Below, piece after piece: positions 1 to 64,000 of a DNA stretch of 64,000 bases. Origin of the DNA: Sciurus carolinensis (taxonomy: Eukaryota; Chordata; Mammalia; Rodentia; Sciuridae); assembly GCF_902686445.1 (NCBI RefSeq), contig NC_062232.1, forward strand, positions 77,021,440 through 77,085,439. The letters run 5' to 3'. The first letter of the stretch is position 1; each line of letters begins with the position of its first letter. Both the position numbers and the translations under genes were made by a program. Below the pieces are notes generated by a model. It ran no database searches and had not been told where the DNA came from. It was given only the letters and a program-made list of their open reading frames with translations.

Positions 1-484
1 TAAAAAAATAAAAAAACTTTTTGTGAGTTTTCTTCTTTTAAAAATTTCTAGTACAACTCCTTATTGTATGCACCCAATGGGAACCACTATCATCAGCCTC
101 AGGACTCCTCCACTCTGCCCTTGCTGTAAGCCTACTGTTTTCCAAAGTTTAGTCCTCCAAGAAAATAATGAGATAATATGTTCACTGAAGGATAACTGTA
201 GTGTCTAAGAGTCAGTAAAGCAGTTAAAAAGAGGTGCGTAAAAGAAAAAAGAGAATAAGATATCTAGAAAAAGATGACTTTGTTTTCAAATGTTCTAATA
301 GTAGAATTTAACATTTTAAGAGCAGAATGATTTGAGTGTCAAGATCTGAAGTGGTGTCATAAGTACAAGAAGTTAAAGTGGAGTGTAATTGGAGAACTAT
401 GAAGCAAAGTTGTCAGAGAGTTATCAGTGCAATCACTGAGAACCATCCAGAGTTGTCAGAACTCAAATAAAAAATCAATGAGAA
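1..484. other. Unassigned AT-rich intergenic DNA
   Basis: No gene, RNA or clear repeat is visible. The short open frames lack any recognisable domain and have no splice context that I can support. Confidence 0.5.
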
Positions 485-735
485 ATAATAACATTTATTT
501 TCTTGAATTGCAATCATGCATTTAAATATATGTCTTACCCACTAGACTAGTGTTGTGCCAGGCTCTGTGCTAAGAACTTTATTAATGTTATCTCACCAGA
601 ATTCTTGCAAAAAACTCTCTAAGTACTAATATTTGTCCCCATTTTATAAATGAAAAAACCAAGGATAAGGCATCACTTAGTTCAGTGATAGTACTGCTAG
701 TGAGTGCTAGAGCTGTTCTGACTGATATGTCTTCT
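485..735 (+). mobile_element. MIR SINE, diverged
   Basis: The order of motifs follows the MIR consensus: a TTATT-rich start, 'GTGCCAGGCTCTGTGCTAAG', a TTAATGTTATCTCACC segment, the 'CCCCATTTTATAAATGA' block, then 'AAGG…CACTTAG' and 'GCTAGTGAGTG…AGAGCTG'. MIRs are ancient tRNA-derived SINEs present in all mammals. The assignment is by eye from the motif order. Confidence 0.8.
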
Positions 736-808
736 GTTATGCATTTATAAATTAATTGCTGAATGGCTCAGTGATCTAGACTTAAAAATGTCCGTACCCT
801 GGAAGGTA

Positions 809-842
809 TGTGTGTGTGTGTGTGGTGTGTGGTGTGTGTGTA
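809..842. repeat. (TG)n microsatellite
   Basis: An interrupted TG dinucleotide run with GGTGTG variants. Confidence 0.9.
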
Positions 843-3656
843 TGTATATTTCTATCAAATTGATCAGATTTAGCAAGCTTGAGACTTAAGTAATCAGCAT
901 GTAAAAGAATAAGCCAGGGTATCTCAGGTCTCAAATTATTTGCATATTCTCCTCATGTGTATTTGGAATTCATTTTCAAAATGTTGGGTTTTCCCATGTT
1001 GAAAGAAATTGTTCAACACTTTGTTGGATGGCTAAAATTAAAATCCCACTCTGCCTCAGATTTTAGTACTATATAACCTGAAAATCCATGCAAACAAATA
1101 ACACATAAAGGAAAATTTAAAACGAAACACACTATTGGACATGTTTCACATTGAATCACATTTATAGTCACTTACATTATCCTGATTGGATCAAATTGTC
1201 CCCAACACCATCCTTGCAATTTCAATCATGAACAAAGAGAGCATAATCTAATTATAGCCATGCTTTTGAAAAAAGAAAAAAAGGGGAAAAATCCAAAGCG
1301 GGTGATATGCACCTGGCTTGAAGTTGAATTTTGAAAAAAATCTGAGTCAGGTTTCTGATCCTACCAAATGAACAAGATGAGGTTTTTGAGTACTTCTCCT
1401 GTAGTACATAATTAGGCAAAGCAGAGAGAATGTATAATGTTTTAGTCCATGATGAATCCAGCAAATTAAATCTAAAAAAATCAGCTGATATAAAATTCTA
1501 TCTTTAATTAACTTACCTAGTTTTACTCTTAAAATGCAGCTGTAAACTCAGGGAAGATGAACATATAACTAAGCTTCTATGTATGTGGAAGGAAAATATT
1601 CTTATATACATCTGTGAAACATAATAAGTTATATGATATTCTTCTAATTCACACCATTGTTATGCTTGCTACTTTAAAGATTTATTTTCCTTAAAATTTC
1701 CATAATACTTCAGTAATTGTCATTCTGTTAATAGCAATGACCTTCCTTCCCAGTGATTTGGAATATCTTGGTATGCAAATAATTAATAATATACTTAGTA
1801 AGAATATATGCAATTGTTTTAGATAAATGTTTAGCATTGTTAGCAACACCATCAATGGCTTCCCACTCAGAATTAGCATACTGATACTATTATGTAAATC
1901 AAGGCTTATTGACTGACAAAAGAAGAGATCATTAAGAAGTATCATAGTTCCCAAAAGGGCATTTTCATATATGAAATAAGAAATTAAGAAAAGCTTATTT
2001 CACTTTTATGTATGGTCCTTGCAGTCATGACAGCATGGTAGCAGGTGTAGGTAAGGAAAAGATTCATTCAAGGTCACAGATTCTACCAAATATTTAGTGT
2101 TCTGTGTCAAGGAATGGTAAAATATGGAGTCCTTTGGCAAAGATATCTCCATAGAACCCATCAAAGAATCCCAAGAAAAAGAGAATAATATTTGGCCATG
2201 TAAGATAATAAAGCGTAAAGGAGAATTACAAGCAATATCAGCTAAATCAAAAGACTTCTGTTCATCTTTCCCAATACTGAAGCACCAAAGTAGTGGGGGG
2301 AAAGGAAGAGAAAAATGAACTAATGAACAGAGTATGCTCCCTCCATCTTACATGCTAGACCCTGAGCATCAAATAAGAGGAATTGAGAGAGAGTAGATTA
2401 TGAACCATAAGAAAGATAAAAGTTGATCTTGTACTGCCTTCTCTTTGAAACTTGAAACTCAAACTGTTAAAATCCAAAAGTGACATAAAAAATTGTGTGA
2501 TACTCCCAAGTATTAAAAGGTGAGGAAGAGATATTGGATTGAGTGTGTTTGAAAGCACTAGTGCAAGAAGAATCAAGCTGTTTCATTATTTTTAGCTCAT
2601 GGAGGTTAACTCACCTAATAAACCAGTTAAAAGTGCATTTTCCTTTTTTTTCTAGCAATTCCACTCTTCATTATATATCCCCTCACTGTCCTTCACTTTC
2701 TTCTCTATAGTATTTTAATTTAAAAACCTTTAGAAAGAGAAAATATTGAAAATTAGGCAGAAAAAAATGATTGAACAAATAAGGAACTTTCCCCAAATGA
2801 AAAGTTATGATTCTTAAAATTAAAAAGGTGCACCTATGAAAAACAACATGCACAGCTAGACATAATTGTAAAATTTTTGAGAGAGACATTGAATCACCTC
2901 TTTGTTGTCCTGCTTTCTAACTCCTCATAAGCAACACTATGCTAAAAGAAAGTGGAAATATTTCTTCAAACATCTGAGGGAAAATGATTTTGATGTTTAT
3001 CTTCTACTTAGAAAATCAAATAAAAGAACAGAATAAAGACGTGTCAGAACTCAGGGAAAAATTACCACTTATGAACTCTTTGTTGAAAGGAGATGAATAT
3101 GTTTCTGCAATACCAGGTAGTAAAACAAGAAGGAAAAATACAGCATCCAGAAACCAGTAGATCCAATCCAGGAAGACATGCTGGCTTAGAAATCTAGTTC
3201 AATATGATTATCACAGATACAGAGTTCCTGAAGGAAGTTGTCTATGAAAAAGGGAATTTCATAGGAAAGATAATATGCTTGAGACATTAGAAGCATTTAC
3301 TCATAAAATAAAATCAAAAAAGGGTTATATGATATCTAAAAATGCTAAGAAGATAGTCCTGCAAAGATATAAATGTACAAGAGAGGAAACTAAACAGACT
3401 ATATGGACATGATTTTGTTATGACCGTATGAACTTTTAATTTCAATTTTTTTGGAGTTTACCTATAGATAAAGCATATATGACTATATATTATGATATAA
3501 ACATAACCAGACATTTGAGGAGTTTCATCTTGCTTAGCTGTTGAGTTATACATACAGAACATTTTTTTTTTCTAAGAACTGCACCTGAATGGTCTCACAA
3601 TTGTGCCATATTCAACTTGGCTATCTTTCTGGAGGTCAAATATCTTAAAAACAACT
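843..3656. other. Unassigned AT-rich intergenic DNA
   Basis: About 2.8 kb with no supportable gene. The A-rich stretch near 3000-3420 has the base composition of an old sense-strand LINE fragment, but I cannot assign it to a family. All open frames here are short and featureless. Confidence 0.4.
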
Positions 3657-3666
3657 TGGGTAGAAT
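3657..3666. repeat. L1 target-site duplication, left copy
   Basis: TGGGTAGAAT directly abuts the T run that is the reverse-strand poly(A) tail. An identical copy lies at 9749-9758. Confidence 0.85.
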
Positions 3667-3789
3667 TTTTTTTTTCAGTACTTTTTTTTATTCTAAACAA
3701 ATGGGATGCATGTTGTTTCTCTGTTTGTACATGGAGTAAAGGCATACCATTTGTGTAATCATAAATTTACATAGGGTAATGTTGGTTAA

Positions 3790-3925
3790 TTCATTCTGTT
3801 ATTTTTTCCCTTCCCCCCATCCCTACCATCCCTCTTTTCCCTCTATACAGTCCTTCCTTCCTCCATTCTTGCCCCCCTCCCTTACCCTAACTCTAACCCT
3901 AAAATTGACCCCTCCCACGCCCCCT
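3790..3925 (-). other. L1 3' UTR G-rich polypurine tract
   Basis: The plus strand is a pyrimidine tract (TTTTTCCCTTCCCCCC…), so the L1 sense strand is purine-rich with several G runs and telomere-like AGGGTTAGAGTTAGGGT. G-rich tracts able to form quadruplexes are common in mammalian L1 3' UTRs. Here the tract lies between the ORF2 stop and the poly(A) tail. Confidence 0.75.
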
Positions 3926-3934
3926 TATGTGTCA

Positions 3935-6900
3935 TCATCCACTTATCAGTGAGATCATTCTTCCATTGGTTTTTAGAGATTGGATTATCTCACTTAGCAT
4001 GATATTCTCCAATTTCATCCATTTGCCTGCAAATGCCATAATTTTATCATTCTTTATGGTGGAGTAATATTCCATTGTATATATATGCCACAGTTTCTTT
4101 ATCCATTCATCAACTGAAGGGCATCTAGGTCGGTTCCACAGTCTGGCTATTCTGAATTGAGCAGCTATGAACATTGATGTGGCTGTATCTCTGTAGTATG
4201 CTGATTTTAAGTCCTTTGGGTATAGACCAAGGAGTGGGATAGCTGGGTCAAATGGTGGTTCCATTCCAAGATTTCTGAGGAATCTCCATACTGCTTTCCA
4301 GAGTGGCTGCACTAATTTGCAACCCCACCAATGTATGAGTGTACCTTTTTCCCCACATCCTCTCCAATACCTGCTGTTGCTTGTATTCTTGATAATCACC
4401 ATTCTAATAGGGGTGAGATGGAATCTTAGGGTAGTTTTGATTTGCATTTCTCTTATTGCTAGAGATGTTGAACATTTTTTTCATATATCTGTTGATTACT
4501 TGTTCATCTTCTTCTGTGAAGTGTCTGTTCATTTCCTTAGCCCATTTGCTGATTGGATTATTTGTGTTCTTGGTGTAGAGTTTTTTGAGTTCTTTATAGA
4601 TTCTGGAAAAGAGTGCTCTATCTGAAGTATGAGTGGCAAAGATTTTCTCCCACTCTGTAGGCTTTCTCTTCACATTACTGATAGTTTCCTTTGCTGAGAG
4701 AAAGCTTTTTAGTTTGAATGTATCCCAGTTATTGATTCTTGCTTTTATTTCTTGTGCTATGGGAGTCCTGTTAAGGAAGTCTGATCCTAAGCCAACAAGG
4801 TGAAGATTTGGACCTACTTTTTCTTCTATAAGATGTAGGGTCTCTGGTCTGATTCTGAGGTCCTTGATCCATTTTGAGTTCAGTTTTGTGTAGGGTGAGA
4901 GATGGGGGTTTAATTTCATTCTTCTGCATATGGACTTCCAGTTTTCCCAGCACCATTTGTTGAAGAGGCTATCTTTTCTCCATTGCATATTTTTGGCCCC
5001 TTTGTCTAGTATGAGAAAATTTTATTTTTTTGGGTTTGTGTCCATGTCCTCTATTCTGTACTATTGATCTACTTGTCTATTTTGGTACCGATACCATGCC
5101 ATTTTTGTTACTATTGTTTTGTAGTAGAGTTGAAGATCTGGTATTGCAATATCTCCTGCTTCGCTCTTTCTCCTAAGGATTGCTTTAGCTATTCTGGGTT
5201 TCTTATTCTTCCAGATGAATTTTATGATTGCTTGCTCTATTTTTGTAAGGTACATCATTGGGATTTTAATTGGAATTGCATTGAATCTGTATAGCACTTT
5301 TGGTAGTATGGCCATTTTGACAATATTAATTCTGCCCATCCAAGAACATGGGAGATCTTTCCATCTTCTAAGGTTTTCTTTAATTTCTTTCATTACTGTT
5401 CTGTAGTTCTCATTGTAGACATCTTTCACCTCTTTTGTTAGATTGATTCCCAGGTATTTTGTTTTTTTCAAGGCTATTGTGAATGGGGTAGTTCTCCTAA
5501 CTTCTCTTTCTGAAGATTCATCACTTATGTATAAAAATGCATTGGATTTATGAGCATTGATCTTGTAACCTACTACTTTGCTGAATTCACTTATGAGTTC
5601 TAAAAGTTTCCTTGTGGAATTGCCGGGTTCCTCTAAATATATAATGATGTCATCAGCAAACAGGGATAGTTTGAGTTCTTCTTTTTCTATTTGTATCCCT
5701 TTAATTTCTTTGGTTTGTCTAATTGCTCTGGCTAGAGTCTCAAGGACAATGTTGAATAGAAGTGGTGATAGAGGGCATCCCTGCCTTGTTCCACTTTTTA
5801 GGGGGAATGCTTTCAGTTTTTCACCATTTAGAATGATATTGGCCATGAGCTTAGCGTAGATGGCCTTTACAATGTTAAGGAATGTTTCCACTATCCCTAT
5901 CCCTATTTTTTCTAGTGTTTTGAGCATAAAGGGATGCTGTATTTTATCAAATGCTTTTTCTGCATCTATTGAAATAATCATGTGATTCTTGACTTTAAGT
6001 CTGTTGATATGATGAATGACATTGATTGATTTCTGGATTTTGAACCAAACTTGCATCCCTGGGATGAAATCCACTTGATCATGGTGCACTATCTTTTTAA
6101 CATATTTTTGCATGCGATTTGCTAAAATTTTGTTGAGAATTTTTGCGTCGATGTTCATTAAGGATATTGGTCTGAAATTTTCTTTCCTCGATGTGTCTCT
6201 GTCTGGTTTAGGTATCAGGGTGATATTGGCTTCATAGAACGAGTTTGGGAGGGTTCCCTCCTCCTCTATTTCATGGAATACTTTGAGGAGTATTGGAATG
6301 AGCTCTTCTTTAAAGGTTTTGTAGAACTCGGCTGAGAACCCATCTGGTCCTGGACTTTTCTTTGTTGGTATGCTTTTGATGACCTCTTCTATTTCATTGC
6401 TTGAAATTGATTTATTTAAGTTGTGTATGTCCTCCTGGTTCAGTTTAGGTAATTCATATGTCTCGAGAAACTTGTTGATGTCTTCGAAGTTTTCTGTTTT
6501 TTTGGAGTAGAGATTTTCAAAATAGCTTCTAATTATGTTTTGTATTCACTCGTGTCTGTTGTGATATTTCCTTGGTCATTCCGAATTTTAGTAATTTGCA
6601 TTTTCTCCCTCTTTCTCTTTGTTAGTGTGGCTAAGGGTTTATCAATTTTGTTTATTTTTTCAAAGAACCAATTATTTATTTTGTTAATTTTTCTGATTGT
6701 TTCTTTTGTTTTAATTTCGTTGATTTCGGCTCTGATTTTAACTATTTCCTGTCTTCTACTCTTTTGGTGTTGGTCTGCTCTTCTTTTTCTAGGGCTTTGA
6801 GCTGTAGTGTTAAGTCGTTTGTTTGTTGATTTCTATGTCTTTTGTTGAATGTGCCCCATGAAATAAATCTTTCTCTAAGTACTGCTTTCATAGTGTCCCA

Positions 6901-7781
6901 GAAATTTTGATATGATGTGTCTTTGTTCTCATTTACTTCTAAGAATTTTTTTATTTCCCTCCTGATGTCTTCTATTGTCCATTCATCATATAATAGCATA
7001 TTATTTAATCTCCAGATATTGGAGAAGTTTCTGTTTTTTATTTTGTCATTTATTTCTAATTTCAATCAGTTATGATCTGATAGAGTACATGGTAGTATCT
7101 CTATCTTCTTGTATTTGCTAACAGTAGTTTTGTGGCATAAAATATGATCTATTTTAGAGAAGGATCTATGTGCTGCTGAGAAGAAAGTGTATTCATTCTT
7201 TGTTGGATGGTATATTCTATATATGTCCTTTAAGTCTAAATTGTTGATTGTGTTATTGAGAACTATGGTTTCTTTATTCAATTTTGTTTGGAAGATCTAT
7301 CCAGTGGTGAGAGAGGTGTGTTAAAATCGCCTAGTATTATTGTGTTGTGGTCTATTTGATTTCTGGAATTGAGAAGGATTTGTTTGATGTACATGGATGA
7401 GCCAATGTTCGGGGTATATATATTTATGATTGTTATGTCTTGCTGATTTATGCTTCCCTTAAGCAGTATGTAATGTCCTTCTTTATCCCTTCTGACTAGT
7501 TTTGGCTTGAAGTCCACATTATTTGAAATGAGGATGAATACTCCAGCTGTTTTGCTGTGTCCATGTGAATGGTATGTTTTTTCCCATCCTTTCACCGTTA
7601 GTCTATGGGTATCTCTTTCTATGAGATGAGTGTCTTGCAGGCAGCATATTGTTGGATTTTTCTTTTTAATCCAATCTGTCATTCTATGTCTTTTGATTGA
7701 TGAGTTCAGGCCATTAATGTTCAGATTTATTACTGTGATATGGTTTGTGATATGGTTTGACTCATTTTTGTTTTTTGACAT
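3935..7781 (-). pseudogene. L1 ORF2 (endonuclease-reverse transcriptase), broken
   Basis: L1 ORF2p nicks target DNA and reverse-transcribes L1 RNA. The span is close to the usual length of about 1275 codons. It starts at MSKNKNESNH. The endonuclease start (NLNINGLNS…) and the ILGDFN motif are present, followed by RT blocks including [10 protein letters not shown] and the catalytic LFADDIIIY. The C-terminal [16 protein letters not shown] cysteine segment follows. Breaks: loss of about one base near 7278 after DRSSKQN, an in-frame TGA near 7066, a frame change near 6742, further disruption to about 6158, a break near 5061-4988, and a frame change near 4404-4447. The usual LQETHL endonuclease motif reads LQDTHL here. 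The element cannot make full-length ORF2p. Confidence 0.92.
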
Positions 7782-8017
7782 GATTTGGTGTCTCCTTTAT
7801 TTGGCTATTTCTTTAGGCTAATTCCTCCGGTTGCTGATTTGCATGGTTGTTTTTCATCTCTTCCTCATGGAATATTTTGCTGAGAATGTTCTGTAATGCC
7901 AGCTTTTTTTTTTTTTTTCCGTAAATTCTTTTAGCTTTTTTTTTTATCATGGAAGGATTTTATTTCATCATCAAATCTGAAGGTAAGTTTTGCTGGGTAT
8001 AAGATTCTTGGTTGGCA

Positions 8018-8920
8018 TCATTTTTCTTTCAAGGCTTGGTAAATGTTGTTCCAGGCCCTTCTAGCTTCTAGGGTCTGGATTAAAAAATCTGCTGATATTC
8101 TTATTGGTTTCCCCCTGAATGTAATTTGATTCTTTTCTCTCGTGGCCTTTAAAATTCTGTCTTTATTTTGTATGTTAGGTATTTTCATAATAATGTGCCT
8201 TGGTGTGGGTCTGTTGTAATTTGGTATATTTGGTGTCCTATAAGCCTCTTGTACCTGGTTTTCCATTTCATTCTTCCGATTTGGAAAATTTTCAGATATT
8301 ATTTTATTGAATAGATTTTTCATTCCTTTGGTTTGTTTCTCTAAGCCTTCCTCAATCCCAATAATTCTTAAATTTGGCCTTTTCATGATATCCCATAATT
8401 CTTGTAGATTCTGTTCATGATTTCTTACCATCTTCTCTGTTTGGTCTAATTCTTGTAGATTCTGTTCATGATTTCTTACCATCCTCTCTGTTTGGTCAAC
8501 TTTGTTTTCAAGATTAAATATTTTGTCTTCAATGTCTGAGGTTCTGTCTTCCAGGTGTTGTATACTTTAGGTTATGCTTTCTATGGAGTTTTTAACTTGG
8601 TTTATTTTTTCCTTCATTTCAAGGATTTCTGTTTTTTTTTTTTTCAGTATCTCTAACTCTTTTTTGAAATTATCTTTTGCTTCCCGTATTTGCTCTTTTA
8701 ACTATTGATTGGTGCGATCATTTAATACCTGCATTTGCTCTTTCATCTCTTCCTTCAATGCCTGCATTTGCTCTTTCATCTCCTTGTTTTCTTCCCTGAT
8801 TGTTTTAATTTTGTACGTTCTGAACCCCCTTTCTGACATTTCTTCTACTGTGCTGTCATTGGGTTTTATTGATATAGTATCTAGGTTTGTTTGGGACATT
8901 TTCTTCCCTTGTTTTCTCAT
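8018..8920 (-). pseudogene. L1 ORF1 (RNA-binding chaperone), broken
   Basis: L1 ORF1p is a trimeric coiled-coil RNA chaperone that coats L1 RNA. The N-terminal part (8920-8702) begins MRKQGKKMSQ and runs into a repeated coil, KEEMKEQMQAL then KEEMKEQMQVL. It ends at a stop. The frame resumes at 8482-8018 with a duplicated 17-residue coil segment, then the RRM-like region (RIIGIEEGLE) and the C-terminal domain (PRHIIMKIPNIQNKDRILKATREK, shown here only in outline) ending QALKEK. Stops and a frame change between 8702 and 8482 break it. The identification rests on order, position 5' of ORF2 and the conserved RIIGIEE and ILKATREK motifs. Confidence 0.88.
8397..8498 (-). repeat. 51-bp tandem duplication in L1 ORF1 coil
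   Basis: Two adjacent 51-bp units (8397-8447 and 8448-8498) are almost identical. Each encodes 17 residues beginning MVRNHEQNLQEL. The period is a multiple of three, so the frame is kept. Confidence 0.9.
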
Positions 8921-9029
8921 ATTGGTCAGATATCAGTGGGACTCTGAGATATTGCAGATTTCCTCTTTGGCTTATAGTGTCCCTGTAGATTTCCAGTGTA
9001 TCACCTCCCAGCCTTCAGTAGCCTGAAGT

Positions 9030-9748
9030 CTTGGAGGAACTTGATAAGGCAGTGCTTCCAAAGAAAGCTGCCCCTAGCCCACTACTGGGTCCAGGGCTAG
9101 GGCTGGTTCTGCATGGAAATCCTCTCACTGGGCGGTCCTGCTCCTAGAAGCTGGCTATAGACAGGGCCTGCCCCCCACCTGAGGGAGCCAGGCTGCTAGG
9201 GGAAAGCCTCTCCCTGTCCTGCCTTGGTCCTAGAAGTTGCCTGCAGGCTGGGATCCACCGCTGGGTTCAGGACTTGGGGTTGTCTTTGTGCAGAAAAGCT
9301 GTCACTGGGCGGGCTTGCTCCAAGAAGCTGGCTGTGGACCCCACCTGCTGCCGGAGGGAGCAGGGCTGCTTGGGGAAGTCTCTGACTGCCCTGCCCTGGT
9401 CCCAGATGCAGCCTGCGGGCCGGAGCCCGCCACTGGGTCCTGGGCTTGGGGTTGGCTCTGTGGGGAAAAACTCTCACTGGGTGACCTGCTCCAAGAAGCT
9501 GGCTGTGAATCTAGCCGCACACCGGAGGGAGCAGGGCTGCTTGGGGAGGTCTCTGGCTGCCCTGCCCTGCTCCGAGAAGCTGTCCCGGTCCAGGACTGCT
9601 GTCCGGGCTGAGCTTCACCTGGTGGGAGAGACTCACCCTGCAGCTCTATGTTGGTCCAAGTCTCTCAATGCCTCCCCTTCTTGAATCCTGGGTTCTGGAG
9701 TGACAGGAATTGCAGTCACCCTCTAGTCTGCCATCTTGGATCCCCCTC
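9030..9748 (-). promoter_or_regulatory. L1 5' UTR / internal promoter with ~175-bp monomers
   Basis: A GC-rich segment next to the L1 5' end and the target-site duplication, unlike the AT-rich surroundings. The motif CTGCTCC(A/T)AGAAGCTGGCT recurs at about 9138, 9315 and 9486, giving tandem units of roughly 170-177 bp. Flanking phrases recur with it, for example GGGAGCAGGGCTGCTTGGGG and CTGCCCTGCCCTG. In mouse L1, tandem monomers carry the promoter. By position this segment should do the same, which is inference. Confidence 0.75.
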
Positions 9749-9758
9749 TGGGTAGAAT
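9749..9758. repeat. L1 target-site duplication, right copy
   Basis: TGGGTAGAAT directly abuts the 5' end of the L1 and matches 3657-3666. Confidence 0.85.
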
Positions 9759-10205
9759 CTTTTACTTTGCATTCACTTTAAGCTGCTTCCATATTCTTTG
9801 GTTGATAATAACATTTTAGTTTCATTCATTTTAAAAGCTACAGTGTCAAACTTGCTTCAAAGTATTTATCCTACCACCATCTAATACAATCTAATCTGGT
9901 CTAAACTTCAAGTGACTTATAATGATAAGGAAGTGTTTTTCCCAGGTACTCTTTTTCTCTTAGAATGATTTTACCCTCTATCTTCAAATTCTAGACTGCC
10001 AGTTTCCTCTTACTGAGCAATCAAAAATGAGTATGCATATAAAAATATATGAAGTTTTATCTTCTGCAGTATAATAGACTAAGTTTCCATTGGAAATTTT
10101 AGATTAAAAACTCTTAAAATAATTACTCTTTTTCTCTAGTTGATGATATTTGTGTTTGACCTTCAGGTTAGACTGACTTGCTCTGTGAATTTCTTCCAAA
10201 TTGGA

Positions 10206-10427
10206 ATTTATTTATTTATTTGGAGCCAGGGATTGAACCAAGGGATGCTTAATCACTGAGCCACACCACCAACTTTTTTATTTATTTTTTTAATTTTATT
10301 TAGGGACAGGGTCTCGCTTAGTTGCTTAGGGCCTCACTATGTGCTGAGTCTGACTTTGAACTTACGATCCTCCTGCCTCAGCCTTCAGAGCCACTGGGAT
10401 TGCAGGTGTGCACCACCATGCCCATTG
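10206..10427 (-). mobile_element. B1-dID composite SINE
   Basis: In reverse complement this is a 7SL-derived B1 head ('GCCTGTAATCCCAG'-like, 'AGGCTGAGGCAGGAGGATC'-like) followed by the ID tRNA-like tail. It is flanked by perfect 10-bp CCAAATTGGA copies at 10196-10205 and 10428-10437, which prove the insertion limits. This composite family is characteristic of squirrels and relatives. Confidence 0.9.
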
Positions 10428-10437
10428 CCAAATTGGA

Positions 10438-12387
10438 CTTTACTAGAAGATAAGTTTATTTTTAGTCCCTCAGATATGACGTGATAAATGTGTAGATGAG
10501 AATTGGAGTTACAATAAATCAGCTGAGCTAGCATTATTCTCTCTCAGAATCTTACTTGGTTTGATTAAAATAACAAAGTATAAGTATTCAGATGGTGTTT
10601 TATAAAAATCAACTTCAAAATAATTTTGTAGAATTATGTTACATTTATCTTTTAATGAGTACACAGAATTAAACTATTGATTTGCAAGGTCAAATAGTAA
10701 GTAATTATTAAAATAGTGATTGGAGTTATTTATAAAATCTTCCACTTTTTAATGTATTTGAACATATACAATATTATACAGAAACTGAATAAGTACTCTA
10801 TAGATATTTTTCAGTCAAAAAAATTAGTAGTATCACAAACACATTTTTCAAATTTAGCATTACTTAGATATCACTTGCAAAATTGTTGAAAATTTTATTT
10901 CAGCTGGGTATATAAAGAAACACACACACACATACATATATATATGTGATGAGTCACAGTATAAACTCTATTCCTTACCGTGAGAGTCAAAATAATCAAA
11001 ATCTTCTCAGATAGAAGACAATGGGCCATTCATTTGTGAAGTTAAGGGTTTCTTTGGGTGTGCATGTATTTCTGTTTGCCAACACTTTCCAAAGAATTTC
11101 ATGAATCAAAATAATAGAAATATATATACCTTTAGTCTAAGAAAAATGTCCCCCAAAAGGGACTAATAGTCTCTAATCTATATAAAATCCCTACAAAATT
11201 TCTGGAGAATTACGTTTGATATTTGTTTTTGAATGCATAGCAGATGCCTTATTGCTGGCTGCTGAGTGCCTGCCAGCGTAGCATGTGGTGATTATTACAG
11301 TACATGCTGAGTAACCAGTCAGCTGGAGAGTGCCGGCAGGGAAATGGGTACTTCATGAATAAACATTTGCTTAAAGATCACATTAAGTGTGACCACTTTT
11401 TGCAACTTCTCTAGTTAGTCCTTTGTCATAAATTGAAACAAAACCAATGTGAAAAACTGTAAGATTGTTTCTGTGTTCATAAATACTGAATTTTATGTAG
11501 CCTCGGATAGATGTGTGTGATGATGTTATCAATGGCAATGATACTGCATTCTTCTGCCTTTTTTAGCTGCCTTTTTTCTAGGTCAAATCCTCAGGTAATG
11601 GATGCCAGAGAATTAAAAAGTGAAGGGGTAAATGAAAAGAAAAAAAGTCAGTGGTAAATCTGTGACTGTCCTAAACTACTTATGCTCTTGAAGGGGTTTC
11701 TGAAGGTTAATTCTTGCTGGCAAAGGAACTGCTTTGGATGGTATTCATTTTGAGTGACTTTCAACAAAGTAAAACCTACAGATGCTTGCTGGTAGGAGAA
11801 AGTACAGTTTAGGACAACACAAGAAATGAGTGCATTTATATTCATGAATAAATTCATTTTTTTCTTTACATAATGGGGAGAATTTTGAATATTTCTTCAG
11901 TAACAAATGAACTGGCATCATGGGCTTGAGGAGCTTTTACAAAAATGACTTATAATTTTGCATGCAACTTCTCCATGTAATTTCCAGTTCTATTGAACTT
12001 CAGCTTTTGCAGTGATTATTATATTTTTTCAATGCTCCTTTAACCTGCTGTTTACAATCTTAATCTTTTTCTTCATTCTTTTTCATTTTATTGAGAAAAA
12101 TGACATCTATAGAGAAAATATTATCTTAGTTCATTTTTTCTCTACATTATAAACATATTAACAAGAGCATCTTTCTTTCTATTTTCTAGTACCAATAAAT
12201 ATGAATTTTGTGGGAGTGTTTTATATTCACATATACTCAAAGATTGAGAAACTGAAAAGGAAGGATAGGAGAAGAAAGAACACTTTCCTTAAGTAAAGCA
12301 TTAATTGTGATATCATTATGAATATGATTAATCAGTTCCATAGGTTAAAAAATAACTTGAATTTCTTTTATTTAAATTATGAAGAGA
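10438..12387. other. Unassigned intergenic DNA
   Basis: No gene is found. A (CA)/(TA) microsatellite lies at 10919-10948. The stretch 11225-11900 looks less repeat-like and less AT-rich than its neighbours; see findings. Confidence 0.5.
10919..10948. repeat. (CA)n(TA)n microsatellite
   Basis: An ACACACACAC run merges into ATATATATGTG. Confidence 0.9.
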
Positions 12388-12472
12388 ACCGGGGGTGTAT
12401 CTTAGTGGTAGAGTGTTTGCCTAGTATGTGTGAGGCCTCAAGTTCAATTGCAGCTCTGCAAAACATATATAA
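12388..12472 (+). mobile_element. ID-type tRNA-like SINE, diverged
   Basis: It shows the A-box-like 'TTAGTGGTAGAGTG', then TTGCCTAG and the B-box-like 'AAGTTCAAT' in SINE order, but with several substitutions. This suggests an older copy. Confidence 0.75.
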
Positions 12473-12805
12473 AGAGAGTTTGCTGTTTAAATGAAGAGAG
12501 AAGCATGATAATAAACAGAACATAAAACAAATCCTACTTAATGAACACTAGATGCATTTTTGAAAAGAGTGATGTTGTCTTCTAATTACACTTAATTAAA
12601 CTTTGATATGTCCAGCAACGGATGTTATGCTTAGCAATCATTTGATTCAGATAGTGGTTTTTAGGCTTTTATATAATAGAAAGATACTATTGTCTCTTTG
12701 TAGTAAATAAATAATTTAGGTGGAAGTACTTTGAAACTACATAAAAATCCTATTTAATCATTATATTTTATTTTCTTCTTTTTTCCTCTTTATGCCTTTG
12801 AACAC

Positions 12806-14577
12806 ATGATTTCATATTTCAAATGGATTATAATTCATTTAACATCACTGTTTGTTTTGATGTACTCATTGTACATAATATGCCAGTATGAACTTCTTTG
12901 CTCTGGCCTCAGTCCTTTTGACATGTCTCCATTTGTATTTTCTGCTCTTTTGTTTAAATATACTTCACATATTACTCAATTCCTCCATTTAAAAGGATTT
13001 GATTCAGTAGTTTTCAGCATATTCTCTGTGTTGTTCTGTCATCCCCATGAAGGGCATTTCTTCACTTCAAAAAACAATTGTCATCATTTTTAGTTATTCA
13101 CTTTTCCCTATTCCCCTCAGTCCTTAAAATCACTAATTTACTTCTTATCTCTATGGTTTTGACTATTATGGACTTTTCATATGAATATAATCAAACAATA
13201 TGTGGTCTTTTGTGTCTGAATTTTTGGCTGAGTATAATGTTTCCAAGGTTCATTAGTCTTGTTGACTGAATCAGGATGTCCTTCTTTTAAATGGCTGAAT
13301 GATATTCCATTCTATAGATATATCATACTTTGTCAAGCCATAAATCTGTCAATGGACATTAATGTTGCTTCTACTTTATGTTAAGAATAATGTTCTTATG
13401 AACATTCATGAATGATTTTTTTGTGTGTGAATAGCTGTTTTCAATACTCCCATTTGTATATCTGTGTGGAATTGCTGAGGCATATAGTAAATCCATGATG
13501 AACATATGGAAGATCTGCCAAACTCTTTTTCCAAGCAGCTGCATTACTTTACAACTCCACCAGCAATAAATAATGGTTCCAGTTTTACAACATCCTTGAA
13601 AATGTTTTTTATGATGTCTTTATTTTATTGCCATCCCAGTGGATGTGAAGAGGTGTAGCATTGTGGTTTGAATTTGCATCTTTCCAATGACTAATGATGT
13701 TCAACATGTGTGCGCTGATTGGATGAGTGTTTATCATTGGATAAACTTTTCATTAAATCATTCACCTATATTTATATTATTTATATTTTTGTTGCTCAGT
13801 TGTAAGAATTATATATATATTCTGGATAAAAGACTCTTATTAGATATGTGATTTGTAAATATTTTGTCCATACTCTAGTTACATTTTCATTTTCTTGATA
13901 TATGTACTTTTCTATTTTTTATGAAGTTCAGTTTGTCTATTTTTTTATCACTTTTTCTTTTATTGTTCTACGAAGGCTTTGCCTAATAGTCACAAAAGTT
14001 TTCTCTTATGATTTCTTCTCAGCATAATATGCTTACAGATCCTATATAAAGGTATTTGATGTATTTTCAGTTAATTTTCATATTGTATGAAGAAGGATTA
14101 CAACTTCATTCTTTGCATGAGGATATCAGTTTGTTCCAGAAAAGTTTGTTGAAAACATTAATTCTTTTCTCATTGAATTATTTTATGTTAATGGTAAAAC
14201 TGGATGGATCACAAATGTGAGGGTTTACTTCTGAATTCTATTCATTCATGTATTTATCCTACTCCAGTTCTACCCTTTCTTGATTACTAAAGCTTTGGAG
14301 TAAGTTTGAAACATTGAAGTGATAGTACTCCAATGGTGTTATTTTAGAGATTCCTTTGACTATTCTTGGTCCCTAAGACTTCCATTAAGAATGGTAGCAT
14401 CAACTTTAAAGATTATGCTAAAATCAAGCAGGGAATTTGATAGAATGCATGTTGAATCTATAAATCAACTATGGGAATATTATCATATTCACAATACTGA
14501 GCCCTTGATTTATTAATATCAGGTGCATTTGCTTGTATTTAGGTCTTCAATAATATATTCTTTCCATAATGTTTTAT
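12806..14577 (-). mobile_element. Old L1 3' half, antisense
   Basis: The plus strand carries reverse-complement L1 hallmarks: 'GGCTGAATGATATTCCATT', 'AACAT…TGTTGCTTCTA', 'ATTGCTGAGGCATATAG' and 'CTGCATTACTTTACA…CTCCACCAGCAA', in the same order as in the full L1 at 4050-4340. It is heavily diverged with no open frame. Confidence 0.75.
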
Positions 14578-14661
14578 AGGGCTAGTGATATAGATCAGCG
14601 GTAAAGTACTTGCATAGTAAGCATAAGGTCCTGGGTTCAATCCCCAGCACCAGAAAAAAAA
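14578..14661 (+). mobile_element. ID-type SINE
   Basis: GGGCTAGTGATATAGATCAG followed by GCGGTAAAGTACTTGC and CCTGGGTTCAATCCCCAGCACC, then an A tail. It is inserted in antisense L1 sequence. Confidence 0.88.
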
Positions 14662-15466
14662 TGTTTTGTAATGTTCAGAGCACAAGTTTTTCACCTGCTT
14701 AGTAGTCTATTCCTAAATATTTTATTTCATTTCTACTCTATTTTATTCAATTTAATAATATTATAAATAGAATTGTTTTCTTGATTATGTTTTAGACAGC
14801 TCATTGCTAATATATAGAAACATAACTTGTAAATTTCATAACTTGTTGATTTTATTCTTCAGTTCTCATAATTTCTTTATGGATTCCTCATAATTGTCCA
14901 TATATGAAATTAAATTCTCTTCAGAGAGATGGGTTTGCTCTTCCTTCTGATCTGGATGCCTTAATTAATTTATATTTTGGTAATTTTTTTTCAATTTACA
15001 AAAACAAAATGGCATAACATGAGATGTTTTGATACATGTATACTTTGAACAGTCAGGTAAAATATATCTCCTCAAATATTTATCACTTCTTTATGGCAGA
15101 AACACTCAAAGTCCTTTTATCTAGCTTCTTTATACATCTATAGTCACCCTACTGTGTAACAGCACCCTAGAAATTCTTACTCCCATCTAACTGTAAGTTG
15201 ATACTCACTGATGAACCTTTCTCCATCTCACCCTCCCATATACTCTTCTCAGTCTCTGGTAACCACTATTGTCTCAACTGTTAACAAGATTGATTTTTTT
15301 TTAGATTCCACATATGCGTGAAATCTTGAGGTATTTATTTTTCTCCTCCTTTCTTATTTCACTTAACATAATGTCCTCCAATTCCATCCATGTTGTCACA
15401 AATGACGAATTTCATTCTTTTTATGATTAAATAGTATTCCATTATGTATATATGTATCTAATTTCC

Positions 15467-15545
15467 TTACATCTTTCCTTCCTCCCTTCCTTCCTTCCTT
15501 CCTCCCTCCCTTTCTTTTTTTCCCTTTCTTCCCCTCCTTTTCTCT
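15467..15545. repeat. (CCTT)n/(CTTT)n pyrimidine microsatellite
   Basis: A run of CCTT, CCCT and CTTT units about 80 bp long. It lies at the poly(A)-derived end of the neighbouring antisense SINE, a common origin for such tracts. Confidence 0.9.
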
Positions 15546-15550
15546 TTTAG

Positions 15551-15625
15551 GGTGCTGGGGATCAAACCCAGCACCTTACATAGGCTAGGAGAGTGCTCTA
15601 CCACTGAGCTATGTACCCAACTCCT
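15551..15625 (-). mobile_element. ID-type SINE, antisense
   Basis: GGTGCTGGGGATCAAACCCAG followed by AGAGTGCTCTACCACTGAGCTA is the reverse complement of the ID core. Confidence 0.87.
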
Positions 15626-16580
15626 ACTAAATTTTCTTTGCCATCATTTGTTGATGAACACGTAGATCGTTTTCATTTCTCAGCTATTGTGAATAGCACT
15701 GCAATGAATATGGGAGTGCAGATGGCTCTTCAATATACTTATTTATTTTCTTTGAGTATGTGCCCAGTAGTGGAATTGTTGGATCATATGGCAATTCTAT
15801 TTTTAATGTTTTGAGAAATGTTCATACTGTATTCCATAAGGGCTATACTAATTTATATTCCCAGCAACTGTGCAAAACTTTCCTGCTCTCCACACCCTTG
15901 CCAGCATTTATTACCTTTTATTTTTTTTATAATGGTCATTCTTGTTGGACTGAGGTGACAACTCATTGTGATCTTGCTTTGTGTTTCTTTTATGATTAAT
16001 GATGTGAGCATTTTTTCATATATCTATTGACCATTTGTATATCTTTTTTTGGAAAATGTCTATTTAGATAAATTACCCATTTTTAATCAAGTTATTTGCT
16101 TTTTTACTGTTAAGTTTTTGAGTTCCTTATATATTGAGGTGATTGAACCCTTATGAGATGTATTGTTTGCAAATATTTCTTCCATTCTATAGATTGTCTC
16201 TGCACTCTGCTCTTTGCTGTGATGAAGCTTTTTAGTTTTATACATCCCATTCATCTATTTTTGCTTTACTTTCCTATTATTTTGGAGTCTTGTCCCACCA
16301 AAATTCTTGTCCATTCCATTGTCCTGAAGTGTTTTGTCTACATTTTCTTGTAGTAGATTCATTGCTTCAGGTCTTATATTTGTCTTTCCTACGTTTTGAC
16401 TTGATTTTGGTAACTGATAAGAGTTAGGGGTCTAGTTTCATTCTTCTGCATGTGGATACCCAAATTGCCTACATTATTGAAAAGACTGCCCTTTTTCCAA
16501 TGTGTCCTTAGTGCGTTAATTTATTTCTCTTGCCTAACTTCTCAAGCTAGGATCTTTGTTACAATGTTATATAGAAATGG

Positions 16581-17380
16581 TTAACAGAACACATTCCTCT
16601 CTATATTCTGATCTTAGGAAGAAAGTACTCAGCCTTTCACCAACAAGTATCATATTACCTCTGGGTTTTTAATAAATGCCCTTTATCAAGTTAAGGAATT
16701 TCCTTTTCTTCCTACTTTTTAAATGTTTTTATTATGTTGTATATTTGATAACATAAAAGTCTTAATGGTTTTTCAGTATGTCTATTAGTCACACAAATAT
16801 ATGTGAATATAGATGACTTTCCATGCATTTATTAATCCATGCAGTGGCATAGAGGTCCAAGATATTTAGATAACATTTTGATACATGCTTCTTTTATTGC
16901 TTTGAGAGGAAAGAACAGACTTAAGAATTTTACATGGTCTTTTCACTAGTCAGAAATAGAGACATGACCTCCCCACCTACAAAAGAGGACAGGTCTTTGT
17001 TGTTTGTGTAGTTCTTTGTTGACTATTGAATGAATTGTATAATTTACATTCAGATATCTAAACCCTAACTGCCAATGTGAATGTATATGGAAATAGGACC
17101 TGTAGGATGTGCTAAAGGTTAAATGAGTTTATAAGGGTGGGGCCTTAGTTTTGTTTTTTTTTTTTTTTTTTTTTAGCATTTATGTACTTTTAAGATGAGG
17201 AAGAGAAATCAGAGCTTTCTTTTCTACAAAGCGAGGACAAAACAGGAAGTCAATCATCTGTAAGCCATAAAAAGAGCCCTCACTAGGAAGTGAATTACCT
17301 GACATCTTGATCTTCTTAGTCTTCAAAAGTGTTAGAAAATTATGTTTAAACAACATTGACAGCCTTATGGTCTTCCCTCG
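16581..17380. other. Unassigned, probably further antisense L1
   Basis: The segment 16581-16750 still reads like antisense L1 ('ACAGAACACATTCCTC…GATCTTAGGAAGAAAG' order). A T run of about 24 bases lies at 17151-17174. No gene is visible. Confidence 0.4.
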
Positions 17381-17762
17381 TGTTTTAGCCAGCTTCATGT
17401 TGCTGTGATTCAAAGGTCTCGGTCCATAGACAACAGATTCTATTGCTCTGACCCAAGATAAGACAGTATATCACGGGGTAATGACATGGCAGAAGGAAGT
17501 AAAGGAAATTGTTCCCTCATAGCAGCAAGGAAGTAGAGAGAATAAGAGGGGATGGAGGCAGGGAAGACATACCCTTCCAGGGCTTGCCCCCAGGGACCCA
17601 CCTCCTCTAGCCACACTCCACCTGCCTACAGTTACCATCCAGTCTATTCAAACTAGGATGGACTGATTAAGTTATAGCTCTCATATGCCAATCATTTCAC
17701 TTCTGAATATTCCAACATAATGCAGGAGCTCTTGGTGGACACCTCATACCCAAACTATAACA
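17381..17762 (-). mobile_element. MaLR (MST-like) LTR, antisense, internally deleted
   Basis: It starts TGTTTTAGCCAGCTTCATG and ends CCAAACTATAACA, the reverse complement of a MaLR LTR 3' end and the 'TGTTATGGTTTGG' type of 5' end. The usual segment after GCTGTGA is shortened. The flanks CCTCG (left) and CCTCA (right) are a near-match for a 5-bp target-site duplication. Confidence 0.75.
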
Positions 17763-17799
17763 CCTCACATACCAGAAGTCTCTTTTCTCTTGCTGCTTT

Positions 17800-19790
17800 T
17801 CAGATTTTCTTTTTGTCTTTGATTTTTGACAGTTTGATTTGTAGTATCCTGGTGAATTCTTTCTTCTTTACCTGTATGGAAAATTTGATATTTAACCAGT
17901 TTAGGAACATTTGATCTTCATGTGCCTGGATTTTCACATCTTTCCTCAGATTTAGAAAATATTGTCATTGTTTCTTTAAATGATATCTTTGTCCCTGTCT
18001 TTCTTTTTAAAATCATATAATGCTAAAGTTTTCTCTCAATGCTATCTCATAGATTCCATAGACTTCATTCATTTCTTATTTTTCCTCTTACTGGATATTT
18101 TCAAATGACCTGTCTTCAAGTTCACAGATTATTTCTTCTGTATGTTGAAGTCTTCTGTTGATGCTCTCTTTTACATTTTTAACTCCATTCATTGTATTTT
18201 TCAGCAACAGAATTTCTATTCCTTTATTATCATTTCTCTGTTGAAGTTCTAATTTTTTCATCCATTGTCCTGATTTTTGTGATTTGCCTATCTGTGTTCT
18301 CTTTAACTTACTGATATTTCTTAAAAAGTACTTTGATTCCTTTGTAAGGCAATTTATAGATGTTGAGGTCATTTACTGGAAAATTATTATGTACCTTTGG
18401 TGGCTTCATACATCCTTGGTTTTCATGTTCATTATTTATTTGCACTAATATCTGTACATTTGATGGAATAATCAGCTCTTCCAGAGTTTATAGACTGATG
18501 ACAGTGGGAAAGACCTCCATCTATATGGGAGGGTTGAGTATGCCAGCTGAAGGGGTTCTAGCTGTGGTAAGGGTATAGTGTTGTAGTTTCTGTGCAGCTG
18601 TAAGCTAAGGTTAGCATTGTCAAAGATTGCAGGAGTCCTCAGTGGCCAAGGTTATGGGGTATCCATAGTGGTGACAAGTGTTGGTGGAGTTTTTGGTTGC
18701 AAAGGTTTCTGGGTTTGGTCCTACTAATACCTTTTACTTTCATGGACAAGGGGACTCCTGTGGTTGCCAGGCCCAGTGGCATTCATGCTCATGATGATGG
18801 ATGCACTGTTGTCTGTTGTGCAGTTTCTGTGGAAAGTCATAGAACTGAGACCTAGGATTCAAACAGTCATTGAGAAGCCACAGTTCTAGAGTCTGGGGAA
18901 GTAGTGGCACCAGTTCCTAGGGCATAGGTGTTCCCACTGTCACATCAGTAATTGTGTGTGAGGTGTAGGTGATAATGAACAAGACAGGGAGCTGAGATCT
19001 AGAATGTGGATATATGCAGATCTACTATTCCTATGGAGAATGGGGCATAGACATTCTTATTGCCATGGTGGCTCTGGTGTCCATGAAACTGGTACTTGCA
19101 GAGTGGCTAGGGAATGTGCACATACCTGGTGTGGTGTAAGTTCCAGGGTCCAAGGAACAGGCTAGCTTGCTATAGTGGTGGCTTCAATGTTTGAGGCATT
19201 GCAACTCATAGAACAGTGGTGGATCTAAGGCCTAGAGTGTGGGCATGTGCACAGTGACAGCAGCACTGGGGCTTATAGCAGGGCTTAGTCTATACTAGCA
19301 ATGGCTCTAGTGCCTGAGATGTGAGCAAATGTGATGTGGCTGTGGAACTGGAATATGGATCATAGACATGCGTGGGAGTGACAGCAGCTCTGGGGTCTTG
19401 GGTACATGCCAGTTTAGTGGAATGGAAGTTCTAGTATTGGGATAGCATAACAGCAGACCCTTCTTGTAGGGGAGGGTCACAATAGCATCTCTCTTTCTTT
19501 GTGGTTGTTACAAGCACAAGAAGAGTAGGCTTTGGGGATCATCATGGTGGCACTTGGGTATGGCTGATACTAATATTCCCTGTCCTTTGTTTTTAATTAT
19601 TCCCAGATGTCTCAGGTATGTTGATAATCCCAGTGATTGTTTTTTGTTCTATTCTGTTGCCAAAGGCTCTTCATTGGATCCTTAGGCCCCCTCTAGACTC
19701 TGTTTTCATTAATGGATAAATGTCTAATTGTTGATTTTTGTGGTAGAATAAGAGCTGGTATCTCCTACTCTGCCATACTCTTAGCATGTG
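17800..19790 (-). mobile_element. Old L1 ORF1 and 5' UTR, antisense
   Basis: 17800-18560 matches the antisense L1 ORF1 layout ('CTTCAAGTTCACAGATTATTTCTTC', 'TGTTGAAGTTCTAATTTTTTCATCC' in pieces). 18560-19700 is a GC-richer, internally repetitive stretch with recurring 'TGAG(A/G)CCTAG' and 'GTGACAGCAGC' phrases, as expected of an old L1 5' UTR. The end near 19770-19790 reads 'TCTCCTACTCTGCCATAC', the reverse complement of an L1-like 'ATGGCAGAGTAGGAGA' start. Confidence 0.65.
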
Positions 19791-19922
19791 ATTTGCAAGT
19801 GTTTTCTCCTGATAGGTAATAGACAGACATGAGCAGTGGGAACATGAGGTTAAGGGGATAATTCTATAAACTGGGCCCACTGTTCTGACACCCATGTGCT
19901 TTCTTTTAAAAAACAATTTTCC

Positions 19923-20482
19923 TGCAACCCTGCCTGGCTTAAGTCAATAGGGGATGTTACGTTCCTCAGCAAGCAACCTGTTATCTGTATGAGAAATACA
20001 GGTCCAAAATACTGATAAGAATACAGGTTACCCTGGAGGGGAGGACTTGTGTGGTACTTACACAGACCAGGTTCCAGAACTCAGGAAGATAAGGATAATT
20101 CCCCCCTAACCATAAAATCTGTAAGAACAGGTTCCAGTTGGAATTGGTCAGCATTGCCCAGAGTGACCTAGAGTTGTCATGAGCAGTGGAGAGTTGAAAA
20201 TCTGATGTCATCCTGCTGACAGGCAAAAATCAAGAAGTGGACCTGGGCAGGACTCTGTAAACTTCCCCAATAAAACTAGAGGGCAGGAGGGGCACGTCAT
20301 TCTTCTCTCCCATTCTTTCCCTTAAGACTATACCCCCTTTTCCCTTTTCCTATCCCCTCAATAAACTCATGCCTGCTACTCTAAGCAATAAATTTGAAAT
20401 CTTTCTGACACGATCACAAGAACCAGTGAGATAGGACTGCTATGATTGCCTTAGATTCACAACAGACCCTTGTCCTGTAACA
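19923..20482 (+). mobile_element. Solo LTR, probably class I (ERV1)
   Basis: A 560-bp segment beginning TG and ending CA. It has a pyrimidine-rich stretch, then an AATAAA signal in CCCTCAATAAACTC near 20360, followed by a short U5-like tail ending CCTGTAACA. TTCC occurs on both sides (19919-19922 and 20483-20486), fitting a 4-bp duplication. The boundaries are tentative, because a 4-bp match can arise by chance. Confidence 0.55.
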
Positions 20483-20763
20483 TTCCAAATTCACTTTTTA
20501 AATGCTATACTTTGAAACACAAAAGTTTAAAATTGTGATGATATTCAATATATCAATTTCTTTGTTTGTGTTTGTTATGTATAACTCTACATAGCCTAAT
20601 CAAAAACCACCAGGATTCACTCATATTTTCTGATAATAATTTTGTAATTTAAGTTTTTACTGTTTGCTCTTAAATTATTTTTTAATTTTATTGTGTGGTG
20701 TAAGGTATAGATCCAAGTTCATTTTTTTGTGTGTGTGTGTATATTGAATTGCTCCATCACTGT

Positions 20764-21170
20764 TGTTTTAGTCAACTTTTTTGCTGCTGTGACTAAAAGA
20801 TCTGACCAGAACAATTTTAAAGGAGGAAAAGTTTATTTGAGGACTCATGGCTTCAAAGGTCTTGGTCCATAGAAGGCCAGCTCCATTGCTCAGGGCTCAA
20901 GGTGAGGTTGAATATCATGGTGGGAGAGGGCGGCAGAGGGAAGCCACTCGTATCATGATCAGAAAGCAGAGAGAGAGTCCACTCGCCAGATACAAATATA
21001 TACCCAAGTCAGGCCCCAATTCCCACCTCCTCCAACCACATCCTACTACTTCAGTTACCACTCAGCTATTCCCTATCAGGGGATCAAGTCACTGTTTGGG
21101 TTAAGTAAGATTCTCACAACCCAATCATTTCTCCTCTGAACCTTCTTGTATTGTCTCACGTGTGAGCTTG
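20764..21170 (-). mobile_element. MaLR (MST-like) LTR, antisense, 5' truncated
   Basis: It begins TGTTTTAGTCAACTTTTTTGC and has the typical AGGAGGAAAAGTTTATTTG (reverse complement of the poly(A) signal region), 'CATGGTGGGAGAGGG' and CCAATCATTTCTCCTCTGAAC. It ends early, without the ACCATAACA terminus. Confidence 0.8.
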
Positions 21171-21566
21171 TTTTAAAGACTATTTCCCTATTGAATGGTA
21201 ATGGTTCAATTGTCCAATGTCAATTGACTATAAATGTATAGATGAATTTCTTTAACTTTCTGTATTACTTTTCTATTCTCCATTTCATTAATTTCTACTG
21301 TTTTTACTATTGCCTTTCTTCTGCATTCTTGGGTTTTTAGTTTTTTATTTTCTGCTCTCCTACGATGAAGTTTATATCATTCATTTAAGGTCTTTATTCT
21401 TATTAGAGTCATTTGAAGTTAGAAATTTCTCTCTTAGTGCTGCTTTAACTGTAGTCTCTTAGTTTTTTTTGTGTGTGTTTTCATTTCATTAACCTCTATG
21501 TGTTTTCTGATTTCCATTGTAACTTCTCCACGGACCCATTTGTTATTTAGCAGTGTGTTTTTAATT

Positions 21567-21986
21567 TGTTTTACTCAGCTTTATGTCACTGTGAACAAAA
21601 TACCCAAAAAGAACAATTTAGAGGAGGAAAAGTTTATTAGGGGCTCAGGGGTTCAGAAGTCTCAATCCATACAGGGCTGACTCCAGTGTTCTGGGCCCAA
21701 GGTGAGGCAACACATCATGGTGGAAGGTCCGAGTAGAAGAAAGCTGCTTAGGTCATGGTCAGGTTAGCAAGGGGCTACGGAGAAGATGCATCCTTACGGG
21801 GAACATCCCCAGTGACAAAACCTCCTCTAGCCATCTCCTACCTGGCTTCAGTTACAACCCAGTCAGTCCATTCCAACTAGGATGCACTGATTATATTACA
21901 GCTCTCATTAGTCCAAGCATTTTATTTCTGAACATTCCTGCATTAATACAGGAGTTTTACAGACTCCTCATATCCAAACCATAACA
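21567..21986 (-). mobile_element. MaLR (MST-like) LTR, antisense, complete
   Basis: It runs from TGTTTTACTCAGCTTTATG to CCAAACCATAACA with the same internal landmarks as 20764-21170, and it interrupts antisense L1 ORF2 sequence. Confidence 0.85.
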
Positions 21987-22898
21987 ATTTTCAAAATTAT
22001 TTTATTGATTTTTAAAAATTATATTCCATTTGGTCAGAGAAATTTCTTTATATGATTTCAATACTATCAAATTATGTAAATTTCCTTTGTGGCTGATACA
22101 TGGTCTCTTTTGGAGAATGTTCCATGTATGCTTAATAAGCATGCTGTTAAGTAGATACTTTTATAGATGTTTCTTAAGTTCAGTTGGTTTACAGTTTTGT
22201 TTAGGTCTCATATTTTTTGTTGATCCTCAGTCTAGTTATCCCATCCATTATTCAAAACCAGGTATTAACATCTCAATGATTATAGTTGAATTATCTATTT
22301 CTCTCTTCTATTCTTTCTTTACTCTTTCACATATTTAAGGATTCTATTAGGTGTTTCTACTTTTAGAAGTTTTGTGTGTTCCTTTTATAATGAAAAATCT
22401 GTCTTTAATGACAACTTTTGTCTTAAATTCTATCTTATATGATATTATTGTAGCCACTCTAAATCTTTTCTAAGTACTATTTTCATGGTTTATCTCTTTT
22501 TACCATTTACTTTGAAACTATTTGTTTCTTTGAATATGTTTATTCTAAACAACATATATTTGGACCATGTTTATTTTTCTGTCATGCCAATATCTGTCTT
22601 TTGACTGCAGTGTTGAATCTCTTTTTGTTTACTTTAATTGTTAAGATAGGATGTAAACCTGTCAAATTGCTCTTTTGTATGTTTTGTGTAGCTGTTTTTC
22701 CTTCTCTTATTCCATTAAAGCCTGCTTTTCTATTTATAGATCTTTTCTAGAACACAATTTTATTCTCCTTTCTCTATATGTTTTGAGCTTTCCCTTGGGC
22801 TGCCCCTGAGGATTACAATTATTACTTTAATTGAATACAATGTAGTTTAGAATTATACCAACTTAATTTTATTTTTTAATTTTTAAACATTTTTTTTA

Positions 22899-23008
22899 GT
22901 TGTCAGTGGACCTTTATTTTATTTATTTATATGCAGTACTGAGAGTTGAACCCAGTGCCTCACACATGCTAGGTAAGCACTCTACCACTGAGCTACAACT
23001 CCAGCCCA
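22899..23008 (-). mobile_element. ID SINE with T-rich extension, antisense
   Basis: The extended ID form: TTAGTTGTCAGTGGACCTTTATTTTATTTATTTATATG-type spacer (shown in outline), then GTTGAACCCAGTGCCTCACA, GCACTCTACCACTGAGCTA and CCAGCCC. Confidence 0.85.
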
Positions 23009-24477
23009 ACTTAATTTTAATGCTACACAAAATTTTAGCACAATATACCTGTTTTCCCTCATCCATCCTTCATAGGATTATTGTCATACAGATTTTATTT
23101 TTATTTATAAGCTATTTAAAATAGTTCTATAATTATTACTTTTAACAGTTTTCTTTGCAATTTGATAGAAAACAAAAAAGTTGCACATAAAATGTTGTAT
23201 TTTATAATTTTGTTGTAGTTTATCATTCCTTTCTTTCTTTATGCAACTTCTTATTAATATCTAGAGTCCTATTTAGCCTGAAGGGCTACCATTTAGTATC
23301 ACTTGTAGGTCAGATCGCCTAATGACAGGTTCTGTTTTTGTCTATTGAGGCATAGTTTAATTTCTTCTTAAATTTTGGGATAGTCTTCCTGCATACAGAA
23401 TTCTTGGTTGACAGTCTTCCTCCTTTACTTTCATCACTTTGAATTTATCATTCCAGTGCCTTCTGGTCTCAATGGTTTCTGATGAATATTTAGCTATTTT
23501 ATCAAGAATTTATCAAGAATACATGATAAGTTGCTTTTCTTTTGTTGCAATCAAGACTGTCTCTTTGATATTTATTTTGACAGTATAATGTATGTAGGTG
23601 TGCAGCTCTTTGAGTTTATACTTTTGAAGTTTGTTGAACTTCTTGCAAATGCAGATTACTGTTTTTCATAAATTTGGGGAAGTTTTGACTATTATTTCTT
23701 CAAGTGTTCTTTCTCTCTCTTTCTTCTCTAGAAATATTATTATGTATATGTTAATGGTACCTCCTAGATATCTAAGGCTCTATTTTTCCTCATTTTTTTC
23801 CTCTCTTACTCAAACTGTATTATTTCAATTGTCCTGTCCTAATATTCATTGATTCCATTTTATTGTTAATTCAGATACATTACTTAGTCCATCTACTGAA
23901 TTTTTCATTTCAGTTATTCCACCTTGCAACCCAGAATTTGGTTCTTTTGAAGTTAATTTATATCTCTATTGCTAATCTTGACTTGATTTAGTTTTGTCAT
24001 ACTTACCTTTAAATCTTTATATAGTCCTGTATATAATAATAATAGCTGATATTAACCATCTTTCTAGTCAATTCACATTTATACTTCCTCAAAATCACTT
24101 TCCTTTGACTACATTATTATCTGTGTATGTACCCTATTTCTCTGTTTCTTTGCATGTTTTATAATTTTGTTGGAAAATGTACATTTTAAGTAATATAATG
24201 TGACAAATATGGAAATTAGATTCTGCTCCTTTCAGAGTTGTTTTATTGTTGCTGTTAAACAATTTTCATGAACAAATTATGTGAAACTGTGTTTTTTTGT
24301 GTCTATGACCACAGAGTTCTCTATTTGGATAGATTAGTGAACTACAAATGATACAATGAAATATTTCTTTAAATTTTCCAAACCGATAATTATCCAGTTT
24401 TTGATGAATGGCTGTGTATGTGTGTTTCAGAAGTTTACAACTCTACTTTAGCCTTCACTTCCTGTAGTGACTATCAG

Positions 24478-24927
24478 TGTTGCTCCCTGTCGGGCAACAA
24501 GGTCCGATGTACCTCCTCAGGGCCCGCCTGAGGAGAATACGGGGCCGAGCAGGTTGATGAGTGTCGTTGGCAAAGGAAACACACCAGAGCCAGGAGATCT
24601 GTCAGCGCATGAGGCACAGCAAGAATCTCGCTTATTGAGGAAATCACACAGCTTTTATGTAGGGTGGGGGGCTAGGCGGGAACCAATCAGCTTAAAGGTC
24701 AGCAAGGCACGGGGGTTCACGCAGGTGAGAGTCCCATAGGACTATATGGCAAGCAGGAGCTGATCACGTTCCCAGAACTGTTGTTAACCAATCCCTGACG
24801 GTGGTTCGATTTATCGTCATTAACCTTTGAAATCGCCTTTGAAATGGCCTTTGGGGCCTTGATCTTGCTCCCTCACCAGGGAGTAAGGAGTCAGCCTGAG
24901 TTAGTTCACGTGTCATTAGTCCCAACA
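24478..24927 (-). mobile_element. Solo LTR of a class II (ERVK-like) retrovirus
   Basis: A 450-bp LTR with inverted termini: TGTTG at the left end and CAACA at the right. It is flanked by perfect 6-bp TATCAG copies at 24472-24477 and 24928-24933. The 6-bp duplication is typical of betaretrovirus-like ERVs. Orientation follows from the reverse-strand start TGTTGGGACTAATG and the GCTTATTGAGG segment, which reads CCTCAATAAGC in reverse. The segment is GC-rich with many CpGs against its surroundings, so it is fairly young. No internal viral sequence remains. Confidence 0.85.
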
Positions 24928-24933
24928 TATCAG

Positions 24934-25353
24934 ATCAGCCAGAGTTGAGCGATTAGTCTCTTGTCAGTTTATTCATAAGCACATTTACACGTGGTCTACT
25001 ACAGCCCCCCAAATATATCAGAGTTATTCAAATAAACATGTAGATATTCTATTCCTCATTTTTCCCCTTCAATTTTTTTTTTTTTTTGGATCAACCTTTC
25101 CTTAACTACAATTTGTAACTACGTGTCAGGAAGCTGTAGTGTAAACAATTACATTCAATTTTGTTGAATAACTGCATTGAAGATAAGAGCTATTTACACA
25201 TAGCAAGTCCTGAGTTAACTCAAATAAAGAAAATTCCTGATAATGGAGCCTTATAGGAAATTTCCAGGTCAAATGGTCACTATTGTCTGTAGAGCGATCT
25301 TTTAGTGACCTGCTCTACCTATTCTGCTCTTTGGTACTAGACTGTTGGTTTTT
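24934..25353. other. Unassigned DNA between two solo LTRs
   Basis: About 420 bp with a T-rich run near 25073-25088. Nothing is recognised. Confidence 0.5.
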
Positions 25354-25357
25354 GTAT

Positions 25358-25784
25358 TGAAAAGATAGAAAAAGCTTGCACCTGTGTAAATATGAGGCTC
25401 TTCCCAAACTGCCCTCAACCCCTCATAAAAGCCGCAAAGAATTTTCGTCTCGTCTCTTATCTTATCTGTAAAGGCCAGGTGGCTGACCCAAAAGCAAACT
25501 TAAAGATAATGACAACCCTCCTCTCGGAGGTCAGGGTGACCCAGAACTTAAACTAACATGCTTTGTATATAATTTTATATGTTAACCAATGAAAAAGAAC
25601 ACTGTAAAACTGCTTGCCTTTCATTATAAAAACCCTGCAAAACTTGGGCTCAGGGTCTCTTAGCGTCACTGGTTACCGAGTGCGCGGAGGACCAGGTTCA
25701 AGCTTGCTAATAAATGACTCTGTTGCTTGCATTGATCGTGGTCTCTGGTGGTCTTTGTGGGGTCTCGAGCCGCTGGGCACAACA
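25358..25784 (+). mobile_element. Solo LTR of a class I (gammaretrovirus-like) ERV
   Basis: A 427-bp LTR starting TGAAAAGATAG and ending GGGCACAACA. It is flanked by GTAT at 25354-25357 and 25785-25788, a 4-bp duplication as expected for class I ERVs. Promoter layout is complete: ACCAAT near 25584, TATAAAAA at about 25625, a U3/R junction near GGGCTCAGGGTCTCTTAG, AATAAA at 25709-25714, and a GT-rich U5. No internal viral sequence remains, so it is a product of LTR-LTR recombination. Confidence 0.88.
25625..25632 (+). promoter_or_regulatory. TATA box of the class I LTR
   Basis: TATAAAAA about 36 bp downstream of ACCAAT and about 80 bp upstream of AATAAA, the normal U3/R spacing for a gammaretrovirus-like LTR. 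Confidence 0.7.
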
Positions 25785-25959
25785 GTATCTACCACAGATA
25801 TTATCTATTGATTTTCAATATACCAGGGAGCTGGGGATAAGAGAATGGGATTAGAGAGAGTTATAACATAGGACAAATATTACAAAACTTGCAGTTACTA
25901 TTGAGGTGTAGTGTTTTGTTTTTTCTTGGAAAACAATGTTTTAGTTATTTTTCAGAGTT

Positions 25960-27690
25960 CAGAATTGGTAGGTATTGACAATTTTTCCAGAATTTAACAA
26001 TTTTTGTGGATTTTTGAGGCTCTTAGTCTTTTTAAGAAATATCTCTAAATGTCTTTTATATTTTTTATTAACTCATTGTTTATAGGTATTCTTCATTCCT
26101 TCCTGAAAATTTGAGTTTGTACTAGATCTTCTGCCTTTAGCTTAAATACCTGTTAGAACTTGTTCTTCTGGTTGCAGGTGATGAATTACATTAACTTTCA
26201 TTGGTCTAACAGTGGTTTTGTCTTCATTTTTTAAATGTACTATTCTTGGATACAGAATTCTACTTAAAGAATGTTTTCCCCACTTACCATCTTTAATTAT
26301 TAATAGATACCATTCCATTGTCTTCTACTTGTATTTGTTTCATAAGTCAGTGAAAATTCTTAATGTTGACATTTTGTATTTAATGTGTCTTTTTTCTATA
26401 TACCTGTTAAGTTTTCTCTTTGGTTTTCAGCACTTTAATCATGTTATTTCTGGAAGAAATTTTGTTTTGTTTTTGTCCTGTTCATTTTTCACTGACTCCT
26501 TTGATTCTGGAAAATTATCAACTATTAGTACTTCAAATATTCTTTCTTTCCTTTTCTATATTACCTTTATTTCTAAGTTATAATTATACTTATTTTAGAC
26601 AACCTTTCTAAAAACTTTATGGCCTATGAACTGAATCCAGTCTACTCTATTTTTGTTTTTATGGGAACATAGACAAATATATTAGCTTATTTATTTTTAT
26701 GGTTGATTTCACCATATACCAGTAGAGTTAAGTCATTAAAAAAGAATGCACAGCTTGAAAATTCTAATATATCTGGTCCTGTACAGAAAAAAAAAAGTTT
26801 AGCTCCAGTTTTAGACAATTAAAATAGTATCTTACAGTCTCGTACTTTGTTTCTTCCTCTTTACCTTTTTTTCCACATCTTTAGTTTAGACAATATTTTT
26901 TGGACTATATTCGTGGTTATTTATCTTTCCTTTTGACATTTTCAATTAGCGTTTTATCTAATCCAATAAATTCTTTGCTTTAGATATTGATTTTTCTCAT
27001 TTCTACAGTATCTACTGGATTCATTTTTAGTTTCCATTGCTGTGCTGAAATATTCCATGTTCATTCATTTTGTCTATCTTTTTACTTACCTTGTTTTATA
27101 TTTTAAAAATCATTGCTTTAAAGGTCTTGTCTGCTGGTTCTAATATCTGGGGCATTTATGGGAATACTTCTAACTAGGGCCTTTATTTCTCTGCTTCCTC
27201 AGATGTTCTGTTATTTTGACTATATACCACAAATTGTGTATAAGAGAAAAGTAGAAAAATTGATGTATGCTATTTTTCCTGAAAGGGCTTACCCTTTTCT
27301 GTCAGGAAGCTTATCATGACTGACTGACACCTATATTTAACCCAACTTTGTCTTCATTGAGCTACATTGAAGATTTAATTTTAATTAATCTATGTCTTCA
27401 TGAGTCTTGATTTGGGCACTGTGATTATCCATTAACAAACCTTCGAAATCTTTGAAATTTGAGAAAAATGCAATCTTTTGTGTTTTCCAACCCAACTCTG
27501 AATGTCTTTTGGGAGTACATTGCCAGTATAAATTTTGTGGAATCAAATTGGGATCAGTGATAGTTAATTTTAGGACTTCTCCAAACCCCAAACTGTGACT
27601 TTAGCCCAGACTATAGTAAAAAATTTTATCTCATTATTTTTCCAACATATCTTTCTACTCCCCAAAGACTAGTTTGTCTCCCTTGTTAGC
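25960..27690 (-). mobile_element. Old L1 ORF1 region, antisense (tentative)
   Basis: The plus strand contains antisense ORF1-like phrases in order, such as 'CTTGGATACAGAATTCTACTT', 'GATACCATTCCATTGTCTTCTACTT' and 'TTTGATTCTGGAAAATTATC' (in pieces). No frame is open. The distal part (27100-27690) is weakly supported. Confidence 0.55.
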
Positions 27691-27699
27691 TTCCTAAAA

Positions 27700-28690
27700 T
27701 AGATTAAAGACCTGATCATCAAGTACACACTGGAAGAGTATTCAGTAAACCCCTTCTAGAAAGAAAATGGTAGCTGCAGGTTATAGACCTTTTAGTTCAC
27801 TGCTCCTAGGAAGTGTAGTTCCTGGAAATGTTTCATGCTTGCTTAAAACCACCTCTTCATCGTCATCTCAGGATACTTACATATGCCTAGTCCCTTCAAT
27901 TCCCAGAGGTATGAGATTGGAGATGTGATCATGGGTAATAACTATAAAAGTTGGGCTGGGCACCAGTGGCATGCATCTGTAACCCCAGTGATTCAGAAAA
28001 CAGAGACAGGAGAATCGTAAGTTCAAGGTCAGTCTCAGCAAATTAGCAATAGCACCACACACACACCAGAAAAGTATGAAGTTGGTAGACTTTGAGTTCT
28101 TGCTGGAGTATACTCCCTGATGCAAGGTAGTTAGAAGACAGGTTTTCAAGTAACCACTGGGGAGAAACAGAGCTTTGCTTCTTTAACACTTTTTCTACAC
28201 TGGCCCCTGGGAGTTGCTTCCCTCTTTAAAGCTTTCTCTTTGTTCTCTGATCTTGAAAAGACTTGCACATACCCAGTCCCCTTTGCACCTTGAGCTAGAA
28301 GTCTAAGGTTGCATTCCCATTGGTGGAAACTGAAAGTTCCTGTGCTCCATGTGTGGACACTGTGCAGGAGGATTTTATAGACCTGGAGTTACTGCTAGAG
28401 CAAGTTGGTGGAGAAGACTTGAGAAGTACCGGACTGCTTCTCAGGCTGCTGTTGGTTTGGTGGATTAATACTTTTCTGTCCCTTTAATTCCCCTATGCAA
28501 GTTCATTAGAAGCCAGGTTTTTAAATAGCTACTGGAAAAGTATGTCATAAAAACCCCTTTTAGAGAGAAACAGGGAGCTGTGTTTTGGGGCCCCCCTCAT
28601 TTCACTGCTCTCAGGGTATGAAGTCCTGGAAATGCTGTGTGCCTTATAAAATCACCACTTTTTTCCTGTGATATAGAGAAACTCCTGTTT
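27700..28690. repeat. Diverged internal repeats, possibly old L1 5' UTR
   Basis: Related phrases recur: 'AAACCCCTTCTAGAAAGAAA…CACTGCTCCTAGGAAGTGTAGTTCCTGGAAATG' at about 27750-27830, 'AAACCCCTTTTAGAGAGAAACAGGGAGC…CACTGCTCTCAGGGTATGAAGTCCTGGAAATG' at about 28550-28635, and a partial 'CCACTGGGGAGAAACAGAGC' at about 28155. The middle is interrupted by a B1 piece. Confidence 0.45.
27954..28068 (+). mobile_element. B1-like SINE, diverged
   Basis: GGGCTGGGCACCAGTGGCATGCATCTGTAACCCCAG order, then GACAGGAGAATCGTAAGTTCAAGG and CAGTCTCAGCAAATTAGC, which is a 7SL-derived B1 head with a CA-rich tail. Confidence 0.8.
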
Positions 28691-31087
28691 TTTACCTCCA
28701 CTCCCAGAGTTGAATTAAGATCCAAACTCTGGGGACCCTTAGAGTAGGGTATTGTCAATTGCAAAGCATGAACACTTATCTCCACACAAGAAGCTGATAT
28801 TAAGGATTCTTTTCCCAATTTTATGATGTAGTGCCTATGGCAGGATCTGTGTCCTAGTGTGTACCTCAACTTTTACAACCCTTTCAATGTGGATGTTTTC
28901 TCATTTACCCAGAGTGTAGAAGGCTCTCAGCTTGTATGACTTTGTCCTGGAGGGAAGAGATCCATCAATGGACATTAATTTGGTGTATCTGGGTGGAGGG
29001 AGACAGGAGCCTCCTATTCTGTATTGCTGGTTTTCTTCTAGACCTTTAATTCACAAAGGAAATAGACTTTTCTTTTGGACTTTAACCTATTGTGGAATTT
29101 AACTTTCAAGTGTATTTGTCTTTTTAGTTTAATTCTTCTTTGGAAATTTTTTAATGGTAAAAGGTTTATTTTTTATTGTTCATTCTTAAAAAGTTTTTAT
29201 TGTTATTGCTATTACCTTTATACAATTATTGACATACTTGATATTTAATTTAATCTCATTGTAGATACTCTTTGTTAAAAAACAAAGCTAGATATACCTT
29301 AAAATAAAACACAAGAGGAAATTGTTTATTTAGCCTTGAGCTAAATTTATTTCAACCCATTTCAGTGTCTTATGGTAACAAAATCTAAATTGTTGTTCAG
29401 TGGTTCTAGTAAGCAGTTGATATTGAGGATGAGATTCATGAAGTTGGAACAAAAACATCTACTATGCCGATAGTAACCTTTTCCAAAAGTGAGCAAGTGT
29501 ATCTCATATTGACTCTAATATAATGATAAATCTTAATAAGGTAAATGTCTATAATCATCTAAAACATAAACCCAGTGGTATAAAAATCAGTATTCCTCTA
29601 AAATAATATGCACTGTACCAGACTAATAACATTGGTTATCCATGAAGATGTGGAGGCAAAGAAAATTTGTCAGTGCTCACTAAAATTGAAAATGCACATT
29701 ACCTTGATGCAAGCATCATTCTTCCTTAAATTTCTACCCAGACCCACTTTCATAAGAAGAGTATCCTGGCATAATGAGGTAAGTGATGATGCCAGAATTT
29801 GTATATTAGCAGTCTCTAATATGAACTGTTAGAACAAAAACAAAATGAAGTAAAATTAAAAGGTACTAAATTCTGGTTGACATTACGCAGTTGTTTGTTG
29901 TATTTTAGAAAGAAGCCAGGGATTATTTAAAGGATAATAATCTACTCCTTAAGATCTAATCATAATCAGATTTGGGATGTCTAAGCACAGTTGTTCTGGG
30001 GACTTGGTATTTATAACCCATTGACAACTAAGAGAATTGAGGCTCCCCATGGGAAAATGACATGAATTTGAGCAAGGTGGTTCACTTCAAATGAGGAAAA
30101 TACTAGGAGTGGGCAGACATCAGCTATGTATAACAGCAGCAAATTAGGCAGTGATTGCTTTAGTTCTTCAGGAGTGGTCTAAGTAGTAACCAAAGCATCC
30201 ACTAATATAACTTGGTAATAAAACAACATTTGGCACCATTACTTTAAGGCTTTACCAAACCTACGATATCACTAGGAAGAAGATAAAAGGATAATCTGTC
30301 CTTTGTTTTGACATTTTTCCCCAACAAGGCCTTGTAAAGAATGTGTCTGGGAAATGAAAAAAATCATGGAAGTCTCAAACCCCTAAATGGTAGGACCATT
30401 GTCTGAGAAACCAAAACCATTCTAAATAATTTGATATTCTTTAGCATTCCTTGTCCTTTCTAATATCATCACTGCTGTGCCAGCTTTGATATGCAAGCAC
30501 TCTAACACCACACCCAGTATTTACTTACACTGCCCCAAATTATTTTTCTTCCTATTTCATAAGCTATGTTAGGCTGGCAAAAAAACTGGTTGCACGCTAC
30601 AATAGGGAGTATGAAGTAATGCAAATAAGACAGAAGATAAAAGTAAAAAGAGCACAGTTGATTTTAGTTGTTGTGAAGAAAGGAGACTTATTCTTGGGGT
30701 GATGACACAGAAGTAGTTTCCTTGCCACAGTTATTGAGTTCTCAAAATGATAGGTTAAGTGAATAATGACAGGCTGAACAGACCATGAAATTTAGTTAGC
30801 ACATGGTATTTAATATTTTAATGGTAACATTCAAAACAGTGGAAAGTCTGTGCTATAAAAGCAATGTCAAGAGTAGGTCTTCAGTGGAAATTAGAACTGA
30901 GTTGTTAATTATTGCACACACACGATTGAGCACTTCACTTTAAGTATTCTGGAGGATCTAAGAGGGATATGTTGATGGCAAAGGTATAAGAATTGTGTGT
31001 ATGATCCAGCAGTTGCATCAGTTTAAAAATAGTTTTTGATGACATTTTTAGGTAATACGGTTAGAACGATTTTTTTAATTGTCATTG
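28691..31087. other. Low-repeat intergenic DNA 3' of the vigilin-like copy
   Basis: About 2.4 kb with no recognised SINE, LINE or LTR and no long open frame. On the minus strand it lies downstream of the vigilin-like coding sequence, so part of it could be its 3' UTR. I see no convincing poly(A) tail or target-site duplication that would mark the insertion limit. Confidence 0.45.
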
Positions 31088-31537
31088 TTATTGTCTCCAA
31101 GGGTAAGTCTTTGGAGACATCCGATGGTTCAATATGGGAAAATCTTCAGAGTTATTCATATCAGGAGGATTTTGGATGTTTTTTGTAGTACAGGGAACAT
31201 CTTTTATTGCAAAACTCCTGGATGGAGCCATGGATGCATTATAAAGACAGACACTCCTAATATGATCCTGTTGATATTCATGGTTTATTATAGTAGACAG
31301 ATAATGTTCCTCAAGATTGAGGAGGTGATCAATTGTTTTTTTGACATTGTCTGGTTGTCCAGTCACAGTGACATTTGAATTGGAGGACCCTTTTGGAGGG
31401 AAATGGATGTCTACTTGGAATTGATTCATTATTTTATGGATAACTTTTCCACGGAATCCAATAATATGGCCATGAACACGGCAGTTTAGTGGGATTTGCT
31501 TAGTAACTGTTCTTTCGATCTTCTGCACAATTCTCAT
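31088..31537 (-). pseudogene. Vigilin-like copy, C-terminal part after frameshift (KH14 and tail)
   Basis: An open frame of 149 residues, starting at an ATG that overlaps the previous stop region (GAATAATGAGA). It encodes the vigilin segment RIVQKIERTVTKQIPL, then KH14 with an intact GXXG (GFRG, residues 27-30), the helix HKIMNQFQVDIHFP and the conserved end APSRSFAIKDVP…SPKTYPW. It matches vigilin to within a few residues of its normal C-terminus. It lies one frame away from the main ORF; one extra base in the GAT-GAATAATG-AGA stretch would join the two. Combined length would be 1253 codons against 1268 in human vigilin as I recall it. Internal initiation is possible but not indicated. Confidence 0.85.
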
Positions 31538-34500
31538 TATTCATCTCGAGCAGCTAAGGTGTTGTTTTTATATCCAGTGATGATGATTTGGTCTTGTATT
31601 TCATTGCTCTCTTTAACTGGAAAGTGGATGGTAACATCATACTCTAAGCAAATATGAGCAACAACTAAGCCTTTACGACCAATGATCTTGGAGTGATATT
31701 TTGGGTCTAAAGTAAATATTAGTTTAAAATTTCTTAGTGCCCGATCTTCTATTTCAGTTTGTAAAGCCTTGACTCGTTCTTGTAATCTGGCCTTGGCTTG
31801 TTCCACATTTGTAGCAAGGCCCCTGATGGATATAACATCAGACTCTAGTCCGGGTTCTGATACCTGGATATTAACTTCAAATTCATCTATTAACTTGCGT
31901 ATCCCACTTCCTTTCTGACCAACAATGTAACGGTGTAGGCCAGCGGGTACATGCACTTCAGCAGTGATAGGAATTAGAGACTTAAGAGCTTCCATGGCTG
32001 CTTCACATTTTTCCTTTCGGCCTGAGATAAATATGGTGTCACGTTTCCTTGGAGATATTGATGCAGGTTCTTTAGTGCTGTTTCTTCCCATTTCATCCAC
32101 ATTTTCCTCAACAGCTGGATCTATATTTGTTTCTGGCCTTTCTTTGTCTGGGAATTTGATTTGAACATTATAATCCCTGGCAATTTGTCGGATTCGGGAA
32201 CACATTGGTCCCATGACAAAACGATGGAACTTTTGGGGAATAACACATTCTGTCGTGACTTGGGCATCCAAATCCCCAATAATCTCCAGAATATGTTTTT
32301 TGGCTGCTTCTACACAAGGCTTTGCTCCTTTTATTGTGACTTTGTTGCTCTGTTTTCCTGAACAGGAGAAGTTAATAATTACACCACCATACTCCTCAGT
32401 CATGTCCCGCAAAACCTGGCCCCTCCGCATAATAAAGTGATGGTGGTACTTCGGATGTATCAGCATATTATCCTCTACCACATTATCTAAATCTTCAACT
32501 AAAGCCTCCAGTTCCTTTTGTGCTTCGTTGACAGCTTCTTCTTTCCCTGTGAGAGTCAACAGTTCCTGATCCTTGTCCTCAAAGGTAGGGAAAATGACAC
32601 GCACTCCAGTCTCAGCACAGATCTTGGAAACATTGCCACCGTTTTTGCTCAAAAGAAACTGATGATATTGTGGTTTCACATGGAGTGCTGTAGAATAGCT
32701 CTTGGTTTGCTTTTCTTCTGCTAGCTGCAGCAACTTTTCCTTGGCCTTTTCAACGCTTTCAGCAGGGCCCCTAATAATGACTTTTTGAAGACCTAAGTTG
32801 TTTCTTGGAAAATGAATATGAATCTTTCCACATTCTTCCATGATTGAACTAATCAAACACTCCTTGGAATCAATAAGAGATTTGTGTAGATTGGAAGGAA
32901 TAAAAATTTCCACTTCTGAAATATTGGCTATATCTTTCTGAATTGAAAGGATCCAGTTACGTGCTATTTCACAGTTTTCTGGCTTTCCACAAATGACAAT
33001 ATTCTCTGAGTTGCTACTTGCTGATGGAAAATTAATCTTGGTGTTGCTTGCTGCACATATTTTTTTGATGTTTATACCTCCTTTTCCAATGATACTTTTG
33101 TGAAGCTTTTTGAAGATGGGAATAGTTATAGAATAACTGTTTTCTATAATGTCTGTTACCACATTCTCTAAATACTCTGTGCATTTTTCTAATTCATGTT
33201 TTGGCCCTATGAGTTGGACAATGTCACTTTTCTCTGATGAGTGTGGAAAATTAATCATAACTTCTGGGAATTTCTTACGTATGTCATGGATTCGTTCCCC
33301 TTTCTTCCCAATAATTGTGTGGTGAAATCTTTGCTCAATTATTAAGTCTTTCCTGTGCTCATTTTTAAAATTAGCTGCAAGATCAGTAAGTTCTTTCTTG
33401 GCCTGTTGGACACGCAGATGTTCCCCTTCAATTCTGATCAGAATATTCTTTTCATTTTCAGGTAAGATTAGCACAGAAACCTTATTCTTCTCCTTAATTC
33501 TGTTTATGATAACACCATTCTTTTCTATCAGGTACTTGTGAAATTTATAGTCAATCCTGATCTCTTCATAATCCATTCTGTTAATTAGATCTTTGAGCAT
33601 GTTCTCAATTTCTTTTTGAGCATAATTCACATCATCCACTGGTCCTTTTAGGATAATTTTATCTTCTCCAGTAAACTCTATATGTACTCTTGGCATGTTC
33701 TGTGTTACCTTGGATATATTCTGACCTTTCTTACCAATAATAAATCTGTGAAGCCAAGAAGGGGCAGAGATGGATGAAACAATGTAACCCTTGGCTTTCC
33801 AGTAGGCTTCAATAAATGCCCCTCCTGTACTTTCAGGCTCACCTTGATGTGTCACAGAATCTGATGTACTACTATCTGATGGTAAGATCTCTATGGAAAC
33901 TCCAGTTCTTTCTAAGATCTCTTGCATAGAATTGTGCTTGGGACCTATGGTACAATTATGCTGTGATTTCATCTCCATATCTATGGTTGTTTTCATTTTG
34001 GTGTTCTCAAAATTCTCCCTTACACAAGATTCAGCCTGGTCCACTTGTGATTTTCTTCTGTTGAAAACTATTTCTATCTCATTGGCACTGGATGGTGGAA
34101 TATGGATGTATGCCTCTGTTTCCTGAATGGTACTGTCGGTAGTTTTACTGTATGGCCCGGCAAACAAGGGATGAAATGTCTTTTTTGCATGTAATGTCTC
34201 TGTAACACACTTGTCTTTTTCTGCAGGTGTAAGAAAGACTTTGTATGGAGATTTCTGTGTAACCTGGTGCGTGCCGCCATTATTGATCCAGTTATTCTGA
34301 GTATGTGGGCATAAGAAATCAGTGTTCATTGCAGCTTTTTGTTCCAAGTCTTGTAGTTTATCTCTAGTCTTGCTTGTAACAAAGCAATGCTGTTCTTTGG
34401 AAATAGGCATTGTAGTTAAAACGTTCTCCTGAAAGCATGCAAAAATTTCCTTCTGAGCTTTCATGACAGTTTCTGGATTACCAGAGACAGTTATGTAGAG

Positions 34501-34848
34501 ACCGTGGTCTTTGACAAAAGTTAATTCTAGGTTAGCACCAGTTCTTTCCATGATATCTAGATAGAATTTTGCTTGTCTACCTTCATCAAAGTGAGTCAAA
34601 CACTTTTCTTCTTCCAGTGGCACATAAAAAGCTTGAGTGATGACTGAGGTCTCTGCATATTGAATATTATTGCTTGAATATTCTCCAGGTTTCTGAGGAT
34701 TTTCTAACCAATTTAGTTTTTGTGAGTGTTGAGTAAAATTATCGGTGTAAGTGAGAATACCAAGCTCCTCATCTGAATTTAAAGTGATAAGATTTTCTTT
34801 TGGAATATACCTACTTTGTTGCACATTCAGATTTTCTTTGGAGGTCAT
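31537..34848 (-). CDS. Vigilin-like multi-KH RNA-binding protein (intronless HDLBP retrocopy), main ORF
   Basis: Vigilin (HDLBP) is a cytoplasmic, ER-associated RNA-binding protein with 14-15 KH domains. This frame encodes 1103 residues from the first ATG at 34848; an upstream in-frame TTG would add 13 residues with no vigilin counterpart. The ATG context is good (ACAATGA, A at -3). Vigilin-like sequence runs from the N-terminal region (ASVITQ…PLEE equivalent ETSVITQAFYVPLEEEKC) to the GYKNNTLAARD segment after KH13. Counting from the TTG, GXXG loops are intact in KH4 (385-388), KH6 (527-530), KH7 (601-604), KH12 (990-993) and KH13 (1070-1073). They are altered in KH1 (172-175), KH3 (315), KH5 (455), KH8 (673), KH9 (747) and KH11 (893). 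The parent gene has many introns and this copy has none, so it arose by retroposition. Over half the residues look identical to vigilin by eye. It ends at a TAA created by a one-base loss. It could be a functional retrogene lacking the last KH domain, or a recent pseudogene. Confidence 0.9.
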   Translation of the reverse strand: MTSKENLNVQQSRYIPKENLITLNSDEELGILTYTDNFTQHSQKLNWLENPQKPGEYSSNNIQYAETSVITQAFYVPLEEEKCLTHFDEGRQAKFYLDIMERTGANLELTFVKDHGLYITVSGNPETVMKAQKEIFACFQENVLTTMPISKEQHCFVTSKTRDKLQDLEQKAAMNTDFLCPHTQNNWINNGGTHQVTQKSPYKVFLTPAEKDKCVTETLHAKKTFHPLFAGPYSKTTDSTIQETEAYIHIPPSSANEIEIVFNRRKSQVDQAESCVRENFENTKMKTTIDMEMKSQHNCTIGPKHNSMQEILERTGVSIEILPSDSSTSDSVTHQGEPESTGGAFIEAYWKAKGYIVSSISAPSWLHRFIIGKKGQNISKVTQNMPRVHIEFTGEDKIILKGPVDDVNYAQKEIENMLKDLINRMDYEEIRIDYKFHKYLIEKNGVIINRIKEKNKVSVLILPENEKNILIRIEGEHLRVQQAKKELTDLAANFKNEHRKDLIIEQRFHHTIIGKKGERIHDIRKKFPEVMINFPHSSEKSDIVQLIGPKHELEKCTEYLENVVTDIIENSYSITIPIFKKLHKSIIGKGGINIKKICAASNTKINFPSASSNSENIVICGKPENCEIARNWILSIQKDIANISEVEIFIPSNLHKSLIDSKECLISSIMEECGKIHIHFPRNNLGLQKVIIRGPAESVEKAKEKLLQLAEEKQTKSYSTALHVKPQYHQFLLSKNGGNVSKICAETGVRVIFPTFEDKDQELLTLTGKEEAVNEAQKELEALVEDLDNVVEDNMLIHPKYHHHFIMRRGQVLRDMTEEYGGVIINFSCSGKQSNKVTIKGAKPCVEAAKKHILEIIGDLDAQVTTECVIPQKFHRFVMGPMCSRIRQIARDYNVQIKFPDKERPETNIDPAVEENVDEMGRNSTKEPASISPRKRDTIFISGRKEKCEAAMEALKSLIPITAEVHVPAGLHRYIVGQKGSGIRKLIDEFEVNIQVSEPGLESDVISIRGLATNVEQAKARLQERVKALQTEIEDRALRNFKLIFTLDPKYHSKIIGRKGLVVAHICLEYDVTIHFPVKESNEIQDQIIITGYKNNTLAARDE

Positions 34849-35289
34849 TGTTGATTTGTAAGTAGGTAAAATCCAGATGTATTGCAAATAAATGGTCAGC
34901 AGTCAGAAAATTCTTCTTGTAGTTGCCTTTTTTCATATTACTGTATGGGAAGAATAAATGCTTTAAATAAGTAATTCATTTTCAAATTAATCTATACCTC
35001 AAGACTACAAAATGATATATTTATACAATTTAACAAAAATGTCAAAAATTCATCTTTGCTACTCTTATATGGATAGGGCTCAAATTCAAAGGACTATGGG
35101 GAAATAGCCACCATTTTCCTAAGGTACAGTTATTGTTTAGTTATTCTTATTGCAGTCATGAACAACTCTGATTTTTCCAAACCCAGCATTATCAGTTTTT
35201 GACTATTTGCAATATCTGACACTATTGGTTGCAAATTACTTTTGAAAAAAATATAATTCCCTAGTCTCTAAGGATACTATATATACCAG
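34849..35289. other. 5' flank of the vigilin-like copy
   Basis: AT-rich, with no recognised repeat. On the minus strand it is immediately upstream of the ATG. I see no CpG island and no clear core promoter, so the transcription start cannot be placed. Confidence 0.4.
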
Positions 35290-35870
35290 GGTTTCCAATT
35301 TTTTAACAGATTTATTAAGAATAACATAAATTCACAAGTAGATGTGTTCAATGTTTTTTAGTCAACTTAGAGTGTCAGATTCTCATCACAACTCAGTTTG
35401 AGAATATTTTCATCACCTCAGAGAGATCCCTTATGCTTATTTGCAGGCAATCTCCATTTCCACCATCACACCCAGACAAACACAACTTCATTTTTTTTCC
35501 TCTATAGACTTACCTGATCTGGACAGTTTTTTAAAAAAAGAGCATCATACAGTATGTACAGTCATTAGCACCTCATTTCTTTGCATTATCATATTTTTGA
35601 GGTCAGTCCATGTTTTACCAGTAGTGTGTTCCTTTTTGTTACTGAATAATGTTCCATTTTGATTTCCTTAAAGACTGTTTTGATTCAATTTTCTTTCCTG
35701 GATCCATCTCCTCTAGTAGAATTATGCATATTAAAGTATTACAGACTGCTCTTTTGGACCCTTTTTTCTCTACAGTCATTCCCAATGGGATGTAATTTGG
35801 ATTTATACATTTGAATATCATTGATACACTGATATTTTTCAAATCTATAACTCCAGTCCCAAACTGAAAT
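35290..35870 (-). mobile_element. Old L1M-type 3' end, antisense
   Basis: The phrases follow an old L1M 3' UTR in reverse: 'AGATTTATTAAGAATAACATAAATTCAC', 'GAGAATATTTTCATCACCTCAGAGAGATCCC', 'TTTGAGGTCAGTCCATGTTTTACCAGTAG' and 'TACTGAATAATGTTCCATTTTG' (given in pieces). Confidence 0.7.
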
Positions 35871-36147
35871 GTATATATGTATAAGCCATCTCACTATCAC
35901 CACTGTAATGCTAAATAGTCCTTACAAACTTAATTCATCCAATGAAATCCTGATTATATCATCAGATTTTCTTCTCTTGGAATATTCTGGAATTTTATAA
36001 GTGGCACTTGACTTTCCTCCTTTTCCTTAGGTCAAGCACTTGATATCTTTTATTTCTCACTTTATCTTGTGTAACACATGAAAAATAAGAGCATTTCTGT
36101 TCATCTAAGTCTGACATTTTCTAATGAGAAAATGTCATGATATACAT

Positions 36148-36291
36148 AATTATGAACAGATGTTTACATATATGTGCTATATTCATCCTGTCAATGATAT
36201 ACTGAATACGTGATAAAATAAAATGGATTAAAATGTATCAATATGTATAGATTCCAATGACCAAAATATTGAGTGAAAAAGTTTTTATAAT
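36148..36291 (+). repeat. 144-bp direct repeat, copy A
   Basis: It matches 38038-38181 with few differences, from ATGAA(C/T)AGATGTTTACATAT through GATTCCAATGACCAAAATA to TTTTTATAAT. I have not assigned it to a known family. Confidence 0.85.
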
Positions 36292-37194
36292 CTACTTTCC
36301 TTGTCTAAGCCACTATGTCCTTGTATTAATGCTATACTTACTTCTATTCTTGGCCTTTATGACCTTTTTCTCCACAAAGCAGAATACAATGTACTATTTA
36401 CTTAATAGCTTTTAGTGGATTTCCTTTGTAATTAGAATAAGATAAACACTATTACCCAGAAGTATATGAAATAGTCAATATTTGACAATTTTCACCTAGA
36501 GAAAAACATTTGATCTAATTCTCTCTGTTTTATTACACCCTTAAGTACTTCATTCTTCTCCACTTCACTGATCTCAGCAACTACCAGTTTTCTCCTAATT
36601 CACTATGCTTCTGCTAAAGTGGTCCAACTGTTGCTTGGCATTTGCCTTTCCAGACCTTGGTACTTACTACTTCATTTGTTTACAAACCAATTTTTCCAGT
36701 ACCTTCTATAGTTTTCTCCTTTCATTATTCAAGTTTTAACTCAAACATCACCTCCTAAGAAAGGATATCTCTGCTTGATTAGACTAAATGAACTCTCCAT
36801 TTTATTTGATTTCTTTTTTCACTATTACCTATTTCATTTTCTTTAGTGACATAATTAAAGTCTGTCCTTATGTATCCTGCCCCTAGCCTTCCCTTTCCCA
36901 CATATACACAGTGGGATGTAAACTTCTCAAATTAAAAAAAAAATAAATTGACTTGTTCATTGCTTTATTTGCATTTCCTAGCAAAGTGTGTGTTAAGTTC
37001 CAGGTACTAAGAAAATAAGTATTTTATGCCTGTTTAATAACATTAGAAAGATAAGCAAAAGATCAGAAGAAAATACAGAAGAATACACTGAATAGAAAAT
37101 GGCACTAAGAAAATCGGTAATCATCAACATAATTGGAAAATGGATGCTGCATGTGAACAAAAGAGAAAAATGTGAATGGCAATTAAGAAAAATT
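36292..37194. other. Unassigned intergenic DNA
   Basis: No gene or clear repeat; an A-rich run lies at 36933-36945. Confidence 0.45.
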
Positions 37195-37560
37195 AACTCA
37201 GTATATAATCAGCCTAGGTGTCCATAAACAGATGAATGGATAAAGAAAATGTATATACACACAATGGAGTTTTATTCAGCCTATAGGAAAAAAGAAATTA
37301 TGTCATTTGCAGAAAAATGAATGGAATTGGAGACCATCATACTAAGCAAAGCAAGACAGAGTCAGAAAGAGAAGTTTATGTTTTGTCTCATATGTGAAAC
37401 TAATCATAAAATAGAAGGGAAACCAATGAGATAGAAGAAGAAGAGGAGGAGGGTAGAGTGGGGGTAAGGGGAGATCTTGGAGACTGAAACTGATCAAATT
37501 ATGCCACAACGAAACCCACAATTCTGTATAACTAATACACATCAATAAAAAAGATTTTTA
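37195..37560 (+). mobile_element. L1 3' end, sense strand
   Basis: It includes 'CAGATGAATGGATAAAGAAAATGT', 'ATGGAGTTTTATTCAGCC' and 'AATGAATGGAATTGGAGACCATCATACTAAGCAAAGCAAG' (in pieces), the ORF2 C-terminus, then the polypurine 3' UTR (GAAGAAGAAGAGGAGGAGGG) and 'ACACATCAATAAAAAAG' at the end. It is 5' truncated. Confidence 0.85.
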
Positions 37561-37848
37561 ATAACTAGGGAAATGCAAATAAAATGTCCATCATATGAAC
37601 AAATGCTAAAGTTTAACCATACTAAGTGCTGACTAGGGCAATTCTTACTCTCAATTACTGTTTTTATTTTTATTTGCTGATTTGTACCAGTTTGTGGAAC
37701 TGCACTGATCTGTACACTACTCCTCAAGTAGCAATGGACTTGAATGTGGTGAAAGGGCATCCTGCTAATGCAAGTGGCAAATTTTAGAGCTGTTTTTAAA
37801 TATAAAATAAATTTTGTACATTCCTCACCCTATGGTTAAATTTCTGTG
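37561..37848. other. Unassigned, with short L1-like text
   Basis: 'AACTAGGGAAATGCAAATAAAATG' and 'CATCATATGAACAAATGCTAAAG' resemble L1 ORF2 sense sequence. Too short and diverged to delimit. Confidence 0.35.
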
Positions 37849-37930
37849 TTCTTTTGTGCAGTGCTGGGAATTAAATCCAGGACTTCACACAGGCAGCTGC
37901 TCTATCACTGACCTACATTCATAGCCCCAA
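37849..37930 (-). mobile_element. ID-type SINE, antisense
   Basis: GTGCTGGGAATTAAATCCAGG, 'GCTGCTCTATCACTGACCTA' and AGCCCCA give the ID core in reverse, with substitutions. Confidence 0.8.
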
Positions 37931-38037
37931 GGGTTAAATTTCTAAGAAAAGAAACATCCCTATTTGTATAAAGGAACATTCATCAAGATGCTGACATCAA
38001 AATATTCACATTAATGAAAATTTCAAACTATATAGAC

Positions 38038-38181
38038 AATCATGAATAGATGTTTACATATATGTGCTATATTCATTCTTTCAATGATATACTGAATATT
38101 TAATAAAATAAAATGGATGAAAATGTATCACTATGTATGGATTCCAATGACCAAAATACTGAGTGAAAAAATTTTTATAAT
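38038..38181 (+). repeat. 144-bp direct repeat, copy B
   Basis: It matches 36148-36291; about 1.9 kb separates the copies. Flanks on both sides differ. Confidence 0.85.
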
Positions 38182-38869
38182 TTTTTTAAGAATCGTACTA
38201 TCTTTACACTTATAGCCACATATAAATACTTACCAGTGTTATACCTTGTGGATATTTGCATATACCTAAGTAAAAGTCTTTAAAATATACTTAAAAGGAT
38301 GTATTAAAGTCATGGATTTAGGCCTAGACCTGCAACTCAGTGGTACTAGATTTTGAAAATATCAAGGAGTGCTTTACTCAATCCAAATGTCTGTCTATAG
38401 TATTAGGTAATAGGAATTTTCATACTCAAAATATTAAGAGAAATATTGATGTGAAATGACTGGGATCCATACATTTATGTGTATGAAACCACTTCCATTT
38501 CATTATATGTATTTATTTAATATGAACAATAACACATAGATTCATCCAGAGTTGTAAGATGTTACCCAGTAAGAATCTCTTGTATAAATTCATATAAATT
38601 GTAAATTTTCCTAATATAGTCCTTTTGATGCTCTGTATAAAGGTGAGCAACCCTAGATGACTATAAGTATAATCAGACTAACATGGAAATTATTCTCATA
38701 ACAAAATCTCAATAAATAACTTTTAAACACACCAAATAATTCTATTTGTTTTAGTTTATTTTTATACTCTCTAAAAGACTATCCAGACCTCAGGAGGCAT
38801 TAGCATCCTCTCCTTGTCCCTGAGATAAAGCTAAAGGGGCATTTCTTCCCCTAAGGCTCTGTATTAAGA
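38182..38869. other. Unassigned intergenic DNA
   Basis: AT-rich; nothing recognised. Confidence 0.45.
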
Positions 38870-39055
38870 TTTTTACATGCTATCTGACTTTGAATGAACT
38901 ATCCATTGTATACATCAGACTCTTCATTTATTAAGGTGGGACATATAATATTGCCTAACTCATAGGGTTCTTGCTAGAATAAATTAGGTCATACGTATTT
39001 GTAAAATAGTTTCTTGCACATAGCACTTAGTAAACGCTGGCACAAATCTGCAGCT
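38870..39055 (-). mobile_element. MIR SINE, antisense
   Basis: 'CTCTTCATTTATTAAGGTGGGACATATAATATTGCC', 'CTCATAGGGTTCTTGCTAGAATAAATTAGGTCA' and 'GCACATAGCACTTAGTAAACGCTGG' (in pieces) match the reverse complement of the MIR core and tail. Confidence 0.78.
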
Positions 39056-39934
39056 GTAATTGTAAAATGTAAATATTTGTTAATTTTAGATGAGGAGTAC
39101 ATACTGGTATTCCTCTTTATATTTCATACAAGGTTTTATGCTTGAAATATTTTGTTTATAAAATTTCAGAAAAATTAAGAAAAAAGCAATGTGTAAAAAA
39201 ATCAGAAAAAGTATAATCTTCTAATTTTTCTGTTATACCATTGACAAATAGAGGGTTAATATGTTATGAAAAGATCTTCTAATTATCAAGAGAAAAAAGT
39301 TGATATCAACAACAAAGGAAAAAATAGAAAATAGAAAAATATGAATGAAGAGCTAGTTTTAAGAAAAGGAAATCTAAATGGACAAAAAATATTAATTAAA
39401 GGTTACTAAACCTCATGTAACCTACTTATAATAACATGACAATTCCTGAATTGTAGTGGTAACAAGAAATAAGCAAGAAAGCTTACTGACATGGGAATGT
39501 TTACAGAAAACAATGGTATGCAAATTCTAGAATATATTATGGAAGAATAACAGTGAGTTAAACTTTGAAAATACAAAGGACAAAGACCTTACAGACCCCC
39601 CCACCTTGCAGAAAATGACCAGAAAACCTGAATATAATTCATAAAGCAACCATCTGAAGATACTGGAGTTTGTACAGGAGCAGACAGATTTTGGTGTGGA
39701 GTTCATGCACACCTGGGGAGAGAAGACAAGGAACTTCACATGGAAATTACTGTATCCATGGGTTTTAGAGTAAGGGCAGTCAGCATAGAACATACAACAA
39801 TAACAGAGAATCCATGTGGAAAAGATTAATTGATAGTACAGAACACTATACCCAACAACAACAGAACAAACCTTTTTCACTAGTGCAGATGACACCTTTA
39901 TCAGATTATTGGTATTATGGGCCATAACCATTTC
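39056..39934. other. Unassigned intergenic DNA
   Basis: A-rich, possibly the 5' part of the old L1 that follows, but not recognisable. A 134-codon minus-strand open frame at 39527-39931 has no domain I recognise and is probably chance. Confidence 0.4.
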
Positions 39935-40480
39935 TCCATTAAAATTAAAAAATAATTGACACTTTACAGATTAGTTCTCTATTTACAATGGAATTAAATG
40001 AAAATCAACAATAAGATAACCAGGAAAATATCAAATATCTGGATATTGCACAATAACTTCCAAATAAATATTGGGTAAAAGAAGAAAATAGGTATTGGAA
40101 AACATTTTGAATTGAATGAAATTACAGAAATGTGAGAATTTCTTTGATATAAAGCAGGGATGAAAGAAATTTTATGGCTTTAAATGTCTACATTAGAAAA
40201 ATGTCTAAAATCAATTATCTAAGCTTCCATTTTAAGAAACTAGAAAGTGTAGAACACAAACCAAAGGGCAAATGGAAACAATAAACAGTAGAAATCCTTT
40301 CAAAAGAAAGCAGAAAACAATAAAAGCAAAATCAAGAACTTTTTCTTTAAAAATAAATGGAATTAATAAACTTCTAAACCAGACGGAACAACTGAAAATA
40401 GAAAAAAGAAACAAATCACCTATATCAACCATAGCACAGTGGATATAAAAAGAAAACCTTCATCCATTAAAAAGATAACA
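39935..40480 (+). mobile_element. Old L1 ORF2 fragment, sense
   Basis: Phrases such as 'GGGTAAAAGAAGAAA', 'GAAAGAAATTTTATGGCTTTAAATG' and 'GAACTTTTTCTTTAAAAATAAATGG' (in pieces) follow the segment of ORF2 between endonuclease and RT. Broken by many substitutions. Confidence 0.7.
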
Positions 40481-40503
40481 AAGGGATGTTTTAAAACTCC
40501 CAT

Positions 40504-40592
40504 TTTGGAACTGTGGGTATAACTTAGTAGTAGAGCCTTGCCTTGCATTGAGTGAGGCCCTGGGTTCAATTCCTAGCACAAAACAAAATAAA
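40504..40592 (+). mobile_element. ID-type SINE, diverged
   Basis: 'GGAACTGTGGGTATAACTTAG', 'TTGCCTTGCATTGAGTGAGGCCCTGGGTTCAATTCC' (in pieces) and an A-rich tail. Confidence 0.85.
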
Positions 40593-42520
40593 CCCTCACA
40601 TCCTCACATTTTTAAGGCACTGTTATTTAAGCTACATCTGGAGGAAAGCTATTTTCATAATTTTTTTTATTATACCTGAAAAAAATCATCCATTAAACAA
40701 ATTTAAGTAAAGTTCATTTAAGAGAATTGAACAAATTGTGTCTGTGCAGACCTTTTCAAAACATCCAAGAAAAGGATATAGTGAATATTATTTCTCTGAT
40801 TTACTAGACATCAGAACATTTATTATACAATAGGTTATATAAATTCTTATTGAAGTACTACTGTTCCATGAAAAATAGTTGAGAAATAACTCTTAGGATT
40901 TACCATGAATAAAAATACATGTGAGAGAAGGGGAGGTGGCTACTCCAAATGATTTACTTTCCTTAACATTTATTATGCTCCCAAATATTTAACATCTTCC
41001 CATCATTAAGGGGCTGACTACAAGTGCATTATGGTTATTTAAAAAGTCATCTACTGCAGACACACACATTTCTATTCAATTTTGTAAGAAGTACCAAAAT
41101 TACCATGTTTGAGCCATTCTGCCAAAAGTAATCAAGGTTTTCTAAATATTCTTTCATGCAGAAGTAAGTTTTGAGCTGAACAACAATAAGATTTCTTAAA
41201 AAGTACTTGATATATTTTTCTGTCTTACCTTTTCTTCAAACCCAGTTATCTTCAGTGTCTCTTTGGTGGTAAATTTCTGAAAGCACAAACTTACCTTACA
41301 GATTTCCAAAATGAATTGAGATGATAATGTCATGGAAATGCTGATTTTCCTCAATACAAATTGAAAAGCTAAAGACAAAAGTGTTAATCTCTCATTACTT
41401 CACATACAATGATTCTGTATTTAAAATTATTGCTCCCAATATATATAACTCTAATGTACTAAGAAGAATGATCATCTGAAAAATGCAGTGTTCCTCATCA
41501 TAAATATTATAAACTGAAATGAACAGAGATTGGAATATAATTTGTTTCTATTAGAGCAAAGAGAAGGCCTCTCTTCCAATAAAGTTCAGAATACATGATA
41601 AATTTAGATACTTAGATGTCTCCACACAACGCTGCTACCAGAAAAATTTAAAAGAATTGTTTTTAATCTGCTCAAAATAAATTGGTCAATTGTTGCTTTT
41701 AGAATTTATAGATATGATCATCAAATAAAAAGGTACAGTATGATACAAATTTCCAAATGGAAACTAATGTGAAGCATCAGTGGAATTTTAAGGCCAAAGT
41801 AGTTTAATTTGTTTTAAATAAGGAGTTTATTTACTTTCAAATTCAACAGCAATTTAAAAATTTTATTCTATGTTGAGCTACAAACCTATAGAGATATAAG
41901 AGTACTTTTTAATCATAAGCTTTGAAACTAAGAATAGAATAGATAAACACACACAAATTCCCTCAAAATGTTTCACAAATATTTTAAAACCCTGACAATT
42001 AAAACATGGCTCAACTGCATCAATAATTTAAATAAATACAGGATTTTTATTGTTGATTTAAATTAAGTAGTTTTTATATCCAGAAAAATCAATCTATTGA
42101 GTTTAATATATATATGTATATACACACACTATATCTATATATCTATATTTCCATATATATATATACACACATACACACACACAAGTACAAATTTTACTTA
42201 TAAATGGTTAGTTGAATTATCAAACAGGTTCAAGTTATCTCTGATAATTTAGCCTTTGCAGTCATCACATTTTTTTCTTTCTTGATTTTGTAGTAATTTT
42301 TTTACACTTGAAAGTATTATTTGGTTATGTTTTTAACTTGCTATTATCTTTGTTATGTTGGATGATGCTTTTTTCTAGCATCTTCTTATATGTCAAATAT
42401 TTTCTCTTTCCTCATAATTCATTTTTTATATGGTTTATTTCACCACCAGCATTTTATAACATTTTTTCTTTTTGATTCATTAGTTAAGTGGAATGAATAT
42501 TGAATATTCTAGTATCCATT
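40593..42520. other. Unassigned AT-rich DNA 5' of the tandem array
   Basis: No gene or repeat family is recognised apart from a (TA)n/(CA)n tract at 42104-42185. A 60-codon minus-strand frame at 41196-41378 is bracketed by GTAAG-like motifs on the minus strand, but nothing shows it to be an exon. Confidence 0.4.
42104..42185. repeat. (TA)n(CA)n microsatellite
   Basis: Alternating ATATAT and ACACAC blocks with CTATAT variants. Confidence 0.9.
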
Positions 42521-42720
42521 GGTTGGATTAATATTCTACATCACATAGTTGCTCAAAATTTTGCAAAATATTGCCCTAAGCAACTTCCAGGTATGGGGTG
42601 CCAGGGTAATTCAGAAAGAATTTTGAAGGTTTCTGTGACCTGACATAAAAAACAAACCAAGTGTGGAATATGTTCACAGTAGTGATGTTAGCCCATGTGA
42701 ACATATTCAAGTTGTAATTC

Positions 42721-42785
42721 CCAGCAGCATTTGTTGAAGAGGCTGTCTTTTCTCCATTGTATGTTTTTGGCTCCTTTGTCTAGTA
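42721..42785 (-). mobile_element. 65-bp L1 ORF2 fragment inside the array
   Basis: It matches 4947-5011 of the full L1 ('CCCAGCA(G/C)CATTTGTTGAAGAGGCT', 'CTTTGTCTAGTA') in the same antisense orientation. Confidence 0.8.
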
Positions 42786-45389
42786 AATAGATGAAAATTA
42801 AATAGCTATATGTAAATATATAATACATTTATGTATATTAATATATGCATACTAATAATATAACTGGTAATTATACATGAAAAGTATGATGGGCACAGAG
42901 ATTTGAATATTGAATAACAAAGACAACAGATTACATTTATCAGAAGAGGAATTATTAGAATATGACTATATAGATGTATCTGACACGTTAAAAAATTGAG
43001 AATGAGGAGAGAAATATGTTACCTGCTATTATGAAATTGTGAGATCGGTCATTCTGTATCAGAAGGTTACTGAAGCAATTTAGAATTTTGAAGAGCTCTG
43101 TGACCTCACCTTGAAAAGGCTGACCAAGCTGGGCTACATGTTCAGAGTATTAAGATTTGTGAAGGCTAGGATATTAAGTATATACATGAGTGCTACATAT
43201 AAATTTAAAGGTAATAGAAAAGAAAAAATGTATATAAATGTTATAGGATAAAATATATTTTGATTAAATAAATAAGAATAACTTGAAAGGAGTCATAATA
43301 GAATTACAATGGTATGGAGATATTGCTGAAAACAGGCCATTACAATTAATTTTTTTTTAAAAAATGAAATGAATAAACATCCAGAACTGAAGATGTAATG
43401 AAGAAAATGTCACACAATATATCAAAATAATAGGAAAGGAAAGAAACCAATATCTTATGGAATAATCTGATGGAAGTCAAAGGACAAACATAGAGATCCA
43501 GAAATGTAAAATTGTATTACCTGGAAATGATGAATAATCCAACCATGAAGTTTGCCAGGACAGCTATGGCAGAAATTTGAGGGTCTCATATCACAAGTAA
43601 AAGGCCAACCAAGTCAGCCCACATGCTCACAGCACTAGGATTGGTGTAGGTTAACAAATTGAAGATATACACAAGTAATAAACATAAATTTTTAAGAATG
43701 AAAAAGAACAAAAAAGGTACATGGACATTATGATATAAACTAAGAGTGATTATAGGGATAAAAATCAATAATTTTCAAGTGGTACTAACTGAGTGGCAAA
43801 AGTGTATAGAGAAGTTATTGAAAAGTAGTTCATTTCAAGTTAATTAAAAATGTGAAAATAAAGACGTAAATCAAATAAATATTACATAACAAGAAGAATA
43901 ATAATGGAAATAAATCAATATCTAGACATAATCTGTTGTAACTTTCAAAAATTATGGTTGCAGTAAATCTCATAAAAATCATGAAAAGGTAAAAAATAAG
44001 GGAAATGGGAATTAACAGAATAGTCTAAGGTGGCTCTGAAATACTAAATAATGAAGGCCACCAGGAAAACATAAAATTTTAGGGGCTATTCTCCTTACAC
44101 TAATAGGACCAACAAAGATGACCACACATAATACTAGGATTGGCTTAGGCTAGGATACCAAAGATATGCATAAATCATTGACATAAATATAAAGAAAATA
44201 AATTGAAAAGGTGCAGAGACATTAAGGTTTAAAATATGAATATGATCATTAAAGACAAAATATAAATATATACATTTAATGATAATAGAGTAACAAGGCC
44301 ATATTAGTGAAATCACTAAAGAATACACCATTACAATTAGATTTCTTCAAAAAGAAAAACTCCCAGAACTAAGACAGTAAATCAATCAAATAATCACACT
44401 AAAGGAAACCAATACCAGAAATCATCTACTGAAAATTCCAAAGATCAAATTTAGAAGACTACAAAACTCAGGAAAAGTAAAAACAAACCAACAAAACAAA
44501 TTTACCAGGAAAGGGTGAATTATCAGACTGGCCTCAGCTGGCTCTTTATCTATATACATGAAGATAACCAGGACAATTCAGAAGTGTGGGGGCATTTCTA
44601 CCTCACAATGAAAAAGCCAACCAAGATGGCACATTTTCAACATTCAGGATGGGCCTAGACTAGAATATTAAAGATTTACCCAAGTGATAGATAAAAATTT
44701 AAAGACAAAAATGTATGAAAAAGGCATTCAGATATTACAATATAAAACATATTATGATTAAAGAGGTTTAAAAAGAATAATTCAGAAGGAGCAAGAATAA
44801 GTGAACAAGTGTTGTTGAGAAGTTGGTGAAAAATAGATTATTACAATTACATTTTCCAAATAAGGAAAAAATTCAGAATATGTAATTAAATAATTTCCCT
44901 ACCACATATCAGAGAAACACTAAAGGAAAGATATCAATAGCTAGATATACTCTCCTAGAACTTTCAGAGGTCAAGGATAAAGTTAAAATCCCATAAAATA
45001 AGGAAAAGTAAAATTATATATATAAATTACCTAGAATGGATGAATTATCAGACTGACCCAAGTTGGCTCTTGATAACTGTGTACAGAGAGTTACCAGGAC
45101 TACCTAGAATTTTGAGGGAGTTTCTGACCTCACAATGAAAAAAACACCCAAGATGACCACATGTTCACAGTGTGAGGATCAGCCTAGATTAAAATACTAA
45201 AGATTTACACGAATGACAAAGACAAAAATGAAGAACAAGTTATTCAGATATTTCAGTGTAAAATATACTGTAAATAAAAATATAAGGAATTAGTAATTTG
45301 GAAGGGAAAGTGACAAGTATATGTGAGAGTCAGCTGAAAAATACAACTTTACAATTGTACTTTTTAAAGTAAAGAAAAAAAAACTCCCG

Positions 45390-45575
45390 AGGAAGAAAGT
45401 AGGATTTCATGAAAATAAAAGGGAGACCAATACAGAAAAGGAAGGGGACCAGAAGGAGAGAGAAATGAAGAGAAAGGGAAAGTCCTGGGAAATGAAATTG
45501 ATGAACTTATGTACATGTATGAATATGGCCCACTACTAGGTATAATTATAATGCACCAATAAAAAATTTTAAACA
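45390..45575 (+). mobile_element. L1 3' UTR piece in array unit, copy 1
   Basis: AGGATTTCATGAAAATAAAAGG, a purine-rich tract (GGAGAGAGAAATGAAGAGAAAGGG), GTCCTGGGAAATGAAATTG and 'ATAATGCACCAATAAAAAA' give the L1 3' UTR and end. The same insertion is in the next unit. Confidence 0.75.
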
Positions 45576-46117
45576 GAAAAATTTGAGAAGAATTAAATAA
45601 TTATCCACCATATACTAGAATAATCATAAAGGAAAGCTTCTAATATGTTTATAATCTCCTAGAATGTTCAAAACACAAGGATAAAGTTAAAGTCCCATAA
45701 AAATTCAGAAAAGGTTAAAAAAAAAGTACATTACCTAGGAAGGGTGAATTATCAGACTGGTCTAAGCTGGCTCTTGAACACTGTGTACATGAAGGTTACC
45801 AGGACTACTTAGTATATTGAGGGAGTTTCTGACATCACAATGAAAAAGTCAACCAAGATGGCTGCATGTTCACAGTGCCAGGGTGGACCTACACTAGAAT
45901 ATTAAAGATTTATACAAGTGACAGATAAAAATTTAAAGACAAAAATAAATGAAAAATGCATTCAAATATTATAGAGTATAATACACAGTGGTTAAACAGA
46001 AATGAAATTAGTAATTTGGAAGGAGGAAGAACATACTGACAAGTATATGTGAGAGACTACTGATAAATAGAACACTACAAGTACACTTTTAAAACTAATG
46101 AAAAACCTGGAGAGAAA

Positions 46118-46312
46118 AAGGTGGGGTTTCATGAATATAGAACAGAGAGCAGAAGAGTAGAGGAAGAAGACCCTGAGGAGGCAAGAGTGAAGAGAAAGGG
46201 GAGGTCCTGGGAAATGAAATTGGTCAAATTATATTGCATTCATGTACAAATATGTTACAAGGACTCCCACTATTAGATATAAATATAATTTACTAATAAA
46301 TTCGAATGGAAG
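46118..46312 (+). mobile_element. L1 3' UTR piece in array unit, copy 2
   Basis: Same arrangement as 45390-45575 (GGGGTTTCATGAATATAGAAC, GGTCCTGGGAAATGAAATTGG, 'TAATTTACTAATAAA'), at the same place within the unit. Confidence 0.75.
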
Positions 46313-48301
46313 AAAAATTTGAGAAGACATAAATTAAATAATTATCTACCACATGTCAGAATAATCAAAGCAAGGATGCCAATAACTAGATATAATTTAC
46401 TTATATCTAGTTTCTCAAAAGAAAAAGATAAAGTTAAATTCCTATAAAAATTCAGAAAAGGTAAAAAAAATTACCTAGAAAGGGTGAATTATCACACTTG
46501 GCTAAACTATCTCTTGAACACTTTGTACATGAAGTTTAGAGGACTACTTAAAATTTTGAGGGTATTTCTAACCTCATAATGAAAAAGTCAGCCAAGATGG
46601 TTGCATGTGCACAGTGCCAAGATGGACCTATAGTAAGAGAGTAAAGATTCAAATAAGTGATAGATAAATCTAAGGAATAAAATGAACAAAAAGGCGTTCA
46701 GATCATGATATAAAATATATAGTAATTTAAAAGATTTAAAATGAATAATTTAGAAGGAGCAATAATAGAACGGACAAGTATAGATGAGAGATTGGTGAAA
46801 AAGATTAATTCCTTTCCTCAAAAAGAATGAAAAATATCAGAACTTGTAAATCTAATTATTCCACAACCTATCAGAATAAAGAAAAGATGTCAATACCTAG
46901 ACACACTCCATTGGAGCTTTCTGAAGTCAAGGATAAAGTTAAAACCTAACAAAATTTGGAAAAGGTGAAAACATTACCTGAGAAGGACAAATTATCAGAC
47001 TGTCTAAGCTGGCTGTTGAACACTATGTACATGAAGGTTACCAGGACTATTTAAAATTTTGAAGGACTTTCTGACCTCACAATGAAAAATTCAGCCAAAA
47101 TGGTCACATGTTCACAGTGTCAGGATGGGCCTAAACTAGTATATTAAAGATTAACCATTTTATAGATAAAAATTTAAAGATGAAAAAGGAACAAGAAAGC
47201 ACTCAGATATTACAGTGTAAAATATATTTTGAACAAAGAGATTTAAAATGAATAATTTAGAAGGAGTAATAATTGAGTAGACAAGTGTAGATGAGACATT
47301 GGTGAAAAAAATAGATTACTATAAAGTTGGTAAAAACTGATATACTCCTTTTCTCAAAAGTAAGGAGAAATTGCAGAACATGTAAATTTAACCATTATCC
47401 CACAACCTATCAGAATAATTCCAACGTAAAGATGTCAATACTAAGATATACTCTACTGGAACTTTCTAAAGTCAAGGATAAAATTAAAATCTCATAAAAT
47501 TCAGAAAAAGTGAAAACACATTACCTGAGAAAAGTAAATTATCAGAATGGCCTAAGCTGACTCTTGAACACTGTATAAATGAAGGTTACCAGGACTACCT
47601 AGACTATTCAAGTATTTTCTGACCTCACAATGAAAAAGACAACCAAGATGGCTGCATTCACAGTGTCAGGATGGGCCTACACTAGGATATTAAATATTTA
47701 CTCATTTTATGGATATAAATTTAAAGACAAAAATGAACAAAAAAAGCACTCGGATATTAACAGTATAAAATACATTTTGAGTAAAGAGATTTAAAATTAA
47801 TACTTTAAAAGGAGCAATAAGAGTAGAAAATATAGATGAAAGATTGGTGATGAATACATTTTTGCAATTCCTTTTTAAAAAATAAGGAAAAATTTCACAA
47901 CATGAAAATTTAACAATTATTCTACCACATATCAGAAAAATCCTAAAGGAAAGATATACTCTACTGGAACATTCAGAAGTCAACGATAAAGTTAAAATAC
48001 CATAAAAACTCAGAACTGTTAAAAAATACTTTCCTAGGGAAGGGTGAATTCTCGGACTGGACTAAACTGGATCTTGAACACTGTGATATAAAGTTATCAG
48101 GACTACTTAAAATTTTGAGTGAGTTTTTCACCTCATAATGAAATAGCAAACCCAGGTAATCACATATTCACAGTGACAATATTGGCCTATATTAAGATAT
48201 TAAAAATTCATACGAGTGTTAGATTTAAGTTTGATGATTAAGAAAAATGCTTTCAGATATTATGGAATAAAATATGTTGTGTTCAGAGATGTAGGAAATG
48301 A

Positions 48302-48528
48302 GCCATACATAGTGATGCTCGCTTGTAATCCCAGGAGCTTGGGAGGCTGAGGCAGGAGGATCATGAATTCAAAGCCAGCTTCAGCAACTTAGTGAGGCCC
48401 TAAGCAACTTCGTGAGACTATCTCAAAATTTAAAAATAAAATAAAAAAAGGGCTGGGGATGTGACTCAGTGGTTAAGTGCCCCTGGGTTCAATCCCTGGT
48501 ACCAAAAAAAAAAAAAAAAAAAAAAAAG
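48302..48528 (+). mobile_element. B1-dID composite SINE
   Basis: A B1 head (TTGTAATCCCAGGAGCTTGGGAGGCTGAGGCAGGAGGATC, in outline), a linker, then the ID part GGGCTGGGGATGTGACTCAG…TTCAATCCCTGGTACC and an A run of about 23. GTAGGAAATGAG before and GTATAAGAAATGAG after form an imperfect target-site duplication. It interrupts one array unit. Confidence 0.92.
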
Positions 48529-49221
48529 GTATAAGAAATGAGTCATTTGGGGAGAAGAAATAGTAAAGTGTCTAGCATATTCATGGAACATTCCTGAAAA
48601 GTAGATCATTCCAATGACATTAAAAAGAAAATAAAGGAAAAATTTGTCAGAATATAGAAACCAAACAAATATTACAGCATATACCAAAATAATCATAATG
48701 GGAAGATGACATAATTTGGTTGAAATATTAAAAGTCAAAGATAAAGTTAGAATCCTATTAAAATCCAAAATGGTAAAATATATTTTACCTGGAAAAGATG
48801 AATTATCAGGCTGCTGCTCTACGTTGGCTCTGAAATATTGTATACATGAAGGTTTCCAGGACAACATGGACTTAATTTTGAAGGATTCTGACATCACAGT
48901 GAAAAAAACAATCAACCTGGTCATATCCAAACCTGCGTAGACATAGTCCTAGCATTTGTTTAAGCCATGATATTAAAAGGTACACTCCTTTCAGCTACAA
49001 AATGAAAATTGGACCATTTGAAAAGCAAAGTAACATGTACAAATTTATGAAATAAAAGTTTTGATGGTGAAACAAATCAGAAAAGATCAATTACTAATGA
49101 GGATTATTAATATAGTCAATATCTAAAATGATTTTGCTGAAAATAGAATATTACAACTAGATTAGAAAAGGCAATCTAATACAATTTTCCAGCAATGAAC
49201 ATGAATCAACTTAAAATTTTG

Positions 49222-49309
49222 GACTGGCGATATAGCTCAGTTGGTAGAGTACTTGCCTTGCATGCACAAGGCCCTGGGTTCAATCCCCAGCACCACCAAA
49301 AAAAAAAAG
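49222..49309 (+). mobile_element. ID-type SINE, little diverged
   Basis: GGACTGGCGATATAGCTCAG, TTGGTAGAGTACTTGCCTTGC and GGGTTCAATCCCCAGCACC plus an A tail. Close to the squirrel ID consensus, so relatively young. Confidence 0.92.
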
Positions 49310-49314
49310 ATAAT

Positions 49315-50045
49315 TGCCGATGAAACTGGAGTTTCTCTGCTTCTGGGGTCTGCATAAGCTGCACACCTCTGCAGCTGAGAAATTCCATTTCTTCTCTACT
49401 ACCATTTAGTGACATGTTGCAACTCTTAATGGCAGGCTATGCCCTCTGCTGTTGCAGCAGACCCCAGAAGCTCGCTACCATTTTTTTCTGGGTTTGTGTC
49501 TCATGAATTCAAAAACATGAAATCCATAGATGAAGATGAGCGAGTGTAAGAGTAGGATTTATTCAAGTGTAAATAGAAACAGACCTCCCACAAGGCAAGA
49601 GGGGACCTGATAGCAGGTTGCCATTGCCCTTTGATTGTGCTTGTCCAAGGCACTTGGGTCAACACTATTGATACAAAATTATGCCAATCCACCTTTGGAA
49701 AAGTATAAAGTTATTGGTCCAAATTTATGCTAATCAGGGTTTGAAAAAGTACTAATGCTATTGATTAGCCCTACAGTCCCCCATTCAGGTCTGCTCCACT
49801 ACTATTTACCCAATCTTCATTGGGTTGTCAGATCATGGATGCTGTGGTGCTGTTTGAAGCGGGCATCTGCACTTGGTCAACCCAGGCTGCCTTGCAATAG
49901 GTAGGCATACTCTGGCTTACTCATCCCTGACTCACTGTGCCTCAGGCCTACGCTGACATGGTGGGCTCCATGCAGTCACTGCCCATGCTCTCTGCCCACA
50001 CTCCAGCCTGCCCTGTCCACAGCTCCAGGACAAGGACTTAGCTCA
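49315..50045 (-). mobile_element. Probable ERV LTR, antisense (tentative)
   Basis: A GC-richer block in AT-rich DNA. A TTTATT at about 49557 lies in GTAAGAGTAGGATTTATTCAAG, which resembles the reverse complement of an LTR R region with an AATAAA signal. CCCCCATTCAGGTCTGCTCC and a GC-rich distal part (49900-50040) would be U3. I could not fix the ends. Confidence 0.4.
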
Positions 50046-50099
50046 ACCATTATAAATAATAATGCAAATAGACCAACATTTACACAAAGTCAGGCAAAA

Positions 50100-50755
50100 T
50101 AGCCAATGTCAAGGATGAACAGAAAACCATGCCAAAATCTAGGAAAGAAAAATGACTACCTTCACAGGATGAATTATTATTCAAGAAGTCAAAAATTTCT
50201 CTGAAGTGTAGTCCCAACAGTAACTGGGAATTTATGCCATATTTTGAGAAACTCTAAGAAATAAAAATATAAAACCCAACAAAATTATGTTAGGATATTG
50301 AAAAACATACTCCACTCACCTGACAAATGATTTTTTTAAAAAATTAGAAGTTTTTATTATATCAAATTTTTTATGATATAAAAGGAATTATTCTATAAAT
50401 GAGAATACTAGTAACAGAATGAAGGTAACAGAGATCAGAAAAAAAAAGTAAGAAAACATAACAGATTCATCAATTTGCTAAAAAAGCAAAAAAAATTCCA
50501 CAACTGAAGTAATACCTGAATTTAAAAAAATATCTTACAATAAAACAGTATAATAACAAGAGTCCAATAATGAGACTCAGTACAGCAAAAAAGTTCAAAT
50601 TTCAAAGCTAAAGAAAGAATTCTACAAAAATTCAGAAATGGAAAAAATTACTTGTCAGACAAATTTTCAGAATGAGCCACTAAAGTTTGGTGAGGCACTT
50701 TGGAATTTTGAGGGACTCTCTTATCCTTTTGGTAGTCAGAATTAGTCATACCAAC
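50100..50755 (+). repeat. Outlying relatives of the ~0.5-kb array unit
   Basis: Partial matches to the array block: 'AAATCTAGGAAAGAAAAATGACTACCTTCACAGGATGAATTA' at about 50135-50177, and 'AATTTTCAGAATGAGCC…CACTTTGGAATTTTGAGGGACTCTC' at about 50660-50720. More diverged than the main array. Confidence 0.55.
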
Positions 50756-50759
50756 TAGT

Positions 50760-52345
50760 ACATAACTCCTTTATTTATTGATTGAGATGCATGAACCATA
50801 CTCTGGAAGGGGGAAGTTATATTTTGTCTTATTGGAATTATTGTTTGCTCCTGGTATAAGAATTCCTACCTTTGGACCTAAGATCTCTAAACCAGCTGAA
50901 CATGGGGAAAGGAAGGAAAATATATGCTATTGGATCACTAAGAGAAATAGTGGTGCTACTCCTACTTAATTTCTAGGCCCATGAATCATGACTGTGGAAG
51001 AAATATCATTATATATTGGACACTGATTTAGAGCATATGCAATCTCTTGGAGAAAATTAACCAGATCTGCAAGTTATTGTCACCTAACTGGCACTATAAC
51101 TGAATCTCTAAAAGGCCATTCGACCAGTCTATCAAGTCATCATATCTATGAGGAGGGATATGGTAAAAACAGTAAATTCCATGAGCATGGGCCCATTGCT
51201 GGACTTCATTTGCTTGAAGTGACTTTCTTGACCATAAATGTTGCTGTGTGATAAATCCTAAGAGTGGATAAGGCATACTGTATGTCCATAGGGGTTAGTT
51301 TTCACTGAAGCATTACATGTAGGGAAGACAAATATAAATCTAGAGGGTCTATTCCAGTAATATCAAAGCAATACTCCTTCCATGATGGAATAAGTACAGT
51401 GTGATCAGTTTGTTACAGGTAGATGGCTAATCACCAGGGTGAATATTGCCATATTTTACCATACTAATTCCCTATCCAAATATGACCAGAAGAATGTTGC
51501 ACAGGATTAGCATCTGCTGCTGACACAAGTCAGGGAGGTCTTGGTGATTGAAAGTCCTCATTGCTTAACTCTTGTGTAATCTACATCACATCCCTACTAC
51601 CGTGATTATTGTGTTTGTGGTACTACTGGAGAAAATCAGGGGCGGAAGGGGAAAGAGATTGAGTTTTGTCCACAGAGCATGTCATCCTATTCACTCATCC
51701 TCTGTTGATGTCACCTTTGTAAGCATTTATATGATAAACAACTATCTTCCAGATTTTTTCCCGAAGAGATTTATCAAGATATTTTTTCCTCATATTTTCT
51801 AGTTACTAATTTTCTAATCACATTCCTTCCAAATCCTTGACCTTCCAACCAAATCATTGCCTTATTATATAACCACAACTCTGTCAAGCAAAATAAACAA
51901 TAAAGCGCACCACTTGAAGTTCTGGATTTCCTTTATCATTGTCCTTTAGGGATGTCTCAGAAAGAGATTACGGTCCTACAACTATCCAACTTCCAGTGGT
52001 ATCGCTGCATATCATAGAGAACCATCTATAAACCAGGACTGAGTTTTCTCTTCCTGACAAGTGAAAGTAGGAAACTCCCTTAGAGGCTACAATTGAAAGT
52101 TGGAAGAGAGAAGGTAATGTAGCACAAGTTAGAACTATAGGTATTTGGACTATTTCCTCAAGTAATTTACTTGAGTTGTTAAGGCCTGCTGAAGACTGAT
52201 CTCACATATAACATTTACATTTGATGATCGGGTGCTGCTGTGGATGCCCAACTAAGAGGTGGTGGACAGACAATATCATTTATAATGGGCAACTCAGGTT
52301 GCATAATAACTTGATGGCCCATGTTTAAACATTCAGTTTAAGGCC
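50760..52345 (-). mobile_element. ERVL internal fragment (pol), degraded
   Basis: The minus-strand frame at 51276-51094 reads SLQANEVQQWAHAHGI, then a YHIPPH segment and a DWSNGLLEIQL end. This follows the layout of the ERVL integrase core (N-E-V-Q-Q-W-A-H, then Y-H-x-P, then x-x-N-G-L-L). Other stretches of the block are similar in style but too degraded to assign. Stops and indels are frequent, so nothing is expressed. I infer ERVL from the VQQWA and NGLL signatures, and the limits are approximate. Confidence 0.65.
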
Positions 52346-52363
52346 CAGTAAAAACTAAAATAC

Positions 52364-52590
52364 AGCTGGGCATGGTAATGCATGCCTAAGTGGCTTAGGA
52401 GACTGAGGAAGGAGGATCACAAGTTCAAAACCAGCCTCAGCAATTTAGCAAGTCTCTAAGCAACTTAGGAAGACCCTGTCTCAAAATAAAAATTAAAAAG
52501 GGACTGGGGCTGGGGAAGTGGCTCAGTGACTAAGCACCACTGGGTTCAATCCCTGGTGCCCCTCCCCCCCCCAAAAAAAACAAAAACAAA
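52364..52590 (+). mobile_element. B1-dID composite SINE
   Basis: GCTGGGCATGGTAATGCATGC, GAGGATCACAAGTTCAAA-type order and CAGCCTCAGCAATTTAGC, then the ID part 'GGGGCTGGGGAAGTGGCTCAG…TTCAATCCCTGGTGCC' and a C/A-rich tail. Confidence 0.9.
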
Positions 52591-52611
52591 ACCTAAATAC
52601 TTATACATACA

Positions 52612-52680
52612 TTCTATCATATATATACATATATGTGTATGCATATTATGTGTTTGTATACATATATATGATACTCATTA
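52612..52680. repeat. (TA)n/(CATA)n microsatellite
   Basis: ATATATACATATATGTGTATG-type alternation. Confidence 0.85.
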
Positions 52681-53121
52681 ACATCTTATTAATTAGTGTT
52701 CCTTGAAATACACTGAAAATCTGGTCATCATTAGCACTGTGGACATTTTAGGTTCTAGTGTATAGCATATATTTAGTGGAAAGAAAATATTTGAAAACCT
52801 TTGGAATATCTCTCCTTTGTAACTTATAGGTGGCACCCACTGTATGGCTTATGCTGATAGCTCCCACCCTTCTTCTTTCTCTGAACCATCTCCAGACAGA
52901 TGTGCTGATCTCCCCAGCAACCCAATCAGTGAGGTTGTTGTCATTTATTGCTTCACCATGTTGCTGCAAGATCTTAATTGGATCCTTGAGCCTTCCCAAA
53001 TTTATCTTCATTGATAAATAGCTATTTAATATCTGGTTTTTGTATGAAGTCTCATATATGCTATATTTCCATCTTCATTCATGTGTGGCAATGGCTACTA
53101 AGGGTGTAGGATAACGGCAAA
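52681..53121. other. Unassigned DNA
   Basis: A minus-strand 87-codon frame at 52748-53011 (start MKINLGRLKDPIKILQQHGE) has no domain I recognise. It could be chance or a fragment of a viral or cellular sequence. Confidence 0.35.
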
Positions 53122-53126
53122 AGCAG

Positions 53127-53169
53127 CATAGTTTTTTGTTTTTGTTTTTGTTTTTGTTTTTGTTTTTTG
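53127..53169. repeat. (TTTTTG)n tract, altered poly(A) tail
   Basis: GTTTTTGTTTTTGTTTTTG units immediately 5' of the retroposed sequence. Confidence 0.9.
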
Positions 53170-53687
53170 GTTCTGCCCAGTTAAATTTCTTTATTCCAAA
53201 ATGTCAGACTTTACTAAAATTCCATACCAACATACTAAAAGGTAGAATAGGGAATTGGAGCAGGCAGCAAAAATGGCAGACCATAAAATTTCCACAAGAA
53301 CAAGAATTTTTCTAGAATACACGTAAGTATTGGGAGGGTTGGGTTATTGGCACTGGGAAACATGGAAACAATAGGACCCCTAGAGGAGGGTTGTTTCCCA
53401 AAGTAACTTTCTCCAGGACTTGGAATTTTCTAAAATTGCAGTAACAACTGCCTGTGCCAACAGAGTATGGTAAGGATGAAGGCAAACTAGGAATGACTGT
53501 GTTAATACAGGAAAGTCATTACCAATCTCCAACAAGGAAAGCTTTGATCTTGAGACCGTGGACTGAGAGTGGAAAGAAAGGCTTGACATGGGGTTGAGAC
53601 ACTCTGAGGCTGGCAAAACAAAATTAGGAAAGGATGGAAGAAAGCAGCTTTACAAGGGATGCAGAGTACTGATACTGTGTAAAGGAC
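53132..53687 (-). pseudogene. Retroposed mRNA 3' end (3' UTR copy)
   Basis: AGCAGCATAG followed by a T run lies at 53122-53131 and again at 53688-53697, a target-site duplication. Between them the plus strand begins with (TTTTTG)n, the reverse complement of a poly(A) tail that has become CAAAAA repeats. TTTATTCCAAAATG follows at about 53190, so a canonical AATAAA signal lies about 20 bp upstream of the tail on the minus strand. The body reads like a 3' UTR (no long frame, no SINE). The source gene is not recognised. Confidence 0.75.
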
Positions 53688-53703
53688 AGCAGCATAGTTT
53701 TTG

Positions 53704-55065
53704 ATCAAGCTAAATTTATTGAAACAGGGTGCTAAGCAGAGGTACTGAATTCAGTGTTTTAGCTCAAGTGTTTAGAAATTTCTCAAAAATATATGTTTGG
53801 GAAAAGAAAATATTTTTTTATGTACATATATACACATAAGCTTTTTGATAGCTTGTCTGACACATGAAAAAAAATGTGGCCCATACTAAATAATATTAAA
53901 ATGCCAGAAATGCCTTAGTATACTGGAGAAGAGAAGTTGTCTGAAGGCTTAGGGAGATTGAAATTTTAGAATGGATTTATCATACAAGATATTCATATCC
54001 ATCCTAGAAGAGTTCACAGTACACAACTTTCACCATGACTGTGAGGAATGGATTTGTTAAGGAAGCCCCAATTTCTCGGAAGAGCTCTATGGTCACTTTT
54101 CTCACTGTGTTAGTAGTTATAACAGGAACTATCACCACAAACTGGGAACTTAAAATGCAATGGGGAACTGGGGAAAATGGTGAATTAGAGGATCCCCAAA
54201 TATTGTAGCAGCTCCCTGAGACTGAATTAAAACAACAGTACTGCAGCAGCATATTGAGGTAGGAAGTCTGTGGGGAAATGCCAGTAAGCAATTCAAGAGA
54301 GCTAGCAACTGTGTGAGAATCAAAAATATCAGTTTCCAGAATAGAAAGAAATTAATGAGAAGAATAGACAGCAATAGTGCAGGGTGCATGGGGCTCAGTG
54401 AGGAAAGGGGAAGGGCTCCTCCAAGGAGTCCAAAGAAATTCTCCCACAAAGATTAAGATAAACAGGCACCACTGTCCAACATAATTGCAATCTGAGCAGA
54501 AAATTAGCTCAGATACAGTTAGTGGAGCTGATATAAGGGAAAATTCTGGCACTCTCCAATAGAGATATTGAAGGTAGGAAGTGATGACAGCTTAAAAAGC
54601 CTCTTTGTTTGAACTAGAAATCCCTATACTTAACCTTATTTTTCATATTTTACTCTCTATTTTTTTTTCCTTTTTTGTCTTGTTCTTGGTAGACTCACTT
54701 TCTGATTATCCAGGACCAAACAGCCACATAGGCTTTGATTTTCACTGGATTAATGGATGTCCATACCATTAATCAACCTAGGAAAAGTAATGATACTGTA
54801 ATGCAAATTTGGAAGAGAAATTGGTGGCCTCATTTCTAGGATAAGGAGTATAAGAAGTATCATTAACAGAGGTAGAGCTGCGACAGATCAGAGTTGAGTA
54901 GAAAGCACTGACCCCATGGCAGCCTACTGTGTTATCCAAACGACCTCCGCCATACCCAGAAATGTCAGGAAGATAGCTTGATACTTCCCCATGTACCTTA
55001 TATATAATTATATATTATATATTATATATATAATTATGAAATTACTATATGAAGCAGTTGAATCC
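53704..55065. other. Unassigned DNA
   Basis: A GC-richer block at 54000-54600 has several overlapping short minus-strand frames but no recognised domain, and could be an ERV remnant. An AT-rich ATATATATTATATA stretch lies at 55000-55034. Confidence 0.4.
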
Positions 55066-55067
55066 TT

Positions 55068-55690
55068 GGATGTTTATTCCAGACTATGAATATATTTCTA
55101 TTACAAAAACTTGTACACCAATGTTCAAACTGCTTTATTTATAATAGTCAAAAACTAGAAATGGTTCAGCTGTTTTAAGATAGGTTATGAGTCAAGTCAT
55201 CCATCTAATTGAGTATTACTTAAGAACTACAAAGGAATAAACTAGAGATGCACACAAAACTTGGATAACCAACCTTGAAAGGTTACCACTATATAGAATT
55301 CATTTATGTAACAATCTTAACAAAAATTTAAACTGATGAGATAGATAACAGATTGGTGGTTGTCAGAGTTTAAGGATAAGTAGTAGGAAAGTGGTTCACA
55401 ATAGTCATAATAAAACTGTTTTATATATATGTACATTGATGATTATCCAAAACTGCATATATTATAAAATGTCATAGAACTATATGCATGCAAACAAATT
55501 AATGCATATGAAATTGGTGAAAACTAAATATGACTGATTAATTACATCACTGTCAATTTCCTGGTTGTGATAGTGTACTGTAGTTAGAAGATGTTATCAT
55601 TATTTACCACTGCAACACATGTTGCTTATAAATCTAGAATTACCTCAAAAGTACAAGTTAGAAAAGACTGAGCACTAACATTTAGTATCT
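55068..55690 (+). mobile_element. Old L1 3' end, sense
   Basis: 'AAAACTTGTACACCAATGTTCAAACTGCTTTATTTATAATAGTCAAAAACTAG' (in pieces), 'GAGTATTACTTAAGAAC', 'AGATAACAGATTGGTGGTTGTCAGAG' and 'TGATGATTATCC' follow the ORF2 C-terminus and 3' UTR of an old L1M. Confidence 0.75.
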
Positions 55691-55695
55691 TTCTT

Positions 55696-55740
55696 TAAAA
55701 TGTATATATATATATATGCATATGTACATATACACATATA
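55696..55740. repeat. (TA)n/(CATA)n microsatellite
   Basis: TATATATATATATGCATATG followed by further ACATATAC units. Confidence 0.85.
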
Positions 55741-56740
55741 CTCTCATTTTGTTCAATTACATTTGTAATGAGCATTGCTTTTGTCCATTTATGAATTTTC
55801 ACAATTTAATTGTCTGTAAGAAAAGCAGTATTATTTACCAAAATACTAGGTTTTCTGTATCATATCATTCAAACTGTCTTTCTGTATGCCATATTGCATT
55901 TCCAGCACAATTTATGTTATGCTATAATTAACCTCCTATTTCTCCCTGGCAGTATGGTTACTTTTGGAAAACTCAAGCATTTAAAAAATGTAGGCTTTTC
56001 AACTTCCTTGTCTCAATTCCAAATCTAATATTGAACTAGAATATTTGGCAGTTCAATGTTTTCTGATCTTTTGTCACCAATTGCCCATTCAATTCTATGC
56101 ATTTGATATCAATTCACCTCTGTGACCAGCTGGGAAATAAAAGTGAGATGAAATGCAACTGCAAGATAATTGAACAGTGCTCCTGTTCCCCTGTCACTTT
56201 GAGAGAATATTTAAGCATTAAAATATTTCAGACATTATTCTCTTATCCTCTGCTCTTCCATCCAATGCCCTGTTTTGTAGGATTTATAAACCAAAATTGA
56301 TATTGTTAGTGTAATTTACAACACACACTTATTGTTCTATATTTACTTCCAAAGTGAACACACATTTCATTCACTTCAATATAACTACTCTATCACCTTA
56401 TATTCTATTCATTCTGAAATACACAACTTTGAGAATCATGTTAAACTACAGTGGCTACATCTGTGAGTGATATAAAGAAGGAAATGTATAAAGATAAGGC
56501 TTGACAATAAAAAAAAAATTGCAATTATTCTCTTCTGAAACAAAGGACATGAAAGGTGGAAGCAGTATACAGAACCATCTGTGTGTTGCAGGAGATACAC
56601 ATCTCCATGGTTCTCACATATGTCCCCTCTACCAAATATATACTAAACACTATAAATTAAAATGTCCTCAAGTTCTCACCAATGAGGACCAGATTTTTAA
56701 ATTACAGGGAATATTGCCCTCTTTATTAAATATTAATAAG
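55741..56740. other. Unassigned DNA
   Basis: Several short plus-strand frames (for example 56501-56902) have no recognisable domain. Confidence 0.4.
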
Positions 56741-57097
56741 TACACACAAGCATTAAGTATATACATACATGTATATATGAGTACATCTATATGTACATAT
56801 CAGATTTTTTATACATATGATAAAATTCCTTTGGAAACTTCAAGATTACAACAGTGTGAAGTATTGCATAATATTAACTATTTTCTGATTTCCAGATTTT
56901 AGAATAATTGGAAGATTATTTAAGAGTTTCAAATTTTTTATGTCACACATACATACATAAAAGTATGCAATATATTATAGATTATGTATATGTATGCATA
57001 TATACATATATACACATATGTGTATATATATATGCACATATGTTTGTGAGTTTGTATGTGTGACATACGTACAAACATGTCCCATATATGCTATGGA

Positions 57098-57140
<43 letters not shown>
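56741..57140. repeat. Cluster of TA/CATA/CA simple repeats
   Basis: Alternating ATACAT and TATATG runs at 56758-56815 and 56945-57075, then a (CA)n run of about 38 bp at 57101-57139. Confidence 0.9.
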
Positions 57141-57143
<3 letters not shown>

Positions 57144-57316
57144 TTAAATCTGTATATGTGACAGAAAATTTGGAACTCTCGATCATCCGATTTTTTTAAA
57201 AAAACCTAGAAATTTTAAAATGGTTAATATCTATTTTAAGTAATTCTTAAATAAATATAGGGTAATGTTGTCCTTTGCCTTAGGAAGTGATTCTATATCC
57301 AATATCAATCAGAATC

Positions 57317-57781
57317 TGTTATGGTCTTGATCTAGGATATTCCCCCACAAGCTCTTGACTCCCCACAAGCCTGGATCCCAATGCAGAAAGATTCAGAAGT
57401 GGGGCTTTTAAGTGGTGACTGGAACATAAGGGCACTGACCTCATCAATGAATTCAAATAATCCACTGATGGCTGAAAGGACTCCTGGGAGGTGAGATCTA
57501 GTTGGAGGAGGTAAGTTACTAGAGCTGTGCTGTGGAAGGGCTTAGCTTTTCCCTGGCCCTTCTCTGTCTCTATTTCTCTGCTGCCATGAGTTGAGAAGTT
57601 TTCCTCTGTTATGCCCTTCCACCATGATGTTTCTGCAAGAGTCAACTAACAAGAACTGAGACCTCTAAAACCATGAGCCAAAATAAATATTTTCTCCTCT
57701 ACGTTGTTCTTGTCTGGTACTTTGGAGTAATGTTGTCCTATGCCTTAAGAAGTGATGTCATGGCACAGGAAAGCTAATACA
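57317..57781 (+). mobile_element. MaLR (MST/THE1-like) LTR, sense
   Basis: Begins TGTTATGGTCTTGATC and contains 'GGCCCTTCTCTGTCTC', 'ATGCCCTTCCACCATGATG', 'ACTGAGACCTCTAAAACCATGAGCC' and AAAATAAAT (poly(A) signal), ending near GCTAATACA. These are the standard MaLR LTR landmarks in order. Confidence 0.85.
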
Positions 57782-57956
57782 AGCCTAAATTTTAAAACTA
57801 ACATGTGTTTTCTATACAATGTCTTTGTTTATGTTTCACTTTTTTTGAGTTTTACCAATTTCAAGGCATTTTCTGTCACATAACACCCCAGATATTACCC
57901 TGATTTTTAATTTCAGATATTTTTCTCATATTTTGATATTTTCTTTCTCCCTGCCA

Positions 57957-58015
57957 AACTATATATAATAATATATAATATATATAATATATAATAATAT
58001 ATATAATAAAATACA
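57957..58015. repeat. (TATAATA)n AT-rich microsatellite
   Basis: ATAATATATAATATATATAAT-type repeats. Confidence 0.9.
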
Positions 58016-59504
58016 CAATTGATACAGCATAACTCTTATAATTTAGTTGGATAATTATTCTTCCTCAAAGCACAACAGAATGAAGTCTATAAATGGACTT
58101 AAGCATTTAAACACGAGTGGATCAAGAATTTTACCTGCAAAAGAATGTTTATAAAATGTTTGTAAAAGCTGAAGCTAGATATACAAACTCTGAAAGTAGT
58201 ACATTTCATAAGAAAAATTTTAAAATCATGATGCTTGTCATCTTCGTAATATATAGTTCCATAACTTTCAGTGGTTTTGATTTAATTGATATGAAGTGAT
58301 GATTTTCCTTTTTATATGCATGATAGCTGGAGTGACAATTCCTTACATAGCAATGATAATACTTAACCAGGAAGTATAAAATAGCAGAGAAGGAAGTTTT
58401 TCATGCATTCAGGATCATTCTAACTCCTTTTAGAAAGGGACTTATTTTTCTGTCAAGTATATCTAGTTTAAAATTCAGTATTGTATATTTATCTAATTTA
58501 AATGAATTAAGAAGTCTTTCATATCATTAGTGGAAATTCCTAACTCGGACTATGCTATTGTATTCTTCAGGAGGGATCACATTAAGCACTGCTGAAAAAA
58601 GTAAAAAAGAAAGAAAACAAATGCTTTCATGGATACATGGTGCAATGTAAGAAAAAAATTGGGCATACAGGCAAAATATGCAATTGTTAGAAGGTTGAAA
58701 CAAACCAAACTACTGAATTCAAATGAAAACCCAAGTTTCTAGAGAAAATTCTTCCTACCAAATTCAGCAGTTAAGGAGGAAAATATAAGCATTCTGTTTC
58801 ACTCCTTTGAGCTGTCAGATATGACAAAATGGTGAGGCATGTGATTGACAAAGAGCATCAAAATTAGTTCTGAAATAAAACTAGCTGTTCCCTGGAATAT
58901 ACATAAATTAGTGTTTGACACTAGACAGAATAGGTTTGATAATGAAAGGCATTCCAAAAATGATAACAGTGAAAACAGTTATGCAGGATGCCAATCAAAT
59001 TTTGCAAATAGGATTGCACATCCTCCTTGAAATAGGTTCAGTTCACAGTTGTATTTAAAATATAGCAAATAGTTTTCCTTGACTGAAGTAAAGTGCCAAA
59101 CTAAAATAGCAAGATGCATAATGTGAGTGCCTAGCAATATGGCTGTGGAAATGAAGGGAATGGAGACATAATCTAAATAGAGGGTTGGTGAAATTTGCAC
59201 ACTAAACAAAAATGACAACATTTGGTCTTTGGAAATCAAATACAAATTTATTCAAACAGTCTTTTATGAGACACATTCTTTTTGCAAAAGTCCAAGGTAA
59301 AAACATTTCTATAATAAATAACATATTGATATAACTTTCTGTATTCATGGAGAATAACATTTTCTAAATGATTCTTGTAAAAATGCCATTTTTTTTCTTA
59401 AGTAGAACATAGTCATATAGTCATGCCAAAAGGCTGTATCTCTCAAATGTCAGGAATAAAATGAAAAAATAAAGAATAAAATGAATCCCATATAAATACT
59501 GAAG
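58016..59504. other. Unassigned DNA
   Basis: About 1.5 kb with no recognised repeat or gene. Confidence 0.4.
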
Positions 59505-59880
59505 CAAAAATAAAGCTAACTAGTAAGGTTGAATTATCACAATGATATAATTGGCTCTGAACTACACTGCAAACAGGAAAGTTGCCAGAAAAATTCAGAC
59601 AGCATTTTGAGAACTTCTATGACATAAAATGAAAAACCTGGACTGGGGTTATATAGCTCAGTGGTAGAGTGCTTGCCTAGCATGTATGAGGCACTGGGTT
59701 CCATTCTCAACACCACATAAAAAATAAAATAAATAAAATAAAAATACTGTGTTAAAAAATGAAAAACCTGAGCAAGTTGGTGATGTATTTACAGTGGTAG
59801 CATTTGTCAATTGATAGGGTTTTAAAGATTTACTCCACTCATCTGAAAGATTAAAAATTAAAAATATGTGGAGCTTTGAC
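59505..59880 (+). repeat. Distant copy of the ~0.5-kb array unit
   Basis: 'AACTAGTAAGGTTGAATTATCACAATG', 'TTGGCTCTGAAC', 'GGAAAGTTGCCAGAAAAATTCAGA', 'TTGAGAACTTCTATGACATAAAATGAAAAACC' and 'TTACAGTGGTAGCATTTGTC' (in pieces) follow the order of the array at 42.5-49 kb. It is split by the ID SINE at 59641-59755. Confidence 0.75.
59641..59755 (+). mobile_element. ID SINE with A/T tail and perfect duplication
   Basis: 'GACTGGGGTTATATAGCTCAG', 'GTGGTAGAGTGCTTGCC' and an (AAATA)n tail. The 15-bp AAAATGAAAAACCTG occurs at 59626-59640 and 59756-59770. Confidence 0.93.
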
Positions 59881-59884
59881 CTTA

Positions 59885-60370
59885 AATTAAAAATAAAAGA
59901 ACAAATTAAACACAAAGTAAATGAAAGAAATATAGTTTGTTGTGGAAATCAATACATATGGATCATCATGGAAATCAATAAAATAGAAAACAAAAATTAT
60001 ATAGAAAATAAATGAAATAAAATATATTTTTAAGAAGATCAATAAATGTGATTAACCTACAGCAAGACCAATCAGGGAGGAAAAAAATGATGACATAATT
60101 TACCAATATTAGAGACTGAGGAAGTTAATGCTGCTATAGAGTCTAAGATTATGAAAAATATAATATTGGACTGATGGTATAGCTCAGTGATGGAGTTCAT
60201 ATTGAATATGCAGTCTTCAACATGGGAAATAATATGTATGTGTATGATAATATGATGAACAAATGTTAGCCAAAACTGTAAATTTGAACTAAATAGGCAA
60301 ATTATTTGAAAGGCAAAAAATAACCAGGGAACTCATGAAATAATAGATAAACTGAATACCACTGAACATA
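59885..60370 (+). mobile_element. Old L1 ORF2 fragment, sense
   Basis: 'AGAACAAATTAAACACAAAGTAA', 'GGAAATCAATAAAATAGAAAAC', 'AAGAAGATCAATAAA', 'AGCAAGACCAATCAGG' and 'GCTGCTATAGAGTC' follow the ORF2 RT region. Interrupted by a degraded ID piece. Confidence 0.75.
60172..60237 (+). mobile_element. ID SINE remnant
   Basis: TGGACTGATGGTATAGCTCAG followed by GTGATGGAGTT and a degraded remainder. Inserted in the L1 fragment. Confidence 0.6.
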
Positions 60371-60419
60371 AAAGAAATTGTGATTTAAATCTTTCTAAAA
60401 TACTTGTTCCTTGAATTTA

Positions 60420-61338
60420 CAGATGTAGAGAGATCAATGAGAGAAATATGGACAGATTGCAAATTTATGATTTCTCTTGAAGGCTTTAGAGAGAACTGAG
60501 GTTGCAAAAGAAACAACTAAACTAATGTCTGTGAGTTCCTTCTGGGGAGAAAGAGGAACTGAACATTCATTATCTGAGGCAGACACTGACATGTACCACA
60601 TAAGCCAGGAGGATTTAGATAAACATATTAAACGATTTGCTGAAAACCATCTATATGCTCTTCAGGGTGTATAAGACCCAAGGGGACTTCAGAAAAAGCT
60701 GCAGTTTGACCCCCTCTCAGATTTTACCCCCAAACATCCTACTAGTCATTAATAGGAAAGAGGGAATAACTTGTATAACTCTTCCTTGTAGTTCTATATG
60801 GGGAAGGGGAAGAATATTCCCTACTGAACTTATGCCCAGATCCTGTATCCCCTATTTCCATTGTGGAAAAGAAAAAGTATTAATTTTTAAAGAGAAGAGT
60901 AATAAAAACTATCACATTAGGGCACTGGTGGGAAACCATTGCAGCTGGGAGAAATAAGGAGGATTAGAACAAAGAAAAGAACAACCCCTTTGACACACAG
61001 AAATCACGACTCTAGTAGACAACCATGTGATTAACCATTTAATCTTTTTATGTATTATGATACTTCTGGGAACTTGCTGACTAGGGAGAGACTGCCTTCC
61101 TCAGGGTTAGCTGATTCCTTGAGATAGCAAAGGACTGGCCTGTGAGTGTACACTTTAATGCAAATAAACCAAATCAGAGCTCATACTCCTAACTGCTGTT
61201 TTTATAGGACTTTCGCATTTCAGATCACCATTTCTTTGCTTTAATTACCTCAGGGTCAATGACCAGATCAAGGGCAGTCAACCCCTATACCTTAGATCTC
61301 CATGAAAATTCAAACTAGCCAATTCTAAACTTGCTACT
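60420..61338 (+). mobile_element. Possible ERV1 remnant (tentative)
   Basis: A less AT-rich block. 'TGACTAGGGAGAGACTGCC', 'GATTCCTTGAGATAGCAAAGG' and 'GCAAATAAACCAAATCAGAGC' have the style of ERV1 internal 3' sequence. Frames at 60477-60674 and 60637-60957 have no domain I can name. Confidence 0.35.
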
Positions 61339-61339
61339 A

Positions 61340-61859
61340 TGTTTGAATATGGTTTCAGCCCTCAAAAACTCATGTTGATGGCTGGGGATATGGCTCAGTT
61401 GGTAGAGTGCTTGCCTCACATGTTCAAGACCCAGGTTCAATCCCTAGCACCACCAAAAAATAAAAAGAGAAAACTCATGTTGAAATTTGATTCCCAATGT
61501 AATGGTGTTGAGAAGTGACCTGACCTTTAAGAGGTGCTTGAGTCTTGAGGACTCTGCCCTCATTAAGGGATTAATGCCACTCTCATAGCATTGGGTTAAT
61601 TCTCATGGGAGTGACTAAATTCTCACTCTCCTTAGACTGGATTATTTTCTGTAAGCACAGGTTGTTATAAAGCAAGGCCACTACCTTTTGTTTTTCCCTT
61701 TCACATGTGTCCACTTGACCTTCTGCTTTTCCACCATGTTATGATGCAGCATGAGACCCTCACCAGAAGCTGAGAAGCTGCTTCTATGCTTTCAATTTCT
61801 ATTCTTCAGAGATTACCCTGCCTCACCTATTCTGTTATAAGAACAAACAAACTAATACA
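61340..61859 (+). mobile_element. MaLR LTR, sense, split by an ID SINE
   Basis: Starts TGTTTGAATATGGTTTCAGCC; continues after the SINE with 'TTTGATTCCCAATGTAATGG', 'TGACCTTTAAGAGGTG', 'CATTAAGGGATTAATGCC', 'CTTCTGCTTTTCCACCATG' and ends AACTAATACA. The landmarks fit a THE1/MST-type LTR. Confidence 0.83.
61379..61469 (+). mobile_element. ID SINE inserted in MaLR LTR, perfect duplication
   Basis: 'TGGCTGGGGATATGGCTCAG' then GTTGGTAGAGTGCTTGCC and GGTTCAATCCCTAGCACC. AAAACTCATGTTGA lies at 61365-61378 and 61470-61483. Confidence 0.93.
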
Positions 61860-62423
61860 CCTGCTTTCTCTGCCTTGGCCATTCCTCCACGTAAAAACCA
61901 TAATAAAGGTTTTTGCCTGCAGTTCCTATCTCTCCTTCTGCCTTCTGACTAATACTGGTGCTTTTCTGTGTTGCTCCCCCATGTATGTTATGGCTCATTT
62001 TCTTGGAATCTGGGTGTACAACAAGCTATCTTTTCAATGGCAAGTGTATGATAATCTGTTGACCTTACCATAACTGACTAATTAAAAACAAAATCCTTAC
62101 ATTTTAAAAGAATATGCTATGCTCAGTACTACAGGTGGAGATTCAGGAGGATTTTTTAAAGAATGAAGCCTTGCAACAACAGGTATACAATGCTAACCTA
62201 ACACTGATGGTTAATCAAACCATAAAAGAAAATATCCCCCAACAGTTGGATAATAAGAATTGGATAAAATAACAATGGAGTATATCTGAGGTCACTTTAC
62301 GATACAGAGATTCTCAGGTACGCCTAAAAGGAAGATCAGAAGCCAAGAGTACAGCAGAGAGTGATAGAATAGTCTCTGTTTTATCATATCAAATATTCAT
62401 AATAGCTAAATAATTACAAATGT
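61860..62423. other. Unassigned DNA
   Basis: No gene or clear repeat. A 95-codon plus-strand frame (61786-62073) begins inside the MaLR LTR and is not a gene. Confidence 0.45.
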
Positions 62424-62500
62424 GGGGTTGGAAGTATAGCTTAGAGGCATAGTGGAAACTAGGTGCTAGGTTCAATCTCTAGCATCACAAAAGGAAATCA
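62424..62500 (+). mobile_element. ID-type SINE, degraded
   Basis: GGGGTTGGAAGTATAGCTTAG and GCTAGGTTCAATCTCTAGCA give the ID outline with a damaged centre. Confidence 0.7.
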
Positions 62501-62514
62501 CAATCAGTCAAAAT

Positions 62515-62620
62515 GTCCTTTGACTTGTGAATGGTTAAACAAAATGTGGTGCATCTCTATAATGGAATACAAGTCTACAATAAGAAAGAGAAGAATAGTG
62601 ACAAAGACAGTGTAACAGTT
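62515..62620 (+). mobile_element. L1 ORF2 C-terminal fragment, sense
   Basis: 'TTGTGAATGGTTAAACAAAATG' and 'CTATAATGGAATACAAGTC' follow the usual end of ORF2. Confidence 0.65.
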
Positions 62621-62977
62621 CCAATTTCCCTTGATCCTTAGTAACATGTTATTGTTCATCTTTTTTATTAAAGCCAACCAGTAGATGTTAAGTGCTATCT
62701 CATTCTTTTATTATTTGCATTTCCTTAATGACTAATGATGTTAAGTATCTTTTCAGCTTCTTATTGACATATGCATATCATTTTCAAATAAAAGTATATT
62801 AACAATTGCTCATGTTTATTTCTTTTTTTAACTTAGTTAATTATTCATGTTTAATATGCTTTATTATTGAGTTGTAAGAATTCCTTGTATAGTAGGGATA
62901 TTAGTTCTTATTGGATAGAAGACTGAAAATATTTTCTTTCATTTTGTCCATTGCTTTATCACCTCCTTCATAGTATC

Positions 62978-63465
62978 TGTAATGACTAATTTTATGTGTT
63001 AACTTGACTGAGCCACAGGATGCCTGAATATTTATTCAAGCATTATTCTGAATGTTTCTCAGAATCTTTTTGCATAAGAGTAACACTTAAATTGGTATAC
63101 TGAGTAAAGCAGATCATCTTCCCTAATGTGGATGGACTTCATCCAAGCAGTTGAAGGCTTGAATAAAACAAAGTCTAGTCCCTCCCCCAAGTAAGGGACA
63201 ATCCTTAATAATGGATGATCTTAGAACTGGTACAACAATTTTTTCTTGTTTTTGAATCTGATCTGATAAGTTCTTCATGGGTCTTGAGCTTGTCAATCTT
63301 TATAATGGAACTACACTGTAACCTATCCTAGGTCTCCAGCTCACCAGCTCACCCTGCAGAACTTGGGAATTGCTAGCCTCCATAATAATAGAGCTAGTTC
63401 TTGAAAATAAATAATAAACAGTATTATATTGGTTTTTGTTTCTCAAGGTAACCCTGACTAATACA
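62978..63465 (+). mobile_element. MLT2-like ERVL solo LTR
   Basis: Starts TGTAATGACTAATTTTATG and GTTAACTTGACTGAGCCA, then 'ACTGAGTAAAGCAGATC', 'CCCTAATGTGGATGGACTTCATCCAA' and 'CAGTTGAAGGC'. AATAAATAATAAA lies near the end, and it closes CCCTGACTAATACA. This order is that of MLT2 LTRs. It interrupts antisense L1. Confidence 0.7.
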
Positions 63466-63546
63466 ATGACCTTTGAAGCATAAAAGATTTTTCAAATTTT
63501 GTTGAAGTCTAATGCTTCTATTTTCCTTTGAAGAATGTGCCTTAGG

Positions 63547-63645
63547 GGCTGGGGATATAGCTCAGTTGGTAGAGTGCTTGCCTTGCATGCACAAGACCCT
63601 GGGTTCAATCCCCAGCACTGCAAAAAAAAAAAAAAAAAAAAAAGT
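63547..63645 (+). mobile_element. ID SINE, near consensus, perfect duplication
   Basis: GGCTGGGGATATAGCTCAGT, TGGTAGAGTGCTTGCCTTGC and GGGTTCAATCCCCAGCAC plus an A run of about 21. AAGAATGTGCCTTAGG lies at 63531-63546 and 63646-63661. Confidence 0.95.
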
Positions 63646-64000
63646 AAGAATGTGCCTTAGGTGTCATATCTAAAAAATCTGTTGCTTCATACCTGTCTAT
63701 AAAGATGTACCTCTATATTTCCTTTTTGATTTTTAGCTCATAAATTCAGGTCTTTGAGACATTGCGAGTTGAGTTGATTTCTTTTTTTGTAAAAGAGGTA
63801 AGCTAGAGATCCATATTCATCGTATCACATGTGTATATTCAATCATTCAAGCATCATTGGTTAGTCCCTGTTTACCTATTAAATCTAGAAAAATTTGTCA
63901 AAACCCAATTCTCTATAGATATGTAGATTAATACTTGATTCCTGATTCTGTACCCTGGACCTATTTATCTATGCATATGCCAGTGCCACATATTCTTGAT

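Follow-up and report, generated by a model that had tools for sequence, protein, structure and literature searches.

An intronless vigilin (HDLBP) copy in the squirrel genome with a long reading frame constrained for most of its life

To our knowledge, mammals are regarded as having one vigilin (HDLBP) gene, which is nearly invariant. Seven PDB chains (2CTE, 2CTF, 2CTJ, 2CTK, 2CTL, 2CTM and 1VIG), which we take to be NMR structures of human vigilin KH domains, match the 1103-residue frame described here with E-values from 2e-5 to 9e-35. They are pieces of the parent-type protein, and no vigilin retrogene product is present among the matches listed. The second system available for comparison is that of the mammalian functional retrogenes. 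Like them, the squirrel locus is an intronless, processed copy that came under purifying selection after its birth; unlike them, it is long (a coding span of 3.76 kb), old by its synonymous divergence and known here from sequence alone. No paper on a mammalian vigilin/HDLBP retrogene was found among the listed open-licence literature matches; in one set of 219 papers, none of the 20 listed contains the word HDLBP. Automatic genome annotations may well list the locus as 'vigilin-like'. The excerpt of PMC12984401, which deals with vigilin domains, contains nothing about paralogues or pseudogenes.

The copy and its parent gene

The copy lies on the reverse strand of the window, the whole 64-kb stretch of squirrel DNA that was analysed (Table 1). 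An earlier note, made from the letters of the window, had described 1103 open codons with vigilin-like KH repeats and a second frame leading to the native C-terminus. Both were found, and the Pfam domains and the protein alignment agree with this description. The main frame is free of internal stops and contains eleven KH_1 and two KH_Vigilin domains; a further KH_1 domain is present in the tail, which is read in a different frame. The order of the KH domains is collinear with that of vigilin, so the copy has the tandem-KH arrangement by which the vigilin family is recognized. With the KH domains numbered along the vigilin residues as we assume UniProt does, KH13 of the main frame ends inside its last helix.

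Table 1. Positions of the vigilin copy, its parts and neighbouring elements, counted from the first letter of the window
Feature	Position	Strand	Description
Main open frame, 1103 aa	31537..34848	-	Native start codon to early stop just past the frame break; KH0-KH13
Well conserved core, vigilin residues 361-735 (KH4-KH8)	32674..33795	-	Copy-branch dN/dS 0.24; coordinates from protein alignment
Sole frame break	31537..31545	-	One base fewer than the parent; TAA overlapping ATG directly after
TAATG	31535..31539	-	Overlap of the early stop with the second frame's first ATG
Continuation in second frame	31088..31540	-	KH14 and C-terminal region, native TAA at end
Codons of the continuation	31091..31540	-	150 codons
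Native terminal TAA	31088..31090	-	
Pieces resembling LINE-1 ORF2/ORF1	3935..8566	-	Long frames, over several frames (by eye, from translations)
GC-rich segment	9148..9684		Internally repeated frames on both strands; GC 0.44 in the 8-10 kb bin vs 0.34 in flanks
tRNA-Ala-like SINE	22931..23003		A-rich tail
tRNA-Ala-like SINE	49225..49299		A-rich tail
tRNA-Ala-like SINE	63558..63615		A-rich tail

Aligned with vigilin residues 8-1115, the main frame is identical at 652 of 1109 positions (59%); the tail aligns with residues 1117-1263 at 46% (69/149). A global alignment gives 654 identical residues out of 1102 for the main frame and 69/148 for the tail. The reference in these comparisons is a provisional human HDLBP/vigilin protein sequence, which five PDB chains match barring end tags and one residue.

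The parent gene was located in the same genome at C3:183145119-183173231, with 26 coding exons, 25 introns and one stop, which is terminal. This gene model was obtained by splice-aware alignment to a provisional human coding sequence; the procedure itself forces GT-AG intron ends, and one exon is partly N. The search of the genome with the protein listed 19 matches, namely the copy itself, within the window at C30:77021440-77085439, and 18 exon-sized matches in the parent locus on C3; no third vigilin copy is among these 19. The parent is situated ~0.37 Mb from the end of its contig. Its third-position GC is 0.78, compared with 0.62 in the provisional human sequence, a strong GC rise in the squirrel lineage.

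Every one of the 25 parental coding introns is missing from the copy (25/25), which therefore came via mRNA, as the earlier note had supposed from the multi-exon structure of HDLBP. Other traces of retroposition are faint. The best match between the flanks of the copy and the sequences 4 kb past the parent's stop and 10 kb before its start has an E-value of 0.85. The search for a target-site duplication gave only one common 11-mer, far from the ends of the copy, and that for a poly(A) tail only an A7 run just past the stop; both are unconvincing. Traces of these kinds would have decayed, and UTR sequence is not expected to persist at such a divergence.

Aligned to the parent from its own genome, the copy shows 58% amino-acid identity across 1224 codons, the same KH order over its full length, and start and stop codons at the native positions. 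The terminal TAA is retained and the native ATG apparently so, with a five-codon deletion two codons downstream. The two genes differ in that the parent is split into its 26 coding exons and evolves at a dN/dS of 0.03, whereas the copy has no introns and a faster rate of evolution, lacks six of the 12 GxxG loops and carries one break. This break, of one base, is the only one, and the other length differences keep the frame, as claimed at the outset: all 14 gaps in the pairwise protein alignment are whole codons (10 in the main frame, four in the tail). A protein alignment can display whole-codon gaps only, yet the frame is the same on both flanks of each of the 14.

The window also contains LINE-1-like pieces, a GC-rich repeated segment and three SINEs (Table 1). 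The latter are presumably of the ID type, squirrel-like in look.

Constraint on the protein and the frame break

Selection was estimated with a three-tip codon model built on the own-genome parent, the provisional human coding sequence and the copy, with length, base composition and dN/dS fitted per branch and CpG effects left out. The parent branch has a dN/dS of 0.03; HDLBP is nearly frozen. The copy branch, with a length of 0.87, has a dN/dS of 0.29, and a value of 1 is rejected (2dL 234.6). Thus, measured together with the same-species HDLBP, the ratio is far from the value near 1 that had been named as speaking against selection. Constraint extends over the entire copy: dN/dS is 0.39 for residues 1-360 (2dL 36.2 vs 1), 0.24 for residues 361-735 (90.8), 0.21 from residue 736 to the break (104.0) and 0.42 in the tail past the break (15.9). 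When the copy branch is set equal in length to that of the parent, its dN/dS is still 0.44. Fits made without the parent, since superseded, agree with this for the main frame, although some did not converge; in them, the tail alone is not clearly distinct from 1 when a low root GC3 is assumed. The NG86 values (0.10-0.27) are near saturation and were set aside.

The codon positions give a similar picture. Identity between copy and parent is 0.736, 0.798 and 0.393 at the first, second and third positions, respectively, whereas simulated neutral decay down to the observed protein identity of 58% leaves a third-position identity of 0.74-0.77. In these simulations, 29-34 stops accumulate on average, with a minimum of 13 in 1600 replicates (eight settings of 200 each); the copy has none in 1224 codons. 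The earlier note had likewise expected many stops in a neutral copy this diverged. The third-position GC of the copy (0.35) is close to that of its flanks (0.33), and its first-position GC is 0.47.

Retrocopies are mostly pseudogenes, which would favour a neutral processed pseudogene, with a long frame retained by chance. The probability of this is negligible: a dN/dS of 1 is rejected, about 30 stops would be expected where none is seen, and the 14 remaining gaps leave the frame intact. For most of the life of the copy, neutrality is refuted by the codon model and the stop simulation alike. The protein was under purifying selection during the greater part of the copy's existence, as the earlier note had suggested.

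As read, the copy encodes KH0-KH13 without KH14 and the C-terminus. The full-length frame is today interrupted after codon 1103 of about 1253, and a product of 88% of the length is possible. For the present sequence and under assumed indel rates, one unit of neutral divergence would bring 350-630 stops and frame-breaking indels. At these assumed rates, one lesion corresponds to an unconstrained span of ~0.002-0.003 substitutions per site, at most 0.008-0.014, which is less than 2% of the copy branch. A span this short, together with a tail that is itself constrained, indicates that the break happened late or else is not real.

If the break is real, an ancient, once-functional retrogene could recently have died in the squirrel lineage, the one-base loss being its first disabling change and the locus a young unitary pseudogene. 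We regard this as a serious possibility, if a somewhat doubtful one. KH14 is lost through the break, together with half of one KH13 helix, and the lesion load fits the short neutral span given above (up to 0.014 at the assumed indel rates). Nevertheless, 1103 of about 1253 codons are open, neither side of the break has acquired a stop, and the shortened protein could still function.

The alternative, in which the gene has kept its whole length intact and the break reflects a rare allele or a fault of sequencing or assembly, appears unlikely. It would account for the presence of a single lesion in 3.76 kb and for a tail that has remained constrained past the break (dN/dS 0.42, 2dL 15.9) up to a native stop. 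Homopolymer runs are the usual place of sequencing and assembly errors, however, and the break site is not one.

A programmed frameshift was also considered and rejected, as the bases at the break do not, by eye, form a slippery heptamer. In the sequence TAATG, the early stop shares bases with the ATG that comes first in the second frame. Overlapping stop-start pairs of this kind are known from termination-reinitiation sites. The overlap is probably due to chance; reinitiation there, if it occurs, would allow separate production of the KH14 part.

Age of the copy

The three-taxon tree is unrooted, and branch lengths are counted from the common node: 0.87 for the copy, 0.24 for the parent and 0.19 for human. 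The copy branch is thus far longer than that of the parent, by a factor of 3.6. Had the copy originated in the squirrel lineage, later than the split from human, its branch and that of the parent would be of equal age. Forcing the ratio of copy to parent branch to 1 costs 103.6 in 2dL; ratios of 1.5, 2, 2.5 and 3 cost 44.4, 18.5, 6.7 and 1.7, respectively. The inequality requires either a neutral rate at least about 2.5-fold higher in the copy or, more likely, a copy that predates the split and whose branch includes some of the parental stem. The copy therefore probably arose before the human-squirrel split, as far as branch lengths can tell.

Shared codons were compared as well. At 215 codons, the residue is the same in all three sequences and the codon differs between parent and human; here, the copy has the human codon in 104 cases, the parental one in 51 and neither in 60. 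This human excess is partly a result of the drift of the copy to A+T. It is carried by the class with G/C in the parent and A/T in human, in which the copy matches human 88 times and the parent 28 times out of 143, and in which the A+T drift favours human. In the opposite class (parent A/T, human G/C), the copy matches the parent in 15 of 35 cases and human in 10, and among codons of the same base class, it matches the parent in seven and human in four of 19. Pooled, the two small classes favour the parent, 22 to 14 of 54, a lean toward which both the A+T drift (in the 15-to-10 class) and errors in the provisional human sequence push. When the G/C states are compared alike, the copy matches that of the parent at 28/143 and that of human at 10/35.

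The earlier suggestion of a lineage-specific origin is not supported by these comparisons: equal ages are rejected, as is a ratio of 2, and the copy is overall no closer to the parent's synonymous changes than to the human states. A younger retrogene, born after the human-squirrel split, would need a neutral rate 2.5-3 times that of the parent or more; at 2.5-3 times, the fit is nearly as good. The lack of a root, the small cost of a ratio of 3 and the moderate one of 2.5, and the lean of the two small classes leave some room for it. In view of the cost of equal ages at an equal rate (103.6), of the large class (88 against 28, helped by A+T drift) and of the total (104 against 51), it is quite improbable. 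A squirrel-born copy is disfavoured by the sequence comparison; the retention of the copy could still be lineage-restricted.

Parent and human differ at 46 protein sites; of these, the copy shares 11 with the parent, 19 with human and 16 with neither. Provisional mouse and chicken sequences provide 88 sites at which the chicken state is found in neither human nor mouse. The copy carries the chicken state at 21 of them, where a mammal-like source would predict 5.9, and the mammalian state at 25, where it would predict 49.5. This weak lead hints at a deeper origin and, together with the branch lengths, would allow one on the early mammalian stem.

RNA-binding loops and predicted function

Six of the 12 KH-type GxxG loops are retained in the copy, at vigilin residues 381, 524, 598, 989, 1069 and 1144, the last of these past the break. 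The other six (residues 167, 312, 452, 670, 744 and 890) are lost. A thirteenth GxxG string, at residue 62, lies outside the KH loops and was excluded from the count. Loop glycines are conserved at a rate similar to that of the other glycines (16/24 vs 33/53), so RNA binding has not been specially protected. The same figures give no support to a special loss of the RNA-binding loops.

The N-terminal 300 residues of the copy are poorly conserved, with 35-58% identity in bins of 75 residues. In PMC9117268, HDLBP KH5-9 bound RNA almost as the full-length protein did, no high-affinity substrate was obtained for KH0-4, and multivalency increased affinity. The conserved core of the copy overlaps KH5-9. 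The drifting first 300 residues and the conserved centre would fit a vigilin-like RNA binder of reduced valency.

In the explanation that we prefer and consider likely, a processed HDLBP/vigilin retrocopy, probably older than the human-squirrel split, became a protein-coding gene and has been under purifying selection for nearly its whole life. An HDLBP mRNA would have been retroposed, probably ahead of that split, and the retrocopy would have been transcribed and kept as a protein-coding gene nearly ever since. Its product is predicted to be a vigilin-type RNA-binding protein of the cytoplasm with multiple KH domains. As roughly half of the RNA-contacting GxxG loops are left, it would bind CU-rich stretches of mRNA with lower valency or in a narrower range. 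A late one-base deletion would then have broken the 3' end, unless the break is an assembly error.

This explanation can be extended, though only tentatively, to a larger group. Placentals, or an older group, may once have had a second, intronless vigilin gene, which has since disappeared or escaped notice in most lineages and may still be at work, with fewer RNA-binding loops, in a squirrel-like rodent. An old, selected second copy would be a long and old retrogene frame as well as a natural experiment on which of the 15 KH domains of vigilin matter: the copy has retained the central and C-terminal blocks, the first 300 residues have drifted, and half of the GxxG loops have been dropped.
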